Notes under the pieces: model-generated
Told to the model about the DNA's origin: nothing
Database searches by the model: none
What the model saw: the letters and a program-made list of their open reading frames with translations, nothing else
Shown: positions 1 to 61,794 of the stretch, in pieces
Numbering within the stretch: the first letter of the stretch is position 1
How the letters are laid out: each line of letters starts with the position of its first letter
Source: Acidimicrobiales bacterium
GTDB lineage: Bacteria > Actinomycetota > Acidimicrobiia > Acidimicrobiales > Ilumatobacteraceae
Assembly: GCA_030828465.1 (NCBI GenBank)
Contig: JAURCL010000007.1
Span: 1-61,794 of the forward strand
DNA length: 61,794 bases
Direction of reading: 5' to 3'
Made by a program: the position numbers and the translations under genes

Positions 1-3
1 AGA

Positions 4-1215
4 TCAGGGGCGCATGATCGCGCTGAGCATCGCCTGCAACTTGGCCTGGGTCTCGGCAAGCTCGTCATCGGCGATGCTGTCGGCGACGATTCCGCCACCG
101 GCGACCAAGCGGGCTTCATGGCGATCCTCGGAGAGCTCGGCGCAGCGAAGCGTTACGGCCCAGGTTCCGTCGCCTTGACCGTCGACCCAGCCGATCGCTC
201 CGCCGTATCGGCCGCGTTCGAAGTCCTCGAGTTCGGCGATGAGTCGCAGGGCGACATCCCTCGGGTGCCCACCGACCGCTGGTGTCGGCTGGAGCGCGCG
301 CACGAGCTCGGTCACCGTGGCGGGTGGGGTCGACAGGCGACCCTCGGCGAGAGAGCCGAGATGTTGCACGTTGGCCACCTTCACGATCGATGGCTCAGGG
401 GTCCAGTCGAGATAGGAGCAGTGGGGGAGCAGGGTGTCCCGGACCATCTCGATCGCCGCTCGATGCTCGATCTGGTTCTTCTCGCTTCGCAACAGCGCCT
501 CGGCGAGGCTGGCATCCCGGTCCGGGTCTCCCGTCGTCCGTGTGGTCCCGGCCAGCGGGTTCGCCCGAACAGTGACCCCATCGACCTCGACGAGCAATTC
601 CGGTGACGCGCCGATGAGCCCATCGAAGGAGAATCGGTAGGTCGAGGCGAACATCGACTCGAGGCGTCGCAGAACGGAGTGCACCCGGATGGCGGAGTCG
701 CTGCGAATCCGGACCGGGCGGGCGATGACCGCCTTAGCGAGTCGCCCCTCACGCACCGCTTCGGCGGCCCGTTCGACCGCGTTCAGATACCGGTCGACCC
801 GACCGTCCGGCGCGACCTCGAACGAAGCGGCGGTCGGCGCTGGAGCACGATGCACCGGAATGTGTGGTGGCTCGTCCACCTCGTCGGTTCCGGTCACGGT
901 CACCGTTCGGCGCCCGTTGCCGTCGTCGCGAATCAACACCGCGGGCACGACGAGGTCGGCGGACGCTCCGGGGGAGAACGGCAGCGCTCCGAAGGCGAGC
1001 GGTCCGGCGCAGCCTGCGCTTCGATCCTCATGGGGGATCGCGGCGAGCCGCTCGACGGCCGAATCGACGTCGACGCGGTCGGCCGTGCCCCAACCCGCGA
1101 AGCCTCGACCGTCGCGGACGAAGAGGAAGCCATCCTCTCCGGCGATGTCGACGAGGGAAGCGGTCGCTGCGTCGCCCTCGCTGAGATCGAACGTGACGGA
1201 GCGCAACCGATCCAC
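4..1215 (-). CDS. menF: Isochorismate synthase, MenF-like (chorismate-binding enzyme)
   Basis: 403 aa chorismate-utilising enzyme, expected to convert chorismate to isochorismate in the cytosol as the first step of menaquinone synthesis. The C-terminal two thirds carries the chorismate-binding fold: LAKAVIARPV around residue 160 holds the catalytic-base lysine of the isochorismate synthase group, GASPELLV holds the general-acid glutamate, and PLAGTTRTTG, SEKNQIEH and a late GGGIVADS segment are family motifs. The GTG start lies 2 nt after the menG stop, so the two genes are probably co-transcribed. EntC or salicylate-synthase-type enzymes are the alternatives; the menG neighbour favours MenF. 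The stop codon lies at the very edge of the window. Confidence 0.9.
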   Translation of the reverse strand: MDRLRSVTFDLSEGDAATASLVDIAGEDGFLFVRDGRGFAGWGTADRVDVDSAVERLAAIPHEDRSAGCAGPLAFGALPFSPGASADLVVPAVLIRDDGNGRRTVTVTGTDEVDEPPHIPVHRAPAPTAASFEVAPDGRVDRYLNAVERAAEAVREGRLAKAVIARPVRIRSDSAIRVHSVLRRLESMFASTYRFSFDGLIGASPELLVEVDGVTVRANPLAGTTRTTGDPDRDASLAEALLRSEKNQIEHRAAIEMVRDTLLPHCSYLDWTPEPSIVKVANVQHLGSLAEGRLSTPPATVTELVRALQPTPAVGGHPRDVALRLIAELEDFERGRYGGAIGWVDGQGDGTWAVTLRCAELSEDRHEARLVAGGGIVADSIADDELAETQAKLQAMLSAIMRP

Positions 1216-1217
1216 GG

Positions 1218-1946
1218 TCAGTCCCGGGTGGCGGTCATCAACTGCGTGAGACCGCCACTCAACTGGTGGTGGATGGCATCGGAGAATCCCCGTTCTCGGA
1301 GCATCGCAACGAGTTCCTCCCGAGGGGGGAGGTAGGCGACGCTCCGCGGCAGGTAGCGGTAGGCGGCCCCATCGGAGAGCAGCCGGCCGATGAGCGGGAC
1401 GACCCGCCCGAAGTAGATCGAGTTGCCGAAGCGCACGAGAGGGTTGTGGGGAACACCGACGTCGAGGAGGGCGATTCGACCGCCCGGCCGGACGACCCGG
1501 GCCGCCTCGGAGAAGAACGCTCCGAGGTCGACCAGATTGCGAAGGGCGAAACCGCAGGTGAGGCCGTCGACGGACGCGGTGCCGACAGGAAGCTTGAGGA
1601 TGTCGGCTTGGGCGCGCGGCGATCCGGAGCGGTCAGCGGCGAGCATGCCGTAGCTGAGATCCATCGAGACAGGACGAAGCCCGAACTCGGCGAGATCGAT
1701 GCAGAGATCCCCTGTGCCCGAGGCGAGATCGAGCACGGTGGCCCCGGTCGGAAGGGCGAGATCGCGTACGGCCCGACGACGCCACCTGACGTCGAGGCGG
1801 AAGGTCATGATCCGATTGACCAGGTCGTAGCGCGGCGCGATCGCGTCGAACATCTCGCGGACCGCGCGCTGTTTCTCGGCGCCCTCAGGGAGCGTGTCTC
1901 GGTCCCAGAGCGCCGAGCCGTCGGGGGATCGGCGAGATTTCGACAC
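1218..1946 (-). CDS. menG: Demethylmenaquinone methyltransferase (UbiE/MenG family)
   Basis: 242 aa class I SAM-dependent methyltransferase, predicted to make the last C-methylation of menaquinone. Visible motifs are RYDLVNRIMTFRLDVRWRR near residue 40 (the UbiE signature region), the SAM-binding VLDLASGTGDL, and FALRNLVDL followed by RVVRPGGRIALLD. The GTG start is chosen because a TAGCCT hexamer (minus strand, 1958-1953) sits exactly 6 nt upstream, the leaderless pattern seen throughout this window. It is first in a two-gene unit with menF. Length is normal for the family. Confidence 0.93.
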   Translation of the reverse strand: MSKSRRSPDGSALWDRDTLPEGAEKQRAVREMFDAIAPRYDLVNRIMTFRLDVRWRRRAVRDLALPTGATVLDLASGTGDLCIDLAEFGLRPVSMDLSYGMLAADRSGSPRAQADILKLPVGTASVDGLTCGFALRNLVDLGAFFSEAARVVRPGGRIALLDVGVPHNPLVRFGNSIYFGRVVPLIGRLLSDGAAYRYLPRSVAYLPPREELVAMLRERGFSDAIHHQLSGGLTQLMTATRD

Positions 1947-2005
1947 GTCGGAAGGCTAGGCCGACCCGGTTCGCAGCGCCCACCCCATAGCGATGACAAT
2001 GGGCC

Positions 2006-3226
2006 ATGATCGATTTCTCACTGCCGCCCGAGGTCGACGAGATCCGCCTTCGTGTCCGCGCGTTCATGGATGAGCGTGTTCGCCCGGAGTGGGAGGCGAT
2101 CGATCAGTCGGAGCGTTCCGAGGTGGTGGGCTGCATCGTGCGCCTCCGTCGCGAGGCCCGTGAGGAGCGCGGCCTCTGGCTGCCGCACATGCCCGAGGAA
2201 TGGGGTGGCATGGGGCTCGGGCCGACGGCCATGGCCGCGGTATCGGCGGAGGCGGCCAAGGTGTCGATCGGCCCATTCGTTCTGAACGCCCAAGCACCCG
2301 ATGAGGGCAACCAGCACACGCTGCTCCACTGGGGGACGCCCGAGCAGCACGAGCGCTACCTCCGGCCGCTGTGCGAAGGAACAGTGCGGTCGTGTTTCGC
2401 CATGACCGAACCCGAGGTGGCGGGAAGCGATCCGACCCTCATCCGCACGACCGCCTACCGCGATGGCGACGAGTGGGTCATCAATGGGCACAAGTGGTTC
2501 ATCTCCGGCGCGCGCGGGGCGGGCTTCGCCCTGCTCGTCGCGAGGACCGAGGAGGACCCTGAGATCCCTCAGGCGGCCAATTCCTGTTTCATCGTCGATC
2601 TGCCGAGCGAGGGATGGAACGTGGTGCGCGACGTGCAGACCATGTCGGGCTCCCACAACCACTGTGAGATCCTCATCGAGGACCTCCGAGTGCCCGATGC
2701 CAACATGCTCGGTGGCCCCGGCCAGGGGCATCTGCTCGGCCAATACCGCTTGGGCCCTGCTCGGCTAGCGCACTGCATGCGGTGGATCGGTCAGGCCGAG
2801 ACAGCCCTCGACATGATGGTGGCTCGCGCGATGGAGCGTTACTCCCACGGGTCGCTCCTTGCAGAAAAGCAGGGCATCCAGTGGCTCATCTCCGACTCAG
2901 CCGTCGAGCTGTACCAGTGCAAGCTCATGGTGTTGCACGCCGCCTATCAGATCGAGCACGGGATGGACTTTGTAGCGGTCGTGTCGATGGCGAAGCACTT
3001 CGTCGCCAACAGTCTCTGGAGGATCATCGATCGGGCGATCCAGGTTCACGGCGCCCTCGGCTACTCAACCGACACTCCGCTCGCTCACATGCTCCAGCAG
3101 GCGCGGTGGGCTCGGTTCGCCGACGGCGCCGACGAGATCCATCAGATGAGGATCGCTCAGCGGACGATCGCAGCCTTCAACGATTCGGGTACGACGCGGG
3201 CGGCCACCGGCGCGCTACCCATCTGA
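2006..3226 (+). CDS. Acyl-CoA dehydrogenase
   Basis: 406 aa FAD-dependent acyl-CoA dehydrogenase, introducing an alpha-beta double bond into an acyl-CoA thioester. The three-part fold is readable: N-terminal helical domain, a middle beta domain with CFAMTEPEVAGSDP and INGHKWFISGA, and a C-terminal helical domain with QVHGALGYS and FADGADEIHQMRIA. The last two resemble the ACAD10/11-type group, in which the DE-H stretch lies near the catalytic base. It lies convergent with the minus-strand acyl-CoA ligase and MaoC genes; together they would supply activation, oxidation and hydration steps of a beta-oxidation-like pathway. The substrate cannot be told from sequence. Confidence 0.92.
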   Translation: MIDFSLPPEVDEIRLRVRAFMDERVRPEWEAIDQSERSEVVGCIVRLRREAREERGLWLPHMPEEWGGMGLGPTAMAAVSAEAAKVSIGPFVLNAQAPDEGNQHTLLHWGTPEQHERYLRPLCEGTVRSCFAMTEPEVAGSDPTLIRTTAYRDGDEWVINGHKWFISGARGAGFALLVARTEEDPEIPQAANSCFIVDLPSEGWNVVRDVQTMSGSHNHCEILIEDLRVPDANMLGGPGQGHLLGQYRLGPARLAHCMRWIGQAETALDMMVARAMERYSHGSLLAEKQGIQWLISDSAVELYQCKLMVLHAAYQIEHGMDFVAVVSMAKHFVANSLWRIIDRAIQVHGALGYSTDTPLAHMLQQARWARFADGADEIHQMRIAQRTIAAFNDSGTTRAATGALPI

Positions 3227-3238
3227 GATCGTCGGGTC

Positions 3239-4861
3239 TCAGGCGCCGGCTACCTGCTCTGCCCATCGATAATCGGCCTTGCCATTCGCCCCGCGCTCGA
3301 CGCGCTCCACGGCGATAAGTCGGCGGGGCATCTTGTAGTCGGCGATGACCCCGTCGAGTCCCCGTCGCACCTCGGCGAGGTCGATCGACGCCGAGGGAAG
3401 CGGTTCGACGATGGCGGTCACGATTCGACCCCACCGCTCATCGGGGGTACCGACCACAAGGCAGTCGGCGACACCGGGAAGACCGACGATGGCGAGTTCC
3501 ACCTCTTGAGCGAAGACCTTCTCGCCTCCGGTGTTGATGCACCCCGATTCACGCCCGAGCAGGTGCACGGTGCCGTCGACGAGCACCCGGGCCCGGTCGC
3601 CCGGCACGACGAGCCGTTCGCCATCGATGGTCGGGTAGGTGCGCTCGGTGGCCTCCGAATCGTCGAGGTAGCCGAGGGGCAAGCGGCCCGAGCGGGCGAG
3701 CCAGCCGTCCTCCGGGTCACCGGGCGCGAGTAGCCGTGAGCGGTCCTCGGAGAGCACGAAGGTTCGGTCGTTGGTGGTGAACCCGGGGGTGTCGGGATTG
3801 CCCGAGGTGGTGACCCGGGTCATCTGGCCGCCGGCCTCCGATGAGCCGAACCCGTCGACGATCATGAGGGTCGGGAGGCGATCGAGGAGCTGTCGCGCGA
3901 CACCGGGTGAGAGCGCGGCGCCACCGGTGACGAGCACGTTGAGGCTGGATCCGTCGTGGTGGCCGCGATCGAAGGCTTCGATCAGAGGTCGGGCGAAGGC
4001 GTCACCGACGATGAGCATCAGGTTCACCTGTTCTCGGTCGACCGTCGTCCAGACGGCGTCTGGCTCGAGACGGCCGTCGTGGTGCGGGACGATGACGGTG
4101 CCGCCCCCGAGCAGAGCTCGGATCGCCGACCAATGCCCGGCGCCGTGCATGAACGGCGCGGCGGGGAGGCTTCGTAGCCCGGTGTCGGCCGCCGCGACGA
4201 AGTCGCCCACGTCGCGCGCTCGGCGTGAACCGTTGAAGCACTCGGTGACGGCGTCACCGTTGCGCCACATGACCCCCTTCGGGAGACCCGTGGTGCCGCC
4301 GGTGAACAGCAGGTACAGGTCGTCCGGCGACGGTTGGCGGTCGGTCGGAGGCCCCGACGATGAGCGGATCGCCTCCTCGTAGTCGATCGCCCCGGGAATC
4401 AGTTTCGACCCGGATCCGTCATCGATCTGGAGGATCAGTCGAAGATCAGGGAGGCGGTCGATGATCTCTGCGACCCGCTCAGCCAGGCACCCTTGCACCA
4501 CGAGGGCGGAGGTGGAGGCCAGGGCGAGCAGGTGCTCGAGCTCGCTCGGCCCATAGCGGTAGTTGATGTTGAAGGGCGCGACTCGGGCTTTCCACGAGCC
4601 GATCATCGACTCGAGGTACTCCAAGCGGTTGTGGGTCAGAATCCCGAGATGGTGCTGACCTGATCGATGTCGGGGGAGCCCGTCGCGCTCCGCGAAGCAA
4701 CCGAATCCAGCGGTGGCGAGCACGCCGGCGAGTCGATCGGATCGTTCGTCGGCCTCCCCCCAGGTCAGACGACGGTCGCCCGCGACGGTGTGCTCGGCTT
4801 CGGGACGGTCTCGCGCGATCGCCCGGAGGATGTCGACGATCGCGACCGAACCGGGCTCCAT
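3239..4861 (-). CDS. AMP-dependent acyl-CoA synthetase (FadD-like)
   Basis: 540 aa adenylate-forming ligase that would activate a carboxylic acid to its acyl-CoA through an acyl-AMP. The phosphate-binding loop LLFTGGTTGLPKGVMWR lies near residue 190, followed by GFGSSEAGGQ, the PGDRARV hinge-region aspartate, and GCINTGGEKVFAQEVE leading into the C-terminal domain. The catalytic lysine is probably in DYKMPRRLIAVE-RGANGKADYR near the end. The GGTTGLPKGVMW form resembles actinobacterial FadD17/FadD19-type ligases linked to steroid or branched side-chain catabolism; that assignment is inference. It follows the MaoC gene by 12 nt in the same direction. Confidence 0.9.
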   Translation of the reverse strand: MEPGSVAIVDILRAIARDRPEAEHTVAGDRRLTWGEADERSDRLAGVLATAGFGCFAERDGLPRHRSGQHHLGILTHNRLEYLESMIGSWKARVAPFNINYRYGPSELEHLLALASTSALVVQGCLAERVAEIIDRLPDLRLILQIDDGSGSKLIPGAIDYEEAIRSSSGPPTDRQPSPDDLYLLFTGGTTGLPKGVMWRNGDAVTECFNGSRRARDVGDFVAAADTGLRSLPAAPFMHGAGHWSAIRALLGGGTVIVPHHDGRLEPDAVWTTVDREQVNLMLIVGDAFARPLIEAFDRGHHDGSSLNVLVTGGAALSPGVARQLLDRLPTLMIVDGFGSSEAGGQMTRVTTSGNPDTPGFTTNDRTFVLSEDRSRLLAPGDPEDGWLARSGRLPLGYLDDSEATERTYPTIDGERLVVPGDRARVLVDGTVHLLGRESGCINTGGEKVFAQEVELAIVGLPGVADCLVVGTPDERWGRIVTAIVEPLPSASIDLAEVRRGLDGVIADYKMPRRLIAVERVERGANGKADYRWAEQVAGA

Positions 4862-4873
4862 AGTCGCCGCCGG

Positions 4874-5332
4874 TCAGACGTAGTTTCGGAACACGACCTC
4901 GGCGACGCAGCTCGGCTTGGCAGCGTCTTCGACCTCGAAGGTGAATTCGACGGTGGCTTGGACGCCTCCAGCGATGTCGTCGACGCTCAGGAGTCGGGCG
5001 CCGAGGCGGAGTCGCGAACCGACGGGCACGGGGCTCGGGAAGCGCACTTTGTTGGTGCCGTAGTTGACCCCCATCGAGAAGCCGGTGAACTGCGCGATCT
5101 GGGCGTAGAGGCTCGGGCCGAGGCTGAGGGTGAGATACCCGTGAGCGATGGGCCCTCCGAAGGGGCCGGCCTTGGCGCGCTCGACATCGATGTGGATCCA
5201 CTGGTGGTCGCCTGTCGCGTCCGCGAAGAGGTTGACCTGCTCCTGGGTGATCTCGACATAGGGGCTGTAGCCGAGGTGCTCGCCGATAAGCGCCTTCATT
5301 TCGTCGATGCCGTTGATGGTGCGTGTGCTCAT
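4874..5332 (-). CDS. MaoC-like (R)-specific enoyl-CoA hydratase
   Basis: 152 aa single hotdog-fold protein of the MaoC/hydratase-2 type, expected to add water to a trans-2-enoyl-CoA. The hydratase-2 motif is intact: FADATGDHQWIHID (catalytic Asp and His) followed by GPFGGPIAHGYLTLSL. An upstream in-frame extension exists, but ATG at 5332 is preferred because the conserved fold starts directly after it and the extension is unlike the family. The gene is first in a minus-strand pair with the acyl-CoA ligase and is divergent from era. Confidence 0.9.
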   Translation of the reverse strand: MSTRTINGIDEMKALIGEHLGYSPYVEITQEQVNLFADATGDHQWIHIDVERAKAGPFGGPIAHGYLTLSLGPSLYAQIAQFTGFSMGVNYGTNKVRFPSPVPVGSRLRLGARLLSVDDIAGGVQATVEFTFEVEDAAKPSCVAEVVFRNYV

Positions 5333-5417
5333 CGCTCCATCATGACAGGGGAGGTCTCGGGTCCCGCACTCGGCCGGAGGCCCTTGATCAGGGCCTGCGC
5401 TCTGGTACGAATGGCGT

Positions 5418-6275
5418 GTGGCCGGTTCATCTGAGGAGCACTGCTGCGGGCTCGTCGCGCTCGTCGGGCGACCGAACGTCGGGAAGTCGTCGATCGTGAA
5501 CGCGGTGTGCGGTCGCAAGGTGAGCATCGTCTCGGACAAGCCGCAGACCACCCGGCATCGGGTGGTCGGGGTCGCCAACTCGCCGGGCGCGCAATTGGTG
5601 TTCGTCGACACGCCCGGGCTGCACAAGCCGGTGAGCGCCCTCGGTGAGCGGGTCAACTCAACGGCGCTTGAGAGCGCCGGGGACGTCGATGTTCAGTGTC
5701 TGGTGATCGATGCGACGGTGCCGTTCGGTCGCGGCGATCGATGGGTCGCCGAGCGGTTGCACCTGCCGTCGACGGTTGTGGTGGTGAACAAGTGTGATCG
5801 GGCCCGCCCCGAGGAGGTGCTCGCTGCGCTCTCCGCGGCTGCCGATCTCGACGCGGAGGCCTACTTTCCGGTGTCGGCGAGGACCGGCGAGGGGCTCGAT
5901 GCCCTGGTGACCCATCTCCTCGATCGTCTGCCCGAGGGGCCGGCGCTTTATCCGGAGGGGACCGACCTGCCCGACGATGAACTCTGGATCGCCGAGTTGG
6001 TACGCGAGCAGTTGCTCGCTGTGGTGCGCGATGAGTTGCCCTACTCGATCGCGACTCGGGTCACCGAGTGGGAGTGGCCGCGGGTGCGTTGCGAGATCCT
6101 CGTGGAACGCGAGAGCCAGAAGGGCATGGTGATCGGCCGTGGCGGCGCAGTGCTGAAAGAGGTCGGCCAGCGTGTCCGCGAGCAGATGCCACCTGGCGCG
6201 CATCTCGAACTGCGGGTGAGGGTCGACCGAGATTGGCAGCGACGACCCGACCGGGTCGAGCGACTCGGTTACTGA
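5418..6275 (+). CDS. era: GTPase Era
   Basis: 285 aa Era GTPase, which binds 16S rRNA and assists 30S subunit maturation. G1 is GRPNVGKSSIVN, G2 lies around QTTRHR, G3 is DTPG, G4 is NKCD and G5 lies around SARTG. A C-terminal KH RNA-binding domain follows, with VIGRGGAVLKEVGQRVREQ. Start is GTG; an upstream ATG is in another frame and stops at once. Length is slightly short but complete. It is separated from recO and uppS here, although these genes are often close together in actinobacteria. Confidence 0.96.
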   Translation: MAGSSEEHCCGLVALVGRPNVGKSSIVNAVCGRKVSIVSDKPQTTRHRVVGVANSPGAQLVFVDTPGLHKPVSALGERVNSTALESAGDVDVQCLVIDATVPFGRGDRWVAERLHLPSTVVVVNKCDRARPEEVLAALSAAADLDAEAYFPVSARTGEGLDALVTHLLDRLPEGPALYPEGTDLPDDELWIAELVREQLLAVVRDELPYSIATRVTEWEWPRVRCEILVERESQKGMVIGRGGAVLKEVGQRVREQMPPGAHLELRVRVDRDWQRRPDRVERLGY

Positions 6276-6288
6276 ACCTCGTCCCGGG

Positions 6289-7098
6289 TCACGACTCGGC
6301 GGGGGCGATCGTCGTGGTCGTGCTCGGTGATGGTTGCGGGGTCGTGGTGGTCGACGAACTCGATGTCGGTGGGGTCGTCGTGGTTGGTGGTGTCGTTGAT
6401 GACGTCGATGTCGATGGGGCGGTCGTGGTGGGTGGCGCGCCGGAGACGAGCGAGGTGAAGTCGGAGTGAGCGAGCGGCTCCCCAGGCTCGCTGTTGGCGC
6501 CGCGAGCCGGAACGAAGACGCTGATCGCGTCACCCTCGACCGTGAATGAGACCTGGCCGATACCGCCGTCGGGGGTGGTGAACAGCGTCAGCGTCAGCGC
6601 GATCTGGGCAATGGCCCGTCGCTGCTCTGAACTGTTGGTCCTCGAGAGCACCCCGCGATCGAGGTCGACGACCGCGCGACCCCGGTCGACGGTGAATCCG
6701 TTGATGAGGTTCCGGGCGACCGCCGAGCGCAGCGGCGCGCCCGTTCCCGAAGGCGCGTTCTCGAGTTGGTCGATGAGCACGGCGTCGGAGACCGGTGTCG
6801 GGAGTGAGGAGGTGATCTGCTGGAGGTCACCCCGCGCGCCGAGCACGTAGAAGAGTTCCACGGCGGTGGTCCGCACGATCGTCGTGGTCGTCTCCTCGAC
6901 CGGTTCGGGCTCCTCGGGCTCACCGATGGGTGTCGCAGGTTCGGTGGTGGTCGTGGTTGTCGACGTCGTCGTCGGGGTAGCCAGATCGAAGGGGACCTCG
7001 TCGAAGGTCTGGACGCGCTCGTCGATCGGCAGCCCGCACCCCGTGAGAAGACCCGCGACAACCAGCCCACGGATCCCTCGCCGCTGCGATGGGTTCAC
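6289..7098 (-). CDS. GerMN-domain lipoprotein (short LpqB-like)
   Basis: 269 aa predicted lipoprotein. The N-terminus has a short basic stretch, a hydrophobic segment and the lipobox LLTGC with acylated Cys21. A Thr/Pro/Glu-rich linker follows (about 40-75), then a GerMN-type domain (about 78-190: VELFYVLGARGDLQQ, NLINGFTVDRGRAVVDLD, LTLTLFTTPDG), then a roughly 60-residue Thr/Ser/Pro tail. The GTG start overlaps the kinase stop by 4 bp (GTGA), so it is translationally coupled to the upstream sensor kinase. In mycobacteria, LpqB, a longer GerMN lipoprotein with a propeller domain, follows mtrB and modulates MtrB. This protein looks like a propeller-less equivalent; the functional link is inference. 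Confidence 0.82.
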   Translation of the reverse strand: MNPSQRRGIRGLVVAGLLTGCGLPIDERVQTFDEVPFDLATPTTTSTTTTTTEPATPIGEPEEPEPVEETTTTIVRTTAVELFYVLGARGDLQQITSSLPTPVSDAVLIDQLENAPSGTGAPLRSAVARNLINGFTVDRGRAVVDLDRGVLSRTNSSEQRRAIAQIALTLTLFTTPDGGIGQVSFTVEGDAISVFVPARGANSEPGEPLAHSDFTSLVSGAPPTTTAPSTSTSSTTPPTTTTPPTSSSSTTTTPQPSPSTTTTIAPAES

Positions 7099-8495
7099 GG
7101 CGTCATCTCCGATCGATCGCGGGGGAGCCGAACGACGAAACGCGACCCTCCGTAGGGGCGGTCATCCACCCAGGCATCGCCCCCCATGGCCGCGGCGTGC
7201 TCGGCGACGAGCGCGAGACCGAGACCCGTGCCAACGCGGTGTCGCGCGGCGCTGCCTCGGGCGAACCGCTCGAAGATCCGATCTCGCTCACTCGCCGCGA
7301 CCCCCGGGCCGTTGTCCTCGACGGCGAGGAGCAGCGTGCCGACGCGGTCACCGGGTTCGATCGAGACGCGGGTCGCTCCTCCGGCGTGGTGGGCGGCGTT
7401 CTCGAGCAGGTTGCCGAGGATCCGCTCGAGACGGACCTTGTCGACAACGGCTCGACGAGGAGCACCTCGTTCCACGTCGATCGGCACGTCGGGAGTTGCC
7501 GAGCGGGAGGCAACGCGCTGTGCCCACTCGGCAAGGTCGAGCTCCTCGGCGTGACCGTCGACGGCGCCGGCGTCGAGGCGCGACAGCTCGAGGAGGTCGA
7601 TGACCATCGAGTCGAATCTGCGCACCTGCTCCACGAGAAGGTCGAGGGCCTGACGCGACCGGTCGCCGAGTTCGTCGCGTCGCGCGGCGAGCACCTCCAC
7701 CGCCGCGGTCATCGCGGTGATCGGCGATCGCAACTCGTGGCTGACGTCAGACGCGAATCGGGCCTCGCGCTCGATTCTCGCCTGCACGGCGTCGGCCATG
7801 TCGTTGAAGGAGCGGACGAGTCGGTCGAGTTCGGGGTCGTCGGAGGTGTCGAGGCGGGCGTCGAGGGCGCCCTGGGCGATCTCTCCGGCGGCGTCGGCCA
7901 CCCGGGTCAGCGGCTTGAGCAGCCCGCGGCTGGTGGTGAAGCCGAAGAACGTGGCGAAGAGCGCGGCCAGTGCCGACCCGATAAGGAGCGCCGTGACGAT
8001 GATTCGGAGCGTTCGCTCGGTTGATCCCAGTGGGAACGCCTCCACGTAGGAGGTGTCATAGGCGGCGATGTGCACGCCGATCCCGAGGTAGGGCTCGCCA
8101 TCGTGCACGAACTGCTGCTGGCCCGACTGGGTTCGCTCCACGGAGTCGAGAAGGTCGGTCGGGAAAGCGGAGGCTGGGTACTGCAGGTAGAGCGGGATGT
8201 AGGGGCGGGTCAGCATGCTGAAGCCGCCAGGTTCGACGTCGAGGGTGAGGAACGAGTCCGAGATGACTTTGCTGTCGAGGCCGCCATCGGGGAGACGCGC
8301 CTGGTCGAAGGCGTTCTTGACGGCGAGAGCGTTGTCGAAGGCTGAGGAGCGAGCCGCTGACACGCGCTGGTCAAGCAGCGAGTCTCGGGCGATCGAGTAG
8401 GTGGCGGTGGTCAGGCCGAGCCCGGCGAGGAGTCCGATGAGCCCGAAGAACAGCGCGACCCGTGTGCTGAGTCGCGGTGATCGCAGACGGGCCAT
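7095..8495 (-). CDS. Sensor histidine kinase, MtrB-like
   Basis: 466 aa membrane histidine kinase. TM1 lies at about residues 12-35 (VALFFGLIGLLAGLGL), followed by an extracytoplasmic sensor region, TM2 at about 165-190, a HAMP domain, the phosphoacceptor box SDVSHELRSPI, and an HATPase domain with ENAAHHA, DNGPGVAASERDRIFERF and GLGLALVAEHA. Start ATG 8495 is preferred over an upstream in-frame extension because the extension is low-complexity and an AACACT hexamer lies 6 nt before the ATG. It is coupled to the GerMN lipoprotein and divergent from an MtrA-like regulator, which suggests an MtrAB-LpqB-like system acting on envelope or division functions. Confidence 0.9.
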   Translation of the reverse strand: MARLRSPRLSTRVALFFGLIGLLAGLGLTTATYSIARDSLLDQRVSAARSSAFDNALAVKNAFDQARLPDGGLDSKVISDSFLTLDVEPGGFSMLTRPYIPLYLQYPASAFPTDLLDSVERTQSGQQQFVHDGEPYLGIGVHIAAYDTSYVEAFPLGSTERTLRIIVTALLIGSALAALFATFFGFTTSRGLLKPLTRVADAAGEIAQGALDARLDTSDDPELDRLVRSFNDMADAVQARIEREARFASDVSHELRSPITAMTAAVEVLAARRDELGDRSRQALDLLVEQVRRFDSMVIDLLELSRLDAGAVDGHAEELDLAEWAQRVASRSATPDVPIDVERGAPRRAVVDKVRLERILGNLLENAAHHAGGATRVSIEPGDRVGTLLLAVEDNGPGVAASERDRIFERFARGSAARHRVGTGLGLALVAEHAAAMGGDAWVDDRPYGGSRFVVRLPRDRSEMTP

Positions 8496-8577
8496 CGGGA
8501 CAGTGTTGCGCACGGGGAAAGGGGTCGTGGACGCGGGATCGGCGCTGCTTGACGCAACCACCAAGGTTCCGCCGCTG

Positions 8578-8614
8578 CCGGTGAGGCACCAGGGGGAGGG
8601 AGGTACCTCACCGG
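8578..8614. promoter_or_regulatory. 9-bp perfect inverted repeat in the kinase/regulator divergent spacer
   Basis: CCGGTGAGG (8578-8586) and CCTCACCGG (8606-8614) are exact reverse complements separated by 19 nt. They lie in the 239-bp spacer between the divergent sensor kinase and response regulator genes. It could be a protein-binding site or an RNA hairpin in an upstream transcript; the sequence alone does not decide. A separate AT-richer patch (GTGTAACAAAA, from 8681) lies closer to the regulator. Confidence 0.45.
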
Positions 8615-8734
8615 GGCAGCGTGAACAGGTGTCATGGTGCACTCGTCGTGTGACGCGGTGATGCCCGTTCTGTGCGATTTGTGTAACAAAACGCGACCTC
8701 TGCCCGGACGGGGCCGCGTGGCACACTTGCTCTC

Positions 8735-9427
8735 GTGGATTCGCTGCTCTTCGTGGAGGACGACGACGCGATCCGGCTCGCGCTCCGCCTCGCCCTTGAG
8801 GATGAGGGCTACGAGGTGCACGAGGCATCTGATGGGGCGTCCGGTCTCGTCCAGTTCGGTCAACACCATCCCGACCTCGTCCTCCTCGACCTTCGCCTTC
8901 CCGACCTGTCGGGTTTTGAGGTCTGTCGTGCGCTCCGGGCGACCTCGACGGTTCCGATCATCATCATCACCGCCCAGACCGAGACCCAGGATCTGGTAGC
9001 GGGACTGGAGGCAGGTGCCGATGACTACGTCACCAAGCCGGTCGTGCCGAAGGAGTTGGCCGCCCGAATCCGGGCGCTCCTTCGACGGGCGAAACTCTCG
9101 CCTGCTCCCGAGGACGCGGGGCGCTCGGGGGTGGAGCGCTTCGGGAACATCACGCTCGACCGGGAGCGGCAGGTGGTCGAGAGAAACGATGTGGAGATCT
9201 CGGTGACCCGGACGGAGTATCGGCTCCTCTGCGAGTTCGCCGATCACGTCGGGGCGGTGCTCAGCCGGGACCAGCTGCTCGAGCGGGTCTGGGGATACGA
9301 GTACCTGGGTGATTCGAGGTTGGTCGACGCGCATGTGCGTCGCCTGCGTCTCAAGGTCGAGGACACCCCGGACGATCCGCGGTTGATCGTGACGGTGCGT
9401 GGTCTCGGCTACCGACTGATGGCCTGA
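8735..9427 (+). CDS. OmpR/PhoB-family response regulator, MtrA-like
   Basis: 230 aa two-domain regulator. The receiver domain (1-120) has the acidic pocket VEDDD, phospho-acceptor Asp in LVLLDLRLPDLSG, the switch residue in ITAQTET and the lysine in YVTKPVVPKEL. The C-terminal winged helix (about 132-228) has TRTEYRLLCEF, LLERVWGY, SRLVDAHVRRLRLKVE and TVRGLGYRL, close to MtrA-type regulators. The GTG start is 7 nt downstream of CACACT (8722-8727), fitting a leaderless transcript. The partner kinase and a GerMN lipoprotein lie divergently upstream. Confidence 0.92.
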   Translation: MDSLLFVEDDDAIRLALRLALEDEGYEVHEASDGASGLVQFGQHHPDLVLLDLRLPDLSGFEVCRALRATSTVPIIIITAQTETQDLVAGLEAGADDYVTKPVVPKELAARIRALLRRAKLSPAPEDAGRSGVERFGNITLDRERQVVERNDVEISVTRTEYRLLCEFADHVGAVLSRDQLLERVWGYEYLGDSRLVDAHVRRLRLKVEDTPDDPRLIVTVRGLGYRLMA

Positions 9428-9430
9428 CTC

Positions 9431-10207
9431 TTAGTTCGCCTCGGGCGACCAGCGGGGCGCGCGTCGCTCGGCGAAGGCTGCCATGCCCTCGGCGGCGTCG
9501 TCGGAGGAGAAGAGGCGCTCGCTCAGCGCGCGCATCTCGGAGAAGGCGGTGGCGCGATCGGTGCCGGGCACCGAGGCGAGGAGTCGTTTGGTGGCGGCCA
9601 CCGCCTCAGGCGCGCCCCGGCGCACACCGTGGCAGATCTCGTCGACGGTCTCCACAACATCGGAGGTCACGTGAGTGACCAAGCCGATGTCTCGGGCCTG
9701 GGCGGCATCGAAGCGCTCACCGGTGAGCATGGCGGCGGCGATGCGTCCAGGCGCCACGCGTCGCAGGATCGGCACGGCGATGATCGCGGGCGCGACACCG
9801 ATGCGCACCTCGGTGAGCGCGAAGTCGACCGATGCGTCGACGACCACGAGGTCGCAGGAGGCCATGAGGCCGATCCCACCCGCTCGGACGGCACCTCGGA
9901 CAGCGGCGATCGTCGGTCGTTCGGTGTCCATGAGTCGTTCGAGGGCGGCGACCATCGGTCCGGAGTCGGGTGGGCCGGAGGATCGTTCGCGCAGGTCGGC
10001 TCCTGAGCAAAACGCGGGTCCAGCGTGGGTAAGCACGATCGCTCTCGCTTCGACCTCTTCGGCTCGGTCGAGTGCGCGGTGCAACTCCTCCAGCAGTTGG
10101 CGCGAGAGGGCGTTGCGGTTGTGCTGGGAGTCGAGGGTGATCGTCGCGACTTCCCGGTCGATGTCGAGGCGCAGCATTGTCATGTTGTTCGCCGTGTCGT
10201 TCGCCAT
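9431..10207 (-). CDS. Enoyl-CoA hydratase/isomerase family protein
   Basis: 258 aa crotonase-fold protein. It shows the N-terminal ITLDSQHNRNALS, the oxyanion-hole segment GPAFCSGADLRE around residue 65, and AVRGAVRAGGIGLMASCDLVV around residue 104, followed by the helical C-terminus. Expected to hydrate or isomerise an acyl-CoA. The usual second catalytic glutamate region reads LTEVRIGVAPAI, so the glutamate is present. ATG 10207 lies 6 nt behind TACCGT on the minus strand. It is convergent with the MtrA-like regulator gene with only 3 nt between them. The specific substrate is unknown. Confidence 0.88.
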   Translation of the reverse strand: MANDTANNMTMLRLDIDREVATITLDSQHNRNALSRQLLEELHRALDRAEEVEARAIVLTHAGPAFCSGADLRERSSGPPDSGPMVAALERLMDTERPTIAAVRGAVRAGGIGLMASCDLVVVDASVDFALTEVRIGVAPAIIAVPILRRVAPGRIAAAMLTGERFDAAQARDIGLVTHVTSDVVETVDEICHGVRRGAPEAVAATKRLLASVPGTDRATAFSEMRALSERLFSSDDAAEGMAAFAERRAPRWSPEAN

Positions 10208-10240
10208 GAGCGCACGGTAGACGGATCCGAGGATGGTCGG

Positions 10241-12127
10241 TCAGTCGGTGATCGCGCGGAGGAAGCGTTCCGCCTCGGCCCGGTCGCGGGTGCGTCTCAT
10301 CGGTGGCAGGGCACCGATGAGATCCCATCGGTAGCCGGCCGTGCCGAGGCGGCGGTCGAGCACGGCGACGACGCCTCGATCGGCGTCATTGCGGATGAGG
10401 CGTCCACTCGCCTGAGCGAGCATGGTCGCTGCGCGCGGAAGGTCGATCTGGCCGAAGGCGGCGCGGCCGAGCCGGTCGCGCCGCGCCGACAGCAATGGGT
10501 CATCGGGACGCGGGAACGGGATCCGATCGATGACGACGAGCGAGAGCGTGCGGCCGGGCACGTCCACCCCTTGGAAGAGTCCGGCGGTGGCGAAGAGACA
10601 GGTGGACTCGTCCTCGGCGAAGGCCGCGACGAGGGCCGGCTTCGGGAGGTCGCGTTGGGTCAGGATCGTGTGCGGTATCTGCCCGGTGAGGGCGGCTGCC
10701 GCTTCGTCCATTGCCGCCCAACTGGTGAAGAGCGCGAGGGTTCGTCCGCCGGCGGCGGTGATGAGCGCAGCGAGTTCCTCGTGGGTGGCTGCTCTGAAGG
10801 CCGGGTCGTTCGGGGCCGGCAGGTGCATCGCGCAGTACAGCAGGGAGTTCTCCCCGTAATCGAAGGGGCTTCCGACGTCGATCACCTCCGGATCTGGTAG
10901 CCCGATGCGCTCGGGGAGCGACCGGGGCACCGTTGCCGAGGTGAGGATCGCGGTGCGTCGTGACCAGACACCGGCGGCCATCGTGGGGCCGACGTCGAGC
11001 GGGGCGATCTCGAGCGAGGGTGAGCCCGGCGGGCCGGAGACGAAGGCGACGGTGTCAGCCGACGGCGAGAGCGTCCGGTCGATCATCTCGGTGGACCGGG
11101 TGAGGATCACCTGCGCGCGGAGCCGGCGTTGTCGGGCATCCTCGACGTCGGTCTCGATGGCGTTGACGACCGCTGAGGCGCGCTCGAGGGCTCCGCGGGC
11201 GGTGACCAGGGCGGAGGTGACATCGGAAGGCAGCGGGATCTCGAGGCGCTCGCCGCGGCGCCCGTCGATCACCTCGCCGAAGGCGACGCCGGCATCGGCG
11301 ATGGAGGCGATGAGGGCGGGGTCGTCGATGATCCGGCGCACGGTCGAGGCGACGGTCGTGAATCGGCCGGGGGAGAGGTCGACGCCGACGGTGTCGCTCA
11401 TGACGTCCTCGAGGACGTGCGCCTCGTCGAAGACGACGATGTCGTGCTCGGGCAGGATCGCGTCATCGGCACCGACGTTCAGGCCGTACAGGTGGGTGTT
11501 CACGACGACGACGTCCGCGGTGGCGGCGCGATCTCGGGCGACCTCAGCGAAACAGGTCGCACCGAGCGGGCACCGGTTGGCTCCCGGACACTCATCGGAG
11601 GTGACGCTCACTGCACGCCACACGGCGGGGTCGGGGAGTCGGTCGAGTTCCGCCTGGTCTCCGGTGTCGCTCGATTCGGCCCAGCCGGCGAGCGCCGTGA
11701 TTTCGTCACGTCGACCGTCGCCGAGCCCCTCGAGGGCCAGTTGGTCGTCTCCGGAGGACACCTCGGCCAGTCGTTGGCGACAGAGGTAGTTGGAGCGTCC
11801 CTTCAGTACGGCCCACTCCAGGTCTCGGCCGAGTGGTTCGCGGAGGTGCTCGGCGAGAAAAGGGAGGTCCTTGGTGGCGAGCTGGTCCTGCAGGGCCTTC
11901 GTCGCGGTGGCCACGACCACGGTGCGGCCGGCGCGCATGGCTGGAACCAGATAGGCGAGGGTCTTGCCGGTTCCCGTCCCGGCCTGCACCACGAGATGCC
12001 GACCGTCCGATATCGCCCGGTCGACGGCGTCGGCCATCTCGCGCTGTCCTGGTCGCCGCTCGGCCGCCGGTAACGCCGAGGTCGCGATGTCGAGAAGTTC
12101 GCCGACGCCGAGCGGAGCCTCGTTCAA
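10241..12127 (-). CDS. dinG: ATP-dependent DNA helicase, DinG/XPD-like
   Basis: 628 aa superfamily 2 helicase. Motif I QAGTGTGKTLAY lies near residue 45 and the DEAH box VVFDEAHVLED near 232. The cysteines of a likely 4Fe-4S domain are visible (YLCRQR, DECPGANRCPLGATC). C-terminal helicase motifs include LFTSWAAMDEA, GLFQGVDVPG and QASGRLIRNDADRG, the last matching motif VI. The role is probably 5'-3' unwinding of damaged or R-looped DNA. The TTG start overlaps the uppS stop by 4 bp (TTGA), so it is coupled to uppS. Length is typical for the actinobacterial form. Confidence 0.92.
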   Translation of the reverse strand: MNEAPLGVGELLDIATSALPAAERRPGQREMADAVDRAISDGRHLVVQAGTGTGKTLAYLVPAMRAGRTVVVATATKALQDQLATKDLPFLAEHLREPLGRDLEWAVLKGRSNYLCRQRLAEVSSGDDQLALEGLGDGRRDEITALAGWAESSDTGDQAELDRLPDPAVWRAVSVTSDECPGANRCPLGATCFAEVARDRAATADVVVVNTHLYGLNVGADDAILPEHDIVVFDEAHVLEDVMSDTVGVDLSPGRFTTVASTVRRIIDDPALIASIADAGVAFGEVIDGRRGERLEIPLPSDVTSALVTARGALERASAVVNAIETDVEDARQRRLRAQVILTRSTEMIDRTLSPSADTVAFVSGPPGSPSLEIAPLDVGPTMAAGVWSRRTAILTSATVPRSLPERIGLPDPEVIDVGSPFDYGENSLLYCAMHLPAPNDPAFRAATHEELAALITAAGGRTLALFTSWAAMDEAAAALTGQIPHTILTQRDLPKPALVAAFAEDESTCLFATAGLFQGVDVPGRTLSLVVIDRIPFPRPDDPLLSARRDRLGRAAFGQIDLPRAATMLAQASGRLIRNDADRGVVAVLDRRLGTAGYRWDLIGALPPMRRTRDRAEAERFLRAITD

Positions 12128-12822
12128 CGCACGAGGTCCAGTGCGCGGTCGAGGTCCGCGGCGTCGAAGTCGGGCCAGGCCGCGTCGGTGAAGTGGATGG
12201 CAGCTCCGGCTGCCTGCCAGAGCAGGAAGTTCGAGACGCGGATCTCACCGCTCGTGCGCACGAGCACGTCGACGTCGGGGAGCTCAGGGTCGTAGAGGTA
12301 GTCCGAGAGCTGGCTGGCATCGACGGTGCCGGTGTCCGACCTCAGTCGTCGAACCGCGGCCATCAACTCGGCCCGCCCGCCGTAGTCGAAGGCGACGGTG
12401 AGGGTCATCCCCGTGTTCGACGAGGTGTCATTGATGGCCCGACGAATAGCGCGTTGGACGTACTTCGGTGTGCGGGCCTCTGGGCCGTCGAAGGGGCGCC
12501 CGATCCATCGCACGCGCACGTTGTTCTCGTTGAGTTCCTCGAGGCGACCGAAGAGCCGCTCGTGAAGTCCGAGGATGTGCCGAACCTCGGCCCTTGGTCG
12601 CACCCAGTTCTCGGTGGAGAATCCGAACACGGTGAGCCAGCCGACCCCGCGCGCGACGGAGGCGCGCACGATCTCAGCGAGGTTCTCTTCACCAGCGGTA
12701 TGACCGGCCGTGCGGGGCAGTGACCGTTGCTCCGCCCAGCGGCCGTTGCCGTCCATGATGCAGGCGACGTGGAGCGGCCGATCGAGCCTGGGGTGCTCGC
12801 GAGGTGTTGGGGAGGTCGCCAC
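12124..12822 (-). CDS. uppS: Isoprenyl (undecaprenyl/decaprenyl) diphosphate synthase
   Basis: 232 aa cis-prenyltransferase making the polyprenyl diphosphate carrier for peptidoglycan and other envelope polymers. All landmark regions are intact: CIMDGNGRWAEQR with the catalytic Asp, RTAGHTAGEEN, WLTVFGFSTENW, and RTSGEIRVSNFLLWQ followed by IHFTDAAWPDFDAADL. The GTG start at 12822 has TAACGT 9 nt upstream on the minus strand. It heads a coupled pair with dinG. A divergent paralogue lacking the catalytic motif starts 42 bp away on the other strand, which may be functionally linked. Confidence 0.96.
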   Translation of the reverse strand: MATSPTPREHPRLDRPLHVACIMDGNGRWAEQRSLPRTAGHTAGEENLAEIVRASVARGVGWLTVFGFSTENWVRPRAEVRHILGLHERLFGRLEELNENNVRVRWIGRPFDGPEARTPKYVQRAIRRAINDTSSNTGMTLTVAFDYGGRAELMAAVRRLRSDTGTVDASQLSDYLYDPELPDVDVLVRTSGEIRVSNFLLWQAAGAAIHFTDAAWPDFDAADLDRALDLVR

Positions 12823-12864
12823 GGGAGCTCCACGTTAGCGATGGCCCCGTGCGAGAATGGGCCG

Positions 12865-13458
12865 GTGACGTCTGGTGTTACGGAGGCGGTTGGAGCGGAG
12901 GCTCGCGATCAGATCGGGCCGGCCCATGTTCTCGTCGTCGGCGGCTCGACCGATGACTGGGATTCGCTTGGAAGTTCCGCTTGGGCGGCGAGACGATGCG
13001 GTCTCGGTGAGGTGGCGGAGCGACTCGGTGTGGAGTGGTTGACGATCCGCCCGTATTCGGCGAACGGCGTGGCCGGGCTCGCTGGCCGGGTCGAGCAGGC
13101 GGATGACCGTTCGCCGGTCACCCTCACCGTCGAGACGGTTGGGTGCTGCACGGTGATCGTCGACCCAGCCGCCGATGGACGCGAGCGGTTCGCCGGGGCC
13201 ATGCGGTCGCTCGGTGACGACCCGGTGAACGAGGCCTCGGTGGCGGGCGCGCTCTACGAGCCGGCCGACTGCGAACCCGACCTCGTGCTCGTGCTCGGAC
13301 CCGCCACAAGACTCCCACCTTCATTGGTCTGGGAACTCGCCTACGCCGAGCTCGTGTTCGCCGAGGTCGCATGGGGTGATCTCGAGCCGAATCACCTGGC
13401 TGACGCCGTCGCCGAATACGCGGGCCGCCGGCGCCGCTTCGGCGGACTCGACGCGTGA
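12865..13458 (+). CDS. Degenerate UppS-like protein (cis-prenyltransferase fold without catalytic motifs)
   Basis: 197 aa protein that keeps the outline of a cis-prenyltransferase but not its active site. AERLGVEWLTIRPYS aligns with the LGVxWLTxxxFSTEN region of UppS. SLVWELAYAELVFAEVAWGDLEPNHL, followed by AEYAGRRRRFGGL, aligns with the C-terminal FLLWQxAYAExxF-DVxWPDF and RRERRFGG region. The MDGNGRW motif is replaced by VGGSTDDWD, and the RTSGExRxSN stretch by GPATRLPPS. The GTG start is 6 nt behind GAGAAT (12853-12858); ATG 12841 is an alternative. Its stop overlaps recO (GTGA). It is probably a non-catalytic partner or regulator of UppS, by analogy with eukaryotic NgBR/Nus1; this is inference. 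Confidence 0.78.
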   Translation: MTSGVTEAVGAEARDQIGPAHVLVVGGSTDDWDSLGSSAWAARRCGLGEVAERLGVEWLTIRPYSANGVAGLAGRVEQADDRSPVTLTVETVGCCTVIVDPAADGRERFAGAMRSLGDDPVNEASVAGALYEPADCEPDLVLVLGPATRLPPSLVWELAYAELVFAEVAWGDLEPNHLADAVAEYAGRRRRFGGLDA

Positions 13459-14183
13459 AGGAGCTCTATCGCGACGAGGCGGTGGTGTTGCGCACCTACC
13501 GCCTAAGGGAGTCCGACCGGATCGTCGTGCTGCTCACGAAGGAGCACGGGAAGGTCCGGGCGGTGGCGCACGGCGTCCGGAGGACGACCTCGAAGTTCGG
13601 GGGTCGACTCGAACCGATGAGCCATGTCATGGTGCAGCTACGTCGAGGACGCGAGCTCGACACGGTCACCCAGGTCGAGTCGGTCGATCGGCTCGGGCCG
13701 ATGCTCTCTTCCCTCGACCGAACCTCCCAGGGGATGGCGGCGATCGAGGCGGTGGAGCAACTCGCACTCGATCGCGAACCGACCCCCCAGTTGTTCCGGT
13801 CGACGGTCGGGGTGCTCCGAACGATCGCCGAGCATCCCTCGCCGATGAACGTGCCGGCGTTCTATTGGAAGTTGCTGGCCGCTGAGGGCCTCAGCCCGGT
13901 GCTCGATGTTTGCGTTCGCTGCGAGGAGTCGGGTGACGGGGTGGAGATCGTCGCCTTCGATCTCAACGAGGGCGGCGTGCTCTGCCGCAACTGTCGTTCC
14001 GGGGTGTCGGTGTCGCCGGCGGCGCTCTCGCTGCTGCGAGCGGTGCTCGGCGGTCGGCTCAACGAGGCGCTGGCCGCTCCGGAGAGCCCCGCCACCCACG
14101 AGGTCGGGCTGCTCGCGACGCGAGCGATGGAGCACCACCTTGAGCGACGCCTCAAGACGATCGCGCTGTTCGAACGCCACTGA
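13455..14183 (+). CDS. recO: DNA repair protein RecO
   Basis: 242 aa RecO, which loads RecA on SSB-coated DNA in the RecFOR pathway. The N-terminal OB-fold is seen in DEAVVLRTYRLRESDRIVVL and KVRAVAHGVRRTTSKFGGRL. The C-terminal helical domain has a CxxC-CxxC zinc ribbon (CVRCEESG and LCRNCRSG). The GTG start overlaps the stop of the UppS-like gene by 4 bp, so the two are translationally coupled. Proximity to uppS-type genes and glyS is a typical actinobacterial arrangement. Confidence 0.94.
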   Translation: MKELYRDEAVVLRTYRLRESDRIVVLLTKEHGKVRAVAHGVRRTTSKFGGRLEPMSHVMVQLRRGRELDTVTQVESVDRLGPMLSSLDRTSQGMAAIEAVEQLALDREPTPQLFRSTVGVLRTIAEHPSPMNVPAFYWKLLAAEGLSPVLDVCVRCEESGDGVEIVAFDLNEGGVLCRNCRSGVSVSPAALSLLRAVLGGRLNEALAAPESPATHEVGLLATRAMEHHLERRLKTIALFERH

Positions 14184-14204
14184 GCCTCCCTAGCCTGTGG
14201 GGTC
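14184..14204 (+). promoter_or_regulatory. Spacer recO-glyS
   Basis: A 21-bp gap that contains the glyS -10 element. Because it sits only 7 nt beyond the recO stop, glyS can be transcribed both by read-through and from its own start. Confidence 0.4.
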
Positions 14205-14207
14205 GTG
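14191..14207 (+). promoter_or_regulatory. Leaderless-type -10 element of glyS
   Basis: TAGCCT at 14191-14196 is separated by 8 nt from the GTG start at 14205. No Shine-Dalgarno sequence lies between them. Transcription from this hexamer would begin at or beside the start codon. Confidence 0.6.
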
Positions 14208-15515
14208 GCAGCGACCGAACTCGATCAGATCGTCAATCTCTGCAAACGCCGCGGGTTCGTGTACCCGTCGGCGGAGATCTACGGCGGTTTCCGGTCGACC
14301 TACGACTACGGGCCGCTCGGGTCGCTGATGCTCCGCAACGTGAAGGACGCCTGGGTGCGTTCCATGGTGCAGCAACGCGATGACGTCGTACTCATCGACG
14401 CCGCCGTGCTCGGCCCTCCGCAGGTTTGGGAGGCCTCGGGGCACCTCAGTAACTTCAGCGACCCGCTCGTCGACTGCACGGTGTGTCGCAATCGCTTCCG
14501 CCTCGACAAGCTCGACGATCCAAACGTGTGCCCGAGTTGTGGTGGGAGTGGAACGTTCACGGAAGCCCGCCAGTTCAATCTGATGTTCAAGACCCAGGCC
14601 GGCCCAGTGGCCGATGCCGGTGCCGATGCCTATTTGCGCCCCGAGACCGCGCAAGGCATGTTCACCAACTTCTCGAATGTGCTTCAGACCAGTCGGAAGC
14701 GCCCCCCGTTCGGCATCGCGCAGGTCGGAAAGTCGTTCCGCAACGAGATCACACCGCAGAACTGGATCTTCCGCACCCGCGAGTTCGAGCAAATGGAGCT
14801 CGAGTTCTTCGTGCCGCCGGCGGACGGCGCCTCTTGGTACGAGTACTGGTGCGAACACCGGATGGAGTGGTACCGCGACCTCGGCATCCCTGACTCGATG
14901 CTCAGACTTCGTCCCCACGCCGACGACGAACTGTCGCACTACTCGACGGGTACCTCGGACGTGGAGTTCCTCTTCCCATGGGGTTGGGACGAGTTGGAGG
15001 GAATCGCGCAACGCACCGACTACGACCTCACTCAGCACGCCGCCCACTCCGGGGAGCGCCTCGACTTCTTCGACCAGGCGTCCGATGAGCGCTATGTGCC
15101 CTACGTGATCGAGCCTGCCGCCGGTGCCACGCGCACGATGGCTGCTTTCCTGCTCGCCGCCTACGACGAAGAGGAGGTCAACGGGGAGACGCGCACCGTG
15201 CTTCGTCTCCATCCGCGTCTCGCCCCGTACAAGGTGGCGGTGCTCCCGCTCTCGAAGAAGGACACGCTTACCCCCTTGGCGAAGGAGATCCGGGCGATGA
15301 TCGGGGAGCGCTACATGGTCGACTACGACGAGACCCAGGCGATCGGACGTCGCTACCGCCGTCAGGATGAGATCGGAACGCCGCTGTGCGTGACGGTCGA
15401 CTTCGACTCATTGGAGGACTCCGCGGTCACCGTCCGCGATCGCGACTCGATGGAGCAGGTTCGCGTGCCGATCGACTCGCTCATGTCGGAACTCTCGACG
15501 CGTCTCGGGATCTGA
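14205..15515 (+). CDS. glyS: Glycyl-tRNA synthetase (class II, homodimeric type)
   Basis: 436 aa class II aminoacyl-tRNA synthetase charging tRNA-Gly. Motifs include CKRRGFVYPSAEIYGG and YDYGPLG at the N-terminus, a zinc-binding pair of CxxC knuckles (CTVCRN and CPSCGG, residues about 92-115), LRPETAQGMFTNF, motif 2 region KSFRNEITPQNWIFRTREFEQMELEFF, and a C-terminal anticodon-binding domain with RLHPRLAPYKVAVLPL and DETQAIGRRYRRQDEIGTP. The last residues end in a normal family terminus. It is followed after 17 nt by trpC. Length is typical of the bacterial alpha2 type. Confidence 0.96.
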   Translation: MAATELDQIVNLCKRRGFVYPSAEIYGGFRSTYDYGPLGSLMLRNVKDAWVRSMVQQRDDVVLIDAAVLGPPQVWEASGHLSNFSDPLVDCTVCRNRFRLDKLDDPNVCPSCGGSGTFTEARQFNLMFKTQAGPVADAGADAYLRPETAQGMFTNFSNVLQTSRKRPPFGIAQVGKSFRNEITPQNWIFRTREFEQMELEFFVPPADGASWYEYWCEHRMEWYRDLGIPDSMLRLRPHADDELSHYSTGTSDVEFLFPWGWDELEGIAQRTDYDLTQHAAHSGERLDFFDQASDERYVPYVIEPAAGATRTMAAFLLAAYDEEEVNGETRTVLRLHPRLAPYKVAVLPLSKKDTLTPLAKEIRAMIGERYMVDYDETQAIGRRYRRQDEIGTPLCVTVDFDSLEDSAVTVRDRDSMEQVRVPIDSLMSELSTRLGI

Positions 15516-15532
15516 TCCGAGGATCCGGATCG

Positions 15533-16321
15533 ATGGCGACCTACCTCGACCGAATCCTCGAGGCGCACCGCGCCGGGGCGGCAACTGACGCGCGCTCGGT
15601 CGCAGAACTCCGCCGGCGTTGCGACGAACTTCCCTCGACCCGCGGTTTCCGTCAGGCGCTCGCATCGGTCGACTCGGCGAGCGATGGGGTCGGAGTGATC
15701 GCCGAGGTCAAGCGGCGTTCGCCGTCGAAGGGCGTGCTCGCGTCCGATCTCGATCCGGCGACCCTCGCTCGCGACTACGCGGACGGCGGTGCGACCTGCC
15801 TGTCGGTGCTCACCGATGCCGAGTTTTTCGGGGGATCACCTGAGGATCTCATCGCTGCTCGATCCGCCGTGTCTCTGCCCGTGCTGAGGAAGGACTTCAC
15901 CGTCGCCGCCAACGATGTGCTCGACGCGCGATTGATGGGAGCGGACTGCGTTCTGCTGATCGCCGCCGCGCTCGGGGTGGACGAACTCGTCGATCTGCAT
16001 GGTCTCGCCCGAGAGGTCGGGCTGGACGTGCTGGTTGAGATCCACGACGAGACCGAACTGGATCACGCCGTGGCAGCGGGTGCGGATCTTGTCGGGGTGA
16101 ACCAGCGTGACCTCGTCACCTTCGAGGTGGATCATGAGCGCGCCATTCGTATGGCCTCGGTGATCCCGGAGGGTGTGATCGGTGTCGCCGAATCGGGAGT
16201 GCGGGGGCGCACCGATGCGCTCGCGCTCGCTGGGGCGGGGTACGCGGCGGTGCTGGTGGGCGAGACGTTGGTCACCTCAGGTGACCCGGTCGCTGCCCTC
16301 CGCGCGATGCGCCATGGTTGA
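15533..16321 (+). CDS. trpC: Indole-3-glycerol phosphate synthase
   Basis: 262 aa TIM-barrel enzyme converting CdRP to indole-3-glycerol phosphate. VIAEVKRRSPSKGVL (catalytic Glu and Lys), LSVLTDAEFFGGS, PVLRKDFTV, LVEIHDETEL, VGVNQRDL and IGVAESGVRGRTD follow in the canonical order. ATG 15533 is selected over a longer frame that would overlap glyS by about 130 bp, because the family begins at YLDRIL. It starts the trpC-F-B-A group; trpE, trpG and trpD are not in this window. Confidence 0.96.
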   Translation: MATYLDRILEAHRAGAATDARSVAELRRRCDELPSTRGFRQALASVDSASDGVGVIAEVKRRSPSKGVLASDLDPATLARDYADGGATCLSVLTDAEFFGGSPEDLIAARSAVSLPVLRKDFTVAANDVLDARLMGADCVLLIAAALGVDELVDLHGLAREVGLDVLVEIHDETELDHAVAAGADLVGVNQRDLVTFEVDHERAIRMASVIPEGVIGVAESGVRGRTDALALAGAGYAAVLVGETLVTSGDPVAALRAMRHG

Positions 16322-16360
16322 GCGGTCGGGGCGGACTGCTCGCGAGTAGGTTCAGCCACG

Positions 16361-17041
16361 ATGTTCGTCAAGATCTGCGGGATCACGAATGAGGAGGACG
16401 CGCTGCTCGCGGTCGCCATGGGCGCGGACGCGATCGGGTTCATCTTCGCGCCATCGCCACGTCAGGTGGTGGCGAAGCACGTCTACGACATCACGCGCCG
16501 ACTGCCCTCCGATGTGTTGACGGTCGGCGTCTTTCGGGACGAGCTCCCAGCGCGGGTGCTCTCGATCGCCGACAGCGCGGGGGTGCGAGCCGTTCAGTTG
16601 CATGGCTCCGAGACGCCGGAGCAGGTGCGAGAGGTGGTCGAGAAGGGGCCCGGCCACGGCATCAGGAAGGTGATCAAGGCGTTCGGTGCCGACTCCGATC
16701 ACCTGTCGCGGGCCGATCGTTTCCACACTGACCTCGTCTTGGTGGATGCCCCGGCACCCGGGAGCGGCAAGGTGTTCGACTGGCACCTCGCCTCGGAGGT
16801 GCCCGACTCGGTTCGCCTCATCCTCGCGGGCGGTCTGAACCCCGACAATGTCGCCGATGGCATCCGGGCGGTCCGTCCGTGGGGGGTCGATGTGTCCTCC
16901 GGAGTTGAGGCCGCTCCAGGTCGCAAGGATCCCGTGAAGGTGAGAAGATTCATCTCGAACGCGCGAGCGGCGGCCCCCCCGGACGAGATGTCCGATCTCC
17001 CACCGCTCGAGGATGTGCCCTACGACTGGGAGGACGAATGA
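16361..17041 (+). CDS. trpF: Phosphoribosylanthranilate isomerase
   Basis: 226 aa TIM-barrel enzyme performing the Amadori rearrangement of PRA to CdRP. The start [12 protein letters not shown] carries the catalytic cysteine. [51 protein letters not shown] and GVDVSSGVE follow. The catalytic Asp in LVLVDAPA is present. ATG 16361 has TAGGTT (16347-16352) 8 nt upstream, suggesting an internal leaderless promoter within the trp group. The stop overlaps trpB (ATGA). Confidence 0.95.
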
Positions 17042-18228
17042 CGATCACGGCGGAGACCAGGTCCCTCATGGGAGAGCCCGACGATTCGGGTCGTTTCGGC
17101 GAGTTCGGCGGGAGGTTTGTCCCCGAGACACTGGTGCCGGCCTGCCAGGAGCTCGAGCGGGCCTTCCACGAGGCCTGGAACGACCCGGTGTGGCGCGAGG
17201 AGCTCGCCTCGGTGCTCCGCGACTACGCCGGTCGTCCGTCGGGCTTGACCGAGTGCCACCGCCTCGGTGAGGAACTCGGTCTGCGCCTGTTCCTGAAGCG
17301 CGAGGATCTCAACCACACCGGTTCGCACAAGATCAACAACGTGATTGGTCAGGCGCTCCTCGCTAAGCGGATGGGCAAGACCCGGCTCGTCGCCGAGACC
17401 GGTGCTGGCCAGCACGGCGTGGCGAGCGCCACCGCGGCCGCGCTGCTCGGGATGGAGTGCAAGGTCTACATGGGAGCGGTCGATGTCGAGCGCCAGGCGC
17501 TCAACGTCTTTCGGATGCGGCTCCTCGGAGCGGAAGTTGAGGCGGTCCATAGCGGCAGTCGCACCCTGAAGGACGCGGTCAACGAGGCGATGCGCGACTG
17601 GGTGGGGACCGTCGGCGACACGCACTACTGCTTGGGATCGGTGATGGGTCCCCATCCCTATCCGTTCATGGTTCGCCAGTTCCATCGGGTGATCGGCGAG
17701 GAGGCCCGCACCCAGTTCCTGGCGCTCGTCGGTGACGATCCCGACCTCGTCGTCGCCTGCGTGGGCGGTGGATCGAACGCGATCGGGATCTTCTCGGGGT
17801 TCGTCGACACCACCAGTCGACTCGTCGGCGTCGAGCCAGCCGGCGGTGCCGCGGTCTCGCGGGGCGCGCCCGGTGTGGTGCACGGGATGCGCAGCTACCT
17901 CATGCAGGACGAGTACGGCCAAGTCGAGGAGGCGCATTCGATTTCGGCCGGGCTCGACTACCCGGGCGTTGGGCCCGAGCACTCCCACCTCGCCTCGATC
18001 GGGCGCGCTGAGTACCCGAACGTGACCGACTCCGAGGTGATCGAGGCGTTCCAGCTGCTCAGTCGCACCGAGGGGATCATCCCGGCGCTCGAGCCGGCTC
18101 ACGCGATCGCCTGGGTTGCGCGAGAGGCTGCCGAGCTGAGGGGTCAGACCGTCCTCGTCAACATGAGCGGCCGCGGCGACAAGGACGTCGGCCAGATGAT
18201 GGATGTGCTGAAGGATCAGCTCGGCTGA
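17038..18228 (+). CDS. trpB: Tryptophan synthase beta subunit
   Basis: 396 aa PLP enzyme joining indole and serine to give tryptophan. It shows [13 protein letters not shown], the PLP lysine in [20 protein letters not shown] with the catalytic glutamate, the phosphate-binding [10 protein letters not shown], and [10 protein letters not shown]-type end ([11 protein letters not shown]). ATG overlaps the trpF stop, and trpA follows immediately, giving the usual coupled trpBA arrangement. Length and motifs are fully typical. Confidence 0.97.
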
Positions 18229-18996
18229 GTGATGGGTCTCGAGTCTTATCTGCGGGGGTGCAAGGAGTCGGGTCGCAAGATCCTCGTTCCCTACATCACC
18301 GGCGGCTACCCGGGATGGCAGGATGCCATCAGGGCATGCGCCGCGAACGGCGCCGATGCCATCGAGATCGGGATCCCCTTCTCTGATCCGGTGATGGACG
18401 GACCGGTCATCCAGCGGGCCTCACAGGCGGCCCTCGAGGCCGGCACCACGCCGCAGTCGGTGCTCGAGGAGGTGCCGCATCTCGATGTCGACATCCCGCT
18501 CGCGGTCATGACCTATTTCAACGTCGTCCACCACGACGGTCCGGTCCGCTTCGCGAACCGGCTCGCCGGCGCCGGGGTGACGGGCTGCATCCTCCCCGAT
18601 CTGCCGCTCGAGGAGTCTGAAGAGTGGTGTGAGGCCGCTGATTCCGCGGGTGTCGCCACGGTGATGCTCGCGGCGCCAACCGCTCCGGACGAACGGCTTC
18701 CCCGCATCGTCTCTCGGTCGCGGGGCTTCGTGTACTCCGTCGGACTCCTCGGCGTCACGGGTGAGCGGGACTCTCTAGCGGCCACTGCGACCGCCCTCGC
18801 CGAGCGGTTGATACCTCTCACCGACCTCCCGGTGCTCGTCGGGGTCGGGGTGTCGAACGCCGAGCAGGCGGCAACGGCCTGCCGGGTGGCCGACGGGGTC
18901 ATCCAGGGGGCGTCGATGGTGCGCCGGCTTATCGAGTCGGGGCCCGATGAGGTTGGGCGCTACGTCGCTGAGGTCCGGGCGGCCATCGACGCCTGA
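18229..18996 (+). CDS. trpA: Tryptophan synthase alpha subunit
   Basis: 255 aa TIM-barrel lyase releasing indole from indole-3-glycerol phosphate. PYITGGYPG, AIEIGIPFSDPVMDGPVIQ (catalytic Glu and Asp), GCILPDLPLEES and VGVGVSNAEQA are present. The start is GTG directly after the trpB stop, with ATG one codon later (18232) as the alternative. Last gene of the trpC-F-B-A group; a FabZ-like gene with its own -10 element follows after 23 nt. Confidence 0.96.
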   Translation: MMGLESYLRGCKESGRKILVPYITGGYPGWQDAIRACAANGADAIEIGIPFSDPVMDGPVIQRASQAALEAGTTPQSVLEEVPHLDVDIPLAVMTYFNVVHHDGPVRFANRLAGAGVTGCILPDLPLEESEEWCEAADSAGVATVMLAAPTAPDERLPRIVSRSRGFVYSVGLLGVTGERDSLAATATALAERLIPLTDLPVLVGVGVSNAEQAATACRVADGVIQGASMVRRLIESGPDEVGRYVAEVRAAIDA

Positions 18997-19019
18997 CCGC
19001 GGCTGGCTAGGGTCGCCGC

Positions 19020-19430
19020 GTGAGCCCCGAGGACCTACTTCCGCACCGAGCCCCTTTCCTGTTCGTCGATGAGATCCTGGAGATCGTGCCGGGGGACTCC
19101 GCGCGCGGGGTCTGGAGACTGACCGGGGACGAGTGGTTCTTTCCGGGGCATTTCCCGGGGCGCCCGACGCTCCCGGGTGTGCTGATGTGCGAGGCGATCG
19201 CTCAGGTTGGGGCGCTCGCGGTGCTCTCCGACGAGAGGTTCGCCGGCCGACTGCCGCTCTTCGGCGGGATCGACAAGGCGAGGTTCCGCCGTCAGGTTGT
19301 GCCCGGCGATGAACTGGTGCTCGAGTGCTCTATGACGAAGCTCGCCGCGCGGGCTGGTCGGGGCTCTGGTCGGGCGCTCGTGGGTGGGGAAGTCGCGACC
19401 GAGTGCGACCTGATGTTTGTGATTGCCTGA
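19020..19430 (+). CDS. fabZ: FabZ-like beta-hydroxyacyl-ACP dehydratase
   Basis: 136 aa single hotdog-domain protein. LLPHRAPFLFVDEI near the start and FFPGHFPGRPTLPGVLMCEAIAQ around residues 40-62 match FabZ, including the active-site His and the downstream Glu. It would dehydrate 3-hydroxyacyl-ACP in fatty acid elongation. GTG 19020 has TAGGGT 6 nt upstream. It is convergent with the fabD-fabF cluster, which lacks a dehydratase of its own, so this gene plausibly completes the FAS II set. Confidence 0.88.
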   Translation: MSPEDLLPHRAPFLFVDEILEIVPGDSARGVWRLTGDEWFFPGHFPGRPTLPGVLMCEAIAQVGALAVLSDERFAGRLPLFGGIDKARFRRQVVPGDELVLECSMTKLAARAGRGSGRALVGGEVATECDLMFVIA

Positions 19431-19440
19431 GAGAGCCGGT

Positions 19441-20625
19441 TCAGCCTGGTCCGATGATGATCGAGCCGTTGTGGCCGCCGAAGCCGAAGTTGTTCGACAT
19501 GGTGGGGCCGGGCTCCCAGGGGCGCGCCTCGCCGGTGACCACGTCGACGGTCATCTCGGGGTCGACGGTCGAGGTGTTCGCCGTGGGCGGGATGAGCCGG
19601 TGTTCCATGGAGAGCAGCACCGCGGCGGCCTCAAGGGCGCCAGCTGCGCCGAGGGCGTGACCGGTGACTCCCTTGGTGGAGACCACTGGGACGGCGCCCG
19701 CTCCGAAGACCTCCGAGACCGCGGCGGCCTCTGCTGCGTCGTTCAGCGGGGTGGAGGTGCCGTGGGCGTTGATCTGGCGAATGTCGGCCGGTTCGAGGCC
19801 GGCATCGGCGAGGGCGAGCCGCATGCATTGGATCGCTCCGACGCCGCCGGGTGATGGCGCGGTGATGTGGTGAGCGTCGGCGTTCGATGCCGCGCCGAGG
19901 ATCTCACCGATGACGTGAGCCCCTCGCGCGACCGCTGATTCCCATTCCTCAAGCACCATGACGGCCGCACCCTCGCCCATCACGAACCCGTCACGCTCGG
20001 CATCGAACGGTCGGCTGGTGCCCGTGGACGACAGCGCGGTCATGTTCCCGAAGCTGGCGAGCGCGGTCGGGGTACCCGCGTACTCCGTACCGCCGGCGAC
20101 CACGGCGTCGGCGAGGCCCCAGGCGATGAGGCGAGCCGCGTAGCCGAGGGCGTGGGTCCCGGCGGCGCAGGCGGTGGACAGTGTCTCGTTCGGGCCGCGC
20201 AGATCGAAGCGCATCGACACGTTGGCTCCGGGCGCGTTGGCCATCATCATCGGCACCAGAAACGGGGAGACCCGGCGCTCGCCCTTGTCGAGCCGCACCA
20301 CGATCTGCTCCTCGAGAGTGTGGATGCCGCCCACACCGGTCCCGAAGATGGTTCCGATGCGGGAGGGGTCCGCATCGGGACGCCCCGACTGCTCGAGGGC
20401 CTCGGTTGCGGCCGCGATCGCGTACTGCTCGCTCCGGTCAGCCCGGCGGGCGTCTTTGGGTGAGTCGTACCAGGGGCTCGGGTCCCAGTCCTCGATGGTC
20501 GTGAGGCGTCCGACGTCGACGAGTCCGGGGCCGAGCAGACCCTTCCAGAAGGCGTCGCGGCCGACCCCGCAGGGGGCGACGACACCGAGACCCGTGACGG
20601 CGACCCGCCGTCCGGCGCCGATCAT
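19441..20625 (-). CDS. fabF: Beta-ketoacyl-ACP synthase II
   Basis: 394 aa condensing enzyme extending acyl-ACP with malonyl-ACP. The catalytic triad is clear: Cys in STACAAGTHA (around 165), His in INAHGTSTPLND and His in TKGVTGHALGAAG. NFGFGGHNGSI closes the fold. It follows acpP with a 1-nt gap and is the last gene of the minus-strand fabD-fabH-fabG-acpP-fabF cluster. The N-terminus VAVTGLGVVAPCG is complete. Confidence 0.95.
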   Translation of the reverse strand: MIGAGRRVAVTGLGVVAPCGVGRDAFWKGLLGPGLVDVGRLTTIEDWDPSPWYDSPKDARRADRSEQYAIAAATEALEQSGRPDADPSRIGTIFGTGVGGIHTLEEQIVVRLDKGERRVSPFLVPMMMANAPGANVSMRFDLRGPNETLSTACAAGTHALGYAARLIAWGLADAVVAGGTEYAGTPTALASFGNMTALSSTGTSRPFDAERDGFVMGEGAAVMVLEEWESAVARGAHVIGEILGAASNADAHHITAPSPGGVGAIQCMRLALADAGLEPADIRQINAHGTSTPLNDAAEAAAVSEVFGAGAVPVVSTKGVTGHALGAAGALEAAAVLLSMEHRLIPPTANTSTVDPEMTVDVVTGEARPWEPGPTMSNNFGFGGHNGSIIIGPG

Positions 20626-20626
20626 C

Positions 20627-20863
20627 TCAGAGCTTGTTGGTGACGAGAGCGAAGGCCTGGCCGACGGTCTCGATGCCCTCGAGGTCTTCCTCGGGCACCT
20701 CGATGCCGAACTCCTCCTCGAGGGCCATCACGAGCTCGACGAGGTCGAGGCTGTCGGCGTCGAGGTCATCACCGAACTTCGCGTCCTCGGTGACCTGGTC
20801 ATCCGAGACCGAGAGCACCTCGACGGCGCACTTCTTGAAGCGGGCGAACAGTTCCTGATCCAT
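20627..20863 (-). CDS. acpP: Acyl carrier protein
   Basis: 78 aa acidic helical carrier protein that holds growing acyl chains on a 4'-phosphopantetheine arm. The attachment serine is in DADSLDLVELVMALEEEFGI. The ATG is preceded by a clear AAGGAGA ribosome-binding site about 6 nt upstream, unlike many genes here, and by GATAAT and TACACT hexamers in the 84-bp spacer, so it probably has its own leadered promoter. Confidence 0.97.
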   Translation of the reverse strand: MDQELFARFKKCAVEVLSVSDDQVTEDAKFGDDLDADSLDLVELVMALEEEFGIEVPEEDLEGIETVGQAFALVTNKL

Positions 20864-20947
20864 GTCGTCTCCTTGTCGTGTCGCGGGTACCGCGATCGCA
20901 TTATCGCCGCCAAGTGTAGGGAGCGGCGGGTGTCTGTGACGGGACGC

Positions 20948-21664
20948 TCAGTGTCCCATACCGAGGCCGCCGTCGACCGGGATGACCGCTCCGGTGATGT
21001 AGCCGGCATCGGGAGAGGCGAGGAACTCGACCACCCCGGCGATCTCGTCGGCGTCGGCCATGCGGGCAAGGGGAACCGAGGAGGTGATCTCGGCGAGTCG
21101 ATCCTCTCCGAGAGCGGCGGTCATGTCGGTGGCGACAGGGCCCGGAGCCACGACGTTCACGGTGATCGACCGGGAGCCGAGCTCTCGGGCGAGAGATCGG
21201 GCGAGACCGACGAGTCCGGCCTTTGAGGAGGCGTAGTTGGCCTGACCCGCGGCGCCGAGGAGGCCGACCACTGAGGAGACGAGAATGATCCGGCCCGAGC
21301 GCGCGCGGAGCATTTGCTGGACCGCTCGCTTCGTGACCCGGTAGGCGGCCGTGAGATTGGCGTCGATGACGGCGGTGAAGTCGTCCTCGCCCATGCGCAG
21401 GAGGAGGCCATCGCGCGTGATGCCGGCGTTCGAGACCAGTACCTGCACGGCGCCGCCGAAGTGCTCCTCCACTTCGGTGAAGGCGCGGTCGACGTCGTCG
21501 GTGGAGGTGACGTCACAGCGCACCCCGAACAGTCCATCGGGGGGCGGCGACGAGTTGTAGGTCACGGCGACCCGATCGCCCGAGGCGGCGAACCGCCGTG
21601 CGACGGCGAGGCCGATTCCCCGGGACCCTCCGGTGACGAGGACGATCCTCCCGTTGTCGCTCAC
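20948..21664 (-). CDS. fabG: 3-oxoacyl-ACP reductase
   Basis: 238 aa short-chain dehydrogenase reducing 3-ketoacyl-ACP with NADPH. It has the TGGSRGIG nucleotide-binding motif, NAG in LVSNAGITRDGLLLRM, the catalytic Ser in LVSSVVG and YASSKAGLVG with the Tyr-x3-Lys pair, then VAPGPVATDM. The GTG start at 21664 overlaps the fabH stop by 4 bp; an in-frame extension to 21691 would overlap fabH more and is not needed. Coupled to fabH. Confidence 0.94.
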   Translation of the reverse strand: MSDNGRIVLVTGGSRGIGLAVARRFAASGDRVAVTYNSSPPPDGLFGVRCDVTSTDDVDRAFTEVEEHFGGAVQVLVSNAGITRDGLLLRMGEDDFTAVIDANLTAAYRVTKRAVQQMLRARSGRIILVSSVVGLLGAAGQANYASSKAGLVGLARSLARELGSRSITVNVVAPGPVATDMTAALGEDRLAEITSSVPLARMADADEIAGVVEFLASPDAGYITGAVIPVDGGLGMGH

Positions 21665-22623
21665 GCTGATGCTCCCTTCTCGCCGCCCCATCGCAGGACG
21701 GCGCTCGCCGCGGTCATGCCTCCTCCGAATCCGACGAGGAGCACGAGGTCACCGTGGTCGATCCGGCCGTCCTCGAGGGCTGCCGCGAGGGCGAGAGGGA
21801 TGGAAGCCGATGAGGTGTTGCCCGTTCGATCGATGACCACCGAAGCCCGCTCGAGCGGCACGTCGAGTCGTTCGCAGGCGGCCTGGATGATCCGGATATT
21901 CGCCTGATGCGGGACGATCATGGAGATGTCGTCGCCGGTGACTCCGGCGTGGCGCATCGACTTCTCCGCGGAGTCGACCATGATGCGCACGGCGCGCCGG
22001 AAGACCTCTTTGCCGTCCATGTTGACGGTGCCTCCGACCTCGGCCCAGAGCAGTTCGCTGGCGGAGCCGTCGGCGTCGAAATCCCAGCCGAGCAGTTGGC
22101 TGCCGTGGGGCGTGGATTCGAGGACGACGGCCCCGGAACCGTCGGCGAAGAGCGGCGCGGTGCCGCGATCGTTCCAGTCGGTGATCCGCGAGAGAGTGTC
22201 GGTACCGATGAGGAGCACCCGCTCGGCGCCCATGGCGATGAGGCCATGGGCGTTGACGAGGCCGTAGACGAAGCCCGAGCAGGCCGCGTTGAGCTCGAAC
22301 GCGCCGCAGGAGAGTCCGAGGTCGCGTTGGATGATGGGTGCGGTTCCCCATTGACGGTCGGGTGTGGTGGTGGCCACCACGAGCGCGTCGATGCGCTCCG
22401 GGGTGAGCCCGGCCATCTCCATCGCCGCGCGACCCGATTCGACCGAGAGCGAGGCGGTGGAGCCACCGATGCGGCGCTCGGAGATGCCCGTTCGAGCGAC
22501 AATCCACTCGTCGCTGGTGTCGAGGGTCTTCTCGAGGTCGTGGTTGGTGACGACCTTCTCAGGTAGCGCGGTTCCCCAACCGGAGATGACCGCGCCGGTG
22601 GCGCCTGGGCGTGTTGCGGGCAT
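21661..22623 (-). CDS. fabH: Beta-ketoacyl-ACP synthase III
   Basis: 320 aa initiating condensing enzyme joining an acyl-CoA primer to malonyl-ACP. Catalytic Cys is in ELNAACSGFVYGL, His in VPHQANIRI and Asn in TGNTSSASIP. GAVISGWGTALPE and WIVARTGISERR mark a typical N-terminus. The ATG is preceded by a strong GAGGAGG ribosome-binding site. It lies 60 bp downstream of fabD and is coupled to fabG. Confidence 0.96.
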   Translation of the reverse strand: MPATRPGATGAVISGWGTALPEKVVTNHDLEKTLDTSDEWIVARTGISERRIGGSTASLSVESGRAAMEMAGLTPERIDALVVATTTPDRQWGTAPIIQRDLGLSCGAFELNAACSGFVYGLVNAHGLIAMGAERVLLIGTDTLSRITDWNDRGTAPLFADGSGAVVLESTPHGSQLLGWDFDADGSASELLWAEVGGTVNMDGKEVFRRAVRIMVDSAEKSMRHAGVTGDDISMIVPHQANIRIIQAACERLDVPLERASVVIDRTGNTSSASIPLALAAALEDGRIDHGDLVLLVGFGGGMTAASAVLRWGGEKGASA

Positions 22624-22683
22624 GTGGTCCTCCTCAACGACCCAGAAGGGGTCGACAGGTCACTTCACCTTAGATGGCGATCC

Positions 22684-23859
22684 TTACGAGGTGCGGAGCC
22701 ACGCGATCGGCTGTCGCGGTGCGACGCGTTCGGTATCAGCGGCGATGTAGCTCTGGAACACCCCAGCGAAGGGGGAACGCACCTCGTCGTCGCCGACCCG
22801 ACCAAGGATGGCACCGACCTCGATGAGGCTGCCCTCGGCCAGTCCGGCCGAGGAGAACACCCCTGCGGACGGGCTGACCACGAAGCGCTCCGCGAGATGG
22901 AGATGCTCGCCCTCGTGGTCGGCGGCGGGTGCCGGTGGCGCGGTGCCCGCGATCCACTCGACAAAGCGGTCGAGGTCGTCCGGGGTGGCGACCGCGATCG
23001 TGTGGATGTCGTCGAGGGTGCGTTTCGCCATTCCGGTGAGCACTCCGCCCGGGCCGAGCTCGGCGAAGGAGGTGACCCCCATCTGCGACATGGCGAGAAG
23101 GCCATGTTTCCAGCGCACCGGGCTGGTGAGTTGGGCCGAGAGCAGGCTGGTCCAGTCGTCGGCCGAGTCGTGCGCCTGCGAATCGACGTTCGACACGATG
23201 GGCAGGTCGCTGCTGCGGATGGTGGCCGTGGCGATGGCGTCGCGGAGGCGGTCGCGCGCCGATCCCATAAACGGCGTGTGGAAGGCGCCGGACACCTGCA
23301 GCGGCATGACCTTTTTGGCTCCGAGTTCTTTCGCGTGGGCGCTGGCCGAGGCGACGCCCTCGGGGGATCCGGCGATCACGACCTGGCCGGGAGCGTTGAA
23401 GTTCGCTACCCACACCTCGTCGTCGGCGAGGTTGCAGGCGACCTCGACCTTGTCGTCGTCGAGTCCGAGCACGGCGGCCATGGTTCCCGGTCGTTCGAGG
23501 CCGGCGTCGTGCATGGCCTCGGCCCGAGCACCGACGAGGGCGACCCCCTCGGGAAAGCCGAGCGCTCCAGAGGCCGCGAGTGCGGTGTACTCCCCAAGGG
23601 AGTGCCCGGCGTAGACATCGGCGTCGACGCCGAGGCGCTCCACCGCGTCGAGCACCATGAGGCTCGAGACGAAGGTGGTGAGTTGAGCGTTCCTCGTGTC
23701 GCGGAGCTCGTCGGCCTCGGCGTCGAGGAGAAGGCGGGCGACGTCACGGCCGGCGACCTCACTGGCCTCGTTGACGAGCTCCCAGCTGTCGTGATCGACC
23801 CAGGGACGGCCCATTCCCGGGCGTTGCGACCCCTGCCCGGGGAAGGTGAAGGCGAGCAC
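22684..23859 (-). CDS. fabD: Malonyl-CoA:ACP transacylase with extra C-terminal barrel-sandwich-like domain
   Basis: 391 aa. Residues 1 to about 300 are FabD: FTFPGQGSQ at the N-terminus, the nucleophile motif GHSLGEYTAL, and the catalytic His in GAFHTPFM. After an Ala/Pro/His linker (about 303-326), roughly 65 residues form two half-repeats, VVSPSAGVFSSAGLAEGS and VRSPFAGVFQSYIAADTE, resembling a biotinyl/lipoyl-type barrel-sandwich domain but with no modifiable lysine in the hairpin. Usual FabD length is about 300-310 aa. The GTG start is 7 nt behind TAGCCT (minus strand, 23872-23867). It leads the FAS II cluster. Role of the extra domain is unknown. Confidence 0.9.
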   Translation of the reverse strand: MLAFTFPGQGSQRPGMGRPWVDHDSWELVNEASEVAGRDVARLLLDAEADELRDTRNAQLTTFVSSLMVLDAVERLGVDADVYAGHSLGEYTALAASGALGFPEGVALVGARAEAMHDAGLERPGTMAAVLGLDDDKVEVACNLADDEVWVANFNAPGQVVIAGSPEGVASASAHAKELGAKKVMPLQVSGAFHTPFMGSARDRLRDAIATATIRSSDLPIVSNVDSQAHDSADDWTSLLSAQLTSPVRWKHGLLAMSQMGVTSFAELGPGGVLTGMAKRTLDDIHTIAVATPDDLDRFVEWIAGTAPPAPAADHEGEHLHLAERFVVSPSAGVFSSAGLAEGSLIEVGAILGRVGDDEVRSPFAGVFQSYIAADTERVAPRQPIAWLRTS

Positions 23860-23866
23860 GTCGGAG

Positions 23867-23872
23867 AGGCTA
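23867..23872 (-). promoter_or_regulatory. -10 element of the fabD cluster
   Basis: TAGCCT on the minus strand with 7 nt to the fabD GTG, consistent with leaderless transcription of the FAS II cluster. No Shine-Dalgarno sequence is visible in the 7-nt gap. Confidence 0.6.
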
Positions 23873-23943
23873 GACCGAGGCTCCGCCGGCCGTCGGCTAC
23901 CGCTCGGTAGGCGCAGTTGTATGGCCGGTAGGCTCCCCGTGTC

Positions 23944-24016
23944 GCCCCGGTAGCCCAACGGCAGAGGCAGCGGTCTCAAACACCGTCCAGTGTCGGTTCG
24001 AATCCGACTCGGGGCA
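23944..24016 (+). tRNA. tRNA-Leu (anticodon CAA) with short variable loop
   Basis: A 73-nt cloverleaf is readable: acceptor GCCCCGG pairs with TCGGGGC (last pair G-T); a D arm; anticodon stem GCGGT/ACCGT closing the 7-nt loop CTCAAAC (anticodon CAA, UUG codon); a 5-nt variable loop CCAGT; T arm GTCGG-TTCGAAT-CCGAC; discriminator A. CCA is not encoded. Leucine tRNAs normally have a long class II variable arm, as the other tRNA-Leu in this window does, so the short loop is unexpected. TAGGCT at 23929-23934 is a plausible -10 element. Identity as leucine rests on the anticodon alone. Confidence 0.85.
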
Positions 24017-24091
24017 CTGCCCAACCGACCGGTCGCCGGTCGCGCCGCTCAACTCCGGTGGGTCGGCGGGAGGTCGGCCTAGCATGTCCAG

Positions 24092-24385
24092 ATGGCCACT
24101 TGGCTCGCGGAACGACGGCTGGCGCAGAACGGCGCGCGCCTCGCGGAGTTGCGGCACGAGCTCGCCCAGATCGAGGAGCAGTGCGCGGTGTTTGCGTCGG
24201 AGGCCGATGACCACGCGCTCAGGGCGCTTGTCTCGGAGACGCCGCTTGCTGAGTTCGAGGCCGCCGACGCCCGTCGGCACGCTTCCGCCCTCGATCGTCA
24301 TCGTCTCCACCTCGTCGATGAGATCGTCGAACTCGAGCGTCGTCAGGACGAGTTGCTCGACCGGATTGCCGCGGCCACCCGATGA
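24092..24385 (+). CDS. Small coiled-coil protein of unknown function
   Basis: 97 aa, rich in Glu, Arg, Leu and Ala, with heptad-like spacing over nearly the whole length (ARLAELRHELAQIEEQ near the start, DEIVELERRQDELLDRI near the end). A long helical hairpin is likely. No catalytic motif, signal peptide or membrane segment is visible. The ATG is 6 nt behind TAGCAT (24080-24085), the same leaderless pattern as recognised genes nearby, which supports it as real. It ends 25 nt before the ANTAR regulator and may be co-transcribed with it. I do not recognise the family. Confidence 0.65.
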   Translation: MATWLAERRLAQNGARLAELRHELAQIEEQCAVFASEADDHALRALVSETPLAEFEAADARRHASALDRHRLHLVDEIVELERRQDELLDRIAAATR

Positions 24386-24410
24386 ACGCTTGCCTCAGAG
24401 GTGCTCGCTG

Positions 24411-24989
24411 ATGGCCATCCGCGTGGTGATCGCGGAGGATGAGGCGATTATCCGAATGGACCTCCGCGAGACCCTCGAGGAGGAGGGCTACGAGGTGGTC
24501 GCCGAGACGGGCCGGGGTGATGAGGTGGTCGGCCTGGTCCGCGATCTCGCTCCGGATCTGGCGATCCTCGACGTCAAGATGCCCGGGATGGACGGTCTGC
24601 AAGCGGCCGGGGTGATCACTTCAGAGAAGCTCTGCGCGGTGCTCATGCTCACGGCGTTCAGCCAGCGCGAGGTGATCGAGCAAGCCCGGGATGCCGGTGC
24701 CCTCGCCTTTCTCGTGAAGCCGTTCCAGCGGAGCGATCTCGTGCCCGCGATCGAGGTCGCCATCGGGAGGTTCCGCGAGCTTCGCGACCTGACCGGCGAG
24801 ATCGACGCTCTCGGCGAGCAACTCGAGGCGCGCAAGCTCGTCGATCGCGCCAAGGGGCTGCTCATCGATGAGGTCGGCATGTCGGAGTCCGACGCCTTCG
24901 CCTTCATCCAGCGCACCGCCATGTCGGAGCGGATCCGCATGCGCGACGTGGCCGACCGCATCCTCGACGGCTCACTTCGCCCCGGCTGA
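24411..24989 (+). CDS. pdtaR: ANTAR-domain response regulator, PdtaR-like
   Basis: 192 aa. The receiver domain (1-118) has VIAEDEAIIRMDL, phospho-Asp in LAILDVKMPGMDG, the switch Thr in LMLTAFSQ and Lys in FLVKPFQ. A coiled linker joins it to a C-terminal ANTAR RNA-binding domain with RAKGLLIDEVGMSESDAFAFIQRTAM and RMRDVADRIL. Such regulators bind paired hairpins in mRNA leaders to prevent transcription termination. Position just upstream of polA matches mycobacterial pdtaR (Rv1626 near polA Rv1629). No cognate histidine kinase gene is adjacent. ATG 24411 is chosen because the receiver fold begins directly there. Confidence 0.92.
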   Translation: MAIRVVIAEDEAIIRMDLRETLEEEGYEVVAETGRGDEVVGLVRDLAPDLAILDVKMPGMDGLQAAGVITSEKLCAVLMLTAFSQREVIEQARDAGALAFLVKPFQRSDLVPAIEVAIGRFRELRDLTGEIDALGEQLEARKLVDRAKGLLIDEVGMSESDAFAFIQRTAMSERIRMRDVADRILDGSLRPG

Positions 24990-25002
24990 GGTCGATCCTC
25001 CC

Positions 25003-27687
25003 GTGGCTCGTTATCTCCTCATCGACGGGAACTCACTGACCTACCGGGCGTATTTCGCCCTTCCCGAGGACATGGCGACGAGCACCGGGCAGCCGACGAA
25101 CGCCGTGTTCGGGCTGGTCTCGATGTTGGTGAACGTGCTCCGTGATCAGCATCCCGACGGGGTGCTCGTGGCGTTCGATCGCCCTGAGCCGACATTCCGT
25201 CACGAAGCGGAGCCGGAGTACAAGGCGCAGCGCGAGTCCACCCCCGACACCCTCCGGCAGCAACTTCCGGTGGTCCGCGAGGTGCTCGCTGTGGCCGGTG
25301 TGCATCAGGTGGAGGCGGCCGGCTGGGAGGCCGACGACCTGCTCGCGACGGCGGCTGACCGTCTCGCAGCCCGCGGCGACGATGTGATCATCGTGACCGG
25401 TGATCGCGACAGTTACCAGCTCGTGCGCGACCCGCACGTTCGCGTGCTCTACAACAAGCGCGGGGTGAGCGACTACGCCCTCTACGACGAGGCAGGGATC
25501 CTCGAGCGCACGGGGGTCACCCCCGCGCTCTACCCGCAGTACGCGGCGTTGAGGGGCGACCCGAGCGACAACCTGCCCGGTGTGCCGGGTGTGGGGGAGA
25601 AGACGGCAGCGAAGCTCATCACTGCTCACGGTGGTCTCGACGGGATCTTCGCCGCGCTCGACGCGCAGACGCCGAAGCTCCGAGAAAACCTCGCCGCGAA
25701 TGAGGAGCGGGCCCGTCACAACCACGAACTGATGGTGCTGCGCACCGACGCGCCGATCGGAGACCTGTCGCCGGAGACACTCGCGCTCACTCCCGACAGC
25801 GCCGAGTTGCGCCGCCTCTTTGGTGTGCTCGAGTTCTCCCAGTTGCTCGGCCGCCTCGAGTCGGTGCTGGCCGAACTCGGTGGTGTCTTCGAGGACGAGG
25901 CGCCACCCGCAACATCGGTCGAGGCGATCTCCGCGAGCGTTGTGAAAGCCGATGCCCCCTCGGTGGTCGTGGCCGCTCTGCAGGGGGTCGAGGTGCTCCA
26001 TCTCGCGGTCGACTTCGATGGCGAGCCGGGTCGCAGCCCGGTGACCGGTGTCGCTCTGGTGACCGATGAGGCCGCCGGTGAGGTGCTCTGGGTGGGCTCG
26101 GATGTCCTCACCGACCCCGAGGTTGGTGCCGCGCTGGGAGATCACCCACGTCTCCGGATGCACCGAGCGAAGGACGCCATGCGGTCGCTGTTGCCGTTGG
26201 GCATCGATCTGCGGGGCCTCGAGCTCGACCTCGCCATCGCCGCCTATCTCATCGATCCGGTCGTCGGCGACTACGAGATCCCCGATCTCGTATCCCGATT
26301 CACCGAGCTCACCGTCGGTGAGCGGCGCGTCGTGCCGTCCGGACAACTCGACCTCGGCGGTGACGACGAGGACCGGGCCCAATCCGCCGGTGATGCCGCC
26401 CTCGCGGTGGCCCGATGCTCGGCGCCGATACTCGCCGCCGTCTCCGACGTCGATGCCACGAGCTTGTTGGACGAGATCGAGACCCCGCTGGTGAGGGTGC
26501 TCGCGCGAATGGAGCATCTCGGCATCGAGGTGGACGTCGCGCGGTTGCGGGAGATCGGTGACCGACTCCGGTCCGAAGTCGAGGAACTCGCCTCGCGCCT
26601 GCGCGACGAGGCGGGCCAGCCCGAACTCAATCTCAACTCGCCCACGCAGTTGCGCCAGTTGCTCTACGAAGAGCGTGGGCTCTCCCCGGCTGGTGTCCGA
26701 AAGACCAAGTCCGGCTACTCGACTGACGCGCAGACGCTCGAGAAGTTGCGCGACCAGTGGCCGGAGTTCATCAATCCGCTGCTGCGCCATCGCGAGGTCG
26801 ACAAGCTTCGCGGTACCTACGGCGAGGGTCTCGTGGCCGAGGTGGCGGCCGATGGGCGCATTCACGCGACCTTCCATCAGACGGTTGCTCGCACTGGTCG
26901 ACTCTCGAGTGATCGGCCGAACCTGCACAACATCCCGGTGCGCACCGACGAGGGCCGGGTGTTCCGTACCGCCTTCCGGCCGACGGCCGGACATCGCCTG
27001 CTGGTGGCCGACTACAACCAAATCGAGTTGCGCTGCATCGCCCATCTCGCTGCCGACCCGGGGCTCGTTGGAGCGTTCACCGCCGGCGAGGACATCCACC
27101 AGGCCACGGCGGCCCGCGTCTTCGAGGTCGATCCGAACGAGGTGACCGTCGATCAACGATCGAAGGCGAAGATGGTTTCCTACGGTCTCGCCTACGGCAT
27201 GGAGGCCTATGGGCTCGGCCAGCGCCTCGCGATCCCCACCGACGAGGCGGCCGCGATTCTCGAGGCGTACTTCCAGGCGTTCCCGAACGTGCGCGACTAC
27301 ATGGACCGCACGGTCGCTGAGGCCCGCACCAAGGGCTTCACGGAGACGCTGTTCGGCCGGCGTCGCCCGGTGCCAGAACTCCTCGACTCGAACTGGCGGG
27401 TGCGTCAGGCCGGTGAGCGGCAGGCGATGAACGCCGGCATCCAGGGCTTGGCGGCTGACATCTTCAAGATTGCGCTGGTGCGCATCGATGAGGCCCTCGA
27501 GTCGGCGGATCACGCGGCGAGGCTGGTGCTTCAGGTGCATGACGAGGTGCTCGTCGAGGTGCCCGAGGCCGAGTGCGAGGTTGTGGGACCGCTCGTCGTC
27601 GACCTGATGCGCGGGGCCGCTGAGCTCGACGTGCCCCTTGAGGTCAACGTGGCCTGGGGCGACACCTGGGCCGCGGCGAAGTCGTGA
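25003..27687 (+). CDS. polA: DNA polymerase I
   Basis: 894 aa. The N-terminal 5'-3' nuclease domain (LLIDGNSLTYRAYFALP; VTGDRDSYQLV; SDNLPGVPGVGEKTA) is complete. The middle 3'-5' exonuclease-like domain (about 310-490) has weak DEDD motifs: HLAVDFDG where D-x-E is expected, and HRAKD at motif II, suggesting reduced or no proofreading, as in other actinobacterial enzymes. The polymerase domain has RTGRLSSDRPNLHNIP, ADYNQIELRC, DQRSKAKMVSYGLAYGM and QVHDEVLVEVP. The GTG start gives the canonical N-terminus. It overlaps the next gene (GTGA). Confidence 0.96.
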   Translation: MARYLLIDGNSLTYRAYFALPEDMATSTGQPTNAVFGLVSMLVNVLRDQHPDGVLVAFDRPEPTFRHEAEPEYKAQRESTPDTLRQQLPVVREVLAVAGVHQVEAAGWEADDLLATAADRLAARGDDVIIVTGDRDSYQLVRDPHVRVLYNKRGVSDYALYDEAGILERTGVTPALYPQYAALRGDPSDNLPGVPGVGEKTAAKLITAHGGLDGIFAALDAQTPKLRENLAANEERARHNHELMVLRTDAPIGDLSPETLALTPDSAELRRLFGVLEFSQLLGRLESVLAELGGVFEDEAPPATSVEAISASVVKADAPSVVVAALQGVEVLHLAVDFDGEPGRSPVTGVALVTDEAAGEVLWVGSDVLTDPEVGAALGDHPRLRMHRAKDAMRSLLPLGIDLRGLELDLAIAAYLIDPVVGDYEIPDLVSRFTELTVGERRVVPSGQLDLGGDDEDRAQSAGDAALAVARCSAPILAAVSDVDATSLLDEIETPLVRVLARMEHLGIEVDVARLREIGDRLRSEVEELASRLRDEAGQPELNLNSPTQLRQLLYEERGLSPAGVRKTKSGYSTDAQTLEKLRDQWPEFINPLLRHREVDKLRGTYGEGLVAEVAADGRIHATFHQTVARTGRLSSDRPNLHNIPVRTDEGRVFRTAFRPTAGHRLLVADYNQIELRCIAHLAADPGLVGAFTAGEDIHQATAARVFEVDPNEVTVDQRSKAKMVSYGLAYGMEAYGLGQRLAIPTDEAAAILEAYFQAFPNVRDYMDRTVAEARTKGFTETLFGRRRPVPELLDSNWRVRQAGERQAMNAGIQGLAADIFKIALVRIDEALESADHAARLVLQVHDEVLVEVPEAECEVVGPLVVDLMRGAAELDVPLEVNVAWGDTWAAAKS

Positions 27688-28460
27688 AGCCGGGCCCCGG
27701 AGCGGGCAACGACCACTGGTTTGAGCCGGTCGCCGAGCATCTCGGAGGGGCGTATCTCCGCTACTCGTTCACGAAGGGCACGGTGGCCGAGGTGGACCGC
27801 CTGATGGAGTTGCTTGAGCTCCGGGAGGGCGATCGGGTGCTCGATGTCGGTTGCGGTCCGGGACGGCACAGCCACGAACTGGCGCGGCGCGGTGTCAGGG
27901 CTCACGGCGTGGACATCTCGCAGCGGTTCATCGACCTCGCCGTGGAGGCCGCACCCGAGGGCGCGACCTTCGAACGACTCGACGCCCGCGACCTCGCCTC
28001 GGTCGATCGTCTCCGAGGCGCGTTTGACGCGGTGATCTGCCTCTGTCAGGGAGCGTTCGGGCTCATGCGTCCGGAGGATGCCCGCGAGGGAGTCGACGGC
28101 GATCGACTTGTGCTGGACGGCATCGCCGCCGCCCTCTCCCCGGGAGGTCGGCTGGCGCTCTCGGCGTTCAACAGCCTGTTCACAGCGGCCGCGATCGCGC
28201 GGGGTGATTACGAGGCAAGCCTTGATGTCGGCACGGGGATCATCCACGAGCACACCGAAGTGCGCGACGAGGCCGGTCGGGTCGAGTACGTCGATCTATG
28301 GACCGGCGGCTACACGCCTCGCGAACTCCGGTTGCTCTGCGAGCTGGTCGGCTTGGAGGTGGTCGCCGTCGACGGCGCCGAACCGGGGGATTACTCGGCA
28401 AAACCTCCCTCGGTCGACCTGCCCGAGCACCTGCTCATCGCCCGGATGGCATCGCTCTGA
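27684..28460 (+). CDS. Class I SAM-dependent methyltransferase
   Basis: 258 aa. The SAM-binding motif VLDVGCGPGRHSHELARRG lies near residue 53, with HGVDIS as motif II and an acidic RLDARDL as motif III. The rest fits a Methyltransf_11/25-like fold. The GTG start overlaps the polA stop by 4 bp, so it is co-translated with polA; the reason for that coupling is unclear. Substrate unknown. Confidence 0.8.
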   Translation: MKPGPGAGNDHWFEPVAEHLGGAYLRYSFTKGTVAEVDRLMELLELREGDRVLDVGCGPGRHSHELARRGVRAHGVDISQRFIDLAVEAAPEGATFERLDARDLASVDRLRGAFDAVICLCQGAFGLMRPEDAREGVDGDRLVLDGIAAALSPGGRLALSAFNSLFTAAAIARGDYEASLDVGTGIIHEHTEVRDEAGRVEYVDLWTGGYTPRELRLLCELVGLEVVAVDGAEPGDYSAKPPSVDLPEHLLIARMASL

Positions 28461-28550
28461 GCCACTGATACGCTCTGCCGCCGCGGTTTCGTGACCCTCT
28501 GGGCACACCCGCCGACCATCCGTATCCGTTTCCGAAAGCAGTACCCGACC

Positions 28551-29891
28551 TTGTCCGACACCACTACCGCCCCCGCACCGTCCCAGATGGGAACCTTCGA
28601 TGACGAGGGCAACTACACCCCCCGCGAGGTCGTCTCGAACGACCTCGGAATGAGTTTCGCCGACGCCGTCGACGGAGGCGACGCCTCGATCATCGAAGTC
28701 GATGACGGGCAGCTGGTCCACGGCACCGTGGTCAAGATCGACCGCGACGAGGTGCTCCTCGACATCGGGTACAAGAGCGAGGGCGTTATCCCCTCCCGCG
28801 AGTTGAGCATCCGCAACGACGTCAACCCGGCCGAGATCGTCTCCATGGGCGAGCAGGTCGAGGCGTTGGTGCTCACCAAGGAGGACAAGGAGGGTCGCCT
28901 GGTCCTCTCCAAGAAGCGCGCCCAATACGAGCGCGCCTGGGGCGATATCGAGGCGAAGAAGGAAGCCGACGCCGTCGTCGAGGGTCCGGTCATCGAGGTC
29001 GTCAAGGGCGGTCTCATCGTCGACATCGGGCTGCGTGGGTTCCTCCCCGCTTCGCTCGTCGAACTTCGTCGAGTCCGCGATCTGCAGCCCTACGTCGGCA
29101 CCGTCGTTCAGGCCAAGATCATCGAACTCGACAAGAACCGCAACAACGTCGTGCTTTCGCGTCGCGCTTACCTCGAGGAGAACCAGAAGGAGACGCGCGA
29201 CAACTTCCTCACCAACCTCAAGGTGGGCGAGGTCCGCTCGGGAACCATCTCCTCGGTGGTCAGCTTCGGCGCCTTCGTCGACCTCGGCGGAATGGACGGC
29301 CTGATCCACGTGAGCGAACTCTCGTGGAAGCACGTCGACCATCCGGGTTCTGTGGTCGCGGTTGGCGATCCGGTGACGGTGCAGGTGCTCGATGTCGACT
29401 TCAGCCGAGAGCGCATCAGCCTCTCGCTCAAGGCCACCCAGCAGGATCCTTGGGCCGAGTTCGCCGAGGGTCATTCCGTTGGCCAGCTCGTCTACGGCCG
29501 GGTGACCAAGCTCGTCCAGTTCGGCGCGTTCGTGCAGGTGGGTGACGGCATCGAGGGTCTGGTGCACATCTCGGAGATGTCCGCGCACCACGTCGAGAAT
29601 CCCGCCGACATCGTCACGCCCGGTGAGGAGCTGTGGGTCAAGATCATCGATCTCGATCTGCCGCGCCGCCGTATCAGCCTGTCGATCAAGCAGGCCGCGG
29701 AGGGTGGCGAGCTCGCTGCCGAGTACCGCGAGCACTTCGACGTTGACTCCGAGGGCAACTGGACGCACAGCGACGACGAGGTCGAGGCGGCCTGGGCCGA
29801 ATATGAGAGCGGTTCGGAGTCGAGCGCGGAAGCCGCGCCTGAGGCGGTCGCCGCCCCGGAGACCCCAGCCGAAGCCGAGTCGGACGACTGA
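28551..29891 (+). CDS. rpsA: 30S ribosomal protein S1
   Basis: 446 aa with four S1 RNA-binding repeats (GQLVHGTVVKIDRDEVLLDIG; EGPVIEVVKGGLIVDIGLRG; VRSGTISSVVSFGAFVDLGG; LVYGRVTKLVQFGAFVQVGD) and an acidic Ala/Glu tail typical of actinobacterial S1. TTG 28551 is preferred because the 20 residues added by the GTG at 28491 do not look like an S1 N-terminus. A TACGCT hexamer at 28469-28474 would give a leader of about 70 nt, possibly used for autoregulation. The order polA-rpsA-coaE-uvrB is the same as in mycobacteria. Confidence 0.93.
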   Translation: MSDTTTAPAPSQMGTFDDEGNYTPREVVSNDLGMSFADAVDGGDASIIEVDDGQLVHGTVVKIDRDEVLLDIGYKSEGVIPSRELSIRNDVNPAEIVSMGEQVEALVLTKEDKEGRLVLSKKRAQYERAWGDIEAKKEADAVVEGPVIEVVKGGLIVDIGLRGFLPASLVELRRVRDLQPYVGTVVQAKIIELDKNRNNVVLSRRAYLEENQKETRDNFLTNLKVGEVRSGTISSVVSFGAFVDLGGMDGLIHVSELSWKHVDHPGSVVAVGDPVTVQVLDVDFSRERISLSLKATQQDPWAEFAEGHSVGQLVYGRVTKLVQFGAFVQVGDGIEGLVHISEMSAHHVENPADIVTPGEELWVKIIDLDLPRRRISLSIKQAAEGGELAAEYREHFDVDSEGNWTHSDDEVEAAWAEYESGSESSAEAAPEAVAAPETPAEAESDD

Positions 29892-29894
29892 ATC

Positions 29895-30509
29895 GTGCTG
29901 CTCGTCGGACTGACGGGCGGTATCGGAGCCGGCAAGTCCACCGTGTCGGCTCTCCTCGCCGGCCACGGCGCGGAGATCATCGACGCTGACGCCATCGTGC
30001 GAGAGCTGCAGGAGCCGGGCTCTCCCGTTCTCGCGCAGATGGCTGAGCGCTTCGGCGCGCACGTGATCCTCGATGACGGTTCGCTCGACCGAGCAGCGGT
30101 CGCAGCGGTGGTGTTTGGCGACTCCGAGGAGGCGCGGGCGGCAAGGGCGGATCTGAACGGAATCGTCCATCCGGCCCTCCAACGTGAGATCCGCTCGCGC
30201 ATCGAGGCGCTGAGCGACACCGACCGGATCGTCATCCTCGACTTCCCCCTTCTCGCCGAGAACCCTCGCGATGATCTCGACGCCACGATCGTCGTCGATG
30301 TTGATCCCGACATCGCCGTTGAACGGCTCGTCGCCTTTCGAGGAATGGACGCCGACGACGCCCAGCGGCGCATCGCGAGCCAAATCGACCGCGCGGCGCG
30401 TCGCGCCATCGCCACCCACGTGATCGACAACTCCGCTGACGAGGCAGAGCTCGACCGACGGGTCGGTGAGGTGTGGGACGACCTCCTGCGGCTGAGGGCC
30501 GAGGGGTAG
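29895..30509 (+). CDS. coaE: Dephospho-CoA kinase
   Basis: 204 aa P-loop kinase making the last step of CoA synthesis. Walker A is LTGGIGAGKSTVS, followed by IIDADAIVRELQEPG, and DFPLLAEN with VDVDPDIAVERL in the CoA-binding/lid region. It starts 3 nt after rpsA with GTG. Unlike the mycobacterial CoaE it has no fused C-terminal UPF0157 domain. Confidence 0.93.
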   Translation: MLLVGLTGGIGAGKSTVSALLAGHGAEIIDADAIVRELQEPGSPVLAQMAERFGAHVILDDGSLDRAAVAAVVFGDSEEARAARADLNGIVHPALQREIRSRIEALSDTDRIVILDFPLLAENPRDDLDATIVVDVDPDIAVERLVAFRGMDADDAQRRIASQIDRAARRAIATHVIDNSADEAELDRRVGEVWDDLLRLRAEG

Positions 30510-30519
30510 CGTCAGCTCC

Positions 30520-31089
30520 GTGAGCGAGAGCGTCTGGGTCTTCGGGTACGGCTCGCTGGTCAGCCCGTCCTCGCTCGGCGGGACACTCCACCGGGATCCC
30601 ATCCGCGGGGTCGATTTCCTCGCCGCCGAGTGCGACGGCTGGGAACGCCGGTGGAACTACGGCATGGCGGTAGCAGACGGCGACCTCGTGGGGCCGGACG
30701 TCGATCGAGTCGACGTGGTGGTCGCGCTCGGCATCACCGCGGTCGACGGGGCCTGTATGAACGGCATCGTCACGCTGGTCCATCCTGATGAACTCGTTCG
30801 CCTCGACGCCCGTGAGCGCAACTACGACCGAGTGGACGTGACCGAGGGGGTGCGGCTCCTCGAGGAGGGTCCAGAGATCGGGCGGATCGTCACCTACGTG
30901 CCCCGACAAGTCGCCCTCGACATCTACCTCGATGGCCGCGATCGGGGACGCGCTGGCATCGAGCGCCGCTACTGGGATCTCGTCGACGGCGCGTTCGACG
31001 CCTTGCTGCCCGGCGAGGGCGACCGGTACCGGGCCACCACACCACCCCCGGATGTGCCGGTGGTCGACGCGAACCGCGCGGGACGATGA
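30520..31089 (+). CDS. Gamma-glutamylcyclotransferase-like protein
   Basis: 189 aa protein beginning [14 protein letters not shown], the substrate-binding FGYGSL motif of the GGCT/ChaC-like fold. The likely catalytic glutamate is in [14 protein letters not shown]. The family releases 5-oxoproline from gamma-glutamyl compounds, but members are diverse and the substrate is not clear. GTG 30520 has TAGCGT 7 nt upstream. Its stop overlaps uvrB (ATGA). Confidence 0.78.
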
Positions 31090-33134
31090 GCGCGACCCCC
31101 ACCCCGGTCACCGAGGATCGATTCCGGGTCGTCTCGGAGTTCGAACCGGCGGGTGACCAGCCGACGGCGATCGCCTCGCTCGCCGAGGGGCTCGACGCGG
31201 GTGAGCGGTTCCAAACCCTCCTCGGCATCACCGGCTCGGGCAAGTCGGCGACGATCGCCTGGACGATCGAGCAGGTGCAGCGACCGACGTTGATCCTCGC
31301 GCCCAACAAGAGCCTCGCGGCGCAGCTCGCTCAGGAGATGCGGGAGTTCTTCCCCGAGAACCGGGTCGAGTACTTCGTCTCCTACTACGACTACTACCAG
31401 CCCGAGGCCTACATCCCGTCGAGTGACACCTTCATCGAGAAGGACGCGTCGATCAACGACGAGATCGACCGCCTCCGCCACTCGGCGACGGCTGCGCTGC
31501 TGACCCGGAGGGACACCATCGTCGTCGCCTCGGTCTCGTGCATCTACGGCATGGGGTCACCAGAGGAGTACCGGGGTCAGCTGATCGACCTCAGCGTCGG
31601 CGTCGACTACGACATGCGCTCGATCCTCCGGCGTCTCGTCGACATGCAGTACGACCGCAACGACATGACTCTCGGTCGCGGAAAGTTCAGAGTTCGCGGC
31701 GACACCATTGAGGTGCATCCCTCCTACGAGGAGTCGGTGCTACGGATCGAACTCTTCGGCGACACGGTCGATCGGCTCACTCGGATCGACCCAGTGACCG
31801 GCGAGACCCTCGAGGAGATGTCGCGAACTCACGTCTTCCCGGCCACCCACTATGTGGCCGGCGTCGAGCGCATGGCCCGAGCCATCCAGGGCATCGAGGC
31901 CGAGCTGCAGGCCCGTCTCGCCGAGTTCGAGCAGGGGGGAAAGCTCCTCGAGGCGCAGCGGCTCAGGATGCGGACCCAGTACGACCTCGAGATGATGGCC
32001 GAGGTCGGCTACTGCAATGGGATCGAGAACTACTCGATGCACATCGACGGACGGTCGCCCGACGAACCGCCGTTCACCCTGCTCGACTACTTCCCCGACG
32101 ACTATTTGCTGGTTATCGATGAGAGCCATGTGGCCGTGCCGCAGCTGCACGGTCAGTACGCCGGTGACCGAAGCCGCAAGGACGTGCTCGTCGAGCACGG
32201 GTTTCGTCTGCCAAGCGCGCGTGACAACCGGCCGCTCCGGTTCGAAGAGGTGCTTGAGCGCGTCAACCAGTGCGTGTTCCTGTCGGCCACACCGAGCAAC
32301 TACGAGATCGGCGTCTCCGACCGGGTCGTCGAGCAGATCGTTCGCCCGACCGGTCTCGTCGATCCGGAGGTGCTGGTCCGCCCGACGAAGGGGCAGATCG
32401 ACGACCTGATGACGATGGTCGAGGGCCGGGTCACCCGCGGCGACCGCGTGCTCGTCACCACGTTGACGAAGAAGATGGCTGAGGACCTCACGGAGTACCT
32501 GCTCGAGCAAGGGCTGCGAGTCAGGTATCTCCACTCGAATATCGACACGATCCAGCGAATCGAGATCCTGAGGGCGCTCCGGCTCGGCGAGTTCGATGTG
32601 CTGGTCGGGATCAATCTGCTCCGCGAGGGGCTCGACCTGCCCGAGGTGTCGTTGGTGTGCATCCTCGACGCCGACAAGGAGGGGTTCCTCCGTAGCGAGA
32701 CCTCCCTCATTCAGATGATTGGTCGAGCCGCGAGAAACGTCGAGGGGGAGGTGGTGATGTATGCGGACCGCATCACCGACTCGATGAAGCGCGCGATCGG
32801 TGAGACCCAGCGACGACGCGCGCTGCAGCTGGCTCACAACGAGAAACATGGCATCGATCCGCAGACCATCCGTAAAGCGGTTGGTGACATCCTCTCGATG
32901 TTGCGACCGGAGGCGGCGACCGCTCCAGTTCCGGGGAAGGACCGTCGGCGCCAGAAGGAGCGCGATCGGGTCCAGCGCGAGCTGGCCTCCCTGCCCGAGG
33001 GGGAGATCGCCCGGTTGATCCAGACTCTCGAGGAGGAGATGCACGAGGCGGCTGTCGATCTCCGCTTCGAGTACGCCGCCCGCCTGCGTGACGAGATCAA
33101 CGAACTTCGTCGCGAACTGCGTGACGCCCGCTGA
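31086..33134 (+). CDS. uvrB: Excinuclease ABC subunit B
   Basis: 682 aa UvrB helicase-like damage verification subunit. Walker [13 protein letters not shown], the beta-hairpin region [16 protein letters not shown], the DESHVAVPQ box, [11 protein letters not shown] and GRAARNVEG are intact. The C-terminal UVR domain ([21 protein letters not shown]) that contacts UvrC is present. The ATG overlaps the preceding stop. uvrA follows after 26 nt with its own -10 element. Confidence 0.97.
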
Positions 33135-33160
33135 GCCAGGCACCGTTAGCCTCGCCGACG

Positions 33161-36192
<3,032 letters not shown>

Positions 36193-36196
<4 letters not shown>

Positions 36197-37461
36197 CACC
36201 GACCGAAGGCCCTGCGATCACCGACCGCGCGGCCACTCAGCGGCGAACGATCGGTGTTCTGCGGCTGGCTGTGGTGCCCGGTCAGGCGGCGGTGGCCGGC
36301 ACGGTCGCGGTGGTGTCGCTCCTCGCCAAGGACATGCTCGGCAGCGATCGTCTCGCTGGGCTCGGGTCAGCGGCGTTTACCCTCGGCGCCGCCGTCACGG
36401 CGATCCCGCTGGCCGCGTTCATGCGCCGCCGCGGTCGTCGCCCGGGCCTCGCTCTCGCGTTCTCAATCGGCGCGGTCGGCGCGCTCGTCGCGGCATCGGG
36501 AGGGCAGACCCGGTGGTTCTGGCTGTTCATCGTTGGGATGTTCCTCTTCGGTTCCGGGCAGTCGGCGACGCTGCAGACCCGATACGCGGCAGCCGACCTC
36601 GCCACACCCGACGAGCGAGCCACCGCGATCGGCGCCGTGGTGTGGATCGGAACGCTCGGAGCGGTGTTCGGACCCGTCTTCACTCCGCTCGAGAAGCGGT
36701 TCGGTATGGCGATCGGACTCGATGAGTACGTCGGGCCCTATCTCTTCGCGGCGGCGTTGTTGCTTCTCGGCGCCGTCATCTATCTGACGTTGCTTCGACC
36801 CGATCCGCTGGTGCTCGCCGGTGGCGTCGACCCGAACGCTGCTCGGGTGCGACCGATCCAGCAGGCTCGCCGCTCGTTCGCGGTCATCCGCTCCTCGCGC
36901 GGGGCGATGCTCGGGCTGGTGGCGATGGCCGGATCGCAGGCGTCGATGGTGGGGGTCATGACGATGACACCCCCGCACATGGATGATCACGGCCATGCCG
37001 ATCTGTCGTCGATGGTGATCGCCCTGCACATCGTCGGGATGTTTGGCCTGGCGCCATTGGTGGGCCGGTTCGTCGATCGGGTGGGCACGATCCGCGCCAT
37101 CCAGATCGGTGCGGCGCTGCTCGGGGTGAGCACGATCGTGGTTCAGATAGCGGGCTACGTGCCGGTGCTGGTGTTCGTTGGCCTGTTCCTGCTCGGGCTC
37201 GGCTGGAACCTTGGTCTGATCGCCGGCACGACCTTGCTTACCGCCTCGGTGCCGGAGGAGGCCCGGGTGGAGGCGCAGGGAACGGGTGACCTGACCCTCA
37301 GCCTGTGCGGGGCGGCTGCCGCGCTCGGTTCGGGTTTCGTGAAGCAGGCCTTCGAGTTCCACATCCTCGCTGATCTCGCGACGGTGCTCGCCGGAGGGAT
37401 GTTGCTCTACGGGTGGTACACGGGCGCGCGGTTCAGCGCAGCAGTTTCGACAGTTCGTTGA
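36193..37461 (+). CDS. Major facilitator superfamily transporter
   Basis: 422 aa membrane protein with about 12 hydrophobic segments in two halves, and the loop [15 protein letters not shown] between TM2 and TM3, matching MFS motif A. It has no signal for a substrate. The GTG start overlaps the uvrA stop. An MFS gene (Rv1634) also lies beside uvrB in mycobacteria, so the association is conserved. The last 29 bp overlap the convergent rhomboid-like gene. Confidence 0.85.
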
Positions 37462-38326
37462 GTCGCTTCTTCTCGTCGCCGGTCAGGGCGTCGAGTCCCT
37501 GAGCGGAGATCTTGTCGAGGAGGCCATCGAGCTCGGCCTGCATGCTCTCCCGTGCGGCCCCGTCGACTGACGGAGGAGCCCAGGGCCCCTTGACCACCTC
37601 GGTGCGGCCCGCGCGCCCAGTGCGGCGCGGTGCCGGTCGGCGGGCCCGACCGGAGGAGCTCCGGGTGGGCTTGCCATGTCGGCCGGATCGGGCGAAGCGC
37701 GGGATCATGTCGAGCCGCTCGGCGAAGCCCCACTGCCGGATGGTGACGAGGGCGATACCGAGCGCCATGAGGAGCACGAGGAGCGTGCCCCACCAGCGGT
37801 TGCCGACATAGCCGAGGATGTCGATCCCGATGAACACCGAGGCGATGATCCACGCAGGGATATTGAAGAAGAACGGTGCGTTCGGGTTCTCGGCAGCGAA
37901 CACGACGAGCATGATGCTGCCGAGCAGGTTGAGGCCGGCCTCCGGTGCCGTCGGCAGGTCGACGATGCTCACGAAGAGCGTCGGCGCGATGACGATCGCG
38001 GCGATCAGACGCGTGAAACGGACGCGTCCGACCATCTCCTCGACGATGTGGCCGAAATACCAGAAGAAGAACATCGAGATGAGCACCCAGAAACTGGGCG
38101 CGCTGACGATCGGCCAGGTGACGAGCCGCCACACCTCGCCGGAGCGGACGAGGTCGGGGAAGAAGACGAGTCGGCTGGCCGATCCGGGGCTGACGGCGTA
38201 GACGATCAGCATGATGGCGCCGAGTCCGACGAGGAACGCCGTGGTGGTCACGTCGACATTGCCGACCCGAAACCATCCATCGCGACGGCGGGGTTCGGGC
38301 AGGCCGAACTGGAAACGTTGCGCCAC
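37433..38326 (-). CDS. Rhomboid-like membrane protein, apparently without the catalytic serine
   Basis: 297 aa. Hydrophobic segments lie at about 28-48 and 80-100, with more to about 215. EVWRLVTWPIVS followed by MFFFWYFGHIVEEMVG resembles the W-R-x-x-T and G-x-x-x-E regions of rhomboid proteases, but a GxSG nucleophile motif is not present (LLGSIMLVVFAAENP at that point). The C-terminus is a basic linker plus a short helical segment [23 protein letters not shown], seen at the end of other rhomboid-family proteins. GTG 38326 is 6 nt behind TACCGT. Function probably non-proteolytic; unknown. Confidence 0.72.
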   Translation of the reverse strand: MAQRFQFGLPEPRRRDGWFRVGNVDVTTTAFLVGLGAIMLIVYAVSPGSASRLVFFPDLVRSGEVWRLVTWPIVSAPSFWVLISMFFFWYFGHIVEEMVGRVRFTRLIAAIVIAPTLFVSIVDLPTAPEAGLNLLGSIMLVVFAAENPNAPFFFNIPAWIIASVFIGIDILGYVGNRWWGTLLVLLMALGIALVTIRQWGFAERLDMIPRFARSGRHGKPTRSSSGRARRPAPRRTGRAGRTEVVKGPWAPPSVDGAARESMQAELDGLLDKISAQGLDALTGDEKKRLNELSKLLR

Positions 38327-38400
38327 ACGAACACGGTACCGGTCGGAGCACCCGGCGTGCCGACACGTTCGCGGGGACAGCGGCCTCTCTGGAGCGGACC

Positions 38401-38415
38401 TAGCCTGACGCCATG
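38401..38415 (+). promoter_or_regulatory. Leaderless-type -10 element of uvrC
   Basis: TAGCCT (38401-38406), 6 nt, then ATG at 38413. The divergent rhomboid-like gene has a matching TACCGT (minus strand, 38338-38333) 6 nt before its own start. Confidence 0.6.
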
Positions 38416-40284
38416 GTCGAACGCCCGCCGGCCGGCACCATTCCCGACGCCCCGGGCTCGTATCAGTTCATCGATCGACACGGCCAGGTGATCTACGTCG
38501 GCAAGGCGTCGAGTCTCCGGTCGCGCCTCTCCAGTTACTTCCAAGCCCCGGATCGGCTCCATCCGCGCACCCGCCAGATGGTGGAGACGGCCGAGCGGGT
38601 CGAGTGGACGATCGTGCGCAACGAGGTCGAAGCGCTGATGCTCGAGTACTCGCTCATCAAGCGGCATCACCCGCGCTTCAACGTGCGCCTCCGCGACGAC
38701 AAGAGCTACCCGCTGCTCGCGGTGACCACCGACGAGCAGTGGCCCCGGGCGGTCGTCGTCCGGGGGCGACGGCGCCGCGGGGTTCGCTACTTCGGGCCCT
38801 ACGCCCATGCGTACGCCATCCGCGAGACGCTTGACTTGCTGCTCCGTTCGTTCCCGGTGCGCACCTGCTCGCCGGGAAAGTTCCGGCAGCACGAGCGACT
38901 CGGTCGGCCCTGTCTGCTCTTCCACATCGAGAAGTGCGCCGGGCCCTGTGTGGGGGAGGTGACAGCAGAGGACTACTCCGAGATGGTCGACGGGCTCTGC
39001 CGCTTCCTCGGCGGTGACACTGAGGATGTTGTGCGGGCTCTCGACGCCGAGATGCGCGGGGCCTCATCGGAACTCGAGTTTGAGCGGGCCGCTCGTCTCC
39101 GAGACCGTCTCGATTCGGTCACCAAGGCGGTCGAGAAGCAGCAGATGGTCGCTGCTCGCGATGAGGACCTCGATGTCTTCGGGATCGCCGATGACGAACT
39201 CGAGGCCTCGGTGCAGGTGTTCCACGTTCGCCGAGGTCGTGTGGTCGGTCGGAAGGGCTTCATCGTCGACAAGGTGGAGGACGTTGAGGGAGGGGCGCTC
39301 ATTGACCGCGTCGTGGAGAGCTTCTACGCCGAGACGCCGCCCAACGGCGTGCCGCGCACCATTCTCGTGCCGCGCGAGCCGTCGATCGGGGGTCTCCTCG
39401 AGGAGTGGTTGGCACTGGATCGCGAGGGTCGTGTCGAGATACGGGTGCCTCAGCGCGGTGATCGCCGTCGGTTGATGGAGACCGTGCATGAGAACGCCCG
39501 AGAGGAGTTCGTTCGGCACCGCATGCGCCGAGCCAGCGATCACAACACGAGGTCGCGGGCGCTGACCGAGTTGCAGGATCAGCTCGGTCTGCCCGAGGCT
39601 CCGCTGCGGATCGAGTGCTACGACATGGCGCACCTGCAGGGAACCGACTACGTCGGATCGATGGTGGTGCTCACCGACGGCCTGCCGGATAAGCGCCAAT
39701 ACCGGCGATTCAAGGTGCACATCGATGGCAACGACGACTACGCGGCGATGGAGGAGGTGCTCACGCGGCGACTCTCGGCCTATCTGGAGGAGCGAGACCA
39801 GCCGGTCGAGGAGCGGGGGGAGAAACCGGGGCGGTTCGCTTATCCGCCGCAGCTGCTGCTCGTCGACGGCGGCAAGGGTCAGTTGGCCGTGGCCGAGCGG
39901 GTGGTGGCCTCGCTCGGCCTCGAGGACGAGATCCCGGTAGCCGCGCTGGCGAAGCGATTCGAGGAGGTCTACCTCCCGGGTCGCGCCGAGCCGGTCGGGG
40001 TGCCCCGCGGCAGCGACGGGCTGTTCATGTTGCAGCGCATCCGCGACGAGGCGCACCGGTTCGCGAACTCGTTCCACCGGGAGCGACGCTCGAAGTCGAT
40101 GACCCGGTCATCGCTTGACGGCATCCCCGGGCTCGGTCCGGCCCGCCGCGAGCGTCTGGTGAAGGCCCTCGGGGGCGTGCGCGCCGTGAAGGCGGCCGAC
40201 CTCGAGACGTTGCGGTCGCTGCCGTTCCTCCCGGATGCGGTGGCCGAGGCGGTGCACGCCCACTTCCACCCCGAGGAGGGGTAA
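38413..40284 (+). CDS. uvrC: Excinuclease ABC subunit C
   Basis: 623 aa dual-incision nuclease of nucleotide excision repair. The GIY-YIG domain (SYQFIDRHGQVIYVGKASS) is at the N-terminus, a UVR UvrB-contact domain lies near 205-240, the RNase H-like endonuclease domain contains RIECYDMAHLQGTDYVGSMVV with catalytic Asp, and the C-terminus has helix-hairpin-helix motifs (GIPGLGPARRERLVKALGG). All three uvr subunits are within 9.2 kb. Confidence 0.97.
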   Translation: MVERPPAGTIPDAPGSYQFIDRHGQVIYVGKASSLRSRLSSYFQAPDRLHPRTRQMVETAERVEWTIVRNEVEALMLEYSLIKRHHPRFNVRLRDDKSYPLLAVTTDEQWPRAVVVRGRRRRGVRYFGPYAHAYAIRETLDLLLRSFPVRTCSPGKFRQHERLGRPCLLFHIEKCAGPCVGEVTAEDYSEMVDGLCRFLGGDTEDVVRALDAEMRGASSELEFERAARLRDRLDSVTKAVEKQQMVAARDEDLDVFGIADDELEASVQVFHVRRGRVVGRKGFIVDKVEDVEGGALIDRVVESFYAETPPNGVPRTILVPREPSIGGLLEEWLALDREGRVEIRVPQRGDRRRLMETVHENAREEFVRHRMRRASDHNTRSRALTELQDQLGLPEAPLRIECYDMAHLQGTDYVGSMVVLTDGLPDKRQYRRFKVHIDGNDDYAAMEEVLTRRLSAYLEERDQPVEERGEKPGRFAYPPQLLLVDGGKGQLAVAERVVASLGLEDEIPVAALAKRFEEVYLPGRAEPVGVPRGSDGLFMLQRIRDEAHRFANSFHRERRSKSMTRSSLDGIPGLGPARRERLVKALGGVRAVKAADLETLRSLPFLPDAVAEAVHAHFHPEEG

Positions 40285-40288
40285 CCGC

Positions 40289-41200
40289 TCAGTTGAGGGC
40301 GGACACGACCTCGGTCATGAACCGCTCGAGCATCTCGCGGCGCGCGCTAGCGGTCGGGCCCATGAACCAGTCGGGGACGATGAACTCGTCGAAGCCGATC
40401 TCCCGGTAGGCGCCGAGCATCTCGACGAGTTCGGTGGGTCGGCCGGCGATGGCGCGTTCGCCACCGGGCCCGTCCAGCACGCGCTTGGTCGCCTCGTCGT
40501 CATCGGTGACGACGACGATCGACTGGACCGAGCAGCGAAGGGTCCCCGGGTCGCGACCGACCCGTTCGCAGGCCTCGCGCATGGCGGCCATCCGCTCGGC
40601 GGCTCCGTCGGGTCGACCCCAGGTGTTCCATTCGTCGGCGTGGCGGGCGGTGATTCGCAACATGCGGTCACCGCCGGTGCCGACGAGGATCGGCAGGCGT
40701 TCCTGCACGGGCTTGGGTTCGCAGGGGGCGCCGCGGATCGTGTGGATCTCGCCGTCGAAGTCGGTGCGCCGCTCGTCGAGGAGGGAACGGATGATCTGGA
40801 TGGACTCCTCGAAGCGGGTCACCCGTCGGCCGGGCGCCTCGAGCTCGATCCCGTAGGCGTGGTGCTCGTTGATCTGCCAACCGGCGCCGAGACCAAGCAC
40901 GAAGCGCCCGTTCGAGAGGTGGTCGATGGTCGCCGCTCGGTTAGCGAGGAGGGCGGGATGGTGGATCGAGGTCGGGGCAACCAGAGGTCCGAGTCTCATG
41001 CGGCAGGTGACGGCGGCGACCGCCGGAAGGATCGCCCAACATTCGTGTCCGGGGGTGTCGGAGACCTCGGTGGTGCCGGTGTTTCCCATGTAGTGGTCGG
41101 CGAACCAGAACCCGTGCCACTCCCCGGCGTCGAGCCATCGGGCGAGATCGAGCAGTTCGTCGACTGGGTACGACATGTTCGGCCACACGGAGAAGTCCAC
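40289..41200 (-). CDS. LLM class (probably F420-dependent) oxidoreductase
   Basis: 303 aa luciferase-like TIM-barrel oxidoreductase. WHGFWFADHYMGNTG, LGPLVAPTSIHHPALLANRAATIDHLSNGRFVLGLGAGW (two adjacent motifs) and PILVGTGGDRMLRITARHAD are typical of actinobacterial F420-dependent members. The substrate is unknown. GTG 41200 is 6 nt from TACGTT on the minus strand; an upstream in-frame extension is judged spurious since it runs into the divergent gene. It is convergent with uvrC. Confidence 0.86.
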   Translation of the reverse strand: MDFSVWPNMSYPVDELLDLARWLDAGEWHGFWFADHYMGNTGTTEVSDTPGHECWAILPAVAAVTCRMRLGPLVAPTSIHHPALLANRAATIDHLSNGRFVLGLGAGWQINEHHAYGIELEAPGRRVTRFEESIQIIRSLLDERRTDFDGEIHTIRGAPCEPKPVQERLPILVGTGGDRMLRITARHADEWNTWGRPDGAAERMAAMREACERVGRDPGTLRCSVQSIVVVTDDDEATKRVLDGPGGERAIAGRPTELVEMLGAYREIGFDEFIVPDWFMGPTASARREMLERFMTEVVSALN

Positions 41201-41206
41201 GGGGCG

Positions 41207-41216
41207 AACGTAGCCT
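41207..41216. promoter_or_regulatory. Overlapping divergent -10 elements
   Basis: TACGTT on the minus strand (41212-41207) lies 6 nt before the oxidoreductase GTG, and TAGCCT on the plus strand (41211-41216) lies 6 nt before the methyltransferase ATG at 41223. The two hexamers share 2 bp, so RNA polymerase could probably occupy only one direction at a time. Confidence 0.6.
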
Positions 41217-41222
41217 GAGATG

Positions 41223-41966
41223 ATGTCAGCGGGGGAGGGGGACCTGTCGCGGCGACTCTGGGAGGAGCACGCCTCATGGTGGATCGAGGGGTTCACCGAA
41301 GGGGCTGATCCCGAGTACGTCGACCAGATCATCCCGCTCGCGGTCGGCGAGCAGTCGGGCCATCAGCGTGTGCTCGACCTCGGGTGCGGCGACGGCCAGA
41401 TCGCCCGCGCGATCGCGCGAACGGGAGTCTCAGTGGTTGGGGTCGACCCGACGACTAACCAGATCGATGTTGCCTCGGCGCGTGCTGGTGGGCCGGTGTT
41501 CGCCCAGGCGGGCGCATCGGGGCTCCCGTTCCCGGATGCGAGTTTCGACGGCGTGATCGCCTGTCTGGTGTTCGAACACATCGACGACGTCGACGAGGCC
41601 ATCGCCGAGGTGGCCCGCGTGCTCCGGCCTGGCGGACGGTTCACCTTCATGTTGAACCATCCGCTCCTGCAGACACCGGGAAGCGGGTGGATCGACGATC
41701 ACATGGTCGACCCACCCGAGCAGTACTGGCGCATCGGACCGTATCTCGAGGAGGCGGAGACGATCGAACAGGTCGAGCTCGGGGTGCACATCCGGTTCCT
41801 GCATCGTCCACTGTCGCGCTACCTGAATGCGCTCGCTGAAGCAGGGTTGGTGCTCGATCACATGGACGAGCCGGCACCCCCGGAGCGGTTTCTCGCGCAG
41901 GCTCCGGAGTACTTCGACGCGGCGAGTGTTCCGCGACTCCTGCACTTGCGCCTTACGCGTCGTTGA
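41223..41966 (+). CDS. Class I SAM-dependent methyltransferase
   Basis: 247 aa Methyltransf_11-like enzyme. The SAM motif VLDLGCGDGQIARAIAR lies near residue 48, with VGVDPTTNQI, ACLVFEHIDDVDEAIAEVARVLRPGGRFTFM as motifs II-IV. Start ATG 41223 rather than 41220 is chosen from the exact 6-nt spacing to TAGCCT. The substrate is not evident. It precedes rapZ by 43 bp, which has its own -10 element. Confidence 0.82.
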   Translation: MSAGEGDLSRRLWEEHASWWIEGFTEGADPEYVDQIIPLAVGEQSGHQRVLDLGCGDGQIARAIARTGVSVVGVDPTTNQIDVASARAGGPVFAQAGASGLPFPDASFDGVIACLVFEHIDDVDEAIAEVARVLRPGGRFTFMLNHPLLQTPGSGWIDDHMVDPPEQYWRIGPYLEEAETIEQVELGVHIRFLHRPLSRYLNALAEAGLVLDHMDEPAPPERFLAQAPEYFDAASVPRLLHLRLTRR

Positions 41967-42009
41967 GGTGTGCGGCGACGGCTTCGCCGCTCCGATCTAG
42001 ATTGACGAT

Positions 42010-42861
42010 GTGGCTGAGATTGTCGTGATCACCGGGCTCTCGGGGGCCGGCAGATCGGGTGCGGCCGCTGTGCTCGAGGACATCGGCTGGTACGTCGTCG
42101 ACAACCTGCCCACCTCCTTGGTGCCGACCATTGTTGAACTCGCCTCGAAGCCCGTCGGAGGCATCGACCGTCTCGCGCTCGTGTCGGGCCGCAACCACGA
42201 TGATCTGCTGCCCCATGTCGCCCAGTTGCGCGGTGACGGACACCATGTGACGGTGCTCTTCCTCGACGCGAGCACGGCGAGCCTGACGCAGCGATACGAC
42301 GCGACCCGTCGACGGCACCCCTTCGCTGATGATGCATCGGGGGTCCGCGACGCGATCGAACGGGAGCGCCTCGCCCTCGATCGCGTGAAGGAGCAGGCGG
42401 ACCTCATCATCGACACCAGCGACCTCAATGTCCACCAGTTGAAGGACCGGATCGTGACGGCCTTCGATGATGTGGAGAGCCGGCGGCTGCAGGTGGCGGT
42501 GGAGAGCTTCGGATATAAGCACGGGCTCCCGATCGATGCCGACATCGTGATGGATGTCCGCTTTCTGCCGAATCCGCATTGGGAGGAAGCGCTTCGCCCG
42601 CTGACCGGGCACGACCCGGCGGTTCGCGACTACGTCCTCGAGCGAGCGGTCACCTCGCGCTTCCTCGATCGCTTCGAATCGTTGCTGGTCGAGTTGCTGC
42701 CGAGCTATCAGGGCGAGGGTCGCACCTACCTCACGATCGCGGTCGGATGCACCGGGGGGCGCCATCGATCGGTAGCGGTCGCCAACGAGTTGGCACGCCG
42801 TCTCGGTGAGCATGGTGTCGCGGCGCGCACCACCCACCGCGATCTCCACCAGCCGATCTGA
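42010..42861 (+). CDS. rapZ: RapZ/YvcJ-family nucleotide-binding protein
   Basis: 283 aa P-loop protein. The Walker A region reads VVITGLSGAGRSGAAAVLEDIGW, with Arg in place of the more usual Lys, as is common in actinobacterial members. DNLPTSLVP, LFLDAST and a C-terminal GCTGGRHRSVAVANEL are family hallmarks. The homologue in E. coli guides RNase E to a small RNA controlling GlmS; in Gram-positives the role is less clear. GTG 42010 is 6 nt behind TAGATT (41998-42003). The usual downstream neighbours yvcK and whiA are not here. Confidence 0.93.
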   Translation: MAEIVVITGLSGAGRSGAAAVLEDIGWYVVDNLPTSLVPTIVELASKPVGGIDRLALVSGRNHDDLLPHVAQLRGDGHHVTVLFLDASTASLTQRYDATRRRHPFADDASGVRDAIERERLALDRVKEQADLIIDTSDLNVHQLKDRIVTAFDDVESRRLQVAVESFGYKHGLPIDADIVMDVRFLPNPHWEEALRPLTGHDPAVRDYVLERAVTSRFLDRFESLLVELLPSYQGEGRTYLTIAVGCTGGRHRSVAVANELARRLGEHGVAARTTHRDLHQPI

Positions 42862-42888
42862 CTCCCGGGCCCTCCTTGGCCGAGCGGG

Positions 42889-42949
42889 TAGCCTGACCGC
42901 TGTCCGCCCCCGCGTTCACCGCCGTTCGGGCGGCCAGAAAGGACTGCTC
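42889..42949 (+). promoter_or_regulatory. Promoter, leader and ribosome-binding site of gap
   Basis: TAGCCT at 42889-42894 followed by a leader of about 50 nt ending in AGAAAGGA (42936-42943), 6 nt before ATG 42950. This is one of the few leadered starts with a clear Shine-Dalgarno sequence in the window, fitting high expression of the glycolytic operon. Confidence 0.6.
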
Positions 42950-43948
42950 ATGACCGTTCGTGTAGGTGTCAACGGCTTCGGCCGGATCGGCCGCAACTTC
43001 TTCCGCGCTGTCGCGGCCCAGGAGGCCGATGTCGAGTTCGTCGCGGTCAACGATCTCGGTTCGCTTGACCAGATGGCGCACCTGCTCAAGTACGACTCGG
43101 TCATGGGTCGACTTGATGCCGATGTCCGCGCGGTCAAGGGCGGTATCCGCGTCGGTGATCACACGATCAGGGTGCTCTCGGAGCGCAATCCGGCCGAACT
43201 CCCTTGGGGCGATCTCGGGGTGGATGTCGTGGTCGAGTCGACCGGCATCTTCACCGACCGCGCGAAGGCCGCAATGCATCTCGAGGGCGGAGCGCCACTC
43301 GTGATTGTCTCGGCGCCGTCGAACGGTGCCGACCTCACCGTCGTCTATGGCGTCAACCATCGTGACTTCCGCCGCCGCGACCACAAGGTGATCTCGAACG
43401 CCTCGTGTACCACCAACTGTTTCGTGCCGCTGGTGAAGGTGCTCGACGACGCCTTCGGCGTGGTGAACGGTCTCATGACGACGGTGCACGCATACACGGG
43501 TGATCAATCACTCGTCGACGGCCCCCACAGCGACCTGCGGCGTGCGCGCGGCGCCGCGATCAACATCATCCCGACCTCCACGGGTGCGGCCCGCGCGACG
43601 AGCCTCGTCATGGCGTCGATGAAGGGCAAGCTCGACGGCACGGCGCTCCGGGTGCCGGTGCCAACCGGGTCGATCACCGATTTCACCGCCAACTTGAAGA
43701 CGTCGGCGTCGGTCGAGGAGATCAACGCGGCGTTCCGCTCGGCAGCCGCCAAGGGCGCCTTGAAGGGCATCCTCAAGTACACCGATGACCCCATCGTCTC
43801 CAGTGACATCGTCGGTGATCCGCATTCGTCGATTTTCGACTCCGGCATGACGATGTCGATGGGCAAGATGGTCAAGGTCTGCTCTTGGTACGACAACGAG
43901 TGGGGTTATTCGAATCGTCTCGTCGACCTCGTCAAGCACGTCGCCTGA
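42950..43948 (+). CDS. gap: Glyceraldehyde-3-phosphate dehydrogenase
   Basis: 332 aa NAD-dependent GAPDH. VGVNGFGRIGRNFFRAV binds NAD, SNASCTTNCF carries the active-site Cys, and HAYTGDQ, STGAARA and WYDNEWGYSNR close the fold. An in-frame extension upstream would overlap rapZ; ATG 42950 with its strong ribosome-binding site is clearly right. First gene of the gap-pgk-tpiA operon. Confidence 0.97.
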   Translation: MTVRVGVNGFGRIGRNFFRAVAAQEADVEFVAVNDLGSLDQMAHLLKYDSVMGRLDADVRAVKGGIRVGDHTIRVLSERNPAELPWGDLGVDVVVESTGIFTDRAKAAMHLEGGAPLVIVSAPSNGADLTVVYGVNHRDFRRRDHKVISNASCTTNCFVPLVKVLDDAFGVVNGLMTTVHAYTGDQSLVDGPHSDLRRARGAAINIIPTSTGAARATSLVMASMKGKLDGTALRVPVPTGSITDFTANLKTSASVEEINAAFRSAAAKGALKGILKYTDDPIVSSDIVGDPHSSIFDSGMTMSMGKMVKVCSWYDNEWGYSNRLVDLVKHVA

Positions 43949-43950
43949 CG

Positions 43951-45072
43951 ATGGCCTCCGACGGGATCCCCCGTCTCGACGATGTCGGCGACGTCGCCGG
44001 ACGTCGTGTGCTCGTCCGGTGCGACTTCAACGTCCCACTCGACCGCTCGGGCGAGCGGCCCGTCATCACCGACGACTTCCGTATTCGCGCCGCGCTACCA
44101 ACCATCGAGTGGCTCACCTCTCGTGGGGCGAACGTGGTGTGCGCCAGTCATCTGGGGCGGCCGAAGGGGAGTCCTGATCCGGCGTTCTCGCTCGGGCCGG
44201 TTCGCGAACGTCTCGCGGAGTTGGCTCCCGGGGTCGAGCTGATCGAGAACGTGCGCTTCAACCCGGGGGAGACAGCGAATGATCCGGCCTACGTCGCCGA
44301 GTTGATTGAGGGCATCGACGCGTACGTCAACGACGCGTTCGGGGCCTCGCACCGCGCCCACGCGTCGATCGTTGGTCCACCAGCCCAGCTGCCCTCGGCC
44401 ATGGGTCTGCTGCTGCAGCGCGAGGTGGAGGTGCTGCTTGGTCTGCGTGACCGACCGAAGCACCCATTTGTTGCGGTGCTCGGCGGCGCGAAGATCTCCG
44501 ACAAACTCGGCGTGGTCGACGCCCTGCTCGGGGTGGTTGACCGGTTGGTGATCGGCGGGGCGATGTGCTTCACCTTCTTCGCCGCGCAGGGCAAGCCGAT
44601 CGGCGACTCGCTTTTCGAGCCCGAGCATGTCGACACTTGTCGAGGTCTGCTCGACCGGCACGGCGACCGGATCGTGCTCCCTGAGGACGTCGTCGGGGTC
44701 GACTCGACCGGCGCCTACGCCACGTTCGGCACGCGCCTCCCCGATGGCGCGAAGGGGTTCGATATCGGCCCCGGCTCGGCAGCCGCGTTCAGCGACGAGA
44801 TCGCAGAAGCTCGGACGGTGTTCTGGAACGGGCCGATGGGCATGTTTGAGGATGAGCGGTTCGCGGCTGGTACCCGCACCGTCGCCGAGGCGGTCGCCGC
44901 CTGCCGGGGTTTCACCGTGGTCGGCGGTGGCGACTCGGCCGCCGCCCTCGCCCAGTTCCGGCTCGACGACGAGGTCGATCATGTCTCCACCGGTGGAGGA
45001 GCGAGCCTCGAACTTCTGGAACTCGGCGACCTTCCCGGTCTCGCCGCTTTGAGAGGAGCACCGAATGCCTGA
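43951..45072 (+). CDS. pgk: Phosphoglycerate kinase
   Basis: 373 aa, a little short for PGK (usually about 390-415). VLVRCDFNVPLDRSG at the N-terminus, ASHLGRPKG, NVRFNPGE, GAKISDKLGVV, FWNGPMGMFE and VVGGGDSAAAL are all present. It starts 2 nt after gap and overlaps tpiA by 8 bp. Makes ATP from 1,3-bisphosphoglycerate. Confidence 0.97.
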   Translation: MASDGIPRLDDVGDVAGRRVLVRCDFNVPLDRSGERPVITDDFRIRAALPTIEWLTSRGANVVCASHLGRPKGSPDPAFSLGPVRERLAELAPGVELIENVRFNPGETANDPAYVAELIEGIDAYVNDAFGASHRAHASIVGPPAQLPSAMGLLLQREVEVLLGLRDRPKHPFVAVLGGAKISDKLGVVDALLGVVDRLVIGGAMCFTFFAAQGKPIGDSLFEPEHVDTCRGLLDRHGDRIVLPEDVVGVDSTGAYATFGTRLPDGAKGFDIGPGSAAAFSDEIAEARTVFWNGPMGMFEDERFAAGTRTVAEAVAACRGFTVVGGGDSAAALAQFRLDDEVDHVSTGGGASLELLELGDLPGLAALRGAPNA

Positions 45073-45844
45073 CTCCCGTCGTCCGCTGATCAGCGGCAAC
45101 TGGAAGATGAATCTGAATCACTTCGAGGCCATCCAGGCGGTGCAGAAACTGCATTGGTTGCTCCCGAAGGACGTGTACGAGTCGGTCGATGTGAGCATCC
45201 ATCCGCCCTTTACCGACATCCGCAGTGTCCAGACCGTGATCCAGGGCGACTCGATGGAGTTGATCCTTGGCGCCCAGCACTGCCATCACGAGGACTCGGG
45301 CGCGTTCACCGGCGAGGTGTCACCGGCCTTTCTCGCCAAGCTCGATGTGAAGATGGTGATCGCTGGTCATAGCGAGCGCCGCCAGCTCTTCGGCGAGGAC
45401 GACGCGACGGTGAACACCAAGGTGCGCGCGATCCTGAAGCATTCGATGACGCCGATCCTGTGCGTCGGCGAGACCCTCGCTGAGCGCGAGGCGGGTGAGA
45501 CCGAGATCCGGGTCCTGTCACAGGTGTCCGCTGGTCTCGAGGGCGTGAAGGCCGAGCAGGCCGCATCGATGGTGATCGCCTACGAGCCGGTGTGGGCGAT
45601 CGGCACGGGTCGCACCGCCACGGCGGCTGACGCACAGGCGGTGTGCTCGGCGATCCGGTCGGCGCTTGCGGCGCGGTTCGATGCGGCGACCGCCGCTGCG
45701 ATCCGGATCCAGTACGGAGGGTCGGTGAAGGCCGGAACCACCGAGGAGCTCATGGCCTGCGCCGATGTTGACGGCGCCCTCGTCGGTGGGGCGAGCCTCG
45801 ATCCGGACGAGTTCGCGCAGATCATCCGACTCGCGGCGTCCTGA
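45065..45844 (+). CDS. tpiA: Triosephosphate isomerase
   Basis: 259 aa TIM barrel. Catalytic residues are in ISGNWKMNL (Lys), VIAGHSERRQLF (His) and AYEPVWAIGTGR (Glu), with the phosphate-binding IQYGGSV near the end. ATG 45065 lies within the pgk end and has GAGAGGAG as ribosome-binding site (45051-45058). Last gene of the glycolytic operon. Confidence 0.97.
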   Translation: MPDSRRPLISGNWKMNLNHFEAIQAVQKLHWLLPKDVYESVDVSIHPPFTDIRSVQTVIQGDSMELILGAQHCHHEDSGAFTGEVSPAFLAKLDVKMVIAGHSERRQLFGEDDATVNTKVRAILKHSMTPILCVGETLAEREAGETEIRVLSQVSAGLEGVKAEQAASMVIAYEPVWAIGTGRTATAADAQAVCSAIRSALAARFDAATAAAIRIQYGGSVKAGTTEELMACADVDGALVGGASLDPDEFAQIIRLAAS

Positions 45845-45884
45845 CCGCTCGGTGGCGCAACCCGCTGGTACGGTCACGCCAGCG

Positions 45885-47696
45885 ATGCACATTCGGCAGC
45901 GACTCCGCTTCTCCTCACGAGCGGGGCTGCGTCGTACCCTCAGCGCCCTTGTCGCATGTGGCTTGATCGCTTCGTGCTCCGCCAACGACGAACCATCTGC
46001 CGCCACCGAGCCCTCGGTGGTCACGGCAGAGACGACCACCACGGTCACTGAGCCCGAGGTCGAACTCGATGATCCGGCGGAGCCGGCCGGACCAGCGGTG
46101 CCTTCGACCACGCTCGCCCCGGTGGTGGCACCGGAGGCGGCGGTGATGATGGTGTCGTTTCGGTTCTCCGATCTCGCTCGGTGGGACGACGGCGAGAGGC
46201 TCGCGGCCGATGATCTCCGTTGCACCCTCGACGCGCTCCGGGGCACTCCCGACTCAGCCGATGGTCGTGCGTATGAATCGGTCATCGAGGTCCGCGACAC
46301 GGCTGACGGTTCGGTCGAGATCTATTTCGATGCCGTGGTCGCCGGGCACCATCTGTTGTTCGATCGCATCATCCGCGCCGCCGATCACGAGGATTGCTCC
46401 GACGTGTCGGGTGATGCCGCTGAGCCGCCGACAGGGTCCGGCCCGTTTCGGATCGAGGTCTGGAACGCCGTCCAGATGATCCTCGAGCCGAGTGAGTGGG
46501 CCCGCGAGGAGGGACTTGTTGATGTCAACCGGGTGGTGTTGGTTCCGATTCGAGAGGTGGCGCTCGAGGCCGAGGTGCTGCGCTCAGGCGAGGTCGATCT
46601 CATCTTCCCTGACCTCGAGGAGGGATTGAGCGAGCGCCTCGACGATCCCAATTTGGCCTTTGAGTTACAGGCGGGCTCGAGGGTGGAGTCCCTCGTGTTG
46701 CAGAGCTCGGTGGCGCCACTGACGGCGGGAGTGTTCTCCGATGAGGCGTTCCGATCGGCGTTCTGGATGTCGATCGATCGTGATCTGCTCCTTGAGAATG
46801 TCTACGACCCGATCCGGTCGGGTATCTCGCTGCTGTCGTGTGGCCCGACGGTCAACGAGGAGTGGTGCGTCGACGGGGGAGAGTTCGACGCGACCTTCGA
46901 TCCGGGTGCGGCCGCGCAGTTGCTCACCGATGCCGGTTGGCGCTTCGACGGTGATGGTTTCTGGCAGGACCCGACCGGCGGAGAGGTGTCGATCCGTTGG
47001 CTCGTCGATCCGGGCCATGGACGTCAGAACCGACTACTCGAGGTGCTCGAGCCCTCTCTGGCGCTGCTCGGATTCCGTATCGAAGTCGTCGAATGTCGGG
47101 GAGAGTGCGTCTTTGACGAGCGCCTCGGGGCGCTCGACTACGACATGGCGTTCGTGACCACGGCCGACCCCCCGGGGGTTGGACCCTCGCTTCGGCGGTT
47201 CACCTGCGCCGAGGTGCCTGGGGCGGTGCTCGGGCGAAACTTCGGAGGTTGGTGCGACCAAGAGGCGACGGCCCTGCTCAAGGTGGTGTCGTCGTCGACC
47301 GATACCGATGAGATCGCCGAAGCGCTCGCCGGGGTGCACCGCCGGCTCGCCGAGACGCGGCAGCTCCTTCCGATGGTCCGGCTCCCGTCGGCGGTGGCGT
47401 GGCGCCCCGACAAACTTGGACCAGAGTCGGTGCTTCGCGATGTTCGATCTGCGGGCTACCTGTCGCTGGAGGCCCTCATGGCCCTCGATGACCTCGACGG
47501 CGATGGCCAGATCGTGATCGGTGTGGAGAAGTGGCCCTCTTGCTCGTCGCCGACCTCGGCGTGCGGAAGCGACCTCTGGTATCGCAGCACCATCGGCGCG
47601 CTCGTGGTGCCCGGCCTCTGGGAGAGCTCGGATTCAAGCGGATTCATGCCGTCGCCGATGATCGAGGGTGATCCGGTCGTCACGATGCTCGGCTGA
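45885..47696 (+). CDS. ABC transporter family 5 solute-binding lipoprotein, apparently circularly permuted
   Basis: 603 aa. Signal peptide with lipobox LIASC (Cys31), then a Thr/Pro/Glu linker to about residue 85. The first recognisable family-5 segment is VSFRFSDLARWDDGERLAADD (about 90-110), which normally lies roughly 80 residues into the mature protein. The remaining lobes follow (GSGPFRI; FWMSIDRDLL; LLTDAGWRFDG). The segment normally found at the mature N-terminus instead appears at the C-terminus (about 542-603: IVIGVEKWPSCSSPTSACGSDL then FMPSPMIEGDPVV). No permease or ATPase genes are adjacent. Probably binds a peptide-like ligand; possibly non-transport. Confidence 0.8.
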   Translation: MHIRQRLRFSSRAGLRRTLSALVACGLIASCSANDEPSAATEPSVVTAETTTTVTEPEVELDDPAEPAGPAVPSTTLAPVVAPEAAVMMVSFRFSDLARWDDGERLAADDLRCTLDALRGTPDSADGRAYESVIEVRDTADGSVEIYFDAVVAGHHLLFDRIIRAADHEDCSDVSGDAAEPPTGSGPFRIEVWNAVQMILEPSEWAREEGLVDVNRVVLVPIREVALEAEVLRSGEVDLIFPDLEEGLSERLDDPNLAFELQAGSRVESLVLQSSVAPLTAGVFSDEAFRSAFWMSIDRDLLLENVYDPIRSGISLLSCGPTVNEEWCVDGGEFDATFDPGAAAQLLTDAGWRFDGDGFWQDPTGGEVSIRWLVDPGHGRQNRLLEVLEPSLALLGFRIEVVECRGECVFDERLGALDYDMAFVTTADPPGVGPSLRRFTCAEVPGAVLGRNFGGWCDQEATALLKVVSSSTDTDEIAEALAGVHRRLAETRQLLPMVRLPSAVAWRPDKLGPESVLRDVRSAGYLSLEALMALDDLDGDGQIVIGVEKWPSCSSPTSACGSDLWYRSTIGALVVPGLWESSDSSGFMPSPMIEGDPVVTMLG

Positions 47697-47720
47697 CGGT
47701 CGCCGGTAGGCTTCTCGGCC

Positions 47721-47963
47721 GTGCGCGACATCGTCATGTACATCATGCTGGTCATCAACATCTTGTCGATGATCGCCGTCATTTCCGGTGTGCTGCTGCA
47801 CAGTGGACGTGGTGGCGGCCTGTCCGACATGTTCGGTGGTGGTGGGGGAGCGGCGCTCGGTTCGACGGCCGCGGAGAGGAACCTGAACCGGATCACCTTC
47901 GTGTTCGTGCTGGTCTGGATCTTCTCCCTGCTGTCGCTGAGCTTCTTGATGGTTCGCTACTGA
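47721..47963 (+). CDS. secG: Preprotein translocase subunit SecG
   Basis: 80 aa with two hydrophobic segments (about 3-23 and 58-78) and the conserved SGVLLHSGRGGGLSDMFGGGG loop of SecG between them, assisting SecYE in protein export. GTG 47721 is 8 nt behind TAGGCT (47707-47712). Location after the gap-pgk-tpiA operon is standard for actinobacteria. Confidence 0.95.
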   Translation: MRDIVMYIMLVINILSMIAVISGVLLHSGRGGGLSDMFGGGGGAALGSTAAERNLNRITFVFVLVWIFSLLSLSFLMVRY

Positions 47964-47989
47964 CAACCGATATCGTTCGCACGCACCAC

Positions 47990-48075
47990 GTCGGAGTGGC
48001 GGAATGGCAGACGCGCTAGCTTGAGGTGCTAGTGCCCTACTAATGGGCGTGGGGGTTCAAGTCCCCCCTCCGACA
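47990..48075 (+). tRNA. tRNA-Leu (anticodon GAG)
   Basis: 86-nt class II tRNA. Acceptor GTCGGAG pairs with CTCCGAC; anticodon stem CTAGC/GCTAG encloses TTGAGGT (anticodon GAG); a long variable arm has GCCC/GGGC pairing; T loop TTCAAGT; discriminator A. CCA is not encoded. It lies 26 bp after secG. Confidence 0.95.
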
Positions 48076-48106
48076 CAAGCGTTAGTACACGCTGTAGGTC
48101 CGGGTG

Positions 48107-48142
48107 CACTCGCTCTGGTGGCGAGTGGGCCGAGGTCGGCCC
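48107..48142 (+). terminator. Tandem hairpins between tRNA-Leu and vapC
   Basis: CACTCGC (48107-48113) pairs with GCGAGTG (48121-48127) over a 7-nt loop, and GGGCCG (48127-48132) pairs with CGGCCC (48137-48142) over AGGT. No U tract follows, which is common in high-GC genomes. Placed between convergent units, it could stop transcription from either side. Confidence 0.5.
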
Positions 48143-48152
48143 CACCTGGGTG

Positions 48153-48566
48153 TCAGTCGAGGTTCAGTCGCTCGACTGGCTGGCCGGTGATCTCTGCGAT
48201 CAGTTCGAAGTGCTTGTCGAGGTGGAGCACAGTGAGCTCGGCGAGCTCCGCTGTTGCGGCGATCAGGAGGTCGGGGATCGATGGTGCTCGGTGTTGGCCG
48301 CGGTCAGCGAGTGTCGACTGGATCTCGAGGGCACGGTCTTCGATTCTGGGCGTGAGGTACTCCACGGGCATGGATGCGACTGGTGGTTGGGAAACGAGGG
48401 TGCGGTGGTCCGCTGGGGAACGCGCTGAGTAGCCGAGTTCTAGTCGGGTGACGGTGCAGATGTGGACAAGGCCTCGCTCGATGCGTTCGGCCCACTCGGT
48501 CGCTTTCGTCGCGAGGTGAAGGCGCCCGATCGCGGATTTGTCGATGAGCCAGGTCGTCACGACCAC
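48153..48566 (-). CDS. vapC: PIN-domain ribonuclease toxin (VapC family)
   Basis: 137 aa. The acidic active-site set of PIN nucleases is visible: Asp in WLIDKSA, Glu in TRLELGYS, Asp in [12 protein letters not shown], and Asp in VLHLDKHFE. It would cut specific RNAs when released from its antitoxin. The GTG start overlaps vapB by 10 bp; GTG 48560, giving a 4-bp GTGA overlap, is an alternative. Together with the preceding gene this is a type II toxin-antitoxin module. Confidence 0.92.
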
Positions 48567-48778
48567 GCGCCGGACATGACGGCAGGGTCGTCGAGATCTT
48601 CGGCGAGTGCTGCGACCCTCCTGAGCTGATCGAGGCTGACCGGGCCAGCGTCGACGACGCGTTCGCGCTCTAGCGCTCGGCGGAGGTACTGGGTTCGGGA
48701 GAGGCCGACTCGCTTCGCCTTGGCATCGATTGCCGCGAGCACTTCGTCGGGGACGTCTCGGATCAGAATGTCAGTCAT
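48557..48778 (-). CDS. vapB: Ribbon-helix-helix antitoxin (VapB family)
   Basis: 73 aa. The N-terminal [34 protein letters not shown] is a ribbon-helix-helix DNA-binding domain of the FitA/VapB type; the C-terminal tail would wrap the toxin. ATG 48778 has a GGAGG ribosome-binding site at 48784-48788 on the minus strand; an upstream GTG at 48784 is less likely. The gene autoregulates in related systems, and a perfect inverted repeat lies just upstream. Confidence 0.92.
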
Positions 48779-48790
48779 GGCCACCTCCGG

Positions 48791-48808
48791 TGATATCTAA
48801 CGATATCA
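48791..48808. promoter_or_regulatory. Perfect inverted repeat, probable VapB operator
   Basis: TGATATC-TAAC-GATATCA, 7-bp arms and a 4-bp centre, directly upstream of the vapB ribosome-binding site. It overlaps a possible -10 element on the minus strand (TAGATAT or TATCGT), so binding of the VapBC complex would block the promoter. Strikingly AT-rich in a GC-rich context. Confidence 0.75.
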
Positions 48809-49067
48809 TGCGGCGTCGCGATCGTCACGCGCCGCTGGATCGGCGGAGCCCAAGGCGACACGTCACCTGGGCAAGCGGCTGTTTGTATCCCGAACAACTC
48901 GCTCTCAGCCCCTGGAGTTGGAGGGCCAACTGTCCCTCCGACCTCGAAAGTTGTTCGCTAATTGTTGATCCCTGCGCGTGGGTCCTTGGTCGCCCAGTCC
49001 CTGGGGTCAGGCGCGTTGACCTGCTGATCTTACGTTGGCTGAATCTCCGCGCTGCGATACTGGTGCT
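48809..49067. other. Intergenic spacer between vapB and a two-component system
   Basis: About 260 bp without a convincing gene. GATACT (49056-49061) lies 6 nt before the regulator GTG and is its likely -10 element. The sequence contains several weak matches such as AGTTGTTCG near 48950, but no clear repeat, RNA or terminator. Reading frames here have no family resemblance. Confidence 0.5.
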
Positions 49068-49724
49068 GTGCGCATCTTGCTCGTCGAGGACGATCTTCAG
49101 CTTTCGGCTGCCACGGCTCGGGGGCTGCGGAACTCCGGGTTCGCCGTAGATGTCGCTGATTGCGGCGAAGATGCCGTCGCGAAGACGGGAGTGACTGAGT
49201 ATGACGTTGTCGTGCTCGACCGCGACCTGCCGGGCATGCACGGCGATGATGTGTGCCGGTCGATCGCGGCTGGGTCAGCCCGGATTTTGATGCTGACCGC
49301 GTTCGACTCTCTCGACGACCGGGTGGCGGGGTTCGGCCTGGGGGCTGACGACTATTTGGTCAAACCGTTTCATCTCCGAGAGCTCGTGGCGAGAATCCAC
49401 GCGTTGGGTCGCCGGCCGGCGCAAAGCGCAGCGCCGGTGCTCGAGGTCGGCGATTGTCGCCTCGACCCGCACCAACGCGTGGTCCATCGGGCCAACCGAG
49501 TGATCGGCCTTACGCCGAAGGAGTTCGGGGTGTTGGAGGTGTTGATGAAGCAGAGCCCGGCTCCGGTGAGTGCGGAACTGCTCCTGGAAAAGGTCTGGGA
49601 TGAGCACGCAGATCCGTTTACCAACGCAGTGCGGGTCACTATGGTGACGTTGCGCCGCAAGCTTGGTGCGCCGCCGTTTGTCGAGACCGTCAAGTCGGTC
49701 GGCTATCGGGTAGCGGCGAGGTGA
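49068..49724 (+). CDS. OmpR-family response regulator
   Basis: 218 aa. The receiver has ILLVEDDLQLS, phospho-Asp in VVVLDRDLPGMHG, the switch in LMLTAFDSLDDR and Lys in YLVKPFHLRELVARI. The C-terminal winged helix has GLTPKEFGVLEVLM and VTMVTLRRKLG with a final VKSVGYRV. GTG 49068 follows GATACT by 6 nt. Overlaps the kinase gene. Its target is unknown; short intergenic contact with the DUF2306 gene downstream is suggestive only. Confidence 0.9.
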   Translation: MRILLVEDDLQLSAATARGLRNSGFAVDVADCGEDAVAKTGVTEYDVVVLDRDLPGMHGDDVCRSIAAGSARILMLTAFDSLDDRVAGFGLGADDYLVKPFHLRELVARIHALGRRPAQSAAPVLEVGDCRLDPHQRVVHRANRVIGLTPKEFGVLEVLMKQSPAPVSAELLLEKVWDEHADPFTNAVRVTMVTLRRKLGAPPFVETVKSVGYRVAAR

Positions 49725-50986
49725 TGGCTCGACTAGGCCTCCGGGGTCGAGCTGCGGTTGGTTTCGCGGCGAGTTGTGCGGTTGCGATCGTTGTCTCCCT
49801 CGCCGCGGCGGGGGCATTGCTCACCGGTGGACTCCAGGCTGGCGGCGACGGCGAGTACCTGACAGAGGCGCTGCGGGAACTCAGGGCCGAGCGAGGTGTG
49901 GACGCCACCGACATTGCTCCTCTTCTGGACTTGGCACTCGACGACGCACCCGTCTCGCTGGACGACGTCCCGAGCGATGGCCAGCTTGATACTGCTCAGT
50001 ACGCATTGCTCGATGAGGCATTGGACCGGGCGGAGGAGAAGCAGTTCGATGCAACAGTCGTCTTGTTTGCTCAGATCGCTGTAGGCGTGGCGATTGCCGG
50101 AACCCTGGCGGCAGGCGCCGTCGCGTGGACGCTGATGAATCGGCTGCTCGGCCCCGTGGAGCGGCTGTCGCTGGCGGCGGCAGACGCAGCCGTTGGTGAT
50201 CTGAGCCAGCGGATCCGCCTCGATGGCCCTGACGATGAACTCAGACGTCTCGCTGACACCTTCGATGACATGCTCGAGCAACTTGAGGTGTCCTTTGAGC
50301 GGCAGAGTCAGTTCTCCGCGAATGCTGCTCACGAACTCCGCACACCCTTGGCCGTCATACGAGCCGAGCTCGATGCCGTACGGTCGACCTCGTCCGCTTC
50401 GCCAGAACAGCTCGCGTTTGCCGAAGTCATCGACCGCGCCACCGCCCGAGCGGAAGGGCTGGTCACGGCGCTGTTGCAGTTGGGGAAGGCCGAGGCCGGC
50501 ATCGGCCGATTGGAAACTGTCGATCTCGGCGAGATCGTTGGCGATGTCGTTCAACGACGGATCGTGGCGTTCACGAGCGCCAGCCTCCAGATCGAACTGG
50601 ATCTTGGCGAGGGGGACACAGTCCAGGTCGATGGTGACGCTGCTCTACTCGACGTCATGGCCCTCAATCTGATCGACAACGCGCTCAGCCACTCCCGGCC
50701 AGACACGAATGTCGAAGTGTCCGTGATGTCTGAAACCGATGACACCGTGACCATGACCGTCTGCAACGAAGCCGATGGGCTCGATGACGATCTCGCGAGC
50801 CTCACCGACCCGTACCGCCGCGGTCGTCACACCGAACGTGGCCACGGGCACGGGCTTGGTCTGACGATCATCCAAACCGTCGCCTCGGCCCACAATGCCA
50901 CGCTGTCGATCGAGCAACTGAAAGACGAGAGGTTCCGGGCGTCGGTTCACTTCCCGGCACCAGAGTTCTCGTCCGGTCACGGCTGA
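49721..50986 (+). CDS. Sensor histidine kinase
   Basis: 421 aa. TM1 about 12-37, extracytoplasmic region about 38-110, TM2 about 115-138, HAMP, phosphoacceptor His in FSANAAHELRTPLAVI, then HATPase with LNLIDNALSHSRP, DDLASLTDPYRRGRH and GHGLGLTIIQTVASAHNA. The usual DNGPG box is replaced by CNEADGLDDD. The GTG start overlaps the regulator stop (ATG 49724 is an alternative). It forms a two-component pair with the previous gene. Confidence 0.9.
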   Translation: MMARLGLRGRAAVGFAASCAVAIVVSLAAAGALLTGGLQAGGDGEYLTEALRELRAERGVDATDIAPLLDLALDDAPVSLDDVPSDGQLDTAQYALLDEALDRAEEKQFDATVVLFAQIAVGVAIAGTLAAGAVAWTLMNRLLGPVERLSLAAADAAVGDLSQRIRLDGPDDELRRLADTFDDMLEQLEVSFERQSQFSANAAHELRTPLAVIRAELDAVRSTSSASPEQLAFAEVIDRATARAEGLVTALLQLGKAEAGIGRLETVDLGEIVGDVVQRRIVAFTSASLQIELDLGEGDTVQVDGDAALLDVMALNLIDNALSHSRPDTNVEVSVMSETDDTVTMTVCNEADGLDDDLASLTDPYRRGRHTERGHGHGLGLTIIQTVASAHNATLSIEQLKDERFRASVHFPAPEFSSGHG

Positions 50987-51069
50987 GCCTTGTCGAGCTC
51001 GCGGGCACCACCCGCGGCGCACGCATCGACCAAACGTTCTCCAAACATCGCCGATGCCATGCTCACCAC

Positions 51070-52113
51070 ATGAGTACCTCGACGAAACCTCAGTCGCAAA
51101 CGTTGCCCCGGCCGGCTGGGCTCGGTCGATCCGTCGGCCCATGGCTGGTGACGGCGCTGTTGTTCGTTCTCGCTTCGCTGCCGGTTGGTTTCCGGCTGGC
51201 GGAGCCTGACGCCGCCGCCGAGGAAGACGCCGAACGGGCTGCCGAATTCGAGATGAGTGACGAGGACGGGGGCGATGAGGAGGAAGACGAGGACGAGAGC
51301 GGGGACCGGGGCGACGAGGACGAGGAAGCAGGTCAGGCTGAAACCGGCGGTGGGTTCCTGCCGAGCTTCTTCTCGAGTGACGGCATCATCCCCCGAGTAC
51401 TGCTACCGGTTCACATCGTGTTGAGCGGACTCATGAACCTCGTTGGCCCGTTCCAGTTCGACAGTGTTGTCCGGCGACGTTGGCCGAGCGCCCACCGGCG
51501 GCTCGGCTACACCTTCTTCCCAGCAGCGATCGGTGCCGGGGTCACGGCAATCATGATCACTGTCATCAACCCCACTCGGTACACCACGCTGAACTACCTC
51601 AGCAACTGGGCCTTCGGCGGATGGCTTGCGGCAACGGCGGTGATGGCCCTGGTCATGATCCGCCGCCGCCAGATCAGAAGCCACCAGCGATGGGCCATCC
51701 GGGCTTTCGGAGCAGCGCTCACCGTGGCTATCCACCGCGTCTGGGGAGTGGTCGCACTGGCGGTCCCACCGCTCGATTCCGATGCGATTCCCGCAGATGT
51801 CAAGGACATCATGCTGTCGTTGGGCACGATCGCCGTCGCCGAAGCGCTGGCCCGAAGGTCGGGCGGACGACGTGGATCGCGTCGAAGGAGCCTCGAGCCT
51901 AACGCAAGGTCGAACAGACGAGGCCAGCGTGATCTACTGAGAACAGGCTCGGCGTCCGCGCCGCCGCCACAGCATGGCGGTGAAGAAGCCCGACAGGAGG
52001 AAGAACACCGGCATACGGAAGCCGTGCACGGCGTGGAAGAACTCGTCGTAGGGGCCGTGCACATCGGCCTTGGCGTCCTCCACAGGCCACCAGGTCGGGA
52101 AGAACGCCAATGA
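51070..52113 (+). CDS. DUF2306-like membrane protein with antisense-encoded C-terminal extension
   Basis: 347 aa. TM1 at about 25-41 is followed by a very acidic stretch (about 47-95, almost all Asp, Glu and Gly), then about four membrane segments with PVHIVLSGLMNLVGPFQF and RRRQIRSHQRWAIRAFG, characteristic of DUF2306-type proteins. After residue about 275 the sequence becomes hydrophilic and unlike the family, and its coding DNA lies opposite a truncated acyltransferase. The native stop seems lost at a rearrangement junction near 51,900. Function unknown; it follows the kinase gene by 83 bp. Confidence 0.72.
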   Translation: MSTSTKPQSQTLPRPAGLGRSVGPWLVTALLFVLASLPVGFRLAEPDAAAEEDAERAAEFEMSDEDGGDEEEDEDESGDRGDEDEEAGQAETGGGFLPSFFSSDGIIPRVLLPVHIVLSGLMNLVGPFQFDSVVRRRWPSAHRRLGYTFFPAAIGAGVTAIMITVINPTRYTTLNYLSNWAFGGWLAATAVMALVMIRRRQIRSHQRWAIRAFGAALTVAIHRVWGVVALAVPPLDSDAIPADVKDIMLSLGTIAVAEALARRSGGRRGSRRRSLEPNARSNRRGQRDLLRTGSASAPPPQHGGEEARQEEEHRHTEAVHGVEELVVGAVHIGLGVLHRPPGREERQ

Positions 52114-52245
52114 CGCGTGGAGGCCGATCCCGAGCAGCATCGCGAAGCCGCGCAGGGCGTCAAGGTCGTGACGACGGCCCGCGCCGGCGGGCGTTGCGGC
52201 CTCTACGCCGGATGCAGGTCCGTTGGATGACGACCGCAGTGGCAT
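51934..52245 (-). pseudogene. Truncated acyltransferase-3 family gene (N-terminal fragment)
   Basis: 103 aa fragment reading RRHDLDALRGFAMLLGIGLH, then FHAVHGFRMPVFFLLSGFFTA and MLWRRRG, the standard start of membrane acyltransferase-3/OpgC-like proteins of about 350-400 aa. The match ends about ten residues before an in-frame TAG at 51934-51936; the remaining membrane segments are missing. ATG 52245 still has a TAGGTT hexamer 6 nt upstream, so a fragment may be expressed. Inferred product of deletion or rearrangement. Confidence 0.75.
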
Positions 52246-52257
52246 GCCGACAACCTA

Positions 52258-52470
52258 GAAGTCCGCTGGCGATCGTGGTTGGCACTCACGGGACGGGTTC
52301 TGACTGCGCGGTGCCCGACATGTCAGATGTCTGCCCGATTGACGCGCGCTTTCGTCACAAGAGCGCGAAGACGCCGACAAACAGCCAGGTGAACTTCGAG
52401 ACCTTGCGCATTTCGTGACGTCAGTGCTCGCCGCAGGGAGGTGATGCCAGGGGTCGATGTGATGGATGTT
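52258..52470. other. Intergenic spacer downstream of the acyltransferase fragment
   Basis: About 210 bp with no recognised gene. A purine-rich GGGAGGTG before an ATG at 52444 opens a short frame that lies antisense to the thioesterase and resembles nothing. No clear hairpin or repeat was seen. Confidence 0.4.
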
Positions 52471-52902
52471 TCAGTCGGGGCGTGCCCCGATGAGTGTGGC
52501 GGTCATTGTCGCGATGGGTCGGTCGGGGTCGTTGACTTCGACGAGTTGACCGGAGGCGAAGGTGATCGTCGCACCGGGACGTGTGACGACACCCACACCT
52601 TCAAAGGTTGCTCCTGCGGCTGGTCGTAACAGGTTGAGTTTGTATTCGACGGTGAGCACCTCGGTGCCGGCCGGCATGAGTGTCTGCGACGCCCAGCCGC
52701 AGGCGGAGTCGAGCACCGATCCGATCACGCCGGCGTGCACGAACCCGTGGTGTTGCGTCAGGTTCTCGGCAGAGTCGAAACGCAGCCTGACCTCGCCGGG
52801 GGCGAGTGAGTGGAGCCGGATACCGAGCGCGGCCATGAGACCCTGACGGCTGAAACTGTCCCGCACCGGTTGCTCCCACTGTGGATGTGACGGCGAGAAC
52901 AT
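52471..52902 (-). CDS. PaaI-like hotdog-fold thioesterase
   Basis: 143 aa. The PaaI motif region ENLTQHHGFVHAGVIGSVLDSACG (His, Gly and Asp positions in the family) around residue 46-68, followed by VEYKLNLLRPA, indicates an acyl-CoA thioesterase hydrolysing a phenylacetyl- or medium-chain-type thioester. ATG 52902 is 6 nt behind TACCGT on the minus strand. Substrate unknown. Confidence 0.86.
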   Translation of the reverse strand: MFSPSHPQWEQPVRDSFSRQGLMAALGIRLHSLAPGEVRLRFDSAENLTQHHGFVHAGVIGSVLDSACGWASQTLMPAGTEVLTVEYKLNLLRPAAGATFEGVGVVTRPGATITFASGQLVEVNDPDRPIATMTATLIGARPD

Positions 52903-53112
52903 CCCCGTACGGTAGATGACGAAGCTGGTGGGGTTGCCCCCGGACGGGTGACCGGTGCTTCCGACGTCGAGTCGCGGCGGAAAGCCACCTGGGTGGTGAG
53001 TCGTTCTGACAGGCTGACTGTTGTCACGCCGTGGGCAGGCTCAAGTTTCTGTGCGTGTGAGCGTCGTCGATAGCCGGAAACCGCCGGCATCAAGTGGAGA
53101 GGAGCATGTTGG

Positions 53113-53535
53113 ATGATGAACAAGTTGAAGCCGGGGCTCTGGCTCAGAGTGTTCGCCGTGATGGGTGTCGTTGGTGGGCTCGGCAACATTGTTGGCGCTG
53201 AGGACTGGGCGAACGACCAGTGGTCTGGTCTGTCAGGTCGTGAACTCGACATCGCGACGGGAATCGAGTTGGCCTGGGGCATCAAGATCCTCGCGTTCGC
53301 GGTGCTGCTCCTTCTTGCGACGCAGTTCACCAAAGGTGCTGCCCGAGCGCGGGTCGGGGCGTCGCTCGTGGTCACGTTCGTCGTGAGTGAGATCGCAACG
53401 GTGGTTTCGCTCAGCTCTCGTGGTTACGGCGAGGACGCGTCATTCCCGCTTGCTGCGCTGGTCGCCGGCGTGCTCGCGATTCTCGCTCTCGCATCCTGCG
53501 TCGCTCATTGGAACGAGGCCCCTGCCAGCGAGTGA
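53113..53535 (+). CDS. Small four-TM membrane protein of unknown function
   Basis: 140 aa with hydrophobic segments at about 8-27, 55-73, 82-102 and 110-128. No recognisable motif, though length and layout resemble DUF4267/DUF4345-like small membrane proteins. A GGAGAGGAG ribosome-binding site (53096-53104) precedes ATG 53113 by 8 nt, making it one of the leadered genes. ATG 53116 is an alternative start. Confidence 0.65.
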   Translation: MMNKLKPGLWLRVFAVMGVVGGLGNIVGAEDWANDQWSGLSGRELDIATGIELAWGIKILAFAVLLLLATQFTKGAARARVGASLVVTFVVSEIATVVSLSSRGYGEDASFPLAALVAGVLAILALASCVAHWNEAPASE

Positions 53536-53619
53536 TGTGAGGTTCACGCTGGTCGTCGGCTGCGCAGGAGTATCCCGCGCGGTCGGCGGCCCTGGCGTGA
53601 GATCGGCCGCGAGAGCGGT

Positions 53620-54465
53620 CTAGGTGTTGCAGAACTCTGGGGTTTTCGCGCCCTGGTAGAGCCTGTCGGCCCACACCTGCGTGGGTTCGGCGAGGTCGTT
53701 GAGTTCGTCCGGGCTCATGTACTCCATCGGGCACAGCCAGATCTCCGGCTGACTGTTGGACTGTTTGACGGTCATGTGGACGTGTGCCCATTCGTCCTGA
53801 CCGAGGAGGATGCCGATCGGCTGACCCATCTCGACCCGCTCGCCACGCTCGACCGTCATGGCATCGAGCATCTGCTGAGAGAGGATCGCCTGCTCGGCGA
53901 TCTTCGCCTCATCGGCGGGACCCGCTGAGGGTTCGAGGCTGTATGACACGACCTGGCCGCTGTCGGCGATGATCATGAGGTTGACCTGGAAGGCGCCGTC
54001 GGGCTGTCGTTCCATCACTTTGGCGTCCTGGAAGGTTCCTGAGATCGCTGACAGCACGGTCACTTGCGGTTCGGTGACGAAGTAGTCGACCCCGTTGTGG
54101 AACTGAATGCCGATGCCGTTGTCGTGCGTCGCGAACGGCTGCGACGCCCACATCGCATCGAGCTCCGCGATTGGATGGGTGACGATCAGCGGAACCGGGT
54201 CGTCGGGCTGGGTCTCAGTTGGCTCCGGCTCGGCCGAAGCGGGCTCCTCGGCCTCGGTGGGCGCCTCGGCGGTGTCCGCGGGCGTCGCCTCGTCGTTGTC
54301 GGCGGCCGTCTCGGAGTCGAGGGTCTCGGCGCTGTCCTCAGCGCTGTCCTCGGCCTCGGGCTGTTGCTCGGCGCGGGTTGCGGTCACCGCATCGGCGGGG
54401 CTGTCTGTGCTGCCACATGCGGTAAGCGCGAGCGGTACGACGAGCAGGGTGAGGCATCGGCGCAT
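53620..54465 (-). CDS. Lipoprotein with LytM/M23-like peptidase domain
   Basis: 281 aa. Signal peptide with lipobox LTAC (Cys17), an acidic Ala/Glu/Thr linker (about 25-90), then a domain with HNGVDYF (H123, D127) and WAHVHMTV about 110 residues later. These match the HxxxD and HxH zinc ligands of LytM-type peptidases. Surrounding residues differ from canonical members, so it may be an active endopeptidase or a metal-free relative. ATG 54465 is 6 nt behind TAGGGT on the minus strand. Confidence 0.68.
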   Translation of the reverse strand: MRRCLTLLVVPLALTACGSTDSPADAVTATRAEQQPEAEDSAEDSAETLDSETAADNDEATPADTAEAPTEAEEPASAEPEPTETQPDDPVPLIVTHPIAELDAMWASQPFATHDNGIGIQFHNGVDYFVTEPQVTVLSAISGTFQDAKVMERQPDGAFQVNLMIIADSGQVVSYSLEPSAGPADEAKIAEQAILSQQMLDAMTVERGERVEMGQPIGILLGQDEWAHVHMTVKQSNSQPEIWLCPMEYMSPDELNDLAEPTQVWADRLYQGAKTPEFCNT

Positions 54466-54603
54466 TCCTCGACCCTACTGATCCCGCGTGGTTGCCGAGA
54501 TCGCTGATGCGGGCGTTCGGGCATTGCGTCGGGTGGTGGTGCACCGAGACGTCTAAGTTCGGGAGTCCATGGGGGAGCGGTGGAGCGTCGAGCGGGTCAT
54601 CGA

Positions 54604-54960
54604 CTAGCTGATCGCGATGATCTGCACCACCGCGATCAGCGCCGTGAAGAGCGCGTTCGTCGCTCGGTAGAAGTTGTACTGGCCGACCGGCGCGATCGAG
54701 GCGCCCACCGGGCTGTTCGCGACGCTTTCCGGCATCGACTCGCTCATCTTGATCCAGCCCTGTTGGGCGGCGTCGAAGCTCAGGATGCCGAACAGGGCGA
54801 TTCCAATCGCCGTGACGGTCAACATCAGCGCGAAGTCACTCGTGGTGCCGAAGACGATGATCGCGGTCAGTGCACTTGACGCGATGAAGTAGGTGAGTTG
54901 ATTCGTGCGCATCCGGTCCGACATCTGCCGTCCCAACTCCAACCAGGCTGCTTCGGTCAT
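54604..54960 (-). CDS. Small membrane protein of unknown function
   Basis: 118 aa with three hydrophobic segments (about 24-42, 45-63 and 99-118 at the extreme C-terminus). No motif recognised. AGGGAG lies about 7 nt before ATG 54960. A TTG further upstream (54981) would add 7 residues and is less likely. The last residues end inside the third membrane segment. Confidence 0.55.
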   Translation of the reverse strand: MTEAAWLELGRQMSDRMRTNQLTYFIASSALTAIIVFGTTSDFALMLTVTAIGIALFGILSFDAAQQGWIKMSESMPESVANSPVGASIAPVGQYNFYRATNALFTALIAVVQIIAIS

Positions 54961-55139
54961 CGTGATCTCCCTGTTGGTCAACGGGCGCTCCGAATGAGGC
55001 TGCCCTGCCGGCAGGATCGTGAATCACGCTTGCGAAAACCTTGTCATGCCGGGTGACTGGGTACAGATCGCCCCAGTCACCCGCTGAGTCCCTGCCGATC
55101 ATCTGGGATACACCTGAAACCGAACAGGAGGCAGGCAAC

Positions 55140-55310
55140 ATGAGCGAACGACACATCCACCCGGAGTTCGGACAACTCACGTTGCTGCCGCAGACGTCAC
55201 CGGACAACCCGTTGGCGATCGACCCTCGCACCCGTGAGCGAGGCTTGCAGCACGTCACCGAGATCCGTCGGGAGTTGGCTGCCCGAAAAGCACTGCGCGA
55301 GGCAGCCTGA
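55140..55310 (+). CDS. 56-aa protein of unknown function
   Basis: 56 aa, basic at the C-terminus (EIRRELAARKALREAA) and without cysteines, membrane segments or known motifs. Support comes from a perfect AGGAGG ribosome-binding site (55126-55131) 8 nt before ATG 55140. It is too short for domain assignment. It could be a small regulatory or ribosome-associated protein, which is speculation. Confidence 0.5.
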   Translation: MSERHIHPEFGQLTLLPQTSPDNPLAIDPRTRERGLQHVTEIRRELAARKALREAA

Positions 55311-55438
55311 AGCCGAGAGCTTCGTCGATCCGGAGGCGACGCCAACGGGCATCGATGGCTCGTCGAGTCACATGGGAATCGACGCGGGTGGAGTACCGTC
55401 CCAAGTGTCATCGCGCCAACCGACAGAAGAGGAAGCAC

Positions 55439-55633
55439 ATGCACACCTACGAATGCTCATCCTGTGGAATGACCGTGAACGCGACCTGTGGGGCGTGTGA
55501 CGCCCCGCTCGTGAACGATGTGCTGACCCGCGACGACGGCTCAACCGTTCAGATCTCGAAGTGCCCGAACGAGCACGGGAAGATCAAGTCGCCGCTGTGC
55601 TGCGGCGCCGACATGACCTGCTCGATCGCCTGA
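55439..55633 (+). CDS. Small zinc-ribbon protein
   Basis: 64 aa with eight cysteines in CSSCGM, CGACDAP, KCPNEHGK, CCGADMTC, strongly suggesting two zinc sites. The segment DDGSTVQISKCP and KIKSPLCCG reads like a conserved small protein family found in diverse aquatic bacteria, from memory and not verified. The ribosome-binding site AGAGGAAG (55428-55435) sits just before ATG 55439. A TACCGT at 55394-55399 is a possible -10 element. Function unknown. Confidence 0.72.
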   Translation: MHTYECSSCGMTVNATCGACDAPLVNDVLTRDDGSTVQISKCPNEHGKIKSPLCCGADMTCSIA

Positions 55634-55660
55634 ATCACCACCTCGCGATCTCGAGGTGCG

Positions 55661-56464
55661 TTATGGCGCGACCAGCGTCCCAACGGCATCGCAGGCGTTG
55701 CCGCTCGGCAAACTGACAGAGACCGTGTACTGGATCTCCTCACCGGCTGTTGCCTGATAGGGGAGGCTTGCCGTCACTACCTTGCCGTTGGCGAAGGCGT
55801 CATCGGTCGTCCATTGCTCGCCGTCGGAGATGACACCGTTGGTGCCGCCGGTATCCGCCATATTGATGTTGAAGATGACGAACTCGATGGGCATGGGCCA
55901 GAAGTCGCTGGTGTAGTCCGGGGGCTGGATGCCGTTGCTATCGGCTGTCAGATTGATGTGGAAGGTTGGCAGCGACACCTGCGACACGTTGGCCAGGAAC
56001 TCGACTCGACAGTTCGGCTGATACGCGGTCTCAACGATCGGGGCGGCGGTGGTCTCGGGCGCCGTGGTGGCCGCTGGGGTGCTCTGCTCGCCGGCTGACT
56101 CCCCGGTGTCATCTGGGTTCGGAACGCCGTCCTCGGGAAGCCCGGCGGCGCGGAGCGCCTCGAGGTGGCTCTCGCGAGTCCGCGGACCATAGACGCCGTC
56201 TGGGGTGCGACCGATCAGGTTCTGGAGCTCGCGGACTGACTCGCTCACCTCCTGCCACTCGTAGGTGCGCAGCAGGATCTCGGTCGTCGGATCGAGTGTC
56301 GTCGTGGTCACCGGCACCGTGGTCGTCGGGGCCACTGTCGTCGTCGTTGTCGGGTCGGTCGGCGCCGGGGCGGTGGCAACTACTGGTGTCGTCGCCGGGG
56401 CCTCGGCTGCCGTCGCACACGCGGTGAGCAGGAGCGCGGACGCGGAGATGACCGGAGCTCGCAT
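55661..56464 (-). CDS. Lipoprotein with peptidoglycan-binding-like domain
   Basis: 267 aa. Lipobox LLTAC (Cys16), Thr/Pro-rich linker (about 20-60), then a short helical repeat VRELQNLIGRTPDGVYGPRTRESHLEAL (two overlapping windows, residues about 77-106) like PG_binding_1, another Thr-rich linker, and a C-terminal beta-rich domain (about 150-267) of unknown type. Probably anchored in the cell envelope and contacting peptidoglycan. CAGGGT lies 6 nt before ATG 56464 on the minus strand. Confidence 0.65.
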   Translation of the reverse strand: MRAPVISASALLLTACATAAEAPATTPVVATAPAPTDPTTTTTVAPTTTVPVTTTTLDPTTEILLRTYEWQEVSESVRELQNLIGRTPDGVYGPRTRESHLEALRAAGLPEDGVPNPDDTGESAGEQSTPAATTAPETTAAPIVETAYQPNCRVEFLANVSQVSLPTFHINLTADSNGIQPPDYTSDFWPMPIEFVIFNINMADTGGTNGVISDGEQWTTDDAFANGKVVTASLPYQATAGEEIQYTVSVSLPSGNACDAVGTLVAP

Positions 56465-56568
56465 CGTTTCACCCTGCCATACCCGCGCGTTCTTGGGGAC
56501 GGATTTGGCGTCACCGACGGTCTGCGCGCTGATGAGCGTCGACGCGGCGGCACGCCTACAGTCACGTC

Positions 56569-56841
56569 GTGGCCGCCGACGATGTCGCCGATACTCCGAG
56601 TGGCCTCACGCGCGCCGAGGCTGTGAGTCGGGCCGCGGGCAACGTTCGGCGCTTGAGACGTCTGAACTTGGTGACGCTGGTGGTCGCGGTCGGCGTCTAC
56701 TCGACGCTCCTCGTGATCGCTGCTGTGGAGCGGATTCCAGGTCTGGCGGTGTTCAGTTCGTGCGTGATGCTCGCCGAACTGCTCGTGTTCCAGATCGTTC
56801 GCACACTCAGCGACCACCTCGACCTGATCCGGCCCGGTTGA
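56569..56841 (+). CDS. Small two-TM membrane protein
   Basis: 90 aa with hydrophobic segments at about 34-52 and 60-78, preceded by a basic stretch. GTG 56569 is 6 nt behind TACAGT (56557-56562), supporting the start. The stop overlaps the start of the CIA30-CapA lipoprotein by 1 nt, so the two are probably co-translated. No family recognised. Confidence 0.6.
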   Translation: MAADDVADTPSGLTRAEAVSRAAGNVRRLRRLNLVTLVVAVGVYSTLLVIAAVERIPGLAVFSSCVMLAELLVFQIVRTLSDHLDLIRPG

Positions 56842-58673
56842 TGCGGGTCGCATCGGTTGTTGCCGCGGCGACCTGCCTCGCTGCTTGCTCGCCGGGCGGC
56901 GTATCCCCATCGAGTTCGTCGCAGAGCGAGGTCGCGGTGGTGCCGGCTGAGCCGTTGAACGATGACGCTGACCTCGGAACCGAGAGCGACAGCTCGCCAG
57001 TCAGCACGGGCGATGCTCCCGCGACCACCGTGCTCGTCGAGGAGGTATCGGAGGCGCTGGAGTGTGTTCGCATCACGGACTTCGACTCGACGACCTGGTT
57101 CATCGTGAACGACGGCGTCATGGGTGGACGATCCGTGGGCGACGGCTACCTCGAAGCGGGCGTGCTGACCTTCTTCGGCGAGATCGTCACCGACGGGGGA
57201 GGCTTCTCCTCGCTCCGAGGCCAACTGGACGGCGGCCTCGGTGACGCCAACCGACTACGCCTGCGGCTCCGCTCCGACGGCCGCGAGTACGAACTCCTCG
57301 CCGAGGATGTCGAATCGGAGAATCGACGCGTGACCCACTACACGTCGATCGAGACGACCGGAGATGAATGGCAGGAGGTCGACGTCCCTCTGACCGCCAT
57401 GGAGTCGCGGATCTTCGGCAACCCGGTCGACGCCGTGCCGTTCGACCCGCGGACTGCCACCCAGATCGGCATCATCCTCTCCGACGGGAACGACGGCCCG
57501 TTCCGACTCGAGCTCGATTGGATCGACGCTTGCAGTCCCAGTGAGGAGTCGGTGACGGCCGATCAGGACTCCGACGGCTCCGAAGCCGCAACCGCCCCGT
57601 CAATTACCCCGACCAGCACAACCACCAGCGTGCCGGATCCGCCACAGGAGTTCACGATGGCGTTCACCGGCGACGTGCTGATCCACTCCCACATCTGGCG
57701 ACAGGCCGAACGCAACGCCGCCGAAGTCGAACTCGACGTCGAGTACGACTTCACCCCGATGTTCTCCGACATCACGGCCCGCCTCGAGGCCGTCGACCTG
57801 GCGGTGTGCCACCTCGAGGTGCCGGTTCGGCTTCCGGGCAACGAACCGTCGACCCATCCGATCTACGGAGCACCACGAGAGATCGTCAGCGACCTTGCCG
57901 CAGCCGGCTACGACCACTGCTCGACAGCCAGCAACCACACCCTCGACCAGGGAACCGACGGCATCGACCTCACCGTTGCCGCCTTCGAAGAAGCCGGAAT
58001 CACCCAGTCGGGCATGGCACGCACCCCCGACGAGATCGAGCCTCGCCTCCGACCGTTCACCCTCGCCGACGGCTCCACCGTCGACGCGGCACTGCTGTCG
58101 TACACCTGGAGCTTCAACGGGCTGTCGCTCCCCGCTGACGAGCCGTGGCGATCAGCGCTCATCGACCCCGAACGCATCATCGAAGACGCGGAGACCGCCC
58201 GCGAAATCGGTGCCGACCTCGTCGTCGTGTCACTGCACTGGGGAGCTGAGAAGGTGAGCGCCGTCACCTCACGGCAGCGGACATGGGCCGACCAGATCAC
58301 GGCCTCCGGCCTCGTCGACCTCATCGTCGGTCACCACGCCCATGTACTCCAGCCGATCGAGCAGGTCAACGGGGTGTGGGTCGTCTACGGCCTCGGGAAC
58401 GTGCTGAGTTTCCACCCCACGACCGACGAGTGGCCGGCCGAGTCCCAAGACGCCGCGATCGTCAGCGTCGCCGTGACCATCGACAACGGTGCGGTGACTG
58501 TCGCCGCTCCCGAGGTGTTCCCGACCTGGGTTGACAAGGGGAACGGTCGGGTGATCCGAGACGTGCTCGCCGGACTCGCCGACGAGGACACCTCGGCCTG
58601 GCGCCGAGGACAGCTGGCGGCATCACTGGAACGGACAGAGCGCGTGCTCGGTGGCTTCGTCCCGGGTGACTGA
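56841..58673 (+). CDS. Lipoprotein fusing a CIA30-like domain to a CapA-like metallophosphatase
   Basis: 610 aa. Lipobox LAAC (Cys16) and an acidic linker. Residues about 74-232 resemble CIA30/complex I intermediate-associated proteins: VNDGVMGGRSVG, GGFSSLRGQ, RLRSDGREYEL and FRLELDWID. A Thr/Ser linker leads to a CapA (PGA_cap) domain at about 270-600 with MAFTGDVLIHSHI, CHLEVPV, STASNHTLDQGTDG, SLHWGAE and VGHHAHVLQP, i.e. the metal-binding set of this metallophosphatase fold. CapA-family proteins help make or export poly-gamma-glutamate-like polymers, but the substrate here is unknown. It is coupled to the small membrane protein upstream. Confidence 0.86.
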   Translation: MRVASVVAAATCLAACSPGGVSPSSSSQSEVAVVPAEPLNDDADLGTESDSSPVSTGDAPATTVLVEEVSEALECVRITDFDSTTWFIVNDGVMGGRSVGDGYLEAGVLTFFGEIVTDGGGFSSLRGQLDGGLGDANRLRLRLRSDGREYELLAEDVESENRRVTHYTSIETTGDEWQEVDVPLTAMESRIFGNPVDAVPFDPRTATQIGIILSDGNDGPFRLELDWIDACSPSEESVTADQDSDGSEAATAPSITPTSTTTSVPDPPQEFTMAFTGDVLIHSHIWRQAERNAAEVELDVEYDFTPMFSDITARLEAVDLAVCHLEVPVRLPGNEPSTHPIYGAPREIVSDLAAAGYDHCSTASNHTLDQGTDGIDLTVAAFEEAGITQSGMARTPDEIEPRLRPFTLADGSTVDAALLSYTWSFNGLSLPADEPWRSALIDPERIIEDAETAREIGADLVVVSLHWGAEKVSAVTSRQRTWADQITASGLVDLIVGHHAHVLQPIEQVNGVWVVYGLGNVLSFHPTTDEWPAESQDAAIVSVAVTIDNGAVTVAAPEVFPTWVDKGNGRVIRDVLAGLADEDTSAWRRGQLAASLERTERVLGGFVPGD

Positions 58674-58677
58674 CCGC

Positions 58678-58702
58678 GGCCGGCGGGGAGGTTCAGCCGG
58701 CC
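58678..58702. terminator. Hairpin between convergent CapA-fusion and glutathione peroxidase genes
   Basis: GGCCGGC (58678-58684) pairs with GCCGGCC (58696-58702) over an 11-nt loop, spanning the 19-bp convergent gap and the last codons of the peroxidase gene. It could serve both strands; there is no U tract. Confidence 0.4.
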
Positions 58703-59238
58703 AGCGCGGCCTCGATCGCCGCGATGACCTCATCCCGATCCACCTTGCAGTTGGGCGCGAAACGCGCGACCGCCGAACCGTCACGACCGATCAGGAACTT
58801 CTCGAAGTTCCACAGCACCTCGGGCGGGTCGGTGGTCTCGATATTGAACCCGTGAAGACGCTCACGCTGCTTCTCCGGTTCGCCGGCGGCTTCGGGCTGC
58901 TGCTCGATCAAGGCGGAGTAAAGCGTGTGACGGCCATCACCGACCACGGTGATCTTCGAGAACATCGGGAAAGTGACGTCGTACGTGCTGCGGCAGAAGT
59001 CGGCGATCTCATCCTCGGAGCCCGGCTCCTGCCCGAGGAAGTCGTTGGCGGGAAACCCGCAGACAGCGAACCCCTGGTCTGCGTACTTGCGGTGGACCGC
59101 TTCGAGGCCCTCGTACTGCGGGGTCAGGCCGCACTTCGAGGCGACGTTGACGACGAGGAGCACCTCGGCGTCGAGCGCGCCGAGGGTGGTCTCGACACCG
59201 TCGATGGTGGTCACAGGGATGTCCTTGAGTGTTGTCAC
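58693..59238 (-). CDS. Glutathione peroxidase-family thiol peroxidase
   Basis: 181 aa thioredoxin-fold peroxidase. The peroxidatic Cys is in NVASKCGLTPQY; FPANDFLGQEPG and VLWNFEKFLIG supply the usual Gln and Trp-Asn of the catalytic tetrad. As actinobacteria usually lack glutathione, reduction by thioredoxin or mycothiol-linked systems is likely (inference). The GTG start has no visible ribosome-binding site. Detoxifies hydroperoxides. Confidence 0.92.
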   Translation of the reverse strand: MTTLKDIPVTTIDGVETTLGALDAEVLLVVNVASKCGLTPQYEGLEAVHRKYADQGFAVCGFPANDFLGQEPGSEDEIADFCRSTYDVTFPMFSKITVVGDGRHTLYSALIEQQPEAAGEPEKQRERLHGFNIETTDPPEVLWNFEKFLIGRDGSAVARFAPNCKVDRDEVIAAIEAALAG

Positions 59239-59289
59239 GCGACGGTCAACGCTGATCGCCGCGCGGTATTCCGGCTTTCGACAAGATTT

Positions 59290-59979
59290 TCACAAGGCAT
59301 CGTCGAGATAGAGCCGCGCAGTGTCCTCAGCCGAATACCCGCCGGCCGCGACCCGGGCCTCAAGGCTTCGTCGGGTGACCGAACCAAGGGCGCTGATCGC
59401 CAGCAGTTCTCGAGCCCCGTCGAGGTCATTGCGGTCGACGTTCAGGATGCGTCCGGCTCGCTCGACGGTCATCGAGTGGGTGGCCCGCTCGACGACCTCG
59501 AAGACGTCGCCGGCGACTACGGCGCCCGGCTCGAGCACTCGGAGCAGATAGCCGGTGAACCCGGTGATCTGCACCTCGACCGGCAGCGACCGTCGCTGGA
59601 AGCGGGCGGCGAGCTTGAAGCAGGGACTGCGTGGCTGGGTCACCTGGATCCGAGCGGTTCCGCAGGCGATCACATCGCCGATGGACACCTCGGACTCGAG
59701 AAGGCCGCGGGTGGTGAGGTTCTCCGCCATCGCCCCGGTCGCCGGAAGATCGAGCCCGACGGAACGCCAATGGTCGTAGTGCTCGATCGGGTACACGAGC
59801 AACGCCATGTCAGGCCCGCCGTGATGCTCGTAGACATGCTCATCGCCGGGAAGTCCGAGCGGGCCGATCTCCACGGGTTGCCCGACAGCGTGCTTCACGA
59901 ACGCCGTCTCGATCTCCCGTGAGCCGTGACGGATCAATGCCGTCGACCCGACGTTCACACCGACGATGGAACCGCGCAC
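59290..59979 (-). CDS. MOSC-domain protein (YiiM-like)
   Basis: 229 aa. The MOSC core holds VGQPVEIGPLGLPGDEHVYEHHGGPDMALLVYP (several motifs) and the conserved Cys in QPRSPCFKLAARFQ; a C-terminal three-helix segment (about 170-225) is as in YiiM. YiiM-type proteins use molybdenum cofactor to reduce N-hydroxylated compounds. GTG 59979 is 6 nt behind TAGGCT on the minus strand. Confidence 0.88.
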   Translation of the reverse strand: MRGSIVGVNVGSTALIRHGSREIETAFVKHAVGQPVEIGPLGLPGDEHVYEHHGGPDMALLVYPIEHYDHWRSVGLDLPATGAMAENLTTRGLLESEVSIGDVIACGTARIQVTQPRSPCFKLAARFQRRSLPVEVQITGFTGYLLRVLEPGAVVAGDVFEVVERATHSMTVERAGRILNVDRNDLDGARELLAISALGSVTRRSLEARVAAGGYSAEDTARLYLDDAL

Positions 59980-60003
59980 GACGTGAGCCTAAGTGCGCGG
60001 CCG

Positions 60004-60693
60004 TCAGAGAATGGCGCGCGGATCGACCGCCCGCATCTCGGCGACCACCTCGCCACGGACGATCTCCACCGTCTTGGCGTAGGAACGCTGATCGAGCTCA
60101 GCGAGTCCGGTCGCCACCTCGATGGCACGAGCGACGACCGCCGATTCATCGACCACCTCGTCGAGGAACCCGGCGTCGCGGGCGGAGGCGCCGTCGAAGA
60201 GGCGGGCGAGGGTGGTGGAGGCGTGGAAGTGGCGCTTGCTCAACCGCTCCCGGGCGATGATCAACGCCCAGGGCGGCAGCACCATGCCGATCGCCACCTC
60301 GTTGAGCCCGATCTTGACCGGACCGTCGACACCGACCCGATGATCACAACCGAGCAGCACCAGCGCTCCGGCGGCGACGGCGTGCCCGGTCGCCGCAGCG
60401 ACCACCGGGACCGTTGAGGCGTACAGGTCGGCCACGAGCGCCCCGCCGGCGGCCACCAACTCGACGACCGCGTCGACGTCTCCCGCGCGCATGGCGGTCA
60501 AGTCGAAACCACCGCTGAATCGACCGGGCCGTCCGGTGAGGACGAGGGCGCGAGTGGAGGGGTCCGCCTCAGCGTCGCGCAGAGCGCCACGCAGACGCTC
60601 GATCACCTCGAGGGAGAAGGCATTCGCCTTGCCGTCATCCATGGTGATGACGCGGACCGCGCCGTCCTGGGAGGTCGTGATGCTGTCGCTCAT
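60004..60693 (-). CDS. Enoyl-CoA hydratase/isomerase family protein
   Basis: 229 aa crotonase-like protein with VITMDDGKANAFSLEVIER, PGRFSGGFDLTAM (oxyanion hole) and ATGHAVAAGALVLLGCDHRVG. The position of the first catalytic Glu is AAGALVLL, lacking an acidic residue, so hydratase activity may be altered; ECI-like isomerase or an inactive relative is possible. ATG 60693 is 6 nt behind CATAGT. Shorter than the 258-aa copy at 9.4 kb. Confidence 0.85.
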   Translation of the reverse strand: MSDSITTSQDGAVRVITMDDGKANAFSLEVIERLRGALRDAEADPSTRALVLTGRPGRFSGGFDLTAMRAGDVDAVVELVAAGGALVADLYASTVPVVAAATGHAVAAGALVLLGCDHRVGVDGPVKIGLNEVAIGMVLPPWALIIARERLSKRHFHASTTLARLFDGASARDAGFLDEVVDESAVVARAIEVATGLAELDQRSYAKTVEIVRGEVVAEMRAVDPRAIL

Positions 60694-60723
60694 GCACCCA
60701 CTATGGCTGAACGGTCCGAGTGC

Positions 60724-61794
60724 TCACGGTTCGACGATCGGGAACATCGACTCGAACACATCGAGGTGTCCGAACACGAGACCAAAAGCGTCGGCATCGC
60801 CGACCACTGTGGCCCGGCCCTCGGTGATCAACTCGGCCGGGGTGCTCTCGCCCGATGCGATCGCGACGAGATCGGCGTGGGCCAGGGTCACCGTCGCGTC
60901 GGGTGACGTCGACGGTGACGTCGACGACGACAGCGTCCGGTTCGACAGGTCGATGCGCCACGCGCCGTCGCGATCCGACAGCTCAAGGTTCACCGTGGCC
61001 GATCGGTCGGCGACCTCCTCGGCGCGGAGCCGAACCGCGATCGAATCGATGAGCTGATCGACGGTCATGGCGTCGAGATAGCCACGACGCACCGCGGCGC
61101 GGCGCGGAGGGTGCCCGAAACGCAACTCCTGAGCCCCTGACAAATACGCGTTGCGGAACGTCGCCGACTCGCTCTGGTAGCCGAGTTGCTCGAAGGCATC
61201 AGCCTGCAACTCGCGGGCCTCACGATGACTCGGATCGTTGAAGACCAGGTGCCCAGCTAGTTCAGCGACCCACCGGTAGTCACCGTTTTTGTAGGCGTCC
61301 CGGGCCGCGGCGAGCGCCGGTCCGGCACCACCGGCGAGGGCGACGTAGCGCGCGGCGAGCTCCGTCGGTGGAAGGCGCCACAGATTCGCCGGATTCCCGT
61401 CGTACCAGGACAGGTAGCGCTGGTAGACGGCCTTCACATTGTGAGCGAGATGGCCGTAGTAGCCGGTGGTGTGGGCCTCTCCGGAGAACTCGCTCGGCAG
61501 TGAGACACGCTCGGCGATCTCGGTCGGCGTCTCCCCGTGATTCGCCCATCGCATGGTCTGATCGTGGATGTAGCGGTACATGTCGCGCTGTTTGCGCAAG
61601 AAACCCGCCACATCATCGGCACCCCATCGGGGCCAGTGGTGCGACGCAAACATCACCTCGGTGTGCGCGGCGAACAGATCGGCGGCCTCGTCGATGTACT
61701 TCGACCAGGCCAGTGCGTTCCGTGCCAGCGCCCCGCGGATGGGAATGAGGTTGTGCATGTTGTGCGAGCAGTTCTCGGCCATGCATAACCACCC
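60724..61794 (-). CDS. Alkyl sulfatase, C-terminal part (cut by window edge)
   Basis: At least 356 aa; the coding frame continues beyond the right edge (codons upstream of the internal ATG at 61782 read GWLC), so the N-terminal metallo-beta-lactamase domain is mostly outside. What remains: ENCSHNMHNL, HHWPRWGADD and the dimerisation domain (TTGYYGHLAHNVKAVYQRYL; YRWVAELAGHLVFNDP; ELQADAFEQLGY), then a C-terminal SCP2-like sterol-carrier domain (about residues 225-352 of the part seen). This is the SdsA1/alkylsulfatase layout. It hydrolyses long-chain sulfate esters, probably outside the cytosol in relatives; no signal can be checked here. Confidence 0.9.
   Translation of the reverse strand, partial: GWLCMAENCSHNMHNLIPIRGALARNALAWSKYIDEAADLFAAHTEVMFASHHWPRWGADDVAGFLRKQRDMYRYIHDQTMRWANHGETPTEIAERVSLPSEFSGEAHTTGYYGHLAHNVKAVYQRYLSWYDGNPANLWRLPPTELAARYVALAGGAGPALAAARDAYKNGDYRWVAELAGHLVFNDPSHREARELQADAFEQLGYQSESATFRNAYLSGAQELRFGHPPRRAAVRRGYLDAMTVDQLIDSIAVRLRAEEVADRSATVNLELSDRDGAWRIDLSNRTLSSSTSPSTSPDATVTLAHADLVAIASGESTPAELITEGRATVVGDADAFGLVFGHLDVFESMFPIVEP

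Follow-up and report, generated by a model that had tools for sequence, protein, structure and literature searches.

Two divergent genes in an Ilumatobacteraceae genome, one for a catalytic UppS (here U) and one for its non-catalytic homologue (P), very probably encode, to judge from the residues that each has kept, a two-subunit undecaprenyl (or similar C50-C55) diphosphate synthase of the DHDDS/NgBR kind, a heteromer of U and P that would have arisen by duplication and reciprocal loss. It is also likely that this heteromer is obligate, that it is present nearly family-wide, and that it originated in bacteria independently of its eukaryotic and archaeal counterparts through in-place duplication followed by complementary loss. 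The genes lie in a stretch of 61,794 nucleotides (the window; GCA_030828465.1, contig JAURCL010000007.1, positions 1 to 61,794), in which the following features are relevant.

10241..12127, minus strand: gene for what is, by its sequence, presumably a DinG-type helicase; it follows U on the same strand, and is divergent from the single uppS in those sister loci that reach dinG
12124..12822, minus strand: U, the proposed UppS catalytic subunit, 232 aa, matching PF01255 and TIGR00055
12823..12864, no strand: divergent intergenic stretch of 42 bp between the starts of U and P; the head-to-head layout is also found in relatives
12850..12858, plus strand: TGCGAGAAT, a candidate extended -10-like element with its end 6 nt upstream of the GTG start of P
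12865..13458, plus strand: P, GTG start, TGA stop, 197 aa, non-catalytic cis-prenyltransferase homologue
13327..13356, plus strand: P residues 155-164 (VWELAYAELV), in which W156, Y160 and E162 correspond to W207, Y211 and E213 of E. coli UppS
13426..13446, plus strand: P residues 188-194 (RRRRFGG), the R-x-G tail, corresponding to R239-G245 of E. coli UppS
13455..14183, plus strand: recO, as named in the original prediction; its start overlaps the P stop by 4 nt, and in sister families the related genes come after uppS

Cis-prenyltransferases of one and two subunits

Heteromeric cis-prenyltransferases are described for eukaryotes, and homodimers for bacteria and plants (review PMC7839719). 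In the human enzyme the RxG tail of NgBR, which has no pocket of its own, crosses to the active site of DHDDS, the turnover of the complex is ∼400 times that of the DHDDS homodimer, and mutation of the RxG motif causes human disease (PMC7573591). A water-mediated contact of the RxG arginine with Mg, and one between the glycine nitrogen and the phosphate of the acceptor, are described for several cis-prenyltransferases (PMC8131916), and in decaprenyl diphosphate synthase (DPPS) of M. tuberculosis, which is a dimer of one protein, Arg292* of the tail acts from the counter-subunit (PMC6450523). An archaeal heteromer is known as well, MM_0618/MM_1083 of M. mazei, with C45-50 products (Emi et al., 2019, cited in PMC8131916). 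No bacterial heteromeric cis-prenyltransferase was found in an open-access library, as far as titles, opening lines of abstracts and excerpts go, in which subscription papers and preprints are largely absent.

P is a homologue of UppS

The original prediction was that a catalytically dead paralogue of UppS is encoded beside uppS and coupled to recO. The open reading frame is real, running from GTG at 12865 to TGA at 13458 (197 aa), and lies divergent from uppS, which starts 42 bp away at 12822, while its last 4 nt (GTGA, 13455-13458) are shared with the beginning of recO. An overlap of the P stop with a start codon recurs in 55 of 81 loci. P matches PF01255 with 46.2 bits (E 5e-12, cut-off 27), its residues 119-193 falling on positions 145-219 of the profile, and a profile built from 34 relatives of P aligns with almost the whole length of E. 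coli UppS (E 3e-22), so that profile searches bear out the proposed kinship, which is beyond chance. With NUS1 chains the match of the P profile extends as far as the tail (position 184, E 7e-5), and with DHDDS chains it stops at position 178; the kinship to NUS1 is drawn from this search, NgBR and DHDDS chains being absent among the rows listed from the structure search.

The predicted UppS fold is supported by the AlphaFold2 model of P (pLDDT 88.2, pTM 0.84), in which residues 194-197 fall below 50, as for a free tail. All 50 rows listed by Foldseek for this model are cis-prenyltransferases by title, counting 9a7x ('ISPT-SYA') as such an entry, with TM scores of 0.50-0.61 on query length that are modest, and VIA-align gives Z 10.5-11.9 and rmsd 3.0-6.3 (50 rows listed). 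The model of U has an ordinary UppS fold (Foldseek TM 0.75-0.84, 50 rows listed). The stretch of the P model that separates strands 58-62 and 88-92 is free of helices, and U has helices 77-92 and 94-99 there; a helix lining the prenyl tunnel thus appears to be missing from modelled P.

P lacks the Asp of the catalytic motif MDGNGRW and the RTSGExRxSN loop, which places it outside the catalytically competent UppS, and by its sequence it is a catalytically dead cis-prenyltransferase homologue. U is clearly a UppS by profile and fold, with 221 bits against PF01255 (cut-off 27; profile positions 1-208 of 219 covered) and 201 bits against TIGR00055 (cut-off 110), and it retains DGNGRW, FSTENW and RTSGExRxSN. 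What went unnoticed in the original prediction is that U ends early and is missing both the RRxRRFGG tail and the Y211/E213 pair.

Reciprocal loss of residues in U and P

Residues were compared in an alignment of 177 rows, comprising 81 P, 70 U, 25 full-length UppS (from 24 genomes of sister families and from genome G026) and E. coli K-12 UppS, which serves as numbering reference. The relatives' loci are those of the best 80 of 135 relatives of P; they hold 76 U, of which 69 were aligned together with the U of the window, the other seven having no start codon under the rule used (four) or running off the end of the locus (three).

The catalytic motifs of P are lost, as had been claimed, D26 being replaced by Gly, R194 by V/I/L and S202 by Pro in all 81 P, with gaps at R39, W75 and R77 in all 81 and R200 still present in 51. 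U keeps D26, G27, N28, G29, R30, R39, H43, S71, N74, W75, R77, R194, E198, R200, S202 and N203 in 70 of 70. Conversely, all 81 P retain W207, A210, Y211, E213, R239, R241, R242, F243, G244 and G245, and Y211, E213, R239, R241, R242 and G244 are mostly or wholly lost in U: 67 of 70 have Gly at position 211 and not one has Tyr there, Glu stands at 213 in nine, an Arg aligns with R239 in eight (these nine and eight were counted against a heteromer), and R242 is found in none. The RxRRFGG motif is present in 80 of 80 P vs 0 of 76 U, and the W-E/Q-x-x-Y-x-E/F stretch is retained in 80 of 80 P (both in the loci of the best 80 of 135 relatives); the tail is present in all 25 full-length UppS, and R242 itself in 24. 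Also counted against a heteromer were some U matches that reach profile positions 212-217, a few of them through a stop (among the matches listed for 200 family genomes). Among 77 columns that are at least 95% conserved in the 25 full-length UppS, U retains 47 and P 16, five of these being shared by both, and 19 are retained in neither. The loss of residues in U and P is reciprocal. One U (G036, L068) ends in RSRQGS, which is literally R-x-G and lacks the RRFGG motif.

Homodimeric UppS such as E. coli IspU, B. subtilis UppS and M. tuberculosis Rv2361c carry both the Y211/E213 pair and the RxG tail in each chain, whereas U, its active-site chain being without the tail (0 of 76; R242 in 0 of 70 aligned), has lost both and P carries both. 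P thus has the make-up of a non-catalytic subunit, a homologue without catalytic residues that retains RxG and the interface residues. In cis-prenyltransferases E213 probably acts in trans. Because the tail acts in trans in the published enzymes, P can be read as holding the trans-acting parts and U the cis-acting ones, and U is probably, on its residues, half an enzyme.

The original prediction allowed for an accessory subunit or a regulator of UppS. The former is preferred, and is supported, because the residues kept in P are those lost from U. In a regulator reading, P would bind U, membranes or another cell-wall protein and tune activity, and U would be a self-sufficient, tail-less homodimer. 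Tail-less U might work alone, since MM_0014 of M. mazei, which is without RxG, is an active homodimer (PMC8131916) and DHDDS homodimers are weakly active (PMC6921004), and P changes much faster than U. A regulator, however, would not require Y211, E213, R239, R241, R242 and G244 to be invariant in 81 of 81 P while U loses them, and in the genomes checked the absence of P coincides with a full-length UppS, with contig ends or, in two assemblies, with an interrupted P; this reading is unlikely, at about one chance in ten.

Proposed mechanism

In the preferred reading, that of a two-subunit enzyme, U would hold the sole active site, in which DGNGRW would bind Mg and FPP and RTSGExRxSN would bind IPP, with FSTENW as a further loop. 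P, which has no complete substrate site, would bind U and affect its activity, supplying the interface stretch (Y211/E213) and a flexible RRxRRFGG tail. By analogy with the known enzymes this tail would act in trans on U, spanning the interface and placing the RxG arginine and glycine at the S1/S2 sites of U, and would so complete an active site that a U homodimer could no longer complete. The position of the chain-length gate, L137 (PMC7573591), is Met in 64 of 70 U and in 18 of 25 full-length UppS. This likeness of U to full-length UppS suggests that the product is probably of medium chain length.

The proposed arrangement resembles human DHDDS/NgBR, yeast Rer2/Nus1 and plant CPT/CPTL, in which a catalytic subunit is joined by a non-catalytic homologue whose likeness to the family is mostly C-terminal (PMC7573591, PMC7839719), and NgBR supplies an RxG tail across the interface, as is proposed for P. 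Unlike NgBR, P is bacterial, is encoded by one of two adjacent divergent genes, and has no N-terminal membrane segment that can be seen by eye in its 197 aa, and for the last reason it is not filed as an NgBR orthologue. U (232 aa), in turn, differs from DHDDS in being too short for the C-terminal domain of the latter. MM_0618/MM_1083 would be like U and P a two-subunit cis-prenyltransferase of prokaryotes, although archaeal, and is likened here by description only.

If the two-subunit reading is true, the split has a further origin, in bacteria, where it serves the cell-wall carrier. The single-gene ancestor persists in sister families, which makes it possible to ask why a split was favored, and the pair lets one ask whether chain length or regulation is set by the split and which residues make pairing obligate. 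As a small and soluble system, U and P would in addition serve as a model of DHDDS/NgBR. An annotation that sees a good UppS in U would miss its probable status as half an enzyme.

Distribution of the pair

Conservation beside uppS, on which the original prediction depended, is found. P is beside recO in 80 of 80 loci, and in 76 of these U accompanies the two genes (best 80 of 135 relatives; neighbors identified by blastp with the window's own genes as reference). U is missing from four loci, L073, in which P is at the contig start, L116, L122 and L125. The genomes of L116, L122 and L125 carry U at another site; in that of L073 none was found. Of these 80 relatives, 32 have record titles with Ilumatobacteraceae or Ilumatobacter, 15 have the family Acidimicrobiaceae and 33 have no family, and 47 of the 80 loci are Acidimicrobiales by NCBI.

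Among 37 genomes of the window's family, 33 have the pair, so that a catalytic partner without RxG occurs in the same genome as P. The other four have P only (G004), an interrupted P (G015), neither gene (G019), and one full-length UppS with no P (G026). Each of 24 genomes of other families has one full-length UppS. Of 200 family genomes, counted by eye, at least two PF01255 matches are found in 175, one in 15 and none in 10, the last being 55-81% complete. Among the matches listed, for which alone U/UppS length was checked, full-length UppS occurs in G026, G061, G093 and G142, all of them without P, and the single match of G152, located at a contig end, is a partial sequence resembling an ordinary UppS. 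Where U is found without P (G175, G180, G198, G221) the contig ends on the P side, and in G161 the start of P only is found, at a contig end. P without U occurs at contig ends in G004 and G067, and G192 (75% complete) has P with ∼1.2 kb before it, in which no U was found.

Several family genomes deviate in other ways. P is interrupted by stops in G015 (L152/L162, with unread bases) and G181 (L157), with U intact in both, through either assembly error or real loss. The full-length UppS of G061, G142 and G093 (L170, L171 and L172) is of another type (RTSSE, FPWH) and groups with L026 and L027 from other families, through replacement, misplacement or contamination; G142 belongs to a genus that otherwise bears the pair. 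G167 has two truncated U-type UppS on different contigs.

In the samples searched for taxonomic spread, P is confined to the window's family. P-profile scores of at least 168 bits are found only there, other families reaching at most 109 bits (298 order and 296 class genomes), and the 11 of 396 phylum genomes that pass E 1e-33 all belong to it. No P was found by this search outside the family in the order, class and phylum samples, which overlap. In the genome of the window itself (92.6% complete), P and U are the sole PF01255 matches and mraY is present; the pair should, therefore, make the cell-wall carrier, barring a gene missing from the assembly.

Constraint on P

Rates were compared in 231 pairs with dS <1, of which 25 are listed, 13 of them with P dN <0.2. 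In these 13 close pairs dN/dS is 0.03-0.33 for P and 0.04-0.18 for U, and P of the window against L070 gives 0.18. Over all 231 pairs P has a median of 0.58 and a maximum of 0.92, values in which distant pairs look saturated. P changes faster than U (mean distance 0.99 vs 0.40). No coevolution of P and U was detected, the distance correlation given RecO and GlyRS being 0.46, not above the 0.48 of U and RecO.

These rates bear on whether P is merely what remains of the old uppS, in decay and retained only through its coupling to recO translation. It does occupy the ancestral place of uppS, with the stop-start overlap at 55 of the 81 loci, residues 1-118 evolve faster than residues 119-197 (median dN/dS 0.71 vs 0.41, saturated pairs included), and P is interrupted in G015 and G181. 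A relic would hardly, however, keep RxRRFGG and W-E/Q-x-x-Y-x-E/F in every one of the 80 loci (best 80 of 135 relatives) or hold dN/dS to the low values of the 13 close pairs among those listed, and P models well (pLDDT 88.2), which makes this the least probable of the readings considered, with barely any weight.

Probable origin by in-place duplication

In 22 of 25 full-length loci uppS is directly before recO on the same strand, and dinG, which is reached in eight of these short loci, is on the other side and strand. In the longer stretch from G026 (L057) the order is dinG (minus), uppS (plus), recO (plus), glyS (plus), and in pair-bearing family genomes it is dinG (minus), uppS (minus), P (plus), recO (plus). 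P is in the ancestral uppS place and U is on the opposite strand. We infer that one in-place inverted duplication with reciprocal loss gave rise to both: after a duplication of uppS in the interval from dinG to recO, the copy left at the original site would have become P and that on the other strand U, and each would then have shed what its partner supplies.

In a tree of 21 P, 18 U, the 25 rows L003-L027 and four full-length family rows (one of them the L023 protein), P and U each form one clade (100/100), both on long branches. When P and U are held together as one clade, a common origin is not rejected (p-AU 0.194). Since the tree has no archaeal, eukaryotic or other-phylum rows, the reading of the origin is taken from gene order. 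The alternative that the whole pair was imported from an archaeal or eukaryotic heteromeric cis-prenyltransferase would agree with the long branches of P and U and with the existence of such enzymes there (PMC8131916, PMC7573591), but P shares the place and strand of the uppS that precedes recO in sister families and is in no other family among the order, class and phylum samples; import is very improbable.

Upstream region and minor features of the locus

The element TGCGAGAAT (12850..12858) would fit a promoter -10 with a leaderless P transcript, and in 19 of 81 loci, where ∼0.8 would be expected, TGNGAGAAT is found 3-8 nt before a P start, the distance being 6 nt in 13 of them. A scan of 12700-13000 for promoters (sigma-70 consensus) and terminators found nothing. 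U (12124-12822) has lineage-fixed changes compared with ordinary UppS, which include A69G, N144D and Trp at 109, together with an insertion P-F at U 110-111, and the loss of the tail does not explain them. The gap between P and U is 664-700 bp in L109, L110 and L112 and at most 206 bp in the other 67 of the 70 pairs measured.
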